Assembly (NCBI GenBank): GCA_947489085.1
Contig: CANLCJ010000035.1
Coordinates: 1-42,479, forward strand
Direction: 5' to 3'
Source of the DNA: an uncultured Flavobacteriaceae bacterium
GTDB lineage: Bacteria; Bacteroidota; Bacteroidia; Flavobacteriales; Flavobacteriaceae
Length of the DNA stretch: 42,479 nucleotides
Shown here: positions 1-42,479 of the stretch, piece by piece
Numbering within the stretch: the stretch's first letter is position 1
Layout of the letters: the number at the start of each line of letters is the position of its first letter
The notes under the pieces: model-generated
Told to the model about the DNA's origin: nothing
What the model saw: the letters and a program-made list of their open reading frames with translations, nothing else
Databases searched by the model: none
Position numbers and translations under genes: made by a program

Positions 1-154
1 ACCAATATTCTGGCAATTAAATTCTATTTGAGAAGCTGTAAAAGTAGCAATACCACAATTATCAGTAGAGCCATTATCGAGATCTTGAGGATCGAGTATG
101 GCAATACCTTCTGCATTTAAAGCCAGATTTATATTTTGACATATAGCTACAGGA
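1..154 (-). repeat. HYR-module repeat, copy 2 (nearly identical to 757-910)
   Basis: This segment matches 757-910 with three differences in 154 bases by eye. The copies are 756 bp (252 codons) apart, so the repeat is in frame and encodes the same piece of the DPVAICQNINL module. It reaches the window edge, so its true extent is unknown. Confidence 0.9.
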
Positions 155-3150
155 GATGTATTATCCTCAATGGTAACAATGGCCTCACAAGTGTTTGAGT
201 TATTGTTGCTATCTGTTACAGTAAGTATTACTGTATTTTCACCAACGTTATCACAATTAAATTCTGTTTGAGATATTTGAATATCAGATATTATTCCGCA
301 ATTATCTGTAGAACCATTATCAATATCCTGCGCAGTAATAGTAACAGTATTAGTTAGAGGGTCTAAAGCTGTTGTTAGAGGTTGACAAATAGCAGTTGGC
401 AATTCATCATCAACAACAGTTACGTTTTGTATACATGAGTTAGAATTTCCAGAACTGTCAGTTACTGTCCAAGTTACCTCAGTAGTACCTACTTCGAAAA
501 GAAACGTATCAGGATCTATAGGTTGATTATTTACAGATGCCACAACAGTATTAATATCGCAATTGTTTGTGGCTTCCGGTCTTCCTAAATTTACAGTAGT
601 AGAGCAATTACCAAGACCATCACTAGAAGTCATTGCTGCCTCAATATCCTGAGGACAGGTAACAGTAGGTGTAATGTTATTTAAAACTGTAACTGTAGCA
701 GTACAATCGTTTGTGTTACCACTATTATCTGTAACGGTAAGTGTCACTTGGTTTTCACCAATATTCTGGCAATTAAATTCTATTTGAGAAGCTGTAAAAG
801 TAGCAATACCACAATTATCAGTAGAGCCATTATTGAGATCTTGTGGATCGAGTACGGCAATACCTTCTGCATTTAAAGCCAGATTTATATTTTGACATAT
901 AGCTACAGGATCTTCATTGTCTGTCAAGGTTACAGTTTGGTTGCAACTGGCAGTGTTTCCGGCAGCATCATTTACAGTCCATGAAACAATAGTTTCACCT
1001 AATTCAAACTCAAATGTTTCAGGATCTATTATTGTATCATCTACTTGTGCGGTAACGGTTGTAATATCGCAATTATCGTTTACTATTGGTGCTCCAATAC
1101 TCAATGTAGAATTACAATCGCCTGTATTCTCTGATGTTAATGCATTAATGTTTTCCGGGCACTCTATAGTGGGTGCTTCCGTATCGTTTACCGTAATTGT
1201 TTGCGTAACATTTATGGTGTTTCCACAATCGTCGGTAACACTATAGGTACGTGTAATTATTTCAGGATTACTATTGTTATCTGAAACGTCCCCTACAAAG
1301 GCTATTATAGGAGCTATACCAGAGTTATCAGCTTCATCGTTTACAACAGAGGTATCGGCAGCAGGAACATCTGCGGCACATTGTACTGTTATGGCGTCTG
1401 GATTACTTGCAGTAGGAGGAGAGTTTATAAAATCTACAGCATTAATAGGTATGGTTAAAGGACCAGTTAAAGGCGAACCTTCGCAAATACCATCTATTTC
1501 GAAACCACGAATAAGATCTACTTCGAAAGGGACAGTAGATACAGCGCCTACACCACTTATAGATCCAGATAACGCAACTACAGACTCAAATGCAGGTGCA
1601 TTTAAAATGGAGCAGTTTGTTGTTACTGTAAGCGATAAATCGAGTGTAGCTAAAATTTCGTTAGGATTAGAAGGTAAAGGTAGTGTGCCTAAATCCCATA
1701 CAATAGCACCATTATCTCCTATACTTGGGTCGAAAGTAGGTGCGCCATTAGGCGTTAAGGCGGAAGATGTTGTGCTATTTATATTAAAGTTTGAAGGATT
1801 TACAGAAGCAGGAATAGGTATTGTTAATACTACATTATTTAAGGGTTCTGTTCCTGTATTTTTTATTTGGATGTTAAAATCTGCATTTTCGTTAGGCTCT
1901 AAAGACGAATTGGTTTCGTTAGGTGTTTCCCCGTTTATATTGGTGTTGGATAATACAACTTCAGGTTCTGGAACAAAAGCTTCTATAGAAAATGTGACAT
2001 TAAAAATAGCATAAGTATCTCTGGTTGATGCGTATTTAATGGTTGTAGATGTCTGTAAGTTGTCTATAAATTTATTATCGTCTGTAGGGTCTGCGTTATT
2101 GTTACCATTATCTACATTAAACATGGCAATATCTAGGCCTGTATTATTTGGTAAATCGGGATTCCTAGGGCCATCTGTTAAAATAGAGGAGTTAAAAAAG
2201 TTAGATAAATCGTTACCTGAATGCGAAAGCGATTCGAATGTATTGGTATCTTGTCTAAGCATTTGCAGGATATCTCCAGCGACAACAACATCACCTTCGC
2301 CGGCCATTACTCCTAATTTAAAATTTACATCGCCGTTTTGTACAGCATTAAAACCAGATATAGGAATATTAAAATCTTCTGAACCAGCGTTTACAAAAGC
2401 GTGTCCATCAAAAACACTGATATCTCTAAATCGCATTCTGGAGTTTTCGTAAACGACTACCATTCCCCAGCCACCAAAATAGCCAACGAAATCTGCATTA
2501 CCTTCTCTTGTAGCAATGTCTGCAACAAAATATTCTCCTATACCATGGGTACGCACATAACTTGTAACGTCTGCATAAGCAGAATAGATATTAAAATCTT
2601 CGTTATTGGTTGGAAAAGCAATAACACCATTAGCATTTACAGCTTCATAATCATTAGCACCTGGTCCTTGAATAAGAACACTTTCCTTGTCTAACGTTCG
2701 TGTAATGCCGTTTTTAGTAACTTCAAATGTTTGTGTGTCAATATCGTTAGCACCAGCTGCTCTACCAGACCAGTATAAGCCCGCAAAAATAATGTTGGAA
2801 CATTCTGGTATCGCTCCGTTTTCTGTGGATAATGTTAAAGTAGCAGACGAGGAATTTATCGTGTTGGTGTCAGTATCGACATCAACATATTCCATATCAT
2901 TATTGTTGTTTCTTAAGTCGTTGTAATCTACCAAAGTTAAGTTGGTATTACCAATCATGGTAAAATCTCCTTTAACAGTAAATACTGTTTGAGTAGGATT
3001 TTCTTCAGCAGCTCTTTTTTCGAAAGGTACTCTTACTTGCGCATAACCATTCTGGCTAAAGCCTAATATAACAATTGCTAAGATGCTAAGAGAGAAAACA
3101 AAACGTTGTTTAGCGCACTTATTATATAATTTTTTGAGACGTATTTTCAT
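1..3150 (-). CDS. Large HYR-repeat secreted surface protein, 3' end missing
   Basis: Reading the minus strand from the ATG at 3150 gives an open frame of 1050 codons that runs off the left edge without a stop, so the protein is C-terminally incomplete here. It starts with a basic stretch and a hydrophobic signal segment (FSLSILAIVILGFSQNGYAQ). A region of about 450 residues follows, with Asn/Asp-rich beta-type sequence, and then tandem repeats. Two repeat kinds alternate: HYR-like modules (CPENI, DNCDI, VNDAAGNTASC) and modules starting DPVAICQNINL and containing STDNCGI. HYR modules are immunoglobulin-like folds of secreted and adhesive proteins; in Flavobacteriaceae such proteins usually end in a type IX secretion signal, which would lie outside the window. 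A role in adhesion or surface structure is inferred. The gene lies 11 bp after a small secreted-protein gene and may be cotranscribed with it. Confidence 0.85.
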   Translation of the reverse strand, partial: MKIRLKKLYNKCAKQRFVFSLSILAIVILGFSQNGYAQVRVPFEKRAAEENPTQTVFTVKGDFTMIGNTNLTLVDYNDLRNNNNDMEYVDVDTDTNTINSSSATLTLSTENGAIPECSNIIFAGLYWSGRAAGANDIDTQTFEVTKNGITRTLDKESVLIQGPGANDYEAVNANGVIAFPTNNEDFNIYSAYADVTSYVRTHGIGEYFVADIATREGNADFVGYFGGWGMVVVYENSRMRFRDISVFDGHAFVNAGSEDFNIPISGFNAVQNGDVNFKLGVMAGEGDVVVAGDILQMLRQDTNTFESLSHSGNDLSNFFNSSILTDGPRNPDLPNNTGLDIAMFNVDNGNNNADPTDDNKFIDNLQTSTTIKYASTRDTYAIFNVTFSIEAFVPEPEVVLSNTNINGETPNETNSSLEPNENADFNIQIKNTGTEPLNNVVLTIPIPASVNPSNFNINSTTSSALTPNGAPTFDPSIGDNGAIVWDLGTLPLPSNPNEILATLDLSLTVTTNCSILNAPAFESVVALSGSISGVGAVSTVPFEVDLIRGFEIDGICEGSPLTGPLTIPINAVDFINSPPTASNPDAITVQCAADVPAADTSVVNDEADNSGIAPIIAFVGDVSDNNSNPEIITRTYSVTDDCGNTINVTQTITVNDTEAPTIECPENINALTSENTGDCNSTLSIGAPIVNDNCDITTVTAQVDDTIIDPETFEFELGETIVSWTVNDAAGNTASCNQTVTLTDNEDPVAICQNINLALNAEGIAVLDPQDLNNGSTDNCGIATFTASQIEFNCQNIGENQVTLTVTDNSGNTNDCTATVTVLNNITPTVTCPQDIEAAMTSSDGLGNCSTTVNLGRPEATNNCDINTVVASVNNQPIDPDTFLFEVGTTEVTWTVTDSSGNSNSCIQNVTVVDDELPTAICQPLTTALDPLTNTVTITAQDIDNGSTDNCGIISDIQISQTEFNCDNVGENTVILTVTDSNNNSNTCEAIVTIEDNTSPVAICQNINLALNAEGIAILDPQDLDNGSTDNCGIATFTASQIEFNCQNIG
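757..910 (-). repeat. HYR-module repeat, copy 1 (nearly identical to 1-154)
   Basis: This is the partner of 1-154, at an in-frame distance of 252 codons. A more diverged relative of the same module lies between them, around 240-320. The near identity of the outer copies compared with the inner one points to recent duplication or gene conversion. Confidence 0.9.
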
Positions 3151-3161
3151 TTTTAACGTGA

Positions 3162-3668
3162 TTACGAGGGAATTTCAGTTTTGTAAAATACTCTTATGTT
3201 ATTCGAATCTATTGTAACGAATTTTAAAATTTCGCTTGGGTTAGAGTTAAAACAACATTTTATAAATATGTATTTTAAATTTTTATAGCTTGACAAATTA
3301 GAAAGACTAGCTAAGGCACTAAGTTCTTTAGTAGTGTTTAGCGTTATGTAAATAAGTTCTATTTGTTCTGAATTAAAATTTAAACGCTCTAAAGCTTGTA
3401 GTGACTTATAGTCGTTAACCACTAATTTTCTAGAAGCTAGTTCGGGCTCAAGTATTTTATTTATCTTTTGGTTATCTACATATGTAGTAGGGTGTAATTT
3501 AAAAGCTAAATCTTTAAAGTGCGCTGTATTTGAATTGTAATTTTTAGCGTTTAGCTTTATCTCTTGTATTACCGAATTATTCTGGGTATTAGATTGTGCT
3601 GTGCAGTAAAAACTACAACATAGCAATAATACAAACAAGCTACTACATTTAGAAACTAGTGTTTTCAT
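3162..3668 (-). CDS. Small secreted protein of unknown function
   Basis: The product is 168 residues and starts with a clear signal peptide (SLFVLLLCCSFYCTAQS, residues about 10-26). The mature part has no motif I recognise. It is Asn/Ser/Leu-rich, and residues about 95-150 resemble a short leucine-rich stretch (ALERLNFNSEQIELIYITLN, LASLSNLSSYKNLKYI), the spacing seen in irregular leucine-rich repeats, but this is weak. The stop at 3162 is 11 bp before the start of the HYR-repeat gene on the same strand, so the two are probably one transcript and may act together at the cell surface. No homology could be tested. Confidence 0.7.
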   Translation of the reverse strand: MKTLVSKCSSLFVLLLCCSFYCTAQSNTQNNSVIQEIKLNAKNYNSNTAHFKDLAFKLHPTTYVDNQKINKILEPELASRKLVVNDYKSLQALERLNFNSEQIELIYITLNTTKELSALASLSNLSSYKNLKYIFIKCCFNSNPSEILKFVTIDSNNIRVFYKTEIPS

Positions 3669-4084
3669 AATAAAATTGTTTAACTCAATTTTAATTTTAA
3701 TAATTGTAGTATACTAAACGTATTGTTTAGATACACCATTTTTTTGAGGGAAGATATGGTATAAAAACAGTTAACTGCTTTTAAAGCTGGATTAGTTATA
3801 GCTCTATGTCTATTTAGGTTTGGGACCATTATTTTTATTTTACGTAGGTTAAGCAAATAGACATATATCTTACTTTACATTCAAAAAAAAATGTCAAACC
3901 ACAAATAAAATCGACAAAAAGGCTAAGATTTTATTTTGTCCACCGTTTTTTGTCGTTAAACGGTAACCCTAAGCTATAATTTATGTAAGAAACAGTGACG
4001 ATACTTAGAAAATAGTATTGCTTTTCTTATTATTTGCTTTATAAGTAGTAACTTTAGTAGCATTTAAAACGATATTTTAAGCTT
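3669..4084. promoter_or_regulatory. 416-bp divergent intergenic region with several inverted repeats
   Basis: No gene is visible between the secreted-protein gene (leftward) and sixA (rightward), so promoters for both must lie here. Inverted repeats seen: CTAAAC/GTTTAG at 3714-3719 and 3725-3730; an 11-bp pair at 3805-3815 and 3855-3865; a 10-bp pair at 3903-3912 and 3927-3936; CGACAAAAA/TTTTTGTCG at 3912-3920 and 3947-3955; and ACCGTTT/AAACGGT at 3942-3948 and 3958-3964. The last three overlap and could form alternative hairpins. No perfect TAnnTTTG box was found close to either start. Confidence 0.45.
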
Positions 4085-4576
4085 ATGAAAACAAAACGTC
4101 TTACGCTAATTCGTCATGCTAAATCATCTTGGGAATTTGATGTTATAGATCATGAACGCCCCCTAAAAACTAGAGGAAAGAGCGATGCAGATTTAATTGC
4201 AAAAGCACTTGGTAAAATAAATTTAAAACCAGACGCGATTAAGATAAGTGATGCTAAACGTACCCTAGAGACATCTCATATAATTTTACCTTATTTAAAT
4301 GTAGATCAAACGATAATAACTTACAACCATAAGCTTTATGATTTCTCTGGAGAGTTGTTACTAGACGTTATTAAAAACACCTCGCCTTTAGTTAACCATT
4401 TATTGGTATTTGGGCATAATTACGCCATTACAAATTTTGTAAACAGTTACGGAACGAAAATTATAGATAACGTTCCAACATGTGGTGTTGTAATGCTTGA
4501 ATTTGTAACAAACGATTGGTCTAATTTAGGCAATGGCAGTACTTTAGATACAATTTTTCCAAGAGACTTAAAATAG
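4085..4576 (+). CDS. sixA: SixA-type histidine phosphatase
   Basis: This 163-residue protein belongs to the histidine phosphatase (RHG) superfamily. The phosphohistidine motif LIRHAKSSW places the catalytic His at residue 11, and the second active-site His is at 111 in VFGHN. The length matches the small SixA proteins, which remove phosphate from phosphohistidine in signalling proteins; the true substrate in this organism is unknown. It precedes ppk1 by about 120 bp, and ppx follows, so a link to phosphate or polyphosphate metabolism is plausible. The ATG at 4085 gives the motif at the usual distance from the N-terminus. Confidence 0.85.
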   Translation: MKTKRLTLIRHAKSSWEFDVIDHERPLKTRGKSDADLIAKALGKINLKPDAIKISDAKRTLETSHIILPYLNVDQTIITYNHKLYDFSGELLLDVIKNTSPLVNHLLVFGHNYAITNFVNSYGTKIIDNVPTCGVVMLEFVTNDWSNLGNGSTLDTIFPRDLK

Positions 4577-4664
4577 AAGATTTTAAAACCAGATAGACTT
4601 ATTATAGGTTTAAAATTAACCAAATTTTAATGGCTCATAAAATTCGTTTTTATGCTAAATAGAA

Positions 4665-4672
4665 TATATTTG
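4665..4672 (+). promoter_or_regulatory. Bacteroidota -7 promoter box for ppk1
   Basis: TATATTTG matches the TAnnTTTG consensus of Bacteroidota primary promoters. Transcription would begin near 4679, giving a leader of about 16 nt before the ATG at 4695. No good TTG element is present at -33. The box sits just upstream of the TTG codon at 4674, which argues against that codon as a start. Confidence 0.5.
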
Positions 4673-4694
4673 TTTGTATTATAACCGAACAAAA

Positions 4695-6758
4695 ATGACC
4701 AAAATAGAAAACGTTGATAACCAATATATTAATAGAGAAATTAGCTGGTTGCAATTTAATGCACGTGTATTGCAAGAAGCTACAGATACCAAAGTACCTT
4801 TAATAGATAGGTTACGGTTTTTAGGGATTTTCTCTAATAATTTAGACGAATTCTTTAAAGTAAGATATGCTACTGTAAAGCGTATTGTAGAAGCTGGAAA
4901 AGGAGGTAAAAACGAGTTAGGGGGCATAAAAGCTAAACAACTTTTAGAAATTATAACCCAAATTGTTATTACCCAACAATCTGAGAGTCTTAGAGTTTTA
5001 GATACTATTGATACTGCTTTAAGAAAAGAAAATATTTTTATTATTAATGAAACTGGACTTAGCGAAGGGCAAAAAGAATTTGTTAAAAACTACTATTTTC
5101 AACATTTAAGTACAGCATTAGTTACTATAATATTAAACGATTTAGTTGTGCTTCCAAATTTGAAGGATAGTGCAGCTTATTTGGCGGTTAAAATGGAAAT
5201 GAAAGACCAAACGAAACAGTTTGCGCTTGTAGAAATTCCTAAATCTGTTAACCGTTTTATAGAATTACCTCAGGAAGGAGATAAGCATTACATTATAATG
5301 GTAGACGATTTATTGCGGTACTGTTTGTGTGAAATATTTAATATTTTCGATTATGAAACAATCTCTGCCCATATGATTAAGATTACCAGAGATGGCGAAC
5401 TTGATTTTGACAGCGATTTGAGTAAAAGTTTCATGGAAAAAATATCGGATAGTGTAAAGCATAGAGAATTAGGGGCGCCTGTTCGTTTTGTGTACGATAA
5501 AACGATTGATACAGACACGTTGGAGTACTTAATGCAAAAAATGGGTATAGATAATACAGATAGTATTATACCAGGAGGGCGTTACCATAACAAACGTGAT
5601 TATATGGGGTTTCCTAGTTTGGGTAGGGCAGATTTACTTTATGATAAGATTACCCCGCTTCGCGTAAAAGGTTTAAGTTTAGAAACAAGTATTTTTAATG
5701 CTATAGCGGTTAAAGATTATTTGGTACACACACCCTACCACACGTTCACTTATATTGTCAAGTTTTTAAGAGAAGCTGCCTTAGATCCTAAAGTAAAAAC
5801 GATAAAAATTACCATCTACAGATTGGCACAAATATCCCGCGTGGCTAGTGCTTTAATAAATGCAGCGATTAACGGGAAAACGGTTACTGTTTCCATAGAA
5901 CTTAGAGCTCGATTTGATGAGGAAGCCAATATTCGTTACGCCGAACAGATGAAAAAAGAGGGGGTAAACCTTATTTTTGGAGTACCAGGCCTAAAAGTAC
6001 ATAGCAAAATGTGTGTTATAGAACGAGAAGAAGGCAAAAAACTAAAACGTTATGGTTTTATAAGCACAGGTAATTTTAACGAGTCTACTGCTAAAATATA
6101 TACCGATTATACTCTTTTTACAGCAAACCAACAAATATTAAAAGAAGTCAATAAAATATTTAATTTCTTTAAAACTAATTACCGCATTTACGCCTATAAA
6201 CACCTTATTGTTTCGCCGCATTATACACAAAAAACAGTGTTTAAATTAATAGATGCTGAAATTAAAAAAAGTAAGGAAGGCGGTAAAGGCTATATTCGTT
6301 TAAAAATGAATAGCGTATCTAGTTACACCATGATAGACAAGCTATACGAAGCCAGTAATGCTGGTGTACGAATCGATATGATTGTGAGAGGCATTTGTTG
6401 TCTTGTTCCTGATATTAAAGGCATGAGTGAAAATATTAAAGTGATAAGTATTATTGATAAATTTTTGGAACATTCTCGCCTTTATATTTTCGGAGAGGAT
6501 GCAGATGCTAAAATGTACATTTCTTCTGCAGATTGGATGACGAGAAATATTGAAAATAGAGTAGAAGTGAGTTGCCCTATTTATAGTGAAGCAGTAAAAC
6601 AAGAAATTATAGATAATTTTAACATATGTTGGAGCGATAACATAAAGTCTAGGCTTATCAATACCAATAATGAAAATGAATACAGGTTAAATAGTAAAGG
6701 AAAGGTAAGATCTCAAATTGCATTGTACGATTATTATCTCGATAAATTAAACGCTTAG
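4695..6758 (+). CDS. ppk1: Polyphosphate kinase 1
   Basis: The product (687 residues from the ATG at 4695) reversibly transfers the terminal phosphate of ATP to polyphosphate. It has the full PPK1 layout: N-terminal helical domain with the INREISWLQFNARVLQEA signature (residues about 12-29), the middle domain, and two phospholipase-D-like catalytic domains. The phospho-accepting His is 436 (KVHSKM) and the second catalytic His is 593 (LEHSRLYIF), almost the numbers of the E. coli enzyme (435 and 592). An in-frame TTG at 4674 would add seven residues, but it overlaps the likely transcription start, so the ATG was preferred. The ppx gene begins 6 bp after the stop. Confidence 0.95.
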   Translation: MTKIENVDNQYINREISWLQFNARVLQEATDTKVPLIDRLRFLGIFSNNLDEFFKVRYATVKRIVEAGKGGKNELGGIKAKQLLEIITQIVITQQSESLRVLDTIDTALRKENIFIINETGLSEGQKEFVKNYYFQHLSTALVTIILNDLVVLPNLKDSAAYLAVKMEMKDQTKQFALVEIPKSVNRFIELPQEGDKHYIIMVDDLLRYCLCEIFNIFDYETISAHMIKITRDGELDFDSDLSKSFMEKISDSVKHRELGAPVRFVYDKTIDTDTLEYLMQKMGIDNTDSIIPGGRYHNKRDYMGFPSLGRADLLYDKITPLRVKGLSLETSIFNAIAVKDYLVHTPYHTFTYIVKFLREAALDPKVKTIKITIYRLAQISRVASALINAAINGKTVTVSIELRARFDEEANIRYAEQMKKEGVNLIFGVPGLKVHSKMCVIEREEGKKLKRYGFISTGNFNESTAKIYTDYTLFTANQQILKEVNKIFNFFKTNYRIYAYKHLIVSPHYTQKTVFKLIDAEIKKSKEGGKGYIRLKMNSVSSYTMIDKLYEASNAGVRIDMIVRGICCLVPDIKGMSENIKVISIIDKFLEHSRLYIFGEDADAKMYISSADWMTRNIENRVEVSCPIYSEAVKQEIIDNFNICWSDNIKSRLINTNNENEYRLNSKGKVRSQIALYDYYLDKLNA

Positions 6759-6764
6759 ATTAAT

Positions 6765-7670
6765 ATGCTTTCAATAAAAAAATATGCCGCCATAGATATC
6801 GGTTCTAATGCTGTTCGTCTTCTAATATCTAATGTTATTGAAGAAAAAGGAAAGCCGCCTGTTTTTAAGAAAAATTCTCTAGTACGTGTACCTATACGTT
6901 TAGGAGCAGATGTTTTTGTTAAAGGTGAAATCTCTAAAGCAAATACGCAACGCATGTTAGATACAATGTTGGCTTTTAATCTTTTAATGAAGTCTCACAA
7001 TATTGTTAAATACAAAGCATGTGCTACTTCTGCTATGAGAGAATCTAAAAACGGACGTAAAGTAGTTAATGCTATTTTAGAGCATTCTGGATTGCATATT
7101 GATATCATAGACGGAGAAGAAGAAGCTGCTATTATTGCGGCCACAGATTTAAATAAATTTATCGACCCTAATAAGGTTTACCTTTATGTGGACGTGGGTG
7201 GTGGTAGTACAGAGTTTTCTGTGATAAGCAATGGCCGACAAATTGCATCCAAATCTTTTAAAATTGGAACTGTACGTTTATTAAACGATATGGTAAAAAA
7301 AGACGCTTGGCAAGAATTAGAGGCATGGATAAATACACATACTAAAGCTTACGAGAAAATAAGTGTTATAGGTTCTGGTGGAAACATTAATAAAATATTT
7401 AAAATATCTGGTAAGCCAGTAGGAAAACCATTAACATACTTTTATCTAACCACCTACTATGATACATTACAAAGTTTTTCTTACGAAGAGCGTATTACAG
7501 AGTTAGGTCTAAACCAAGATAGGGCAGATGTAATTATTCCAGCAATGCGCATTTACTTATTTGCAATGAAATGGAGTAAAGCCAAACATATTTACGTACC
7601 TAAAATAGGTCTGGCAGATGGTGTTATTAAAAGTATATATTATAACACTGTTTCAAGCAATACACAGTAA
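6765..7670 (+). CDS. ppx: Exopolyphosphatase, Ppx/GppA family (short form)
   Basis: The 301-residue protein has the ASKHA-fold signatures of the Ppx/GppA family: AIDIGSNAVRLLI near residues 9-21, DGEEEA at about 117-122 carrying the catalytic Glu, and the phosphate loop DVGGGSTEF at 143-151. It is the short form, without the C-terminal HD-like domain of E. coli Ppx. It is expected to release phosphate from polyphosphate chain ends, or to hydrolyse pppGpp; sequence alone does not decide between these. It follows ppk1 by 6 bp, so synthesis and breakdown of polyphosphate appear to be coexpressed. Confidence 0.88.
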   Translation: MLSIKKYAAIDIGSNAVRLLISNVIEEKGKPPVFKKNSLVRVPIRLGADVFVKGEISKANTQRMLDTMLAFNLLMKSHNIVKYKACATSAMRESKNGRKVVNAILEHSGLHIDIIDGEEEAAIIAATDLNKFIDPNKVYLYVDVGGGSTEFSVISNGRQIASKSFKIGTVRLLNDMVKKDAWQELEAWINTHTKAYEKISVIGSGGNINKIFKISGKPVGKPLTYFYLTTYYDTLQSFSYEERITELGLNQDRADVIIPAMRIYLFAMKWSKAKHIYVPKIGLADGVIKSIYYNTVSSNTQ

Positions 7671-7762
7671 AATTTTGCAATTCAACCACAAATTCTTCTC
7701 ATTTTCATAATATAGTATATATTCGTTTTAAAATTTTTAAAAGTAAACCCAAAACTATTATA

Positions 7763-8293
7763 ATGAAAAAATTAGCCATTTTAATTGTGTTAATATTTAC
7801 AGGTTTTAACATGTACTCTCAAAATGGTACCTACGGTGTTAGAGGAGGTGCTACATTATCACGTTTAAATTTCGATGACGATTCTGATTTGGATTTGGAT
7901 ACAGGAAGTAGAGTAAGTTTTTATATTGGTTTTTTTGCAGATTTCCAGTTATCTAATACAGTATCTGTTGTGCCAGAATTACAGTTTTCACCAGAAGGGA
8001 GTAAAGAAGAGCTTTTGCATTTAAATTTAATTCAATTGCCTGTGTTATTTAAGTTTAAAGTACACGAAAGGGTTAGGTTAGGCGTAGGGCCACAAGTAGC
8101 AATTAACACCAACAGAATAAACGATGCTGTACAAGATTTTCATTTTTCTGGGATTGCAGGTGTAGAATATAAATTAAACCAGATGCTTTTTATAGATTTA
8201 AGATACAGTGCAGGGATTAATAATGTTTTTGAAAACGATATTATAGAAGCTACAAACTCTAATTTTCAGTTGGGAATTGGCTATCAATTTTAA
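7763..8293 (+). CDS. Outer-membrane beta-barrel protein (porin family)
   Basis: The 176-residue product has a signal peptide (ILIVLIFTGFNMYSQ, ending near residue 20) and then alternating hydrophobic beta strands typical of the small OMP_b-brl_2 family: GVRGGATLSRLNF at the start of the mature protein, FYIGFFADFQLS, LGVGPQVA, and a C-terminal strand NFQLGIGYQF ending in Phe, the usual signal for barrel insertion. An acidic insertion (DDDSDLDLD) lies in the first loop. The substrate or role is unknown. The stop overlaps the convergent stop of miaE by 4 bp. Confidence 0.8.
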   Translation: MKKLAILIVLIFTGFNMYSQNGTYGVRGGATLSRLNFDDDSDLDLDTGSRVSFYIGFFADFQLSNTVSVVPELQFSPEGSKEELLHLNLIQLPVLFKFKVHERVRLGVGPQVAINTNRINDAVQDFHFSGIAGVEYKLNQMLFIDLRYSAGINNVFENDIIEATNSNFQLGIGYQF

Positions 8294-8871
8294 CCATGTA
8301 TAGCCTCGGTATTGCCGAGTTTGCCCATAATCTCAGCTTCAAAAGCTAATAGCTCTTGCCATTTTTTGTCAACCTCTTGCTTGTCTCCATATTGTCTTGC
8401 AAAACCTAAGAACATAGTGTAGTGATTGGCTTCGCTTACCATTAAATTTCTATAGAATGTGGCAAGCGTTTTATCTTCTAATTCTTCAGAAAGTAACCTA
8501 AAACGTTCACAGCTTCTAGCTTCAATTAAAGCGGCATAAAGCAAACGGTGTACCAATTGAGTAGTTCTACTGCCACCTTTAGGAAAAAATTTAACGAGAG
8601 CTATAACGTATTCGTCTTTTCGGTCTCGACCCAAAGTCCAACCACGTTCTATAATCTTATCATGTACCATTTTAAAATGGCTAATTTCTTCTTTTACTAA
8701 AGCCGTCATTTCTTGTACAAGGTCTGTATACTCAGGAAAACTAACTATTAACGAAATGGCGGTACTGGTTGCCTTTTGTTCGCAAAACGCATGATCGGTT
8801 AATATTTCTTTAATATTTTTTTCTACAATATTTACCCATCTTGGGTCTGTAGGTAATTTAAGTCCAAGCAT
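8290..8871 (-). CDS. miaE: tRNA-(ms2io6A37) hydroxylase, MiaE-like
   Basis: The 193-residue protein matches the MiaE family of ferritin-like diiron monooxygenases, which hydroxylate the isopentenyl side chain of 2-methylthio-N6-isopentenyladenosine at tRNA position 37. Visible candidate iron ligands are in KEEISHFKMVHDKI (residues about 81-94), in EARSCERF, and in the C-terminal SEANHYTMF. The N-terminal LKLPTDPRW is also typical. The gene lies downstream of dnaX on the same strand (48 bp gap) and ends tail to tail with the beta-barrel gene. Confidence 0.85.
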   Translation of the reverse strand: MLGLKLPTDPRWVNIVEKNIKEILTDHAFCEQKATSTAISLIVSFPEYTDLVQEMTALVKEEISHFKMVHDKIIERGWTLGRDRKDEYVIALVKFFPKGGSRTTQLVHRLLYAALIEARSCERFRLLSEELEDKTLATFYRNLMVSEANHYTMFLGFARQYGDKQEVDKKWQELLAFEAEIMGKLGNTEAIHG

Positions 8872-8919
8872 AATTTTATTTTATAGTTTGCTTTTCAAAG
8901 TTGGTAATGCCACTCATTT

Positions 8920-9609
8920 TTAGATGTCTAAATCGAATGTTTTACGCAAGTTTTCTAAAGCAGGATTTTTTTCTTTTAGTTTTTCATATTTCTCTTTGGT
9001 GGTGTAAGCGTACTTCTTACTTACAGCTTCGTTAACTGTTATAGATAGAGAAATATCATAGTTATTCAAAGATTTTCGCAAATACCCCATGAGGTCATAT
9101 TGTTGGCGTTCTAACTCAACTTTATTAGTTTCACTAGGAAATTCTAAGTGTATTGTAGTGCCTTTTACTTTTGGGACATCTATAGCTAAAATCGAAGCCA
9201 AATTGTGTTTGCCTTTTTCCTGAGTTATTTTAGTAAAATCGAACCAACATGTTATCAATTCTTTCTCGGTAAACGGCATTTTAGGTAAATCTTGTTCTTT
9301 TACTTCTACTTCAATTTGCTTGGTCTGGTGTGCTTTTTTAGCTTTTATACTACTTAACGAAAGGCCAGATGTACGCTTTGTTTTAGTGTTAAGATCTAAT
9401 TTAATTGGAGGTGTTGTTTTGACTTCCTCCACTTCCTTGGCAACTGCTTGCGTTGCATTTGTAGTTTTGGCTTGGGGTTGTTTTTTTTCTAAAGGTTTTA
9501 CAGGAATAGCTGTAATACCCTTATTTTTAAAATACGAAGATGGAATTATGTAGTACTTAGCTTTTTTTTTTCTCCATCGAAAGTGATAGAGGCAAGCTGC
9601 ATTAAGCAA
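8920..9609 (-). CDS. dnaX: DnaX tau C-terminal part in the -1 frame
   Basis: This open frame of 229 codons overlaps the 3' end of the dnaX zero frame. Its first residues are chance sequence within dnaX; the real part starts after the A10-G run, from residue 17 (AKYYIIPSS). It holds a Lys/Thr/Val-rich linker and then the conserved Bacteroidota DnaX tail: MPFTEKELITCWFDF, HNLASILAIDVP, NKVELERQQYDLMGYLRKSL, and the C-terminal EKYEKLKEKNPALENLRKTF. This tail is expected to bind the polymerase alpha subunit and DnaB in the tau form. It has no start of its own that makes sense, so it must be reached by a -1 ribosomal shift, by RNA-polymerase slippage on the A-run, or the sequence carries a homopolymer error. 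A joined product would have about 569 residues. Confidence 0.85.
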   Translation of the reverse strand: MLNAACLYHFRWRKKKAKYYIIPSSYFKNKGITAIPVKPLEKKQPQAKTTNATQAVAKEVEEVKTTPPIKLDLNTKTKRTSGLSLSSIKAKKAHQTKQIEVEVKEQDLPKMPFTEKELITCWFDFTKITQEKGKHNLASILAIDVPKVKGTTIHLEFPSETNKVELERQQYDLMGYLRKSLNNYDISLSITVNEAVSKKYAYTTKEKYEKLKEKNPALENLRKTFDLDI

Positions 9610-10628
9610 AGTTCTACAAGCAACCTTTGATTTTTACTTGTTTTGTATTTTAGATCGCAATCGTTAGCAAGGTTTATGCCTTCTAGTAAAAAAGATTGCG
9701 ATGCTTTTCGAGACTGTTCTAAATATTTTTGTTTGATTTGATCTCCAACTTCAAGCAAAGCAATTGTGCTTTCGGTTTTACTTACCAATAAATCTCTAAA
9801 ATGAGATGCTAAACCTGTTATGTAATGGTGTCCATCGAAACCTTTAGAAAGCGTAGTGTTAAACTGCAATAAAAGTTCAGGAATGTTATTTTCTAAAATA
9901 AAATCTGTACTTGTAAAGTAGGTTTCGTAATCTAAAACATTAAGGTTTTCTGTAACGGCTTGTCGCGTAAGTTCCTTACCTGAAAAGCTTACTACACGAT
10001 CGAAAATAGACAATGCATCTCGCATAGCACCATCGGCCTTTTGTGCTATAATATGTAAAGCATCATCTTCTGCGGAAATGCCTTGTTGTGTTGCTATATA
10101 TTTTAAATAGGCCTTAGCGTCTGTTACCGTAATTCTTTTAAAGTCGAAAATTTGACATCTAGAAAGAATTGTAGGTATGATTTTATGTTTTTCGGTAGTC
10201 GCTAAAATAAAAATACAATGTTTTGGGGGCTCTTCTAAAGTCTTTAAAAAAGCATTAAAAGCAGCTTGAGATAACATGTGTACCTCGTCTATAATATAAA
10301 CTTTGTATTTGCCAACCTGTGGTGGTATTCTAACTTGGTCTGTAAGACTACGTATATCGTCTACAGAGTTATTAGATGCGGCATCTAATTCGAAGATATT
10401 AAACGCGAAGTCTTCATTTGTGTCGGCACCTTCGCTATTAATCATTTTCGCCAAAATACGTGCGCAAGATGTTTTGCCAACACCTCTAGGTCCTGTAAAT
10501 AGCAAGGCTTGTGCTAGATGGTTGTTCTCAATAGCATTAAGCAATGTATTTGTTATAGCTTGTTGCCCCACAACATCTTTAAATGTTTGTGGACGGTATT
10601 TTCTAGCCGATACAACAAAATGTTCCAT
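9546..10628 (-). CDS. dnaX: DNA polymerase III gamma/tau clamp-loader ATPase, zero frame (gamma-length)
   Basis: The 360-residue zero-frame product has the clamp-loader AAA+ domain: Walker A GPRGVGKT at residues 46-53, Walker B IIDEVHM, sensor 1 ILSRCQIFDF, and then the lid and collar domains. The cysteine cluster that binds zinc in E. coli DnaX is missing, which I believe is usual in this phylum. The frame ends four codons after GEKKK (LSTT, stop), right after an A10-G run. It would therefore give a gamma-like protein, while the tau tail continues in the -1 frame. A TAnnTTTG box (10650-10657) lies just upstream of the start. Confidence 0.9.
   Translation of the reverse strand: MEHFVVSARKYRPQTFKDVVGQQAITNTLLNAIENNHLAQALLFTGPRGVGKTSCARILAKMINSEGADTNEDFAFNIFELDAASNNSVDDIRSLTDQVRIPPQVGKYKVYIIDEVHMLSQAAFNAFLKTLEEPPKHCIFILATTEKHKIIPTILSRCQIFDFKRITVTDAKAYLKYIATQQGISAEDDALHIIAQKADGAMRDALSIFDRVVSFSGKELTRQAVTENLNVLDYETYFTSTDFILENNIPELLLQFNTTLSKGFDGHHYITGLASHFRDLLVSKTESTIALLEVGDQIKQKYLEQSRKASQSFLLEGINLANDCDLKYKTSKNQRLLVELCLMQLASITFDGEKKKLSTT
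9561..9571 (-). promoter_or_regulatory. Slippery A10-G run joining the two dnaX frames
   Basis: On the coding strand ten A residues are followed by G, containing the heptamer A AAA AAG used for -1 frameshifting in E. coli dnaX. Slipping back one base changes AAA AAG CTA to AAA AAA GCT and enters the frame of the conserved tau tail. A GGAG stretch directly precedes the run. No convincing stimulatory hairpin follows. Transcriptional slippage on the run would give the same result. Confidence 0.7.
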
Positions 10629-10649
10629 TACACTACGTATTGTCTGTTA

Positions 10650-10657
10650 CAAATTTA
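10650..10657 (-). promoter_or_regulatory. Candidate -7 promoter box for dnaX
   Basis: On the minus strand this reads TAAATTTG, a perfect TAnnTTTG box 21 bp upstream of the dnaX ATG. No clear TTG is found at -33, so it is tentative. It lies in the 158-bp gap after aroB, in which no other feature is visible. Confidence 0.4.
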
Positions 10658-10786
10658 ACTATTAAGGTTAAAAAATAGAATTTTAATAACTTTTAGTTAG
10701 CACTAGTTATTAACAAACATTTTTCCTTGAGCAATTATTATTAGGTGTTTTTTTAGAGACGCCTTGTACTAAAAGCAAATAAATGT

Positions 10787-11854
10787 TTAGGCGAGATAAT
10801 ATTTAAACGCATCTAAAATTAGAATTTCTTCGACTGCACAATCTAATTTGGCTTTACCTATATCTTCTAATAACACAAAGTTTATATTACCGTGAGAGTT
10901 TTTCTTATCGTATTTCATAAGGTCTATAATAGGAGCATAGTCTGCAGTATCGAACATTACTTTTTCGTAATATTTAGAGAAAAGTAATTTTATTTCTGCT
11001 ACCTTATCAGCTGGGAAACCAACTAATTCTTGAGAAATATACAGGGCAAGTACCATACCTACGGCTATGGCTTCACCATGCAATAAATCTATTTTATTTG
11101 GGTTGCTTAGAAAATACGATTCTATAGCATGGCCAAGTGTGTGTCCAAAATTTAGTGTTTTTCGCAAACCGTTTTCAAAAGGATCTTCGTCTACTACTGC
11201 TTTTTTAATTAAAACAGATTCGTATACCAAAGCATCCAAATCTTCTAAGTTTAAATCGGAAAAATTATTGAATTTGTTCCAATAGGTTTCACTACTTATA
11301 AGACCATGCTTTAACATTTCTGCCAAACCAGAGCGCATTTGATTTTTGGGTAAAGTGTTTAAATAGTGGGTATCTATTAATACGATATCTGCAGTACTTA
11401 TAACACCTATTTGATTTTTTAGAGTTCCTAAATCTACACCTGTTTTACCACCCACAGAGGCATCTACCATAGACAGTAGAGTAGTGGGGATGTTAACATA
11501 AGCAATACCTCTTTTAAATGTAGAAGCTACAAATCCTCCTAGATCTGTAATTACGCCACCACCAAGATTTATCATTAGGCTTTTTCGGTCTCCATCAAGT
11601 TCAGAAAGTGTGTTCCATACACCAACACAAGTATCTATAGTTTTATGTATTTCTCCAGCCTCTATTTCTATAACTTCTATGGTTACATTAGTTTCTAATT
11701 GTGGCAAAAACACAGATAAACAATGCTCGTGCGTGTTCGAATCTACAAGTATGAATATTTTTGAAAAATTATGCGTTGCAATGTGCTTATTAAGTGCAGG
11801 GTAGCATGCCTTTTGAAAATGAATAACACCGTTATTTGCCGTTATAGACTCCAT
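10787..11854 (-). CDS. aroB: 3-dehydroquinate synthase
   Basis: The 355-residue enzyme converts DAHP to 3-dehydroquinate, the second step of the shikimate pathway, using NAD and a divalent metal. The glycine-rich NAD motif GGGVITDLGGFVAS is at residues 98-111 and is followed by PTTLLSMVDASVGGKTGV. The metal-binding residues are expected in GLAEMLKHGLI, FGHTLGHAIES and LLHGEAIAVGM, all present. The length is normal. A well-spaced promoter precedes it, so it is probably transcribed on its own. Confidence 0.95.
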   Translation of the reverse strand: MESITANNGVIHFQKACYPALNKHIATHNFSKIFILVDSNTHEHCLSVFLPQLETNVTIEVIEIEAGEIHKTIDTCVGVWNTLSELDGDRKSLMINLGGGVITDLGGFVASTFKRGIAYVNIPTTLLSMVDASVGGKTGVDLGTLKNQIGVISTADIVLIDTHYLNTLPKNQMRSGLAEMLKHGLISSETYWNKFNNFSDLNLEDLDALVYESVLIKKAVVDEDPFENGLRKTLNFGHTLGHAIESYFLSNPNKIDLLHGEAIAVGMVLALYISQELVGFPADKVAEIKLLFSKYYEKVMFDTADYAPIIDLMKYDKKNSHGNINFVLLEDIGKAKLDCAVEEILILDAFKYYLA

Positions 11855-11880
11855 GAAAAAAGTTTAATTTATACAGCTTG

Positions 11881-11912
11881 CAAAATTACATAGATTTTGT
11901 TGAATAGCGCAA
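11881..11912 (-). promoter_or_regulatory. Promoter for aroB
   Basis: Read on the minus strand, TTG (11912-11910) is followed after 21 nt by TAATTTTG (11888-11881), which fits the Bacteroidota -33/-7 consensus in sequence and spacing. The aroB ATG is at 11854, so the leader would be about 20 nt. Confidence 0.55.
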
Positions 11913-11919
11913 TTAAATG

Positions 11920-13005
11920 TTAGTTTTCAATAAGACTCGCTAAAACGGTTTTAGCATTTTTTGTACTGTTTTGAGCTACTAAAGTTACAAGCATTTCTAC
12001 GTTTAAGCTTGTTTTTGCAGCATGCGATTTTATATAATAAATATCGGTATAGCAGCTAGGTAAAAGCGATTCGTTTTTGGCTATTAGTGTTTCGTGTATT
12101 TTTTCTCCAGATGTAAGTGCAGTAATTTCTATATCTTGAGATTTTATAGAAGTGTTATTTCTAGTGTTATAAACTGCGATAAAACCTTTTGCTAGATCAA
12201 TAATTTTAATAGGTGCTCCCATTTCAAAAGAGACTTTGTTGTAATCTAATTTGTTAGGTGTTGCTAACCCTAAAATTAAATGGCAAGCTTTGGTTTTATC
12301 TATAAACAATCGTGTTGCTGTTGGGTGCGTTACAGTTAATGGAACGCCTTCGTTTAGTTGTTTTACAAACAAGGTAGCTACCGAACCATTGGATCCAAAA
12401 ATATTCCCGAATCTAGCGCTAACAAACTTTGTAATAGGGTTAGATAGGTTATCTAAGTATTTTTCGGCAATTAACTTCGTCATTCCCATAACACCTACAG
12501 GTTCTGCGGCTTTGTCTGTAGAAATAGAGATAAATTTTTTCACACTGTGCTTTATGGCCATTTCAGCCAAGTGTATTGTACCAAATACATTAGTTTTTAT
12601 GGCTTCTAATGGAAAATCTTCGGCTAAGGCTACATGTTTATATGCTGCAGTGTGAAACACTATAGTGGGGGTGTAGGTACTAAATACCGCGTTTAAAGTA
12701 GTTTTGTCTCTAATATCGGCTAAGATACAAGTAACTGCATCCCTTTTTTCTAAAGGAATAGTTGCTTTAAGGTGAAACAAGGGGGTTTCTGCATTGTCTA
12801 AAACAAGTAAGTGTTTAAACTTAGAGTACATTAGCTGTTGGGTTAAACCACGACCAATGGAACCTGCTGCACCCGTAATAAGAAGTACTTCCTTAGAGAA
12901 ATCGTAAGTTTTAATGGTGCTTGCGTCCTGTTTAATCGGTGTGTTGTCAAGTAACCTAGAGGTGTCTATTAAAGATTTTATACGTTTAAAGGTAAGCACA
13001 TCCAT
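11920..13005 (-). CDS. Nucleotide-sugar 4,6-dehydratase, CapD/FlaA1 type, short soluble form
   Basis: The 361-residue protein is an extended short-chain dehydrogenase of the Polysacc_synt_2 family. The NAD-binding motif TGAAGSIG is at residues 44-51. The active-site segment STDKAAEPVGVMGMTK (162-177) carries Asp164, Lys165 and a Met (173) where other SDR enzymes have Tyr, as in PglF-type dehydratases. It should convert a UDP-HexNAc to the 4-keto-6-deoxy sugar. The membrane-spanning N-terminal half of CapD/PglF is absent. It starts 10 bp after the sugar transferase stop and is the last gene of a three-gene polysaccharide group. Confidence 0.82.
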   Translation of the reverse strand: MDVLTFKRIKSLIDTSRLLDNTPIKQDASTIKTYDFSKEVLLITGAAGSIGRGLTQQLMYSKFKHLLVLDNAETPLFHLKATIPLEKRDAVTCILADIRDKTTLNAVFSTYTPTIVFHTAAYKHVALAEDFPLEAIKTNVFGTIHLAEMAIKHSVKKFISISTDKAAEPVGVMGMTKLIAEKYLDNLSNPITKFVSARFGNIFGSNGSVATLFVKQLNEGVPLTVTHPTATRLFIDKTKACHLILGLATPNKLDYNKVSFEMGAPIKIIDLAKGFIAVYNTRNNTSIKSQDIEITALTSGEKIHETLIAKNESLLPSCYTDIYYIKSHAAKTSLNVEMLVTLVAQNSTKNAKTVLASLIEN

Positions 13006-13015
13006 TTTATACTAA

Positions 13016-13609
13016 TTATTTAAATAGGACTCTAAAAAAGGTAACTCCAATCAGTTTTAAATCGAAGAAAAAGTTTCGACGTTTTAAATATAGTTTATTG
13101 TATTTTAATTTATCTGGTATTATGGTTTCTATAAAGTATTTTTCTGGATCTTTAGCTTTTTTAAGCAATTCGACCTCATTTCTGTATTTTAAAGATGCTA
13201 AGCCTGTAATGCCTGGTCTCAGTTTAAAAATTATTAAATCGGCTTCGTTGTAAAAATTAACATAGTACCTTAATTCTGGCCTTGGCCCTACAAAACTCAT
13301 GTCGCCTTTAATAATATTAATTAATTGCGGAAACTCATCAATTTTATATTTTCTTAAAAAGTAACCAATTTTCGTAACTCTATTGTCTTTATCTCCAATG
13401 GTTAATAAGCCTTTTTGTTGGGATTTAACATACATAGTTCTAAACTTATAAATATTAAAGTTTAGATTATGCCTGCCAACGCGTTCTTGGATAAAAAGTA
13501 CAGGCCCTTTGGAGTTTAGTTTTATAATCAGGGCTATTAAAATAAGGATTGGAAACAAAAACAACAATCCAAGTACAGCAAAACTAAAGTCAAAACAACG
13601 TTTTAACAT
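13016..13609 (-). CDS. Undecaprenyl-phosphate sugar-phosphate transferase (PglC-like)
   Basis: The 197-residue protein is a minimal monotopic phosphoglycosyl transferase. It has one N-terminal hydrophobic segment (residues about 8-30) that contains the re-entrant Pro, the PVLFIQERVGRH and YKFRTMY motifs, the catalytic Asp91-Glu92 pair in DEFPQL, and GPRPEL (108-113). It transfers a sugar phosphate from a UDP-sugar to the lipid carrier and so starts synthesis of a surface glycan. Its ATG overlaps the stop of the upstream gene by one base (TAATG), which suggests translational coupling. Confidence 0.9.
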   Translation of the reverse strand: MLKRCFDFSFAVLGLLFLFPILILIALIIKLNSKGPVLFIQERVGRHNLNFNIYKFRTMYVKSQQKGLLTIGDKDNRVTKIGYFLRKYKIDEFPQLINIIKGDMSFVGPRPELRYYVNFYNEADLIIFKLRPGITGLASLKYRNEVELLKKAKDPEKYFIETIIPDKLKYNKLYLKRRNFFFDLKLIGVTFFRVLFK

Positions 13610-13965
13610 TATTTAAATACCAGATTTTTAATAGTTATCAAACTATCGCAGTTTTCTACTGTAAGATCAATTGGTTTCTCTTTTAGTTCACTTTCTATAA
13701 TATAAACGCCACAGGGCTCTCTTCGTGTATCGCTCCTAGAAAAATCAACGTTTCCTCTTCTTAAAATTGTTTTAAACGTGATAGAATCTATTTGATTTGA
13801 AACATTAGGGCTTAAGGTAAAAGGCTTTGTAGTTATGCTTTTTAAAACTCTGGCTTCTGGACCATAAGCACAGGAAGTTTTTTTTCCGTTTAGAAAAAAG
13901 GTTAAAATAATTAGACCTATAGAAAATCCACCAAGGTAATATCCAATACGCTGAATTAAGCTCAT
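13609..13965 (-). CDS. Small membrane-anchored protein (DUF4258-like)
   Basis: The 118-residue protein has one N-terminal membrane segment (residues about 9-25, YYLGGFSIGLIILTFFLNG) and a small extracytoplasmic domain with Cys at about 32, 85 and 104. Similar flavobacterial proteins are, as far as I recall, labelled DUF4258; this could not be checked. Its stop overlaps the start of the sugar transferase by one base, so its level is probably tied to glycan initiation. Function unknown. Confidence 0.65.
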   Translation of the reverse strand: MSLIQRIGYYLGGFSIGLIILTFFLNGKKTSCAYGPEARVLKSITTKPFTLSPNVSNQIDSITFKTILRRGNVDFSRSDTRREPCGVYIIESELKEKPIDLTVENCDSLITIKNLVFK

Positions 13966-13999
13966 ATTAATAAGTTGGGCGTGGTAAACGAATTTTGGG

Positions 14000-15199
14000 T
14001 TAAAAAATCAAGAGATTAATATCGCTGTGCTTTAAATCGAACCATTCGCCTACAGATTTGTTTGTTAAAATACCGTGGTAAAAGTACAACCCATTTTTTA
14101 AACCTTTATCAAATCGTAACGAATTTTCTATACCACCATCTTCAGCAATTTTCATAAGATAAGGGGTAAAAATATTACTAATGGATATAGAAGCTGTTCT
14201 AGAGTAACGGGCAGGGATATTGGGTACGCAGTAATGCACTACACCATGTTTTGTAAAAGTAGGCTGCTTATGCGAGGTTACTTCACTGGTTTCAAAACAT
14301 CCTCCCATGTCTATACTAACATCTATAATTACAGAACCTTTTTTCATGTATTGTATCATTTGGTCTGATACTACTACGGGGGCTCTATTAGTGCCTCTAA
14401 CGGCTCCAATTACTACGTCGCAGCGTCTTAGCGCCTTGGTAAGGTTTTTGGGTTGTATGGTAGATGTAAATAAAGAGCGCCCTAAATTGGCTTGTATGCG
14501 TCTTAGTTTGGTTATAGAATTATCGAAAACTTTAATGCCTGCACCAAGGCCAATAGCACTTCTGGCGGCATATTCTCCAACGGTACCTGCCCCTAAAATA
14601 ACAACTTCTACAGGAGGCACGCCACTTATGTTACCAAACATTAGTCCAGAACTACTTGGTGTGTTAGATAAGAGTTCTGAGGCTATAAGTACCGATGCTG
14701 TACCTGCAATTTCACTTAAGGAACGTACAGCAGGATAAGTGCCGTCTTCATCTCTTATAAACTCAAATGCTAGAGCAGTAATACGTTTTGCTGCAAGCGC
14801 TTCAAAGTATTTTTTATCTTGTGTTTTTAGTTGTAAAGCAGAGATTAATATGGATTGAGGATTAAGCAGTTTAATTTGTTCTAAATTTGGAGGCTCTACT
14901 TTAAGCACCATAGGACAAGAGAAAACTTTTGCGGTATCCTTAGATATGTCTGCCCCCGCTTCGCTATAGTCTTTATCACTAAAACGAGCTCCTTTTCCAG
15001 CTCCAGACTCAATAAGTACTTTATGCCCGTTACTAACCAGAGCAGAAACCGCATCTGGCGTTAAACAAATTCTATTTTCTTGGTAGGTGGTTTCCTTTGG
15101 AACGCCTATATAGAGTTGTCTTTTATGTTTAAGAATTTCTAAGGTTTCCTCTTGTGGAAGTAATTGTTGCTTTGTAAAAGGCGACAATGATTCAGACAT
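14000..15199 (-). CDS. ald: Alanine dehydrogenase
   Basis: The 399-residue protein belongs to the alanine dehydrogenase/PNT N-terminal and C-terminal families. It has VPKETTYQENRICLTPDAV near the N-terminus (residues about 33-51), the NAD loop ILGAGTVGEYAA (201-212), and the conserved stretch DVSIDMGGCFETS with the downstream H-x-VPNIPARYSRTAS. It interconverts alanine and pyruvate plus ammonia with NAD. An N-terminal extension of about 25 residues precedes the first conserved strand, common in this phylum. It lies about 100 bp downstream of the membrane-protein gene on the same strand. Confidence 0.9.
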   Translation of the reverse strand: MSESLSPFTKQQLLPQEETLEILKHKRQLYIGVPKETTYQENRICLTPDAVSALVSNGHKVLIESGAGKGARFSDKDYSEAGADISKDTAKVFSCPMVLKVEPPNLEQIKLLNPQSILISALQLKTQDKKYFEALAAKRITALAFEFIRDEDGTYPAVRSLSEIAGTASVLIASELLSNTPSSSGLMFGNISGVPPVEVVILGAGTVGEYAARSAIGLGAGIKVFDNSITKLRRIQANLGRSLFTSTIQPKNLTKALRRCDVVIGAVRGTNRAPVVVSDQMIQYMKKGSVIIDVSIDMGGCFETSEVTSHKQPTFTKHGVVHYCVPNIPARYSRTASISISNIFTPYLMKIAEDGGIENSLRFDKGLKNGLYFYHGILTNKSVGEWFDLKHSDINLLIF

Positions 15200-15301
15200 G
15201 TTAGTTGTATTTAGTAAATCTCAAATTACAAATTATTTTGGATATTTTACTTGTTTTAAAATAAAAATATAAATACATGAAATTGAGTTATCAAAAAGCA
15301 T

Positions 15302-15853
15302 TTAAAAGTATTGCTTTATCTTTTGCCAAATGTTTTTTGGCGACATTTTAAATTCGTCCTCTAATTGTTCCAATGTTTTGGATGCGTTGATCATTTTATT
15401 GAACATACGCGCTCTAATGAGGTATATGGTAGGTATAATAATAACCATTAATGGCAGCATATAGACTAACTGTAACTCGTCTAAATTATGATCGTTAGAA
15501 CTAATTACTCTTAGTATTTGATAAGCGTACATTATTAAAGGAACTAATAATGAATGGTACCACCAATGCCGGCATGTAAAGAACCAAATTAATAAAAGAA
15601 ATAGAGGAATTGCTTTCCCTGTTAAAGTCCAAGCAAGAATATATAAAGAATCATAGTAACCGCTGTGGTAAGTTCCAAAAAAAGTGTTCCAAGACTTTGT
15701 CTCAGGAACACTTTCATAAAGGGTAAACAAATATGGGGTAATTGATATAAAAGTAGCAATTAAACTCCCCATAATGAGTCTTTTTCTAACGGAGGTTTTT
15801 TGTGGGTCTTGGGATTTGTCCTTTTTTGATGCTTGATAGCTCTTCATCTTCAT
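15302..15853 (-). CDS. Integral membrane protein of unknown function
   Basis: The 183-residue frame has a basic N-terminus and about four hydrophobic segments (residues about 29-46, 69-90, 96-113 and 128-146), then a charged C-terminal tail (TLEQLEDEFKMSP). No motif of known function is seen. The start is uncertain. The ATG at 15853 gives a 27-residue Lys/Ser/Gln-rich leader that overlaps a small lipoprotein gene in another frame. An internal ATG at 15772 (156 residues) would begin 13 bp after the lipoprotein stop and would still keep all membrane segments. Confidence 0.7.
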   Translation of the reverse strand: MKMKSYQASKKDKSQDPQKTSVRKRLIMGSLIATFISITPYLFTLYESVPETKSWNTFFGTYHSGYYDSLYILAWTLTGKAIPLFLLLIWFFTCRHWWYHSLLVPLIMYAYQILRVISSNDHNLDELQLVYMLPLMVIIIPTIYLIRARMFNKMINASKTLEQLEDEFKMSPKNIWQKIKQYF

Positions 15854-15932
15854 CTAATGAATTAGGGGTACAAGCTGAAAATAACGACGTACTGATAATT
15901 GCTGCAATAATTGCAAGTTTACTTAGTTTCAT
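15786..15932 (-). CDS. Small lipoprotein overlapping the next gene
   Basis: A 48-codon frame starts with ATG at 15932. It has a good lipoprotein signal peptide (LSKLAIIAAIISTSLFSAC, lipidated Cys at 21), followed by a short acidic and then basic tail (SLDEDEELSS, KKGQIPRPTKNLR). The signal peptide is far better than chance for so short a frame. It overlaps the frame assigned to the membrane protein by 68 bp if that gene starts at 15853, or precedes it by 13 bp if the true start is at 15772. Function unknown. Confidence 0.65.
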   Translation of the reverse strand: MKLSKLAIIAAIISTSLFSACTPNSLDEDEELSSIKKGQIPRPTKNLR

Positions 15933-16110
15933 TTCTTAAGGGATTAATTGTTTTGCGGCGCAAAATTATTTCAATCCTCTTAACATTTGTTATCAAATGT
16001 GTTAAAAAAAAGTTAAAGTGGCTTTAATAAGAAATTGCTCTTATGGCTTTACCACACTGCTATTGTTAGCATTTTAATCAGTCGTATTAAATTTCAATCT
16101 TGTTATGTGT

Positions 16111-16524
16111 TTATTCTTTAGTTATTAGTTTTAATAATCGTTGTGTTTCTGATATTTCAGAGATACAGATTGTGTTATATGCATCTGGTAATAGAGGTTC
16201 TGCAATTTCTGGCCACTCTATTATAATCCAATTATTGGTATATAAATAATCTTCAATACCAAAATCGTACAATTCTTCAATATTGTTTATCCTGTATAAG
16301 TCAAAATGATATAGCAAGCCCTCTTTAGTCGTGTGTTCATTAACAATAGAATAAGTTGGACTACTAATACTATTGGATACACCAAGTTGTTCAGCAATAC
16401 GTTTTACAAGTGTTGTTTTACCTACGCCCATATTGCCGTATAACAAAATTATTTTTGTCTCACATAGGCTTAATAATGTCTCAGCGACATTTGCAATGTC
16501 GTTTAAAGTGTAACGAATTTCCAA
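16111..16524 (-). CDS. tsaE: tRNA N6-threonylcarbamoyladenosine synthesis ATPase TsaE
   Basis: The 137-residue protein has the TsaE signatures: Walker A GNMGVGKTTL at residues 30-39, SSPTYSIVNEH, the HFDLYRI motif and IIEWPE. With TsaB and TsaD it helps transfer the threonylcarbamoyl group to A37 of ANN-decoding tRNAs. The length is normal. It lies 99 bp downstream of porX on the same strand, with no other gene in between. Confidence 0.93.
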   Translation of the reverse strand: MEIRYTLNDIANVAETLLSLCETKIILLYGNMGVGKTTLVKRIAEQLGVSNSISSPTYSIVNEHTTKEGLLYHFDLYRINNIEELYDFGIEDYLYTNNWIIIEWPEIAEPLLPDAYNTICISEISETQRLLKLITKE

Positions 16525-16623
16525 TTTTACACATTCTGTTTACACAATATTACTAATATAAATTGTAAAAACAATACTAAAATAGCTTTTCATCGATTTT
16601 TTCTACATGTTACAAGGGGTGTT

Positions 16624-18171
16624 CTATTTGGGTGTAAACACACTAAAAGGAATAACCATTTCTTCTAGAGATACGCCTCCATGTTGGTAAGTATTTCGAT
16701 AGTAACTTACGTAATGGTTGTAATTATTAGGATAGGCGAAGAAAAGGTCGTTTTTAGCAAAAATAAAAGAACTGCTCATATTTATGGCTGGTAAATGTAA
16801 ATCTTTAGGGTTATTAGCTACCAGTACATCTTTTTCTTCAAAAGATAAGCTTCTCCCTGTCTTGTAACGTAAATTTAGGCTTGTGTCTCTATCTCCAATA
16901 ACTTTAGAGGGATGTTTTACATTTATAGTACCATGATCTGTAGTTAAAATAAGTTTAAACCCTAAATCTTGTGCTTGCTGTATCATATCCAATAAAGGTG
17001 AGTTTTTAAACCAACTTAACGTTAAAGAACGGTAAGCTTTATCGTTAGAGGCAAGTTCTTTAACCACTTCCATTTCGGTTTTGGCATGAGAAAGCATGTC
17101 TACAAAATTGTAAACCACTACAGTAAGATCGTTGTTCTTTAAAGACTTAAAGTTATCTGCTAAGCGTTTTCCGTTTTTTAAATTGGTTATCTTATGGTAC
17201 TCGTACTTTAAGTGGGATAGCCCTAGGCGTTTTATTTGAGTTTCTAAAAAATCGGCTTCGTGTAAATTTTTCCCGCCTTCGTCAGTGTCATTTTTCCAGT
17301 ATTCAGGAAATAGCCGCTCCATTTCGCTAGGCATTAAACCAGAGAATATGGCATTTCTGGCGTACTGGGTAGCTGTAGGTAAAATGCTAAAAAAAGCTTC
17401 TTCTTGAGTTTTTTTGTAATAATTGTTTATAACAGGCTCAAATACTTTCCATTGGTCGTACCTTAGGTTATCTACCACAACTAACAGTGTAGGTTGCTCT
17501 TTAGATAATTCGGGAACTATTTTTTCTTTGAAAAGCGTATGAGACATTATGGGCGCATCAATAGTATTATCGAACCAATCAGAATAGTTTTTATCAATAA
17601 ACTTTCCAAATTGCGTATTGGCTTCATTTTTTTGCGATTCAAGAATTTCAAACATGCCAGCATCATCAATAGCTTCCAGTTGAAGTTCCCAATAAATTAA
17701 TTTTTGATATAAACTTACCCAATCTTCATAGTTGTTAACCATAGCCAAATCCATAGCTATTTTTCGAAACTCCTGCTGGTAATTAGAGGTTGTTTTTTCT
17801 GAGACTAATCTAGAATGGTCTAAGTTTTTCTTTAAGCTTAAGAGAATTTGATTGGGATTAACAGGCTTTATAAGGTAGTCTGCTATTTTGTTACCAATAG
17901 CCTCTTCCATAATATACTCTTCTTCACTTTTAGTAATCATCACTACAGGTAGGCGGTCCTGCTTTTCTTTAATTTCATGCAATGTTTCTAAACCCGTTAG
18001 TCCTGGCATGTTTTCATCTAAAAAAACAATATCAAAATTTTTGGTTTCAATAATATCTATAGCTTCTGTACCGCTATTACAGGTTGTAACGTTGTATCCT
18101 TTTTTTTCAAGGAATAAAATATGAGGTTTTAATAAATCTATTTCATCATCAACCCAAAGAATATGTATCAT
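16624..18171 (-). CDS. porX: PorX response regulator with PglZ domain
   Basis: The 515-residue protein joins an N-terminal receiver domain to a C-terminal alkaline-phosphatase-superfamily (PglZ) domain, the layout of PorX. Receiver residues: acidic Asp8-Asp9 with Glu10, phospho-accepting Asp52 in VFLDENMPG, Thr80 and Lys102 (IKPVNP). A helical linker follows, then the PglZ domain with VVDNLRYDQW, YNFVDMLSHA and the metal site TTDHGT. PorX, with the sensor PorY, controls type IX secretion genes in Bacteroidota, and its PglZ domain is a zinc phosphodiesterase acting on cyclic and linear oligonucleotides. The gene is divergent from the HD-domain gene at 18257. Confidence 0.92.
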   Translation of the reverse strand: MIHILWVDDEIDLLKPHILFLEKKGYNVTTCNSGTEAIDIIETKNFDIVFLDENMPGLTGLETLHEIKEKQDRLPVVMITKSEEEYIMEEAIGNKIADYLIKPVNPNQILLSLKKNLDHSRLVSEKTTSNYQQEFRKIAMDLAMVNNYEDWVSLYQKLIYWELQLEAIDDAGMFEILESQKNEANTQFGKFIDKNYSDWFDNTIDAPIMSHTLFKEKIVPELSKEQPTLLVVVDNLRYDQWKVFEPVINNYYKKTQEEAFFSILPTATQYARNAIFSGLMPSEMERLFPEYWKNDTDEGGKNLHEADFLETQIKRLGLSHLKYEYHKITNLKNGKRLADNFKSLKNNDLTVVVYNFVDMLSHAKTEMEVVKELASNDKAYRSLTLSWFKNSPLLDMIQQAQDLGFKLILTTDHGTINVKHPSKVIGDRDTSLNLRYKTGRSLSFEEKDVLVANNPKDLHLPAINMSSSFIFAKNDLFFAYPNNYNHYVSYYRNTYQHGGVSLEEMVIPFSVFTPK

Positions 18172-18197
18172 AATATTGTTCTATTTTGCAATTCTGT

Positions 18198-18211
18198 GTC
18201 CAAATTTGGAC
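18198..18211. promoter_or_regulatory. 14-bp perfect palindrome between porX and the HD-domain gene
   Basis: GTCCAAATTTGGAC is a perfect palindrome in the 85-bp divergent gap. It lies 10 bp upstream of the TATATTTG box for the rightward gene and 27 bp upstream of the porX start. The position suits an operator acting on one or both promoters. No regulator can be named. Confidence 0.5.
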
Positions 18212-18221
18212 TTCATATCTA

Positions 18222-18229
18222 TATATTTG
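18222..18229 (+). promoter_or_regulatory. -7 promoter box for the HD-domain gene
   Basis: TATATTTG is a perfect match to TAnnTTTG. Transcription would begin near 18236, about 20 nt before the TTG start codon at 18257. The -33 element is poor, and the region where it should be is occupied by the 14-bp palindrome. Confidence 0.5.
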
Positions 18230-18256
18230 TGAAAATATATATTAAAAAAATAAAGT

Positions 18257-19468
18257 TTGAACAAACTTAAAATATTAAACGATCCAATTTACGGATTTAT
18301 TACGATTCCAAATACCTTAATTTTTGATCTCATTCAGCATAAATATTTTCAGCGCCTAAGACGTATTACGCAAATGGGGATGTCTCATTTGGTATACCCG
18401 GGAGCACACCATACTAGATTTCATCATGCAATAGGCTGCGTGTATTTAATGCAAAAAGCCGTTAATGTGTTGCGGTATAAAGATGTAGAAATCTCTGAGG
18501 CCGAAGAAGAAGCGTTGTACGTTGCTATTTTATTACACGACATTGGCCACGGGCCGTTTTCTCATGCAATGGAGCATAGCATTGTTAATGGTATAGCTCA
18601 TGAGGAAATTTCGTTGCTGTTTATGGAGCGTTTAAATGTTGAATTTAACGGAAATTTAACGCTTGCCATTCAAATTTTTAAAGGCGCCTACCACCGTCCT
18701 TTTTTATGCCAGTTAATATCGAGTCAATTAGATATTGATAGAGCAGATTATTTAAAACGAGACAGCTTTTACACAGGCGTTGCAGAAGGCAATGTTAATA
18801 GTGAGCGTTTAATTACAATGCTAAATGTGGTAGATGATAGTTTGGTAGTTGAAGAAAAAGGAATTTACAGCGTTGAAAAATTTATTATTGCTAGACGTTT
18901 TATGTACTGGCAAGTGTATTTGCATAAAACGGGCTTGGTGGCAGAACAGCTTTTAATAAGAGTATTAAAGCGCGCCAAGGCGCTTACAAAACAAGGAGTA
19001 TGTTTAGAAGCGAGCAAAGCTTTACGTTATTTTTTAAATAACGATATAACTATAGATGTATTTACAAAAGAAACGTTAGAAGTGTTCTATGAGTTGGATG
19101 ATTATGATGTTATAGCTGCGATGAAGGCTTGGAAACATCACGAAGATTTTGTGTTGAGTTACCTTTGTAAAATGATTATTAATAGGGAATTGCTTAAAAT
19201 TAAAGTAAAAAAGAAGCCTATTAAAGATGATTTATTAGAAGCTCAAACCAAAAAATTTGTTGCAAAACACAAGCTTAGCGAGCACGAAGCGTCTTATTTT
19301 GTGTTTACAGGCAGTATATTTAACCAAGCATACCAAGCAAAGGGACAAAATATTAACATTTTGTACAAGACAGGTAAAATTCAGGATATTATTAAAGCAT
19401 CAGACCACTTGAATTTAAAGGCATTAACAAAGCCAGTAACAAAACATTATATTTGTTACCCTAAGTAA
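18257..19468 (+). CDS. HD-superfamily phosphohydrolase (dNTPase/YdhJ-like)
   Basis: The 403-residue protein has the HD-domain metal residues in RFHHAIGC (His56-His57), LLHDIGHGPFSH (His94-Asp95, His103) and DIDRADYLKRDS. The family includes dNTP triphosphohydrolases and related nucleotidases; the exact substrate is not clear from sequence. The start is TTG at 18257: the conserved N-terminus NKLKILNDPIYGFI begins right after it, and no ATG lies between, so this unusual start is well supported. It precedes lpxD by 141 bp, a neighbourhood I believe is common in this phylum. Confidence 0.85.
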   Translation: MNKLKILNDPIYGFITIPNTLIFDLIQHKYFQRLRRITQMGMSHLVYPGAHHTRFHHAIGCVYLMQKAVNVLRYKDVEISEAEEEALYVAILLHDIGHGPFSHAMEHSIVNGIAHEEISLLFMERLNVEFNGNLTLAIQIFKGAYHRPFLCQLISSQLDIDRADYLKRDSFYTGVAEGNVNSERLITMLNVVDDSLVVEEKGIYSVEKFIIARRFMYWQVYLHKTGLVAEQLLIRVLKRAKALTKQGVCLEASKALRYFLNNDITIDVFTKETLEVFYELDDYDVIAAMKAWKHHEDFVLSYLCKMIINRELLKIKVKKKPIKDDLLEAQTKKFVAKHKLSEHEASYFVFTGSIFNQAYQAKGQNINILYKTGKIQDIIKASDHLNLKALTKPVTKHYICYPK

Positions 19469-19569
19469 CATATTTTTTTAGAAATAGAACTTAATATGTT
19501 GTTTTTTAACGCATTGAAAAGAGTAAGAATCTATTAAAATAGAAGGGGAATACTTTAACACTTTTTTCC

Positions 19570-19577
19570 TATTTTTG
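19570..19577 (+). promoter_or_regulatory. -7 promoter box for lpxD
   Basis: TATTTTTG matches TAnnTTTG and would give a leader of about 25 nt before the GTG start at 19610. The -33 element is weak. This is the likely promoter of the lipid A gene cluster. Confidence 0.45.
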
Positions 19578-19609
19578 CTCAGACTTATTAATTTAATTAA
19601 CCACACACG

Positions 19610-20635
19610 GTGAAGTTTACAGCACAACAAATTGCTGACATTTTAGAAGGAGATGTCGTTGGAGACGAAAATATAAAAGTGTCCAAGTTGGCAAAAATAG
19701 AAGAAGGTGAAGCAGGAGCTTTAACCTTTTTAGCCAATCCAAAATATACATCCTATATATACACAACCAAGGCTTCGATAACCATAGTAAATAAAACATT
19801 CGAGCCAGAAGAACCAATAACTACTACTCTTATAAAGGTAGAGGACGCTTACAAAGCATTTTCTAAACTTTTAGAATATTACAACCAAGTAAAGTTAAAC
19901 AAGTTTGGCGTAGAACAGCCTAGTTTTATAGCAGACTCTTCTTCATACGGGGAAAACGTATACATTGGTGCGTTCTCTTACATAGGCGAAAATGTAACAA
20001 TTGGAGATAATGTTAAAATTTTTCCTAATTCTTACATAGGAGATAATGTAAAAGTTGGAGATAATACAATCGTATTTTCTGGTTCAAAAATATATTCGGA
20101 ATGTGTAGTTGGCAAAAACTGCGTTATAAATTCTGGAGCTATAATAGGCGCCGACGGTTTTGGTTTTGCACCAAATGAAAACGGCGAATACATAAAAGTA
20201 CCGCAAACAGGAAATGTAATTTTAGAAGATTTTGTAGATATAGGAGCTGCAACCACTATAGATCGCGCTACTTTAGGCTCTACAATTATAAGAAGAGGTG
20301 TTAAATTGGATAATCAAATCCAAATAGCACATAACGTTGAGATAGGTAAAAATACAGTAATAGCGGCGCAAACAGGAATTGCTGGTTCCACTAAAATTGG
20401 CGAAAACTGCCAAATAGGAGGGCAAGTAGGTATTGTGGGACACATTACTATAGGTAACAACGTTCGTATACAAGCCCAGTCTGGTATTGGGAGAAACGTA
20501 AAAAACGACGAAGTACTTCAAGGTTCTCCTGCTTTAGCTTATGGAGATTACAATAAATCTTATGTACACTTTAAAAACCTACCAAAAATAATTAAGAAAT
20601 TTAACGATATAGAAAAAAACTATGGCAATAGTTAA
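19610..20635 (+). CDS. lpxD: UDP-3-O-acylglucosamine N-acyltransferase
   Basis: The 341-residue enzyme adds the second, N-linked hydroxyacyl chain in lipid A synthesis. It has the N-terminal uridine-binding domain (residues about 1-105) and a left-handed beta helix of hexapeptide repeats ([10 protein letters not shown] and similar, about 106-300). The catalytic His is 241 in [10 protein letters not shown], and the substrate loop GADGFGFAP is intact (180-188). The start is GTG at 19610. The 3' end overlaps lpxC by 14 bp. Confidence 0.94.
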
Positions 20636-22028
20636 TACTGAAAGTAAACAAAAAACAATAAATAAAGAAGTTTCGCTAACAGGTGTTGGCCTTCACACAG
20701 GTAAAGACGTTACCTTAACATTTAAACCTGTTAAAGCAAATTCAGGTTTAACATTTAAAAGAGTAGATTTAGAAGGTCAACCTATTATAGAAGCCGATGC
20801 CAATTACGTAACTAATACACAAAGAGGAACTTGTTTAGAGAAAAATGGTGTTAAAATACAAACATCAGAGCATGTATTAGCAGCTTTAGTTGGTTTAGAT
20901 ATCGATAATGTTATAATTGAATTAAACGCCTCAGAACCACCAATTATGGATGGGTCTTCTAAGTTTTTTGTTGAAGCCTTAGAGCAGGCAGGAATAGTAG
21001 AGCTAGATGCTTTTAGAGAAGAATTTGTAGTTACAGACGTGATATCTTATATAGATGAGAAAAACGGTAGCGAAATTCTGGTTATGCCATCTAAAGAATA
21101 CCAAATTACCACAATGGTAGATTTTGGAACAAAAGTCTTAGGAACACAGAACGCTACACTTAATCAAATATCAGATTTTAAAGAAAATATTTCCAACTCT
21201 AGAACATTCAGTTTTCTTCACGAAATAGAAATGCTTCTTGAAAATGGACTTATTAAAGGTGGAGATTTAAATAATGCCATAGTTTATGTAGATAAACCTT
21301 TGTCTACAGAAACCATGGAAAAACTACGTAAAGCATTTAATAAAGAGGATATTGCTGTTAAGCCCAATGGAATTTTAGATAATTTAACACTACATCACCC
21401 TAACGAGGCTGCAAGACATAAATTATTAGATGTTTTAGGAGACTTAGCCTTAGTTGGTACCAGAATACGTGGAAAAATTATAGCAAATAAACCGGGGCAT
21501 TTTATAAATACACAGTTTGCTAAAAAGCTATCTAAAATTATAAAAAACGAAAGACGTAACAACGTACCAAATATAGATTTGAACCAAGATCCGTTAATGG
21601 ACGTAAATCAAATCATGGACATGTTACCTCACAGGCAACCATTTTTACTGTTAGACAAGGTATTTGAGCTTAGTGATAACCATGTGGTAGGAATGAAAAA
21701 TGTTACTATGAATGAGGAATTCTTTAGAGGACATTTTCCAGGGGCTCCAGTTATGCCAGGGGTTTTAATAGTAGAAGCTATGGCACAAACAGGAGGAATA
21801 TTAGTTTTAAGCACAGTGCCAGATCCTGAAAACTATCTAACGTTTTTTATGAAAATGGATAAAGTTAAATTTAAACGTAAAGTAAGTCCAGGAGATACTT
21901 TAATATTTAAATGCTCATTAATTACACCAATACGTCGTGGTATCTGCCATATGCAAGGCTATGCTTATGCCAATGGCAAATTATGTGCAGAAGCCGAACT
22001 CATGGCACAAATTTCTAAAGTAAAATAA
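20622..22028 (+). CDS. lpxC-fabZ: Bifunctional LpxC deacetylase / FabZ dehydratase
   Basis: The 468-residue protein is the LpxC-FabZ fusion typical of Bacteroidota. Residues about 10-315 are the zinc deacetylase LpxC, the committed step of lipid A synthesis, with zinc ligands in TSEHVLAAL (His84) and in the later [19 protein letters not shown]. Residues about 325-468 are the hot-dog-fold FabZ 3-hydroxyacyl-ACP dehydratase, with [14 protein letters not shown] and the active-site [20 protein letters not shown]. The fusion joins use and elongation of hydroxyacyl-ACP. The start overlaps lpxD; lpxA follows after 9 bp. Confidence 0.96.
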
Positions 22029-22037
22029 CAAGAACAC

Positions 22038-22823
22038 ATGAATCAACCTTTAGCATATGTGCATCCAGGTGCCAAAATCGCAAAAAATGTTGTAATAGAG
22101 CCGTTTACAACTATAAATAATAATGTAATAATAGGCGAAGGTACATGGATAGGCAGTAATGTTACTATTATGGAAGGTGCACGCATTGGAAAAAATTGTA
22201 ACATATTTCCTGGCGCAGTTATTTCTGCTGTACCACAAGATTTAAAATACAATGATGAAGATACTACGGTAGAAATTGGCAATAATGTTACCATTAGAGA
22301 ATGTGTTACCATTAATAGAGGTACAGCCGATAGAATGAAAACCGTGATAGGCGATAATTGCTTAATTATGGCATATTGCCATATCGCACACGATTGTATT
22401 GTTGGAAGTAATTGTATTTTCTCTAATAACAGTACCTTGGCAGGACATATTACTATTGGAGATTATGTAGTTTTGGCAGGTATGACGGCAGTACATCAAT
22501 TTGTATCTGTAGGCAATCATGCTTTTGTAACAGGAGGATCTCTAGTAAGAAAAGATGTGCCACCTTTTGTAAAAGCTGCACGAGAGCCTTTATCCTACGT
22601 AGGCATAAATTCTGTTGGATTGAGACGACGCGGTTTTACTACCGAGAAAATAAGGGAGATACAAAATATATTTAGAATATTATATCAAAAAAATTACAAC
22701 AATACCCAAGCCTCAGAGCTTATAGAAGCAGAAATGGAGGCAACCCCAGAGCGCGATGAAATTTTGCAGTTTATTAAGAACTCGCACAGAGGCATCATGA
22801 AAGGGTATTTTAAAGCAAATTAA
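22038..22823 (+). CDS. lpxA: UDP-N-acetylglucosamine acyltransferase
   Basis: The 261-residue enzyme makes the first lipid A intermediate by adding a 3-hydroxyacyl chain to UDP-GlcNAc. Hexapeptide repeats fill residues about 8-180. The catalytic His is 118 in CHIAHDC, equal to His125 of E. coli, and the C-terminal helical region starts with GLRRRGFT. Length and start are normal. It lies 9 bp after lpxC-fabZ and 30 bp before efp. Confidence 0.96.
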   Translation: MNQPLAYVHPGAKIAKNVVIEPFTTINNNVIIGEGTWIGSNVTIMEGARIGKNCNIFPGAVISAVPQDLKYNDEDTTVEIGNNVTIRECVTINRGTADRMKTVIGDNCLIMAYCHIAHDCIVGSNCIFSNNSTLAGHITIGDYVVLAGMTAVHQFVSVGNHAFVTGGSLVRKDVPPFVKAAREPLSYVGINSVGLRRRGFTTEKIREIQNIFRILYQKNYNNTQASELIEAEMEATPERDEILQFIKNSHRGIMKGYFKAN

Positions 22824-22853
22824 AACTAAACAAAAACAAAGACACAAGTTTTT

Positions 22854-23420
22854 ATGGTAAGTACTAGCGATATTAGAAACGGATTATGCTTAAGGTATAA
22901 CAACGATATTTATAAGATTATAGAGTTTTTACACGTAAAACCAGGTAAAGGCCCTGCGTTTGTAAGAACAAAGCTTAAAAGTGTAACAAACGGTAAAGTA
23001 ATAGATAACACATTTTCAGCAGGTCATAAATTAGACGATGTAAGAGTTGAAACGCATAAATTTCAGTATTTGTACAACGATGGTGAGTTCTTCCATTTTA
23101 TGAACGAAGCCGATTATACGCAAATTCGTTTATTAGAAGCTGCTCTAGACCGTCCAGATTTAATGAAAGAAGGCGAAATAGTAACAGTAATTATAAACTC
23201 AGAAGATAATTCTCCACTTTCAGTAGAAATGCCAGCCAGCGTTATTTTAGAAGTAACACATACTGAGCCAGGTGTAAAAGGAAACACAGCTACAAACGCT
23301 ACCAAACCAGCTACCGTAGAAACAGGAGCTACTGTAAACGTTCCCTTATTTATTAACGAAGGTGACAAAATAAAAGTAGAGACAGAAAAAGGGACTTACA
23401 AAGAGCGAATAAAAGAATAA
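22854..23420 (+). CDS. efp: Translation elongation factor P
   Basis: The 188-residue protein has the three beta-barrel domains of EF-P, which relieves ribosome stalling at polyproline. The loop lysine is Lys32 in KPGKGPAF. In organisms with EpmA this lysine is beta-lysylated; whether it is modified here is unknown. The C-terminal domain ends with VPLFINEGDKIKVETEKG as expected. It lies inside the lipid A cluster, 33 bp before the second lpxD-like gene. Confidence 0.95.
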   Translation: MVSTSDIRNGLCLRYNNDIYKIIEFLHVKPGKGPAFVRTKLKSVTNGKVIDNTFSAGHKLDDVRVETHKFQYLYNDGEFFHFMNEADYTQIRLLEAALDRPDLMKEGEIVTVIINSEDNSPLSVEMPASVILEVTHTEPGVKGNTATNATKPATVETGATVNVPLFINEGDKIKVETEKGTYKERIKE

Positions 23421-23453
23421 AAACCACGAGTTTTACCATTCTAACACCTAACT

Positions 23454-24398
23454 ATGAAGTTCCCTAAACCAGAAACTCTAAAAAGCATATCTCAACTCAT
23501 TAATTGCGAGTACGTTGGAGATCCTAATTTTCCTGTCCTTGGCGTAAACGAAATACACGTTGTAGAAGCAGGAGACATTGTATTTGTAGACCACCCAAAG
23601 TATTATGCCAAAGCGCTAGAGTCTGCCGCAACTATTGTACTAATAAATAAAAAAGTAGATTGCCCAGAAGGTAAAGCACTTATAATAAGCGACGATCCTT
23701 TCAGAGATTTTAATGCCATAAACAACCATTTCAAACCTTTCAAGCCAGCTCAACACCCTATTGCAGATTCTGCTGTAATAGGTAAAAATACTGTAATACA
23801 ACCAAATTGCTTTATAGGCCATAATGTTGTAATAGGTGATAATTGTGTTATACATGCCAACGTAAGTATTTACGACGATGCTGTTATAGGCAACAATGTT
23901 ACTTTGCATTCGGGAACCGTTTTAGGCGCTAATGCCTTCTATTATAAGAACAGACCAGAAGGTTTTGATAGACTGTTATCCTCCGGTCGTGTTGTTATCG
24001 AAGATAATGTAGATATAGGAGCTTCGTGTACGATAGATAAAGGCGTAACGGGAGATACTACCATTAAAGAAGGTACTAAAATAGATAACCTTGTGCAAAT
24101 AGGGCATGATACTGTTATTGGAAAAAAATGCTTAATAGCCTCTCAGGTTGGCATAGCTGGCTGTGTTGTTATAGAAGACGAAGTTACAATTTGGGGACAA
24201 GTAGGCATTACAAGTGGTATTACTATTGGTAAAAAAGCAGTAATTTCTGCAAAAGCAGGTGTTAGTAAATCTTTAGAGGGCGGTAAAGGTTATTTTGGAA
24301 TTCCAGCAGATGATTTTAGATCAAAGTACAAGGAAATCGCTTCTATTAGAAAAATACCAGAAATTCTAGAAACTTTAAAAAAACAAAACAATAAGTAG
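23454..24398 (+). CDS. LpxD-like acyltransferase paralogue
   Basis: The 314-residue protein has an LpxD-type N-terminal domain (residues about 1-100) and a hexapeptide beta helix (about 101-290) with the catalytic His at 218 in [10 protein letters not shown]. It differs from the true LpxD upstream: the glycine-rich GADGFGFAP loop is replaced by [13 protein letters not shown] (158-170), and it is 27 residues shorter. The substrate may therefore be another nucleotide sugar or acyl donor. It sits between efp and sucD and is probably cotranscribed with the lipid A genes. Confidence 0.82.
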
Positions 24399-24429
24399 TT
24401 TATTTTTAGGGCAAAATAATTTACATTTG
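24399..24429 (+). promoter_or_regulatory. Promoter for sucD
   Basis: TTTA (24399-24402), 19 nt, then TACATTTG (24422-24429) fits the Bacteroidota consensus with one change in the -33 element. Transcription would begin near 24436, leaving a leader of about 27 nt before the ATG at 24463. Confidence 0.5.
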
Positions 24430-24462
24430 TTTTCATTATTATAAAAACAAAATTTATCACTT

Positions 24463-25344
24463 ATGAGTGTATTAGTAAATAAAGATTCAAAAATTATAGT
24501 ACAAGGATTTACAGGTAGTGAAGGTACGTTCCATGCTGAGCAGATGATAGAGTATGGCACAAATTTAGTTGGTGGTGTAACACCAGGTAAAGGTGGACAA
24601 ACGCATTTAGGCAAGCCTGTATTTAATACTGTTCAAGAAGCTGTTGATAAAGCAGGAGCAGATACTACTATTATTTTTGTACCGCCAGCATTTGCAGCCG
24701 ATGCCATTATGGAAGCAGCCGATGCAGGTATTAAGGTAATTATTACTATTACAGAAGGTATTCCAGTTGCAGATATGATTACTGCCTCTAGCTACATAAA
24801 AGATAAAGGTGCTCGTTTAATTGGCCCTAACTGCCCAGGTGTAATTACTCCAGGAGAAGCTAAAGTAGGTATTATGCCAGGTTTTGTTTTCAAAAAAGGA
24901 AATGTAGGTATTGTTTCTAAATCAGGAACGTTAACTTACGAAACTGCAGACCAAGTTGTAAAGCAAGGTTTAGGTATAACAACAGCTATCGGTATTGGTG
25001 GAGATCCAATTATAGGAACAACTACAAAAGAAGCTGTAGAATTGTTAATTAACGATCCAGAAACTGAAGCTGTGGTTATGATAGGTGAAATAGGTGGGCA
25101 ATTAGAAGCAGATGCAGCTAACTGGTATAAAGAAAGCGGGAGCAAGAAGCCTGTAGTTGGTTTTATAGCAGGAGAAACTGCTCCAGCAGGTAGAACAATG
25201 GGGCACGCAGGTGCAATTGTTGGAGGTAGCGACGACACAGCGCAAGCTAAAAAGAAGATTATGAGAGCTTGTGGTATCCACGTTGTAGACTCTCCAGCGG
25301 AGATAGGTAAAAAAGTAGCCGAAGTGATGATTTCAGTGTCTTAA
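24463..25344 (+). CDS. sucD: Succinyl-CoA synthetase, alpha subunit
   Basis: The 293-residue subunit binds CoA and carries the phosphohistidine of the TCA-cycle enzyme that converts succinyl-CoA to succinate with formation of ATP or GTP. The CoA-binding fold starts with [12 protein letters not shown] (residues 13-24), GGVTPGKGG is at 37-45, and the active His is 248 in [12 protein letters not shown]. The beta subunit gene (sucC) is not in the window. A strong terminator follows directly. Confidence 0.95.
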
Positions 25345-25375
25345 AATACACTATTCTTAGCTGATAGTACGAAAT

Positions 25376-25415
25376 AAAAATCGTCTGTAAAATAAAATTT
25401 GCAGACGATTTTTTT
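25376..25415 (+). terminator. Rho-independent terminator after sucD
   Basis: A stem starting with TCGTCTG (25381-25387) and closing with CAGACGA (25402-25408) is flanked by five A on the left and seven T on the right. The loop can add three more A-T pairs. It ends the lipid A-sucD transcription unit. Confidence 0.9.
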
Positions 25416-25690
25416 GTTTTACTATTTTAAACTTACAAAGTAGATTTTCTAAAAACTTGGTTTTTAAGTCTTGAATAGATTGTTTAAGGCAAAAGTGACC
25501 TGTTTTGAAATTTTGAGTCTTAATAGATAGAGTGATATTTTATAATGTTAATATGAGTTTTGTTTTTATACCACTTATTTAAATATGAGAAGTTTTTAAT
25601 TATAAAACAGATTTTAAAAATTGTTGTATGAATAAAATAGTATTTGTATTTTATTACATTTAAGTAAATAGTTTAACCAATTATATAAAA
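25416..25690. other. Gene-free gap before the small lipoprotein
   Basis: Together with the terminator this forms a 346-bp gap between sucD and the lipoprotein gene. It is very AT-rich and holds no frame with a credible start. A TAGTATTTG sequence near 25639-25647 resembles a -7 box with one extra base. Nothing else is visible. Confidence 0.4.
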
Positions 25691-25909
25691 ATGAAAAAAA
25701 AAGGCCTTATTAATTTAGTATTATGCACTGTTTTAATTGCTGTAGTCTCTTGTAGAGAGAAACAAACTAAAGTTACAGAAGTAGAAGTTCTTAAAGAAGA
25801 AATAGAAAAAATTAATGCTATAGAAAAAGACATTGAAACAACAGAGCAGAAGATAAAAAATAAAACACAACAAGCAGAAGAGGCATTAAGCGAATTGGAT
25901 AATTTATAA
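25691..25909 (+). CDS. Small coiled-coil lipoprotein
   Basis: The 72-residue protein has a lipoprotein signal (NLVLCTVLIAVVSC, lipidated Cys at about 21). A Lys/Glu-rich helical region follows, with hydrophobic residues at heptad-like spacing (VEVLKEEIEKINAIEKDIE), likely a coiled coil. No family is recognised. It is 53 bp upstream of another secreted, highly charged helical protein, and the pair is bounded by terminators at 25376-25415 and 26752-26794, so it is probably a two-gene unit. Confidence 0.75.
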   Translation: MKKKGLINLVLCTVLIAVVSCREKQTKVTEVEVLKEEIEKINAIEKDIETTEQKIKNKTQQAEEALSELDNL

Positions 25910-25962
25910 AGAATAGTTGTTTTATATTTAAGAACAATAGATATTATTTAAAATTACAAAAG

Positions 25963-26703
25963 ATGAAAAAATATATTTTTTTAGTACTATGTATGCTAAT
26001 TGCAATAAGTAGTACCAATGTTACAGCTCAAGGAAAATCTACAGAAAAGCGAGAAAAAATTAAAGCCAATAAACAGAATAAAGAAAAACGTTTTAAGGAG
26101 GCTAAGCAAAAAGGTAAAATTAAGAGTAAAGAGAATAGGAATGTTGTTGAAGATATTACCGATAACACAGAGACTAAAGTAAATGAAACTAATGATAAGA
26201 TTAAAGGAAAAGGAAAGGAAATAAAAGATAAAGTTAAGGGAAAAGGCAAAGTTAAAGAAGAGAAAAAGGATCGTGACGACGACGATGAAGAAGATGACGA
26301 AGATGATGACGACAAAGCAGAAGAAACTAGTGAGAAAAAAGAGAAAGAGAAAAATGGAGCTGCCTATGGGAAAAACAAAAATGGACTTTCAGGAAGAGCT
26401 TTTGGAAAAGCAAGATCTGAAGAGGCAAAACAGAAATTAAAATCTCAAGAAAAAGATTTAGAAGATAAAACAGAAATAGTGACACGTGGAAAAGAAAAAA
26501 TAGAAAAAGCTAAGGAGAAAGTAAAAGCGGAAAAGAAAAATAAAGAAATAACAGAAGAAGAAGCTAAAGAAAAAGAAGAAAAAATAGCTAAGGCTGAAGA
26601 AAAATTAAATGAACTTGAAAATACGATAAAAAAAGGAAAAGAAGCCGTAAATAAACGCAAGGAAGCTTTAGAAAAAATAGTATTTCCTGAAACTGTAAAT
26701 TAA
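25963..26703 (+). CDS. Secreted, highly charged coiled-coil protein
   Basis: The 246-residue protein has a signal peptide (residues 1-23, ending NVTAQG). The mature chain is almost entirely Lys, Glu and Asp: a basic first third, a pure acidic block at residues 105-117, a Gly-rich centre with GAAYGKNKNGLSGRAFGKAR (132-151), and a C-terminal helical region (about 152-240) that should form a long coiled coil. No family is recognised. The acidic block could bind cations such as calcium, and the low-complexity composition suggests a structural or stress-related envelope protein; both are guesses. Confidence 0.75.
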   Translation: MKKYIFLVLCMLIAISSTNVTAQGKSTEKREKIKANKQNKEKRFKEAKQKGKIKSKENRNVVEDITDNTETKVNETNDKIKGKGKEIKDKVKGKGKVKEEKKDRDDDDEEDDEDDDDKAEETSEKKEKEKNGAAYGKNKNGLSGRAFGKARSEEAKQKLKSQEKDLEDKTEIVTRGKEKIEKAKEKVKAEKKNKEITEEEAKEKEEKIAKAEEKLNELENTIKKGKEAVNKRKEALEKIVFPETVN

Positions 26704-26751
26704 AAGTATATAAGTAATAATTTTATTTTTTAAAATAGAAAATTAACCCAT

Positions 26752-26794
26752 TATCAACTAAAAAGCTGCAAAATCTGCAGCTTTTTAGTTGATA
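26752..26794. terminator. 19-bp perfect hairpin terminator
   Basis: A perfect 19-bp inverted repeat (26752-26770 and 26776-26794) has a 5-nt loop. The GC-rich part AGCTGCA/TGCAGCT is preceded by five A and followed by five T within the stem, so it can end transcription from either side. The rest of the 301-bp gap (26704-27004) holds a promoter box at 26880-26887 and no gene. Confidence 0.8.
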
Positions 26795-26879
26795 TACTAT
26801 TCCGTTAAATATTTAATTTTAGATATTTTAAAATCCATTAATTAAATAAAGAATATCACTATTTGAGATTTCATTTTGT

Positions 26880-26887
26880 TATATTTG
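26880..26887 (+). promoter_or_regulatory. Candidate -7 promoter box for fabG
   Basis: TATATTTG is a perfect TAnnTTTG box. A TTTG lies upstream at 26862-26865, but the 14-nt spacing is shorter than usual. The leader to the ATG at 27005 would be about 110 nt. Confidence 0.4.
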
Positions 26888-27004
26888 ACGCCAAATCTTG
26901 ACAATACTACTACCAGTATAATTAGATTATAGCTTTTTGAATACGGAAGCTTTAGATGCGTCGAGATTTACATTTTTTAAACTAAAAGAATAATTAAATA
27001 GACC

Positions 27005-27751
27005 ATGAAATTATTAGAAGGCAAAGTAGCTATTGTAACAGGAGCTAGCCGTGGTATAGGAAAAGGAATAGCAGAAGTATTTGCAGCTCAAGGTGCACAT
27101 GTCGCATTTACATACAGTGCTTCTGTAGAGGCAGCAAATGCACTAGAAACAGAATTAAAAGCGTTAGGAATTAACGCTAAGGGCTACCAAAGTAATGCAG
27201 CCAGTTTCGATGAAGCGCAAAAGCTAGTGGAAGATGTCTTGAAAGATTTTGGAGGTGTTGATGTTCTAGTAAACAATGCTGGAATTACCAAAGATAATTT
27301 GTTAATGCGTATGGGAGAGGAAGACTTCGATAAAGTAATAGAAGTTAACCTTAAATCTGTTTTTAATATGACAAAGGCAGTACAACGCACCATGCTAAAG
27401 CAACGCAAAGGCTCTATAATAAACATGAGTTCTGTAGTAGGTGTTAAAGGAAATGCTGGACAAACAAATTATGCAGCCTCTAAAGCAGGAATTATAGGGT
27501 TTTCTAAATCAGTAGCTTTAGAATTAGGTTCTAGAAATATACGAAGCAATGTTATTGCACCAGGTTTTATAGAAACCGAAATGACAGCAAAATTAGATGA
27601 AGAAATCGTTAAAGGGTGGAGAGCAGGAATACCTTTAAAGCGAGGTGGTTCTGCCGAAGATGTTGCTAATGCATGTGTGTTTTTAGCAAGCGATTTAAGC
27701 GCTTATATTACAGGGCAAACCTTAAATGTAGATGGTGGCATGCTTACATAA
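27005..27751 (+). CDS. fabG: 3-oxoacyl-ACP reductase
   Basis: The 248-residue short-chain dehydrogenase has TGASRGIG (residues 12-19), NNAG (90-93), and the catalytic Ser143, Tyr156 and Lys160 (MSSVVGVKGN, YAASK). FabG reduces 3-oxoacyl-ACP with NADPH in fatty-acid elongation. Sequence and length fit FabG better than other SDR enzymes (VALELGSRNIRSNVIAPGFI, and a C-terminus ending TLNVDGGMLT). It is followed after 47 bp by a VWA membrane protein gene on the same strand. Confidence 0.9.
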   Translation: MKLLEGKVAIVTGASRGIGKGIAEVFAAQGAHVAFTYSASVEAANALETELKALGINAKGYQSNAASFDEAQKLVEDVLKDFGGVDVLVNNAGITKDNLLMRMGEEDFDKVIEVNLKSVFNMTKAVQRTMLKQRKGSIINMSSVVGVKGNAGQTNYAASKAGIIGFSKSVALELGSRNIRSNVIAPGFIETEMTAKLDEEIVKGWRAGIPLKRGGSAEDVANACVFLASDLSAYITGQTLNVDGGMLT

Positions 27752-27798
27752 AACCTTATTTCATTATGTAATGAAATTTTAATTAAGATCGATATATT

Positions 27799-29835
27799 AT
27801 GAGTTCTCAAACGCTTATATTAATACTATTATCTGGAATTATAGCGCTACTTGTAGCGCTTTTTCAGTATAAATATAAAGCGAAACTAAAGCCACGCTTA
27901 GCAAACTTATTAACTGCATTGCGTTTTCTATCAATTTTTGTGGTATTGCTATTGCTAGTAAATCCTAAATTTGAAAAAATAAAGGTATATGTAGAAAAAC
28001 CTACTCTGGTAATCGCTGTAGATAACTCAAATTCCATAGCGCATTTAAAGCAAACAAAAGCCGCCAATACAGCTATAGCTGCGTTAAAAAATAACAAAGC
28101 ATTAAAAGATAAATTTACAATTGAAGTTTTTGGATTCGAAGATCAATTAAATACAGCTGTAGACAGCTTTAATTTTAGGGGTAAAGAAACTAACATAGAC
28201 AAAGCTTTGGTAGAAATATCTAAAATCCATAAAACAGATATAGCACCAATAGTCTTAATTTCAGACGGGAATCAATCTTTTGGTAATGATTATTCGGTAC
28301 CCAACCCCAATTACGCCCAACCCATTTATCCTGTAATATTAGGAGATACAATAAATTATACCGACTTAAAAATAAAGCAACTCAATACCAATAGGTATGT
28401 GTTTTTAAAAAATAAATTTCCTGTAGAAGCAGTACTTTTATACCAAGGTAATACTGCCGTAACTACCAAATTTAAAGTCTTACAAAATGGAATTGCAGTG
28501 TACAGTAGTGTATTAAAATTTTCAAAATCTAAAAATGCTCAAATAATTAATTTTACACTTCCAGCAAATACAATAGGCGTACAAAGTTATAAAGCTATTT
28601 TAGAGCCTTTAGAGAATGAAAAAAATAAAGTAAACAATGTTGCTAATTTTGCTGTAGAAGTAATCGATCAAAAAACTAAAATAGCCATTGTAAGTGCCTT
28701 TTCACACCCAGACATAGGTGTTTTTAAGAAGAGTATAGAAGCCAACGAACAACGGTCGGTAACCCTACATACACCAAATTCTATACTACCGACTTTAAAT
28801 GATTATCAATTAATAATATTATATCAACCAGATTTCTCGTTTAAACAATTATATACAGTACTCGATAAGGAAGCTAAAAATAGGTTTACAATAGTTGGCT
28901 CTAAAACAAATTTAAGGTTTATAAATCAAAATCAAGAACGATTTTATCACGGTATAACCAACCAAACAGAAGACTACCAACCAAAGCTGAATTTAAATTT
29001 TTCACCATTTTTAGTGGACGATATCAATTTTGAATCCTTTCCGCCTTTAAAATCGCATTATGGAGATGTAAAGTTTAACGTGCCTTTCGAAACTATACTA
29101 GAAAAAACAGTGCTAGGCATTTCTAACAACGCCCCATTATTAGCCACTTTAGAAGCAAACAATAGGAGAGAGGCTATACTTTTTGGAGAAAACATTTGGA
29201 GGTGGAGGGCACAAAGTTTTATAAACGATAACACGTTTAATACTTTCGATGATTTTATGGGGAAAATGGTACAATACTTAGCTTCAAGTAAAAGAAAAGA
29301 ACGCTTAAACGTCTCTTACAAATCGTTTTACGCAGGAACATCAAATTTAATTATTACAGCTCAAATATTTGATAAGAACTATCAATTCGATGCAAGACAA
29401 TCTTTAGAATTGATATTAACAGACATTGTAACTAAAGCAAAAAAAGTGATTCCCTTTGTTTTAAAAAGTAATAAATATCAGGTAGATTTAAGTGGCTTAA
29501 GCCCATCAAAGTATAATTTTACGGTAAAATCTACTCAACAAAATATATCAAAATCTGGAAGTTTCGAAGTTTTAGAATACAACATAGAGCAGCAATTTTT
29601 AAATGCAGATATTACCAAACTGAAAGCTTTAGCAAATCACACAAAAGCAACCCATGCCTTTGCAGATAATATAGAGGATGTAATTTCCGATTTAACAGAA
29701 AATAAAAATTATATAGCACTACAAAAGAGTATTAAAAATACAATACCTTTGATAGATTGGAAATACCTTTTGGCAATTATGGTTTTTACGCTGGCAGCCG
29801 AATGGTTTTTAAGAAAATACAACGGACTTATTTAA
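27799..29835 (+). CDS. Membrane protein with VWA domain
   Basis: The 678-residue protein has two N-terminal membrane segments (residues about 5-23 and 38-54), a von Willebrand A-like domain with the metal-site motif DNSNS (75-79) and ISDGNQ near residue 155, a long beta-rich region, and one C-terminal membrane segment (about 653-671). The middle part, with SAFSHPDIGVFKKSIE, resembles the glutamine-amidotransferase-like fold found in related membrane proteins; this is a weak impression. The layout suggests an envelope scaffold with the VWA domain on one face of the membrane. The SPFH gene follows after 10 bp, so the two are probably cotranslated. Function unknown. Confidence 0.78.
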   Translation: MSSQTLILILLSGIIALLVALFQYKYKAKLKPRLANLLTALRFLSIFVVLLLLVNPKFEKIKVYVEKPTLVIAVDNSNSIAHLKQTKAANTAIAALKNNKALKDKFTIEVFGFEDQLNTAVDSFNFRGKETNIDKALVEISKIHKTDIAPIVLISDGNQSFGNDYSVPNPNYAQPIYPVILGDTINYTDLKIKQLNTNRYVFLKNKFPVEAVLLYQGNTAVTTKFKVLQNGIAVYSSVLKFSKSKNAQIINFTLPANTIGVQSYKAILEPLENEKNKVNNVANFAVEVIDQKTKIAIVSAFSHPDIGVFKKSIEANEQRSVTLHTPNSILPTLNDYQLIILYQPDFSFKQLYTVLDKEAKNRFTIVGSKTNLRFINQNQERFYHGITNQTEDYQPKLNLNFSPFLVDDINFESFPPLKSHYGDVKFNVPFETILEKTVLGISNNAPLLATLEANNRREAILFGENIWRWRAQSFINDNTFNTFDDFMGKMVQYLASSKRKERLNVSYKSFYAGTSNLIITAQIFDKNYQFDARQSLELILTDIVTKAKKVIPFVLKSNKYQVDLSGLSPSKYNFTVKSTQQNISKSGSFEVLEYNIEQQFLNADITKLKALANHTKATHAFADNIEDVISDLTENKNYIALQKSIKNTIPLIDWKYLLAIMVFTLAAEWFLRKYNGLI

Positions 29836-29845
29836 ACTAAATACA

Positions 29846-30658
29846 ATGGATAAATTACCTAAAATAGCATTCCCCTTTATTATCGCAATAGTTGTAACTT
29901 TTGTACTAATAGCCAAATCTGTAGTTACAATAGACGCAGGACATGCAGGCGTATTATATAAACTAAATGGAGGTGTGGACCCAGAAACAGAACCTTTAGG
30001 CGAAGGTATTAATTTTGTGGCGCCATGGAATAGCGTTATCGAATATGAAGTGCGCCAACAAGAAGTACCAGAGCGCATGTCGGTATTATCATCTAACGGT
30101 TTAGATATAAAACTAGACGCCTCTGTGCTTTACCAACCAGATGTTGCTAATTTAGCACGTTTACACAAAGAAAAGGGAAAAAATTATTTAAGTAGAGTAT
30201 TACAACCCGCCATACGCAGTGCCGCAAGGAGTGTAGTGGGACGTTATACGCCAGAGCAGTTATATTCCAGCAAGCGAGATGCAATTCAAGAAGAAATATT
30301 TTTGGAAACAAAAAAAATTGTAGAAACACAATACATACAATTAAACAGTATTTTAATTAGAGACGTTACGCTACCACCCACTATTAAACAAGCTATAGAA
30401 CGTAAGTTAAAACAAGAACAGGAATCGTTAGAATACGAATTTAGGCTAGTAACAGCCTCTAAAGAAGCCGAAAAGGTAATTATAGAAGCAAAAGGTAAAG
30501 CCGATGCCAATAAAATTTTAAGTGCTTCGTTAACCGATAAAATATTACAGGACAAAGGTATTGAAGCCACGACTAAACTGGCAGAATCTCCTAATAGTAA
30601 AGTTATAGTTATAGGTTCTGGAGATAGTGGCCTGCCTATTATCTTAGGTAATCAATAG
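29846..30658 (+). CDS. Prohibitin-like SPFH/Band 7 protein
   Basis: The 270-residue protein has one N-terminal membrane segment (residues about 7-24), an SPFH domain starting at AGHAGVLYKLNGGVDPETEP with EYEVRQQEVPERMSVLSSNG, and a C-terminal coiled coil (about 165-235). It matches prohibitins, which assemble into ring-like membrane scaffolds that modulate proteases such as FtsH and organise membrane patches. It follows the VWA gene by 10 bp and the two may form one complex. Confidence 0.88.
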   Translation: MDKLPKIAFPFIIAIVVTFVLIAKSVVTIDAGHAGVLYKLNGGVDPETEPLGEGINFVAPWNSVIEYEVRQQEVPERMSVLSSNGLDIKLDASVLYQPDVANLARLHKEKGKNYLSRVLQPAIRSAARSVVGRYTPEQLYSSKRDAIQEEIFLETKKIVETQYIQLNSILIRDVTLPPTIKQAIERKLKQEQESLEYEFRLVTASKEAEKVIIEAKGKADANKILSASLTDKILQDKGIEATTKLAESPNSKVIVIGSGDSGLPIILGNQ

Positions 30659-30670
30659 TTAATTTCAGTT

Positions 30671-31267
30671 ATGAGAAATATTAAGTTTATATTATTTGCA
30701 TTAGCTACTAACGTCTTTACTTACGCACAAGAAAAAGCATATGTTTCTTTGTTTGAAAATGCCAATAATGTTAAATATTATAAGTATGCTGGTAAACGTA
30801 AAGCCTATTATTTTGAATACTTTGATAACGCAAAAAAGAAAATAGACAATCAAAATTACTATACAAGATATAGGACTTATAGTTCAGGAAGGATTGATAC
30901 AACCTACTTTAGAAAGGGAGAAAAAAATTATTATCATTTAAATATTAAGACTAATAAGGAATCAATTGTTTTACCCGTAGAACCAAAGTTAAATGATACT
31001 TGGTTTGAAAGCGATAACAGTTGGAGTTATAAAGTTATAGCTGTTAATGAAAAATTTAAAACTCCATATAGAAAATTTAAAGGTTGTGTAAAGGTAAATT
31101 GTAAACAAATATTAGATAGAGATAAGCATAAAGCAAAAGAGTATTTTTTATATTATGATCCTCAGTTTGGTTATGTTGGGAATGTAAACAGTAAAGGAAA
31201 AATACTTACTTATCTCAGTGAGCAAAAGCTTAATGCTAAAGAAGGAGAAGTAATTGGTAACAAATAA
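30671..31267 (+). CDS. Secreted protein of unknown function
   Basis: The 198-residue protein has a signal peptide (KFILFALATNVFTYAQ, residues 5-20) and a Tyr/Lys-rich beta-type mature part with two Cys at about 138 and 144 (GCVKVNCKQ) that could form a disulfide. No family is recognised. It begins 12 bp after the SPFH gene. After its stop, at 31263-31304, another frame encodes a short copy of its C-terminus (KLIYYLSEQKTK against KILTYLSEQKL), a trace of duplication or a shifted end. Confidence 0.7.
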   Translation: MRNIKFILFALATNVFTYAQEKAYVSLFENANNVKYYKYAGKRKAYYFEYFDNAKKKIDNQNYYTRYRTYSSGRIDTTYFRKGEKNYYHLNIKTNKESIVLPVEPKLNDTWFESDNSWSYKVIAVNEKFKTPYRKFKGCVKVNCKQILDRDKHKAKEYFLYYDPQFGYVGNVNSKGKILTYLSEQKLNAKEGEVIGNK

Positions 31268-31315
31268 ACTTATTTATTATCTTAGTGAACAAAAAACTAA
31301 ATAAATAATTTTTCA

Positions 31316-31348
31316 TTTGGTTTTTTTGATGAAAATTACAGATATTTG
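31316..31348 (+). promoter_or_regulatory. Promoter for the his operon leader
   Basis: TTTG (31316-31319), 21 nt, then GATATTTG (31341-31348), one change from TAnnTTTG, fits the Bacteroidota consensus. Transcription would begin near 31355, just before the leader peptide at 31366. Confidence 0.55.
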
Positions 31349-31365
31349 CAAAACAAATTTAGAAC

Positions 31366-31419
31366 ATGATAATTACTCAAAACCATCATCACATTCATAC
31401 TTGCAAACAAGCGAGGTGA
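31366..31419 (+). CDS. hisL: Histidine operon leader peptide
   Basis: A 17-codon frame, MIITQNHHHIHTCKQAR, contains four His codons in five positions (HHHIH). It lies between the his promoter and a terminator hairpin just before hisG, the classic layout of an amino-acid attenuator. When charged tRNA-His is scarce, the ribosome should stall at these codons and the downstream terminator should not form. It has no role as a protein product. Confidence 0.85.
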   Translation: MIITQNHHHIHTCKQAR

Positions 31420-31448
31420 ATAGCTATTGAGTAAAATCAACATATAGT

Positions 31449-31487
31449 AAAAACCCGTTTGAAAAATACATCAGACGGGTTTTTTTA
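31449..31487 (+). terminator. His operon attenuator terminator
   Basis: A 14-bp stem with one G-U pair (31449-31462 with 31471-31484), containing ACCCGT/ACGGGT and an 8-nt loop, is followed by a T-run (31480-31486). It lies 30 nt after the leader peptide stop and 46 nt before hisG. A CAAAC in the leader (31403-31407) can pair with GTTTG (31457-31461) of the first arm and might act as antiterminator; this is inferred. Confidence 0.85.
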
Positions 31488-31532
31488 ATTTAAGAGATAA
31501 TAACGTAGTTTAAAACTCATAAAAATAACACA

Positions 31533-32390
31533 ATGAGTACATTAAGAATTGCAGTGCAAAAATCGGGTCGACTTAACGAAGACTCTATGCGAATTTTAAA
31601 AGATATTGGTATTTCAATCGATAATGGTAAAGACCAATTAAAAGCATCGGCAAGAAATTTTCCTGTAGAAGTATTTTACTTACGAAATGGCGACATCCCG
31701 CAATACCTAAAAGATGGTGTGGTAGACGCAGCTATAATTGGAGAAAATGTTTTAATAGAGAAAGGAGAAGATATAAAGTTTGTAGAACGTTTAGGCTTCT
31801 CAAAATGTAAAGTCTCTATAGCCGTACCCAAAGACTCTAAAGACAATTCGTTAAAAGATTTAGAAGGCAAACGCATAGCGACTTCTTACCCTAAAACTGT
31901 TGAGAAATTTTTAAAAGCTCAAGGTATAGAAGCGCAATTGCACATTATAAATGGTTCGGTAGAAATTGCACCTAATATAGGTCTGGCAGATGGCATTTGC
32001 GATATTGTATCTAGTGGGAGTACTTTATTTAAAAATGGATTAAAAGAAATAGAAGTGCTATTAACTTCTGAAGCTGTTTTGGCAGTATCACCAAAATTAG
32101 ATGCAGAACGTAAAGCTATTTTAGATACCATTCAATTTAGAATTCAATCGGTACTAAAAGGTCGCGATTCTAAATACGTATTACTAAATGCCCCTAACGA
32201 TAAATTGGAAGACATCATAAAAGTGTTACCAGGCATGAAAAGCCCAACCGTACTGCCATTGGCAGAAGAAGGATGGAGTTCTGTACATTCTGTAATTCCA
32301 AAACACAAATTTTGGGATGTTATAGACGATTTAAAAGCTAAAGGCGCACAAGGCATACTCGTGTGCCCAATAGAAAAAATGGTACTTTAA
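31533..32390 (+). CDS. hisG: ATP phosphoribosyltransferase, long form
   Basis: The 285-residue enzyme catalyses the first, feedback-controlled step of histidine synthesis: ATP plus PRPP to phosphoribosyl-ATP. The start LRIAVQKSGRLNEDS is conserved, the PRPP-binding segment is in DGICDIVSSGSTLFKNGL, and the C-terminal ACT-like domain (about 210-285, ending PIEKMVL) marks the long form, which works without HisZ and is inhibited by histidine. It is the first gene after the attenuator. Confidence 0.96.
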   Translation: MSTLRIAVQKSGRLNEDSMRILKDIGISIDNGKDQLKASARNFPVEVFYLRNGDIPQYLKDGVVDAAIIGENVLIEKGEDIKFVERLGFSKCKVSIAVPKDSKDNSLKDLEGKRIATSYPKTVEKFLKAQGIEAQLHIINGSVEIAPNIGLADGICDIVSSGSTLFKNGLKEIEVLLTSEAVLAVSPKLDAERKAILDTIQFRIQSVLKGRDSKYVLLNAPNDKLEDIIKVLPGMKSPTVLPLAEEGWSSVHSVIPKHKFWDVIDDLKAKGAQGILVCPIEKMVL

Positions 32391-32424
32391 ATAGATGTTT
32401 AAGGCCTTTTAAAACGAAGCAATT

Positions 32425-33708
32425 ATGCAAATAATACAAAATCCAGAACGTGCAGAATGGGACGAGTTATTAAAACGTCCCACACAAACAGTAGATGCTA
32501 TCGAAGGTATAGTAACTGGTATTTTTAAAGACGTAGCTGCCAATGGCGATCTGGCCATAGCAAAGTATACCGAGAAGTTCGACAACATCACATTAGAAAA
32601 CACTGTTGTTAAAAAAGAAGAAGTAGATGCAGCTATAGCTTTAGTTCCTGCTGAGCTGCAAAAAGCAATTAAAAAAGCCAAACTTAATATAGAACTTTTT
32701 CATAAAGCGCAGAAAACAACAAAAATTGCTGTAGAAACAACCAAAGGCGTGGAATGCTGGCAAGAAAAGCGTCCCATACAAAAAGTAGGCTTATACATTC
32801 CTGGAGGCACAGCTCCGCTATTTTCAACAGTATTAATGCTAGCTATACCAGCCCAAATAGCAGGCTGTAAAGAAATTGTATTATGTTCTCCTCCAAATAA
32901 AGAGGGCAAATTAGCCCCCGAAATACTATTTGCGGCACAGTTATGTGGTGTTACAAAAATTATAAAAGTAGGAGGCATTCAAGCTATAGCAGGTTTAACA
33001 TTTGGTACAGCAACTATACCTCAAGTTTATAAAATATTTGGACCAGGAAACCAATACGTTACTGTAGCCAAACAATTGGCTACCCAACACGGTGTAGCTA
33101 TAGACATGCCAGCTGGGCCAAGCGAATTATTGGTTGTGGCCGATACGCATGCCAATCCCGCTTACGTAGCGTCCGATTTGTTGAGCCAAGCAGAACACGG
33201 CGTAGACAGTCAAGTCATTTTGGTATCAACATCGAAAACGTTAATAGATGAAGTGTCTAAGGCCGTAGCCACGCAACTAGCTGTGTTACCCAGACGTGCC
33301 ATAGCAGAAAAAGCCATAGCAAATTCAAAATTAATTTATGTTGAAGACGATGCAACAGCCATAGATTTAATAGATGCATACGGGCCAGAACACTATATAA
33401 TATGCTGCGAAAATGAAGACCTTTATGTAGATAATATAAATAATGCAGGTTCTGTATTTATAGGAGATTACACTCCAGAAAGCGCAGGAGACTACGCCTC
33501 GGGCACTAACCATACGTTGCCAACTAACGGATTTTCTAGAGCCTATTCGGGTGTGAATTTAGATAGTTTTATGAAAAACATGACATTTCAAAAAATATCG
33601 AAAGAAGGTCTGTTAAACATAGGAGAAACTATAGAACTTATGGCAGCAGCTGAAGGTTTACAAGCACACAAAAATGCAGTAAGCATTCGATTAAAAGATT
33701 TAAAATGA
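32425..33708 (+). CDS. hisD: Histidinol dehydrogenase
   Basis: The 427-residue zinc enzyme oxidises histidinol to histidine in two NAD-dependent steps. Family motifs present include LYIPGGTAPLFSTVLMLA, GPGNQYVTVAKQ, MPAGPSELLV, the SQAEHG zinc-site segment and GPEHY. The length is normal. Its last codons overlap the hisC start by 4 bp (ATGA), so the two are translationally coupled. Confidence 0.96.
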   Translation: MQIIQNPERAEWDELLKRPTQTVDAIEGIVTGIFKDVAANGDLAIAKYTEKFDNITLENTVVKKEEVDAAIALVPAELQKAIKKAKLNIELFHKAQKTTKIAVETTKGVECWQEKRPIQKVGLYIPGGTAPLFSTVLMLAIPAQIAGCKEIVLCSPPNKEGKLAPEILFAAQLCGVTKIIKVGGIQAIAGLTFGTATIPQVYKIFGPGNQYVTVAKQLATQHGVAIDMPAGPSELLVVADTHANPAYVASDLLSQAEHGVDSQVILVSTSKTLIDEVSKAVATQLAVLPRRAIAEKAIANSKLIYVEDDATAIDLIDAYGPEHYIICCENEDLYVDNINNAGSVFIGDYTPESAGDYASGTNHTLPTNGFSRAYSGVNLDSFMKNMTFQKISKEGLLNIGETIELMAAAEGLQAHKNAVSIRLKDLK

Positions 33709-34757
33709 AAACATTCGATATTCAAACGGTAATAAGGGCAAATGTTAAGGCTATGAAGCCCTACAGCTCTGCGCGCGACGAATATATTTCAGACGGTTCT
33801 AAAATGGTGTTTTTAGATGCTAACGAAAACCCGTATGAAAATGGAGTAAACCGTTATCCAGATCCGCTACAACGTAACCTAAAAGTGGTTTTAGCAGAAC
33901 AAAAAAACTTGGCTGAAAATCAGATTTTATTAGGCAACGGAAGTGATGAAGTTTTAGATTTACTCTTTAGAGCCTTTTGCGAGCCTAAACAAGACAACAT
34001 AATTACCCTGCCGCCTACCTATGGCATGTATACCGTTTTGTCTAACTTAAACGAAATAGAAGAACGCAAGGTAGGTTTAGATGCCAATTTTCAACCCGAT
34101 GTCGATGCCATATTAAGTGCAACAGACAAAAACTCTAAAATGCTTTTTATATGTTCGCCAAATAACCCAACAGGAAATTTGATGGCGGCACAGAAAGTAA
34201 AACAACTGTTAAATAACTTTAACGGTCTAGTCGTTATAGACGAAGCGTATATTGATTTTGCAGATCAAGAGAGTTGGATTTCAGAATTAGAAAATTATCC
34301 CAATTTGGTGGTTACACAAACACTCTCTAAAGCCTACGGGTTAGCAGGTATACGTTTAGGATTGTGTTTTGCTTCAGCAGATATAATTTCGGTACTAAAC
34401 AAAATAAAACCACCTTATAATGTTAACGCGCTAACGCAGCAAAAAGCATTAGAACGTATACAAAATGTAAATGCAGTAAGAGACGAAGTTCATTCAATTT
34501 TAGAAGAAAGAACCCTGTTGATACAAGCCTTAGAGACCATTCCATTTGTAAACGAAATTTTACCTACAGAAGCCAATTTTGTTTTAGCGCGTGTCGATGA
34601 TGCTACAAAACGTTACAACGCATTGATCGCAAAGGGTATTGTAATACGAAACCGTACCACCCAACCTGGTTGCGAAAACTGTTTGCGTTTTACGGTGGGT
34701 ACACCAGAAGAGAATAAGAAATTAATTGAAATGCTTCAGTTAATTTCGAAATCCTGA
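33705..34757 (+). CDS. hisC: Histidinol-phosphate aminotransferase
   Basis: The 350-residue PLP enzyme of aminotransferase class I/II converts imidazole-acetol phosphate to histidinol phosphate. Motifs: LDANENPYENGVNRYPDP (residues 37-54), SPNNPTGN (151-158), DEAYIDF (179-185) and the PLP Lys209 in TLSKAYGLAG. The start overlaps the hisD stop. The 64 bp to hisB hold no repeat. Confidence 0.95.
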   Translation: MKTFDIQTVIRANVKAMKPYSSARDEYISDGSKMVFLDANENPYENGVNRYPDPLQRNLKVVLAEQKNLAENQILLGNGSDEVLDLLFRAFCEPKQDNIITLPPTYGMYTVLSNLNEIEERKVGLDANFQPDVDAILSATDKNSKMLFICSPNNPTGNLMAAQKVKQLLNNFNGLVVIDEAYIDFADQESWISELENYPNLVVTQTLSKAYGLAGIRLGLCFASADIISVLNKIKPPYNVNALTQQKALERIQNVNAVRDEVHSILEERTLLIQALETIPFVNEILPTEANFVLARVDDATKRYNALIAKGIVIRNRTTQPGCENCLRFTVGTPEENKKLIEMLQLISKS

Positions 34758-34821
34758 ACTAAGAACATTGAAAATAAAAAAGACTCTGAATTAAGTTCGG
34801 GGTTTGATTAACACGTTAATC

Positions 34822-35958
34822 ATGAAAAAAGTATTATTTATAGATAGAGACGGCACTTTAGTATTAGAGCCACCAGTAGATTACCAGTTGGATAGTTTAG
34901 AAAAATTAGAATTCTATCCAAAAGTATTTCAGTACATGGCTAAAATTGCCGCAGAGCTAGATTACGAATTGGTTATGGTAACCAATCAAGATGGTTTGGG
35001 TACCGATAGCTTTCCAGAAGACACCTTTTGGCCAGCACAAAATAAAGTTATTGATGCTTTTGCAAAAGAAGGCGTAACGTTTTCTGCAGTTCATATCGAT
35101 AAAACGTTTCCTCATGAAAATGCAGACACTCGTAAGCCAAGAACAGGACTGTTAACCCAATATTTTTCTGAAGATTACGATTTAGAAAACTCCTTCGTAT
35201 TAGGCGATCGTATTACCGATATGGAGTTGGCAAAAAATTTAGGCGCAAAAGGTATTTTTTTGTCCGAAGACCCAGAACTTGGGGCAGAAGAGATAGAAGC
35301 CTCTAAGCAAACCATTTTAGACTGTATTGCATTAACAAGTACAGATTGGGCAGAAATCTATGAGTTTTTAAAGTTAAAAGATCGCGTAGCAGAAATTACC
35401 AGAAACACCAATGAAACAAAAATATACATTAAGTTGAATTTGGATGGATCAGGTAAAAACAATATCGATACAGGATTATCATTTTTCAACCACATGTTAG
35501 ACCAAATAGGGCGTCACGGTGCAATGGATTTAACCATTAAAGTTGATGGCGATTTAGAAGTCGATGAGCATCACACCATAGAAGATACTATGATAGCCTT
35601 TGGAGAACTCTTTAATAAAGCCTTAGGCAATAAATTAGGTATAGAACGCTATGGTTTCTGCCTGCCTATGGACGATTGTTTAGCACAAGTTGCAGTAGAT
35701 TTTGGAGGTAGAAATTGGTTAGAATGGGATGCCGAATTTAAGCGTGAAAAAATAGGCGATATGCCAACAGAAATGTTTTACCATCTATTTAAATCCTTTA
35801 CAGATGGTGCAAAATGCAACCTAAACGTAAAAGCAGAAGGCGTAAACGAACATCATAAAATAGAAGGCATATTTAAAGCCTTTGCCAAAGCTATGAAAAT
35901 GGCAGTAAAAAGAGACCCCAATAAGATGTTTTTACCAAGTACAAAAGGTATTCTTTAG
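34822..35958 (+). CDS. hisB: Bifunctional histidinol-phosphatase / imidazoleglycerol-phosphate dehydratase
   Basis: The 378-residue fusion has an N-terminal HAD phosphatase (residues 1-165) with Asp8 and Asp10 in FIDRDGTLV, and a C-terminal IGP dehydratase (about 190-378) with [14 protein letters not shown] and DEHHTIEDT as manganese-site motifs. The zinc loop Cys residues of the E. coli phosphatase domain are absent: the loop reads [11 protein letters not shown]. An in-frame TTG at 34804 would add six residues, but the ATG at 34822 places the HAD motif correctly and was chosen. Confidence 0.94.
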
Positions 35959-36028
35959 TGTATAGTTATAAGGTCATAAGTCCAAAGTGAAAAAGTATCA
36001 AGTAGATAATCTTAAGTAAATAGTAATA
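35957..36028 (+). repeat. Cassette 1 left array: 7-nt phased AGT repeats
   Basis: AGT (or AGG) triplets recur at 35957, 35964, 35971, 35979, 35986, 35994, 36001, 36015 and 36022, so mostly every 7 or 14 bases with two single-base slips. The first lies over the hisB stop. Part of it (35979-35997) is the reverse complement of 36077-36094 except for one bulged base. Confidence 0.75.
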
Positions 36029-36070
36029 AATCTAAATTCAAAGTGTAAATTCTAACTTTTTGTTGAGTTA

Positions 36071-36115
36071 ACTTAGTACTTTTTACTTTGGACTCATTAC
36101 TTAAGACTTAATACG
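36071..36115 (+). repeat. Cassette 1 right array: 7-nt phased ACT repeats
   Basis: ACT occurs at 36071, 36078, 36085, 36092, 36099 and 36106, then ACG at 36113, with a perfect 7-nt period. The units read like the reverse complement of the AGT units to the left. The hisH start is 15 bp downstream. Confidence 0.85.
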
Positions 36116-36129
36116 TATTTAATAGAAAA

Positions 36130-36711
36130 ATGAAACTAATAATCATAAATTACGGTGCAGGAAATATAAAAAGTATCCAATTTGCTTTTAAGCGTTTAGG
36201 TTACGATACTGTTTTATCCAATAATCCAGAGGAGATAAAAGCAGCAGATAAAATCATTTTCCCAGGTGTGGGCGAAGCCAGTTCTGCCATGAAAATGCTC
36301 AAAGAAAGTGGCTTAGATGCGCTAATACCAAAGTTAACCCAACCCGTTTTAGGCATCTGTTTAGGCATGCAATTAATGTGTTTACATACAGAAGAAGGCA
36401 ATACAGAAGGGCTAGGGATATTTCAAACCAAAGTAAAACGTTTTTCAAGTAAGGTTAAAGTACCACAAATGGGTTGGAATGTGATAAAAGATTTAAAGTC
36501 CGATTTGTTTAAAGGGATAAAAGAAAACGAATATATGTATCTCGTACACAGTTTTTATGCCGAACATTGTAAAGAAACCATTGCAGCAACCGATTACGGA
36601 ATAAACTACGCATCGGCATTACAGCATAATAATTTTTATGGCGTACAATTTCACCCAGAGAAAAGCGGTGTTGTGGGGGCTAAGATTTTGGAGAACTTTT
36701 TGAATATCTAA
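36130..36711 (+). CDS. hisH: Imidazole glycerol phosphate synthase, glutaminase subunit
   Basis: The 193-residue class I glutamine amidotransferase supplies ammonia to HisF. The nucleophile is Cys77 in GICLGMQLM, the oxyanion-strand glycines are in PGVGEASSAM, and the His/Glu pair is in VQFHPEKSG near the C-terminus. The length is normal. It lies between repeat cassettes 1 and 2, not directly next to hisA and hisF as in compact operons. Confidence 0.95.
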   Translation: MKLIIINYGAGNIKSIQFAFKRLGYDTVLSNNPEEIKAADKIIFPGVGEASSAMKMLKESGLDALIPKLTQPVLGICLGMQLMCLHTEEGNTEGLGIFQTKVKRFSSKVKVPQMGWNVIKDLKSDLFKGIKENEYMYLVHSFYAEHCKETIAATDYGINYASALQHNNFYGVQFHPEKSGVVGAKILENFLNI

Positions 36712-36720
36712 ACTTTTAAA

Positions 36721-36755
36721 AGTAGTGAGTATAAAGTATTAAGTACAAAGTAAAT
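36721..36755 (+). repeat. Cassette 2 left array: 7-nt phased AGT repeats
   Basis: AGT occurs at 36721, 36728, 36735, 36742 and 36749, an exact 7-nt period. The sequence closely resembles the left array at 38062-38084 (about 20 of 23 bases the same). The four-helix-bundle gene starts 14 bp after the last unit. Confidence 0.85.
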
Positions 36756-36768
36756 TAGGTAAATAGCG

Positions 36769-37116
36769 ATGAATAATTACGAAAATTTAAAAATCTGGCA
36801 AAAGGCAATGCATTTAGTTGAAGAAGTCTATACTCTAGTAAAATCGTTACCCAAAGAAGAAAAATTCGGATTAACATCTCAAATTAAAAGATGTAGCGTT
36901 TCAATTCCCTCAAATATAGCCGAAGGAGCAGGAAGGAATTCAAATAAAGAGTTTAAATATTTTTTGAGTATTGCAAATGGCTCTACTTGCGAATTAGAAA
37001 CACAGATATTATTATCTGCAAGGTTAAAATATACCAAAGAAGAACAAATAAAGCATATTTTGAATTTATGCAATGAGGTTAAAAAAATGAATTTTTCACT
37101 TCAAAAAAGTCTATAG
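36769..37116 (+). CDS. Four-helix-bundle protein, S23/IVP family
   Basis: The 115-residue protein matches the four-helix-bundle family first seen as open frames within 23S rRNA intervening sequences (S23/IVP; related to the Avd protein of diversity-generating retroelements). Recognisable parts are YENLKIWQKAMHL (residues 3-15), LTSQIKRCSVSIPSNIAEGAG (35-55) and SCELETQILLSARL about 73-86. The biochemical role of free-standing members is not known. It is an intruder in the his operon, between hisH and hisA, with AGT repeats before it and a long ACT array after it, in the same direction as the operon. Confidence 0.88.
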   Translation: MNNYENLKIWQKAMHLVEEVYTLVKSLPKEEKFGLTSQIKRCSVSIPSNIAEGAGRNSNKEFKYFLSIANGSTCELETQILLSARLKYTKEEQIKHILNLCNEVKKMNFSLQKSL

Positions 37117-37143
37117 CTTAAAACTATGCATGCAACACCCAAC

Positions 37144-37318
37144 ACTTATTACTTAATACTTATTACTTAATACTTATTACTTATTACTTAATACTTATTA
37201 CTTAATACTTAATACTTATTACTTATTACTTAATACTTATTACTTAATACTTATTACTTAATACTTATTACTTAATACTTATTACTTAATACTTATTACT
37301 TAATACTTTTTACTAAAT
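37144..37318 (+). repeat. Cassette 2 right array: 25 consecutive 7-nt ACT units
   Basis: ACT occurs at every seventh base from 37144 to 37312, 25 times with no slip. Units are ACTTATT or ACTTAAT in mixed order, then ACTTTTT and ACTAAAT at the end. With only seven bases per unit and no spacers it is not a CRISPR. It ends 12 bp before the hisA start. Confidence 0.95.
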
Positions 37319-37330
37319 ACACATAATCAA

Positions 37331-38056
37331 ATGCGACTCATACCAGCAATAGACATCATAGATGGTAAATGCGTACGTCTTTCCAAAGGCGATTACAATA
37401 CCAAAAAAATATACAACGAAAACCCTTTAGAGATTGCCAAGCAATTCGAAGACCACGGTATAGAACATTTACATTTAGTAGATTTAGATGGCGCTAAGGC
37501 AAGCCATATTGTAAATCATAAGGTGTTAGAAACCATAGCAACCAAAACCAATTTAAAAATCGACTTTGGAGGAGGCCTAAAAACTGATGAAGATTTACGT
37601 ATTGCTTTCGAGTCTGGTGCAGGGCAAATAACAGGTGGTAGTATTGCTGTTAAAAACCCAGACGTATTTAAAAGTTGGTTATCTAAATTTGGAGCAGATA
37701 AAATAATATTAGGTGCAGATGCCAATAACGAAAAAATAGCCATTAGTGGGTGGCAAGAAGAATCGGAAGAAGAGTTAATTCCATTTGTAAAAAACTATAT
37801 AGCACAAGGCGTATCGTATGTAATTTGTACAGATATTGCTAAAGACGGCATGTTACAAGGGCCTTCATTTGGTTTATACAAAAAAATGTTAGCAGAATTA
37901 GATGGTGTTAAGTTGATAGCCTCTGGTGGTATTTCAAAATTTGAAGAATTACCAAAACTTGCCGAGCTAGGTTGTGAAGGTACCATAATCGGGAAAGCCA
38001 TTTATGAGAATAAAATAAGTTTAAAGCAGCTTGAAGATTATATATTGAGTAATTAA
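37331..38056 (+). CDS. hisA: ProFAR isomerase
   Basis: The 241-residue TIM-barrel isomerase opens the sugar ring of ProFAR to give PRFAR. Its two half-barrel phosphate sites are visible: [19 protein letters not shown] at the start (Asp8), [11 protein letters not shown] in the first half, and [13 protein letters not shown] with LIASGGISK in the second. The last 48 bases, apart from the stop region, are repeated at 39034-39079. The length is normal, so the gene is intact. Confidence 0.95.
38009..38046 (+). repeat. hisA 3'-end direct repeat, copy 1 (in hisA)
   Basis: These 38 bases are identical to 39042-39079. With two mismatches the match extends left to 38001. The copy is part of the hisA reading frame and is followed by the AGT array at 38062. 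Confidence 0.92.
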
Positions 38057-38061
38057 TCTCT

Positions 38062-38085
38062 AGTAGTTAGTATAAAGTATCCAGA
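38062..38085 (+). repeat. Cassette 3 first left array: AGT repeats
   Basis: AGT occurs at 38062, 38069 and 38076, and AGA at 38083, with a 7-nt period. The array runs directly into the ATG of the VOC-transglutaminase-like gene at 38086 and closely resembles the cassette 2 left array. Confidence 0.75.
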
Positions 38086-39006
38086 ATGACGTTCCGTTAC
38101 GCCAGACATACAACAAATTTAAAACGCATATCGGCATTCTATTGCAAATATGTTGGGCTAGAGAATCTAGGCGGTTTTGAGGATCACGATGGGTATAACG
38201 GTTTATTTTTAGGAAATAAGAACAATAATTGGCATTTAGAGTTTACAACTTCAAAAGAAATGCCCACTAGTAAGTTTGATCCTGACGATGTCCTTGTGTT
38301 TTATGTTACCTCAGAGGTTGAATTATCGCGTTTAAAAGAAATATTGATAAAGGATAAAATACCATTAGAAACACCTAAAAATCCATATTGGTCAAAATAT
38401 GGGATTATGATCTATGATCCTGATGGATATCAAATTGTGTTTTCTGTTAAAACGCAGCAATTGCATTCAAATGATGAATTAACACGTTTGGCAGTCGACA
38501 TGGGGCTTGAAGATTGGAATGCATTAATTGAGTATGTTAAACAAATACCTTACGGTAGAAATTCTAATAGATTTGATGTCTCATTAGTTGTAAAAGAAAA
38601 TAAAGGGACATGCAGTTCAAAACATGCCTTTTTAAAATCTATTGCCAAATTAAATGGTTTACAAGATGTAAAATTAATTTTAGGAATTTATAAAATGAAT
38701 CATTTAAATACACCAAAAACAGGCCGTATTATTGAAGATAATGGATTAAATTACCTACCAGAAGCGCATTGTTATTTAAATATTAACAACAGACGTATAG
38801 ATATAACAAGTTCTAGTGCGCGTATAGGAAATTTAGAGAAGGATATTTTAGAAGAAATAGAAATAGAACCAAGCCAAGTTGTCGATTTTAAAATAGCTTA
38901 CCATAAGCAGTATTTAAAACAATGGTGTAAAAAGGAATCTATAGATATGCCATTTGATGTGATATGGAATTTAAGAGAACAATGCATTAAAAAACTATCC
39001 ATCTAA
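38086..39006 (+). CDS. VOC domain fused to a transglutaminase-like domain
   Basis: The 306-residue protein has two parts. Residues 1-122 are a vicinal oxygen chelate (glyoxalase-fold) domain: RHTTNLKRISAFYCKYVGL with His8, WHLEFT with His50, and DPDGYQIVF (111-119). Residues about 130-306 hold a spaced Cys-His-Asp set, Cys176 in GTCSSKH, His228 in EAHCYLN and Asp239 in RRIDIT, the order and spacing seen in transglutaminase-like cysteine enzymes. This second assignment is from pattern only. The gene is not a his gene and is enclosed by a duplicated hisA 3' end and AGT arrays, so it looks like inserted cargo. Confidence 0.7.
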   Translation: MTFRYARHTTNLKRISAFYCKYVGLENLGGFEDHDGYNGLFLGNKNNNWHLEFTTSKEMPTSKFDPDDVLVFYVTSEVELSRLKEILIKDKIPLETPKNPYWSKYGIMIYDPDGYQIVFSVKTQQLHSNDELTRLAVDMGLEDWNALIEYVKQIPYGRNSNRFDVSLVVKENKGTCSSKHAFLKSIAKLNGLQDVKLILGIYKMNHLNTPKTGRIIEDNGLNYLPEAHCYLNINNRRIDITSSSARIGNLEKDILEEIEIEPSQVVDFKIAYHKQYLKQWCKKESIDMPFDVIWNLREQCIKKLSI

Positions 39007-39041
39007 AAACGATAAATAAATAATGAAGAGCGGTTTATAAA

Positions 39042-39079
39042 AATAAAATAAGTTTAAAGCAGCTTGAAGATTATATATT
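39042..39079 (+). repeat. hisA 3'-end direct repeat, copy 2
   Basis: This is an exact copy of 38009-38046, 1033 bp downstream, outside any gene. It is followed at once by a second AGT array. It marks the right boundary of the inserted VOC-transglutaminase segment. Confidence 0.92.
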
Positions 39080-39087
39080 AATTACTT

Positions 39088-39140
39088 AGTATCAAGTATC
39101 AAGTATCAAGTATCAAGTATCAAGTATACAGTAAACAGCC
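39088..39140 (+). repeat. Cassette 3 second left array: AGTATCA heptamers
   Basis: AGT occurs at 39088, 39095, 39102, 39109, 39116, 39123 and 39130 (and AGC at 39137), an exact 7-nt period. The first five units are AGTATCA. It follows the hisA 3'-end copy, as the AGT array at 38062 follows hisA itself. Confidence 0.92.
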
Positions 39141-39142
39141 AT

Positions 39143-39197
39143 TGGTATAACGTGTTTTAAAAAGATGAATAAAGCATTACAAAAAAAGTTTATACCA
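39143..39197. repeat. Core of cassette 3 with 8-bp inverted ends
   Basis: The short segment between the AGT and ACT arrays is bounded by TGGTATAA (39143-39150) and TTATACCA (39190-39197). It holds no gene. It may be what remains of a lost cargo or the basic form of the element. Confidence 0.5.
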
Positions 39198-39252
39198 CTA
39201 AATACTTAATACTAACTACTGATTACTAATCACTAACTACTAGATACTAATT
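39197..39252 (+). repeat. Cassette 3 right array: 7-nt phased ACT repeats
   Basis: ACT occurs at 39197, 39204, 39211, 39218, 39225, 39232, 39239 and 39246 with no slip, then ACC at 39253. Units vary more than in cassette 2 (ACTAACT, ACTGATT, ACTAATC, ACTAGAT). hisF starts 20 bp downstream. Confidence 0.9.
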
Positions 39253-39272
39253 ACCAAAAAACACAAAAAAAC

Positions 39273-40028
39273 ATGCTCACAAAACGAATCATACCCTGTC
39301 TAGACATAAAAAACGGACGTACCGTTAAAGGCGTTAACTTTGTAGATTTAAGAGATGCAGGAGATCCTGTAGAACTTGCTAAACAGTATGCAGAAGTAGG
39401 AGCAGACGAGCTCGTGTTTTTAGACATAGCAGCGACTTTAGAGGGTAGAGGCACTACTTTAGATATGGTATTACGCGTTGCAGAGCAAGTTAATATACCC
39501 TTTACTGTAGGCGGTGGTATATCTAGTGTAGAACATGTAGACGCCTTGTTACAATGCGGTGCAGATAAGGTTTCAGTAAATTCATCGGCAGTAAAACGTC
39601 CAGAATTGGTAAATGAATTGGCCGAAAAATTTGGTAGTCAGTGTGTGGTGGTTGCTATAGACGCTAAACAAATAGAAGGCCAATGGAAAGTACACTTGGC
39701 AGGCGGGAGCATACCAACAGATATCGATTTATTCGACTGGGCAAAAGAAGTAGAACAACGTGGAGCAGGAGAAATTTTATTTACCTCCATGGATCACGAT
39801 GGTACAAAAGCAGGATTTGCAAACGAAGCCCTAGCTAAGTTATCTACAACATTAAATATCCCAATAATTGCATCTGGAGGCGCAGGTAATGTTCAACATT
39901 TTATAGATACCTTTGTAGAAGGAAAATCAGATGCAGCATTAGCAGCCAGTGTATTCCATTTTGGAGAAATTCCAATACCCGAATTAAAACAAGAATTAAA
40001 AGCAAAACAAATACAAGTACGACTTTAG
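39273..40028 (+). CDS. hisF: Imidazole glycerol phosphate synthase, cyclase subunit
   Basis: The 251-residue TIM-barrel enzyme uses ammonia from HisH to form IGP and AICAR. Asp11 is in [17 protein letters not shown], the first phosphate loop is in [12 protein letters not shown], the second catalytic Asp is in [12 protein letters not shown], and the second phosphate loop is in IIASGGAGN. The length is normal. hisIE follows after 39 bp with no repeats in that gap. Confidence 0.96.
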
Positions 40029-40067
40029 TTGCTATGCAGATTTTTTGCATTAAAAACGTAAAATACA

Positions 40068-40661
40068 ATGAAAATTAAATACGATCAAAATGGCTTAGTG
40101 CCAGCAGTAATACAAGATGCCACAACAAAACAAGTATTAATGCTGGGCTATATGAATGAAGAAGCGTATAACAAGACAATAGACACTAAACAAGTTACCT
40201 TTTTTAGCAGGAGCAAGCAACGTTTATGGACTAAAGGCGAAGAAAGTGGCAATTTTTTAAATCTTGTAGATATAAAAAACGATTGCGATAACGATACCCT
40301 ATTACTCCAAGTACATCCAGTAGGTCCAACATGCCATACAGGAACAGACACCTGCTGGAAAGAAGAAAACACCTCTAGTTATGGGTTCTTTTCGACATTA
40401 GAAGCGGTTATTAAAGAGCGTGTAGCAAATAAAGACACCCAAAAATCTTACGTAGCAAGCCTGTTTTCTAAAGGCATTAATAAAGTTGCTCAAAAAGTAG
40501 GAGAAGAAGCTGTAGAAACTGTAATAGAAGCGATGGACTCCAATGATGAGTTGTTTTTATACGAGTCTGCCGATTTATTATTTCATTATTTAATGCTATT
40601 GCAAGCCAAAGGATTTACCTTAAAGGATATTGAAGCAGAATTAAAAAAACGTCAAAAATAG
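40068..40661 (+). CDS. hisIE: Bifunctional PR-AMP cyclohydrolase / PR-ATP pyrophosphatase
   Basis: The 197-residue fusion carries steps two and three of histidine synthesis. The HisI part (residues 1-105) has MLGYMNEEAY, FFSRSKQRLWTKGEESGN and the metal-binding DCDNDTLLLQV with GPTCHTGTDTCW. The HisE part (about 106-197) has LEAVIKERV and KVGEEAVETVIEAM, the MazG-like helical motif. It is the last his gene; a beta-helix lipoprotein gene follows after 49 bp. Confidence 0.96.
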   Translation: MKIKYDQNGLVPAVIQDATTKQVLMLGYMNEEAYNKTIDTKQVTFFSRSKQRLWTKGEESGNFLNLVDIKNDCDNDTLLLQVHPVGPTCHTGTDTCWKEENTSSYGFFSTLEAVIKERVANKDTQKSYVASLFSKGINKVAQKVGEEAVETVIEAMDSNDELFLYESADLLFHYLMLLQAKGFTLKDIEAELKKRQK

Positions 40662-40710
40662 TCTGTTTTTAAGTTCTCTTCGTATATTAGTAGGATAAAC
40701 CCCAATTAAT

Positions 40711-42126
40711 ATGCCTACTTATATACAAAAAATGTTTTTAATGTTTTGTTGTGCATCCAGTATTGTATCATGCTTTAACGATACTGATGATGCAATTACA
40801 GCTTCAAATAGTGTTACAAATACAGCTTTAAGTGCAACAGATCCCAATAACCCCAACCCCATAACAGGGGCTATGGCACCCGTTACAACGTTGCCAATAT
40901 CCAGCATTTCTGCAAGGCAGTATGTTATCGAATTAGAGCGGTGGGATATTTCCAATACAAGACAAGATCCAGAAAACACCACAGATAATCTTCAAAGCGC
41001 TATAGACTGGGCTGTAAACGAAGGTTTCGGACAAATTTACTTACCCGAAGGTCATTACCTTATTGGTAAATATGGTAACGACATTTACCAAGCAGGTATA
41101 GAATTACCAAGCAATATCGCTTTTTTGTTAGACCAAAATGCTATTATAGAAATGGCACCAAATAACAAATGGAACTACTGTGCCATAGCAGTAAGAGGTA
41201 AAACAAATGTTGTAATATCTGGAGGAATTATTTTAGGAGATAGAGACAATCACGAATACACACCAAGAGCAGATGGCGCAACTGCTCATGACGAAGGCCA
41301 TCTTATTTGCATTGAAAACGAAAGTAAATCCATTTTTGTAACGCAGGTAACCTTAGGTAAAGCCAATGGAGATGGTATTTTAATTGTAGGTAGTGGTCGT
41401 AATAGTGAAGTACAAGAATTAAGAGGAGTAACCGTAAAACATAATAATTTCTCAGATAACAGAAGGCAAGGCGTCTCTATTGTTGGCGGAGCAGATATTT
41501 TAATTACCGAAAATGAAATACACCACACTAGTGGTACTTCTCCGCAATTTGGAGTAGATATAGAAGGCGCTGGCAGAATAAATGAAAATATTACCATTAC
41601 ACAAAATTATTTTCACCACAATAGAGGAGGAGATATCGTTAATACAGATGGTAGGACTGTACTTGTAGAAGATAATATTTTATTACAAGGCGAAAACGGA
41701 GAATATATAGACGGGCCTTTGGTGTATTGGAAAAATGCAGATTGGACAGTACGTCATAACGATATTACAATGACTTCTGTTTCCGTTAACAATTGGAATG
41801 GTATTATTATGTACTCTAACGACAGACCAAAAACCAATCCCAATACTACGGTTATAGAAAATAACACCTGTAATAATTGTGGTTTTTATATGTACAAAGG
41901 TGCAGATCTAGTAGTTAAAGATAATGTTTTAAGTAATGGCCATTTGGCTTTTCAGGAAATGACTAACCTTACTCTCGAAAACAATAGGGTAGAACACCCT
42001 AATCGGTGCTGGGCTTATCGCTTTTTGGAGGTAAGTGGCACTGCAAATGGCAACACTTATAATGGAGACGAATTCGAAATTCCACTACAAGAAACTACAC
42101 CATGGGATGGGTGCTGGATAAATTGA
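40711..42126 (+). CDS. Parallel beta-helix lipoprotein (pectate-lyase-like fold)
   Basis: The 471-residue protein has a lipoprotein signal (MFLMFCCASSIVSC, lipidated Cys at 21), a Thr/Asn/Pro-rich linker to about residue 65, a pectate-lyase-type start (NLQSAIDWAVNEGFGQIYLPEGHYLI), and many right-handed beta-helix rungs (ENEIHHTSG, QNYFHHNRGGDIV, ENNTCNNCGFYMYKGADLVV). Proteins of this fold bind or cleave acidic polysaccharides, and flavobacteria use them on algal glycans. No specific lyase motif was identified, so activity is not assured. It follows hisIE by 49 bp with no terminator seen between, so some read-through is possible. Confidence 0.85.
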   Translation: MPTYIQKMFLMFCCASSIVSCFNDTDDAITASNSVTNTALSATDPNNPNPITGAMAPVTTLPISSISARQYVIELERWDISNTRQDPENTTDNLQSAIDWAVNEGFGQIYLPEGHYLIGKYGNDIYQAGIELPSNIAFLLDQNAIIEMAPNNKWNYCAIAVRGKTNVVISGGIILGDRDNHEYTPRADGATAHDEGHLICIENESKSIFVTQVTLGKANGDGILIVGSGRNSEVQELRGVTVKHNNFSDNRRQGVSIVGGADILITENEIHHTSGTSPQFGVDIEGAGRINENITITQNYFHHNRGGDIVNTDGRTVLVEDNILLQGENGEYIDGPLVYWKNADWTVRHNDITMTSVSVNNWNGIIMYSNDRPKTNPNTTVIENNTCNNCGFYMYKGADLVVKDNVLSNGHLAFQEMTNLTLENNRVEHPNRCWAYRFLEVSGTANGNTYNGDEFEIPLQETTPWDGCWIN

Positions 42127-42454
42127 TACCTTATCCAGTACCTGTAATTTGCTAATAGTGTCCACAATTATATAAACAAAAATAATATAGTGATGCTTCA
42201 GAATTTGCAGTAACTTTTAAATGGTTTTCTTACAAATTTTACACTATTTTTATTTGGCTACGAATATTGATGTTTTGATTGTTCGTGTGTTAAACTTTTT
42301 GAGTGCGCTTATGAGGTACGTTTTCCATAAATAATGATTTTAGTGTGTATCATTATTTCAGGACGAGATATCATAATCAAAAAAAAGCCATATGCATTAA
42401 TAGAGGCTACTGAAAAAGTAGTTAAAATTTAGAGATTTAAATTTAAAATAAAGG
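42127..42454. other. Gap after the beta-helix gene with one possible tiny frame
   Basis: This AT-rich stretch has no convincing gene. A 32-codon frame at 42334-42432 on the plus strand (ISGRDIIIKKKPYALIEA and flanking residues) has no recognisable family and may be chance or a remnant. Confidence 0.35.
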
Positions 42455-42479
42455 GATTTCACTTAGAAAAAGTGAAATC
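42455..42479. terminator. Hairpin at the right edge, possible terminator
   Basis: GATTTCACTT (42455-42464) and AAGTGAAATC (42470-42479) form a 10-bp perfect stem with a 5-nt loop. Any T-run would lie beyond the window, so its role as a terminator is not shown. Confidence 0.5.

Follow-up and report, generated by a model that had tools for sequence, protein, structure and literature searches.

The STRRs of cyanobacteria are tandem repeats of heptamers, and the arrays described below are likewise head-to-tail 7-nt units in intergenic DNA. TAACTGA heptamers occur in Beggiatoaceae, cyanobacteria and five Bacteroidetes (PMC4679880), GGGAATC and GGGGA(T/C)T heptamers in Xanthomonas and Nostoc. In Xanthomonas, heptamer arrays form convergent inverted pairs in 70 and 75 cases (PMC4692102). 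Period 7, a mostly intergenic position and a variable unit are common to these published repeats and the arrays here. Passages on the repeats in both papers discuss translational regulation, gene rearrangement or G-quadruplexes, not element arms, and the terms 'S23' and 'four helix' are absent from both main texts. A literature search yielded no paper linking IVP genes to intergenic heptads.

The helix-45 intervening sequence (IVS) of Coxiella 23S rRNA carries heptamers directly before an S23p/IVP ORF, possesses a terminal stem and is excised by RNase III. Where solved, the IVP protein is a pentamer of four-helix bundles; no function is known for the IVP ('four helix bundle') genes (PMC4990558). 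The family PF05635 resembles Avd of diversity-generating retroelements (DGR) (PMC10053308).

Heptad arrays and inserts in the his operon

The window is the whole stretch of DNA analysed, 42,479 nt from an uncultured Flavobacteriaceae bacterium. In a scan of this 42-kb window, AGT and ACT runs of at least 3 units at period 7 were confined to the hisB-hisH, hisH-hisA and hisA-hisF gaps. AGT runs start at 36721 (5 units), 38062 (3 units) and 39088 (7 units), ACT runs at 36071 (6 units), 37144 (25 units) and 39197 (8 units). The pattern AGTNNNN x4 had 36 matches, overlapping registers counted, versus none in any of 100 dinucleotide-preserving shuffles. These data partly confirmed a sequence-only reading of the window. 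The arrays reported for the three gaps are present far beyond chance, their absence from the other his gaps agrees with the scan, and the common polarity, AGT left and ACT right, holds in 3/3 gaps. Exact phase was found in the called period-7 runs, but not in the left hisB-hisH array, which contains one-base slips and a single AGG and lacks any run of 3 units. The reported maximum of 25 units corresponds to 25 ACT at period 7, with the correction that the array is largely two alternating heptads, i.e. a 14-nt unit with 95% matches.

The three gaps differ in content. An IVP gene lies in hisH-hisA, a VOC gene with a copy of the hisA 3' end in hisA-hisF, and no ORF of at least 80 aa in hisB-hisH. 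The hisH-hisA gap comprises:

36721 to 36755, + strand: 5' arm, (AGTNNNN) x5, a run of 5 AGT at period 7
36769 to 37116, + strand: IVP gene occupying the loop, 115 aa, 23S_rRNA_IVP family (PF05635, E 2.9e-42, 143.7 bits, cut-off 33.8; solved relatives 2gsc and 2rld)
37144 to 37314, + strand: 3' arm, 25 ACT at period 7 (period-7 run scan)

This copy is taken as the full form: a long inverted repeat with the IVP gene in its loop, each arm being an array of 7-nt units that carry AGT on the 5' side and ACT on the 3' side. It sits between protein genes, outside any 23S rRNA gene. When the 619-nt gap was folded in silico (z -3.77; 20 shuffles), the 3' arm paired partly with the 5' arm, and its remainder folded on itself. 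The IVS of 23S rRNA is alike in its S23p/IVP ORF in the loop, in the complementary termini around this ORF and, in one published IVS, in tandem heptamers directly before it; the sizes are alike too, with 428 nt in Coxiella (PMC4990558) and 428-604 nt in the IVP-filled fadB-fadA gaps treated below. In contrast to the rRNA IVS, the elements here lie between protein genes, have heptads on both sides in fixed polarity, often come with several IVP genes per genome and include IVP-less forms. The window IVP differs from DGR Avd, scoring below the cut-off of bAvd PF22296 (35.3 vs 40 bits). The remark that no described element of this form was known was too strong in view of the heptamer-bearing rRNA IVS (PMC4990558) and the inverted heptamer pairs of Xanthomonas (PMC4692102).

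The two remaining gaps hold:

35957 to 36004, + strand: 5' arm of the IVP-less hairpin in hisB-hisH, AGT-type, phase broken by one-base slips (read from the sequence)
36071 to 36108, + strand: 3' arm of the same hairpin, with ACT in 6 units of period 7 (period-7 run scan)
38062 to 38078, + strand: AGT x3 directly before the VOC gene in hisA-hisF (period-7 run scan)
38086 to 39006, + strand: YycE-like (VOC) gene, insert in hisA-hisF (PF22658, PF22659)
39027 to 39086, + strand: diverged second copy of the hisA 3' end (19-residue translation set beside the C-terminus of the window's hisA)
39088 to 39132, + strand: 5' arm of the IVP-less hairpin in hisA-hisF, AGT x7 (period-7 run scan)
39197 to 39248, + strand: 3' arm of the same hairpin, with ACT in 8 units of period 7 (period-7 run scan)

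Folding of 35956-36105 predicts pairing of the hisB-hisH arms (z -3.04; 1/200 shuffles as good). For the hisA-hisF hairpin, the fold of 39109-39256 reached z -3.22 (0/200 shuffles as good), and that of 39080-39229 was weaker (z -1.92, 8/200). Elsewhere in the draft genome, AGTNNNN x5 occurred at one further place, positions 11357-11429 of contig C13, a gap between genes read as argD and proA (Pfam: Aminotran_3, Aldedh). The hisB-hisH, hisA-hisF and argD-proA forms appear to be IVP-less versions, arms plus a short loop, and may have derived from IVP elements. The VOC gene was present in 1/12 genus genomes, the window's own, so its role as regular cargo finds no support; it is left unexplained by the interpretation below. 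Inspection by eye of 10 congeners and two further species revealed no donor of the duplicated hisA end.

Proposed explanation

The three his gaps probably contain intervening-sequence-like elements between protein genes, transcribed, with pairing arms cut by RNase III, and mainly selfish, an explanation held with reservations. Each element would be transcribed together with its operon, its arms would pair, and RNase III would cut the stem as in 23S rRNA IVSs. The Avd-like IVP protein would bind the heptads and drive the spread of the elements. They would persist mainly as selfish inserts surviving in operon gaps, because coding stays unbroken there. The operon-borne elements are read here as relatives of the 23S rRNA IVSs, with RNase III cutting and IVP-driven spread as supposed steps. 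No IVP locus was seen inside rRNA, LSU rRNA motifs matching 0/109 loci with no positive control; the link to rRNA IVSs therefore rests on the literature.

Flanks of IVP genes in other lineages

From 585 related stretches among the genome-contig matches listed, 80 IVP loci were kept with preference for close relatives, and this sample is therefore biased. Upstream runs were AGT in 21, ACT in 2 and AGA in 19 of these loci; downstream runs were ACT in 24, AGT in 1 and TCT in 22. Control windows 2 kb from IVP loci (144) had AGT runs in 1 and ACT runs in 0. A set of 109 IVP loci was reduced to 96 by dropping 13 with no in-frame ATG or a short flank, and to 78 non-redundant loci by dropping 18/96 near-duplicates. 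Lag-7 identity was.446/.422 at these 78 loci; 203 control genes gave.312/.309. Apart from lags 7 and 14, none of lags 2 to 15 rose above background, their values lying at.26-.31. At 65/78 loci, one flank or both scored highest at lag 7 when lags 3-13 were compared; the other 13/78 lacked a lag-7 peak on either side. Arm complementarity was 24.4 within a locus versus 14.4 between loci (sd 0.47, 5000 permutations). The same held within the AGT class (25.2 vs 16.2) and the AGA class (27.6 vs 18.7), each with 0/5000 permutations. The sequence-only reading had named the period and the triplet as conserved and the other four bases as variable. The period stood; more than period and triplet is kept, because the arms of one locus match in the variable bases too. 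The triplet is not a fixed feature, since lineages vary in it (AGT and AGA by count, AGC and GGGA types by eye). Cargo had been regarded as tolerated or replaced; the flank counts of the 80 and 78 loci make the IVP gene a regular part of the element.

The 17 IVP loci with non-Bacteroidota record titles, most of them MAGs with misbinning possible, showed lag-7 identities of.439/.416. Ten cyanobacterial plasmid loci reached.503/.538; their flanks came from 10/29 IVP records, all cyanobacterial and picked among the longer matches. GIY-YIG genes were ruled out as users of heptad arms, as their flanks showed no period 7 (lag-7 identity.281/.256) in the 16/30 loci used, 14 having been dropped as multi-domain, without in-frame ATG or too close to an end. 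Arm complementarity was slightly raised in these flanks (16.6 vs 13.3).

REPIN/RAYT are small elements combining inverted ends or hairpins with repeats. BrickBuilt, a MITE of Porphyromonas gingivalis with an internal minisatellite, is alike in joining inverted ends or hairpins with repeats (PMC4596501). Its unit has 23 nt, whereas the elements here have period-7 arrays as arms and an IVP gene; 'heptamer', 'S23' and 'four helix' are absent from the BrickBuilt main text (PMC4596501). DNA-level REP/MITE-like hairpins, moved by some transposase or replication errors, with IVP as a frequent passenger or binder and no RNA processing, are an unlikely origin of the heptad arms, though one with several observations in its favour. 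A G-U excess was not found in the arms (G-U vs A-C mismatches 52 vs 64 at the 58/78 loci with an arm alignment), and these counts give no sign of selection on the RNA strand alone. Moreover, at 3/10 cyanobacterial plasmid loci the IVP gene runs antisense to the genes on either side, an orientation that purely mRNA-borne insertion would not predict. However, period-7 arms are strongly tied to IVP genes and not to the 16 GIY-YIG genes, and purifying selection acts on IVP, with a median dN/dS of 0.16 in 90 non-independent pairs sharing sequences. The Coxiella S23p, in contrast, is thought probably not to be made in vivo (PMC4990558).

A wider proposal joins the scattered bacterial 7-nt repeats (STRRs, GGGAATC, TAACTGA, AGT/AGA) as arms of one IVP-element superfamily, with the rRNA IVSs as its rRNA-inserted members. 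The IVP protein would recognise the arms by a 7-nt register of fixed polarity, and the sequence might drift freely provided that both arms of a locus continue to match. This is a tentative idea, which we would sooner doubt than accept. According to Rehm et al., the Xanthomonas and Nostoc heptamers are generally without mobile-element association, and most are flanked by the same genes in two Xanthomonas species (PMC4692102); both statements weigh against the explanation by IVS-like elements proposed above. If correct, that explanation would tie the old puzzle of bacterial 7-base repeats to a selfish element that is little understood. Several reports of heptamer repeats have left their cause unsettled, and the IVP tie offers a candidate origin. 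IVP in turn gains the heptad arms as candidate ligand, both puzzles become testable, and IVSs would no longer be an rRNA curiosity.

Polarity and spread in the family

Short-loop hairpins with AGT left and ACT right occurred in 53/149 family genomes, the reverse order in 5/149. Summed matches were 195 vs 8; one array can yield several overlapping matches, and the genome counts are therefore sounder. IVP genes were found in 113/149 genomes, often several per genome and with a maximum of 16 matches in one. AGT hairpins were present in 50/113 genomes with and 3/36 without IVP (Fisher p 4.5e-5, kinship uncorrected). As counter-evidence, the AGT short-loop hairpin was missing in 63/113 IVP-positive genomes and present in 3 IVP-negative ones. 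Annotators are warned that many operon gaps, at least in this Flavobacteriaceae family, appear to hold insert hairpins mistakable for regulators.

Empty and filled orthologous gaps

Orthologous gaps were found in three states: empty, with an IVP-less insert (about half of these with heptads), or with an IVP element. Sixty of the 104 genomes with a match were fetched for fadB-fadA; 2/60 had no recognisable fadB end, leaving 58. Their gaps measured 3-31 nt in 22 genomes and 58-137 nt in 21; 14 held IVP, and one of 205 nt did not. MacGregor reports that close relatives of two Bacteroidetes species have shorter gaps without obvious repeats (PMC4679880). The sequence-only interpretation of the arrays as inserted elements is partly supported: inverted, polarised ends between operon genes were borne out in the family genomes and at the orthologous sites. 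Its own test, whether relatives carry the heptamers without fixed polarity and without empty/filled differences, is therefore decided in favour of elements.

Expansion of 7-nt units by polymerase slippage is cited as a hypothesis for heptamers (PMC4692102) and, with no element involved, would suit the near-perfect 25-unit array. Array length is probably tuned by slippage. As a full account, simple slippage satellites are extremely improbable; they are rejected on account of the single polarity of the paired inverted arms, the arm matching within a locus and the position of IVP between the arms, and empty versus filled sites speak against them too.

TRAP reads spaced triplets. By analogy, the heptads could be a binding register serving the host, with IVP as local operon regulator acting through a pairing leader and trailer. 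Three observations would agree with such regulation: triplet and spacing are retained where the remaining bases change, polarity is fixed, and the upstream neighbour is codirectional with IVP in 73/74 loci versus 244/331 adjacent control pairs (under slightly different ORF rules). Nevertheless, the occupied gaps have no common pathway (his, fad, arg/pro, cas, cmr, nrd), and orthologous gaps in relatives are often empty, so that no conserved regulation is visible. This explanation is improbable.

For the favoured IVS-like elements, no fixed terminal sequence was seen by eye, and empty and filled gaps are too dissimilar to read a target-site duplication. Of the 21 IVP-less fadB-fadA inserts, 10 showed no marked period 7 (lag-7 identity <.48), and other kinds of insert therefore occupy this gap too. 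That IVP-less inserts are common and other palindromes fill the same gaps would also fit REP/MITE-like hairpins. Palindromes recognised there by eye were GTCATTCC..GGAATGAC and CCCCTCC..GGGG.

Heptad arrays in the his operon

The arrays of 7-nt units probably belong to an element like the 23S rRNA intervening sequence (IVS), situated outside rRNA. Within the window, period-7 AGT or ACT runs (at least three units) are confined to the hisB-hisH, hisH-hisA and hisA-hisF gaps, where sequence and counts confirmed the arrays claimed by the sequence-only reading; AGTNNNN x4 gives 36 matches in the window versus 0 in 100 shuffles. The exact phase also claimed holds for all other arms but not for the hisB-hisH left arm, in which the phase slips. 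The draft genome comprises 135 contigs and 3.65 Mb; over its full length, AGTNNNN x5 has 38 matches and the backwards pattern a single one. All 38 lie in the three his gaps or at C13:11357-11429, on another contig, between an Aminotran_3 and an Aldedh gene, taken to be argD and proA on the basis of sequence and gene context.

Features of the window and of C4, a further contig of its genome
36769-37116, IVP gene (PF05635, 23S_rRNA_IVP; solved relatives 2gsc and 2rld)
38086-39006, YycE-like VOC gene in the hisA-hisF gap
39027-39086, divergent duplicate of the hisA 3' end (37998-38056), behind the VOC gene
C4:40436-40642, degenerate IVP match with two in-frame TAG (about 2437-2643 of the fetched locus L034)

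Among 12 genomes of the genus, the VOC gene was found in that of the window alone. The hisA copy behind it appears to be the trace of a recombination event at the hisA-hisF gap involving a foreign hisA allele. The degenerate IVP copy directly follows a MoaE gene and precedes another ORF, read as MoaC/MoaB-like. Among the listed relatives of the window's IVP, from which very near genomes are possibly missing, the top two (72 and 70% identity) are from Wenyingzhuangia gilva and an uncultured Flavobacteriaceae MAG. Both are likewise followed by hisA and preceded by a gene with a C-terminal sequence read as HisH, which suggests an old site or one shared through exchange.

Heptads around IVP genes

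The best 80 of at least 585 IVP loci, from 84,980 species genomes, were fetched. In the upstream 400 nt, runs of at least three units occur at 21 loci for AGT and at 2 for ACT, on the downstream side at 24 for ACT and at 1 for AGT, and among 144 control windows 2 kb off the loci in 1 for AGT and 0 for ACT. A second repeat class has AGA upstream (19 loci) and TCT downstream (22 loci). Together with 29 further loci (109 in all), 78 remained after 13 were dropped and 18 near-duplicates collapsed. Self-identity of their 70-nt flanks is.26-.31 for every lag from 2 to 15 except lag 7 (.446/.422) and lag 14 (.416/.391), while 203 control genes from the same loci reach.312/.309 at lag 7. Among lags 3-13, lag 7 is best in at least one flank of 65 of the 78 loci, and this peak is absent from both flanks in 13. 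Lag-7 values are.439/.416 for 17 loci with non-Bacteroidota record titles and.503/.538 for ten cyanobacterial plasmid loci, one of which (L179) has no heptads by eye. No period 7 was found in the flanks of 16 single-domain GIY-YIG genes (.281/.256). AGT hairpins occur in 50 of 113 IVP-bearing versus 3 of 36 IVP-lacking genomes, counts uncorrected for kinship.

Mean local complementarity between upstream and downstream flanks of IVP loci is 24.4, versus 14.4 for permuted partners (sd 0.47, maximum 16.7) and 13.9 for control genes. Within the AGT class (22 loci, window included) it is 25.2 versus 16.2, within the AGA class (17 loci) 27.6 versus 18.7 (each 0/5000 permutations). The arms thus share more than a common triplet, and the variable bases of paired arms tend to match. 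Complementarity alone fits ACT left and AGT right equally well. The polarity claim was borne out by short-loop hairpins, which are AGT-left in 53 of 149 family genomes and reversed in 5. The G-bearing side is the 5' arm, either read by something or fixed by descent. GGGAATC arrays in convergent pairs were reported from Xanthomonas (PMC4692102).

Proposed mechanism

The Coxiella 23S rRNA IVS is described as an S23p ORF with a 28-bp terminal stem and two or three heptamers directly 5' of the ORF, cleaved by RNase III at the first of these heptamers (PMC4990558). The operon elements match it in anatomy. By this likeness, they would fold into an equivalent stem-loop within mRNA; RNase III would cut the stem, and the flanking genes would stay translatable. 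Predicted folds of window gaps have z of -3.0 and -3.2 against 200 shuffles and -3.8 for a further gap against 20; that of 39080-39229 is weaker (z -1.9). An RNA-only reading is countered by the arm mismatches, among which no G-U excess was found. From the place of IVP, its conservation and its reported likeness to Avd (PMC10053308), we infer that the protein binds heptads and has a role in the spread of the element.

Heptamer repeats have been published from Beggiatoaceae, cyanobacteria and some Bacteroidetes (PMC4679880) and from Xanthomonas and Nostoc (PMC4692102), two papers whose main texts contain neither "S23" nor "four helix". No literature linking IVP genes with intergenic heptad arrays was found in a search mostly outside subscription journals. 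A bold case would make IVP elements the unifying account of these scattered repeats; the statement by Rehm et al. that their Xanthomonas and Nostoc heptamers generally lacked an association with mobile elements (PMC4692102) speaks against it.

Empty and filled operon gaps

The his, argD-proA and fadB-fadA gaps all vary among relatives; empty and filled sites, whose comparison the sequence-only reading proposed for the his gaps, both occur. In the his region of ten congeners, tblastn found neither IVP nor VOC; some of the genes there nearly touch, hisA and hisF in five congeners. Other congener his gaps contain, by eye, AGC/GCT or AGT/GGT heptad hairpins, unrelated palindromes or other genes. 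Between argD and proA, the window's genome has 185 nt and seven of 11 congeners 15-51 nt. Two congeners have 64 and 70 nt, one of them (L285) with a one-sided ACT array and no left arm, and two more have other sequence of 465 and 542 nt. Among 58 family genomes, the fadB-fadA gap spans 3-31 nt in 22, 58-137 nt in 21 and at least 200 nt in 15. Lag-7 identity is at least.48 in 11 of the 21 intermediate gaps and lower in ten; an IVP gene occupies 14 of the 15 longest.

Palindromic fillers of the GTCATTCCGC..GCAGGAATGAC and CCCCTCCC..GGGGAGG types were seen by eye in these same operon gaps (congener his loci L167, L168, L169, L170 and L164; fadB-fadA loci L191, L203, L206 and L210). The hisH-hisA gap of congener locus L172 has a 91-residue open stretch, GIY-YIG-like by reading, beside another short palindrome. 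Arm complementarity at GIY-YIG genes is 16.6 versus 13.3, and those near palindromes may represent a parallel system.

Selection and genomic place

IVP genes are under purifying selection, with a median dN/dS of 0.16 and a maximum of 0.34 (90 non-independent pairs). The upstream neighbour is codirectional with IVP at 73 of 74 loci, versus 244 of 331 adjacent control pairs; of the ten copies on cyanobacterial plasmids, three lie antisense to the genes on either side. Occupied gaps include his, fad, nrd, cas6-cas4 and cmr2-cmr3. The last two are from cyanobacterial plasmids (L177, L178, L183), where IVP genes lying between CRISPR genes could pass for CRISPR components.
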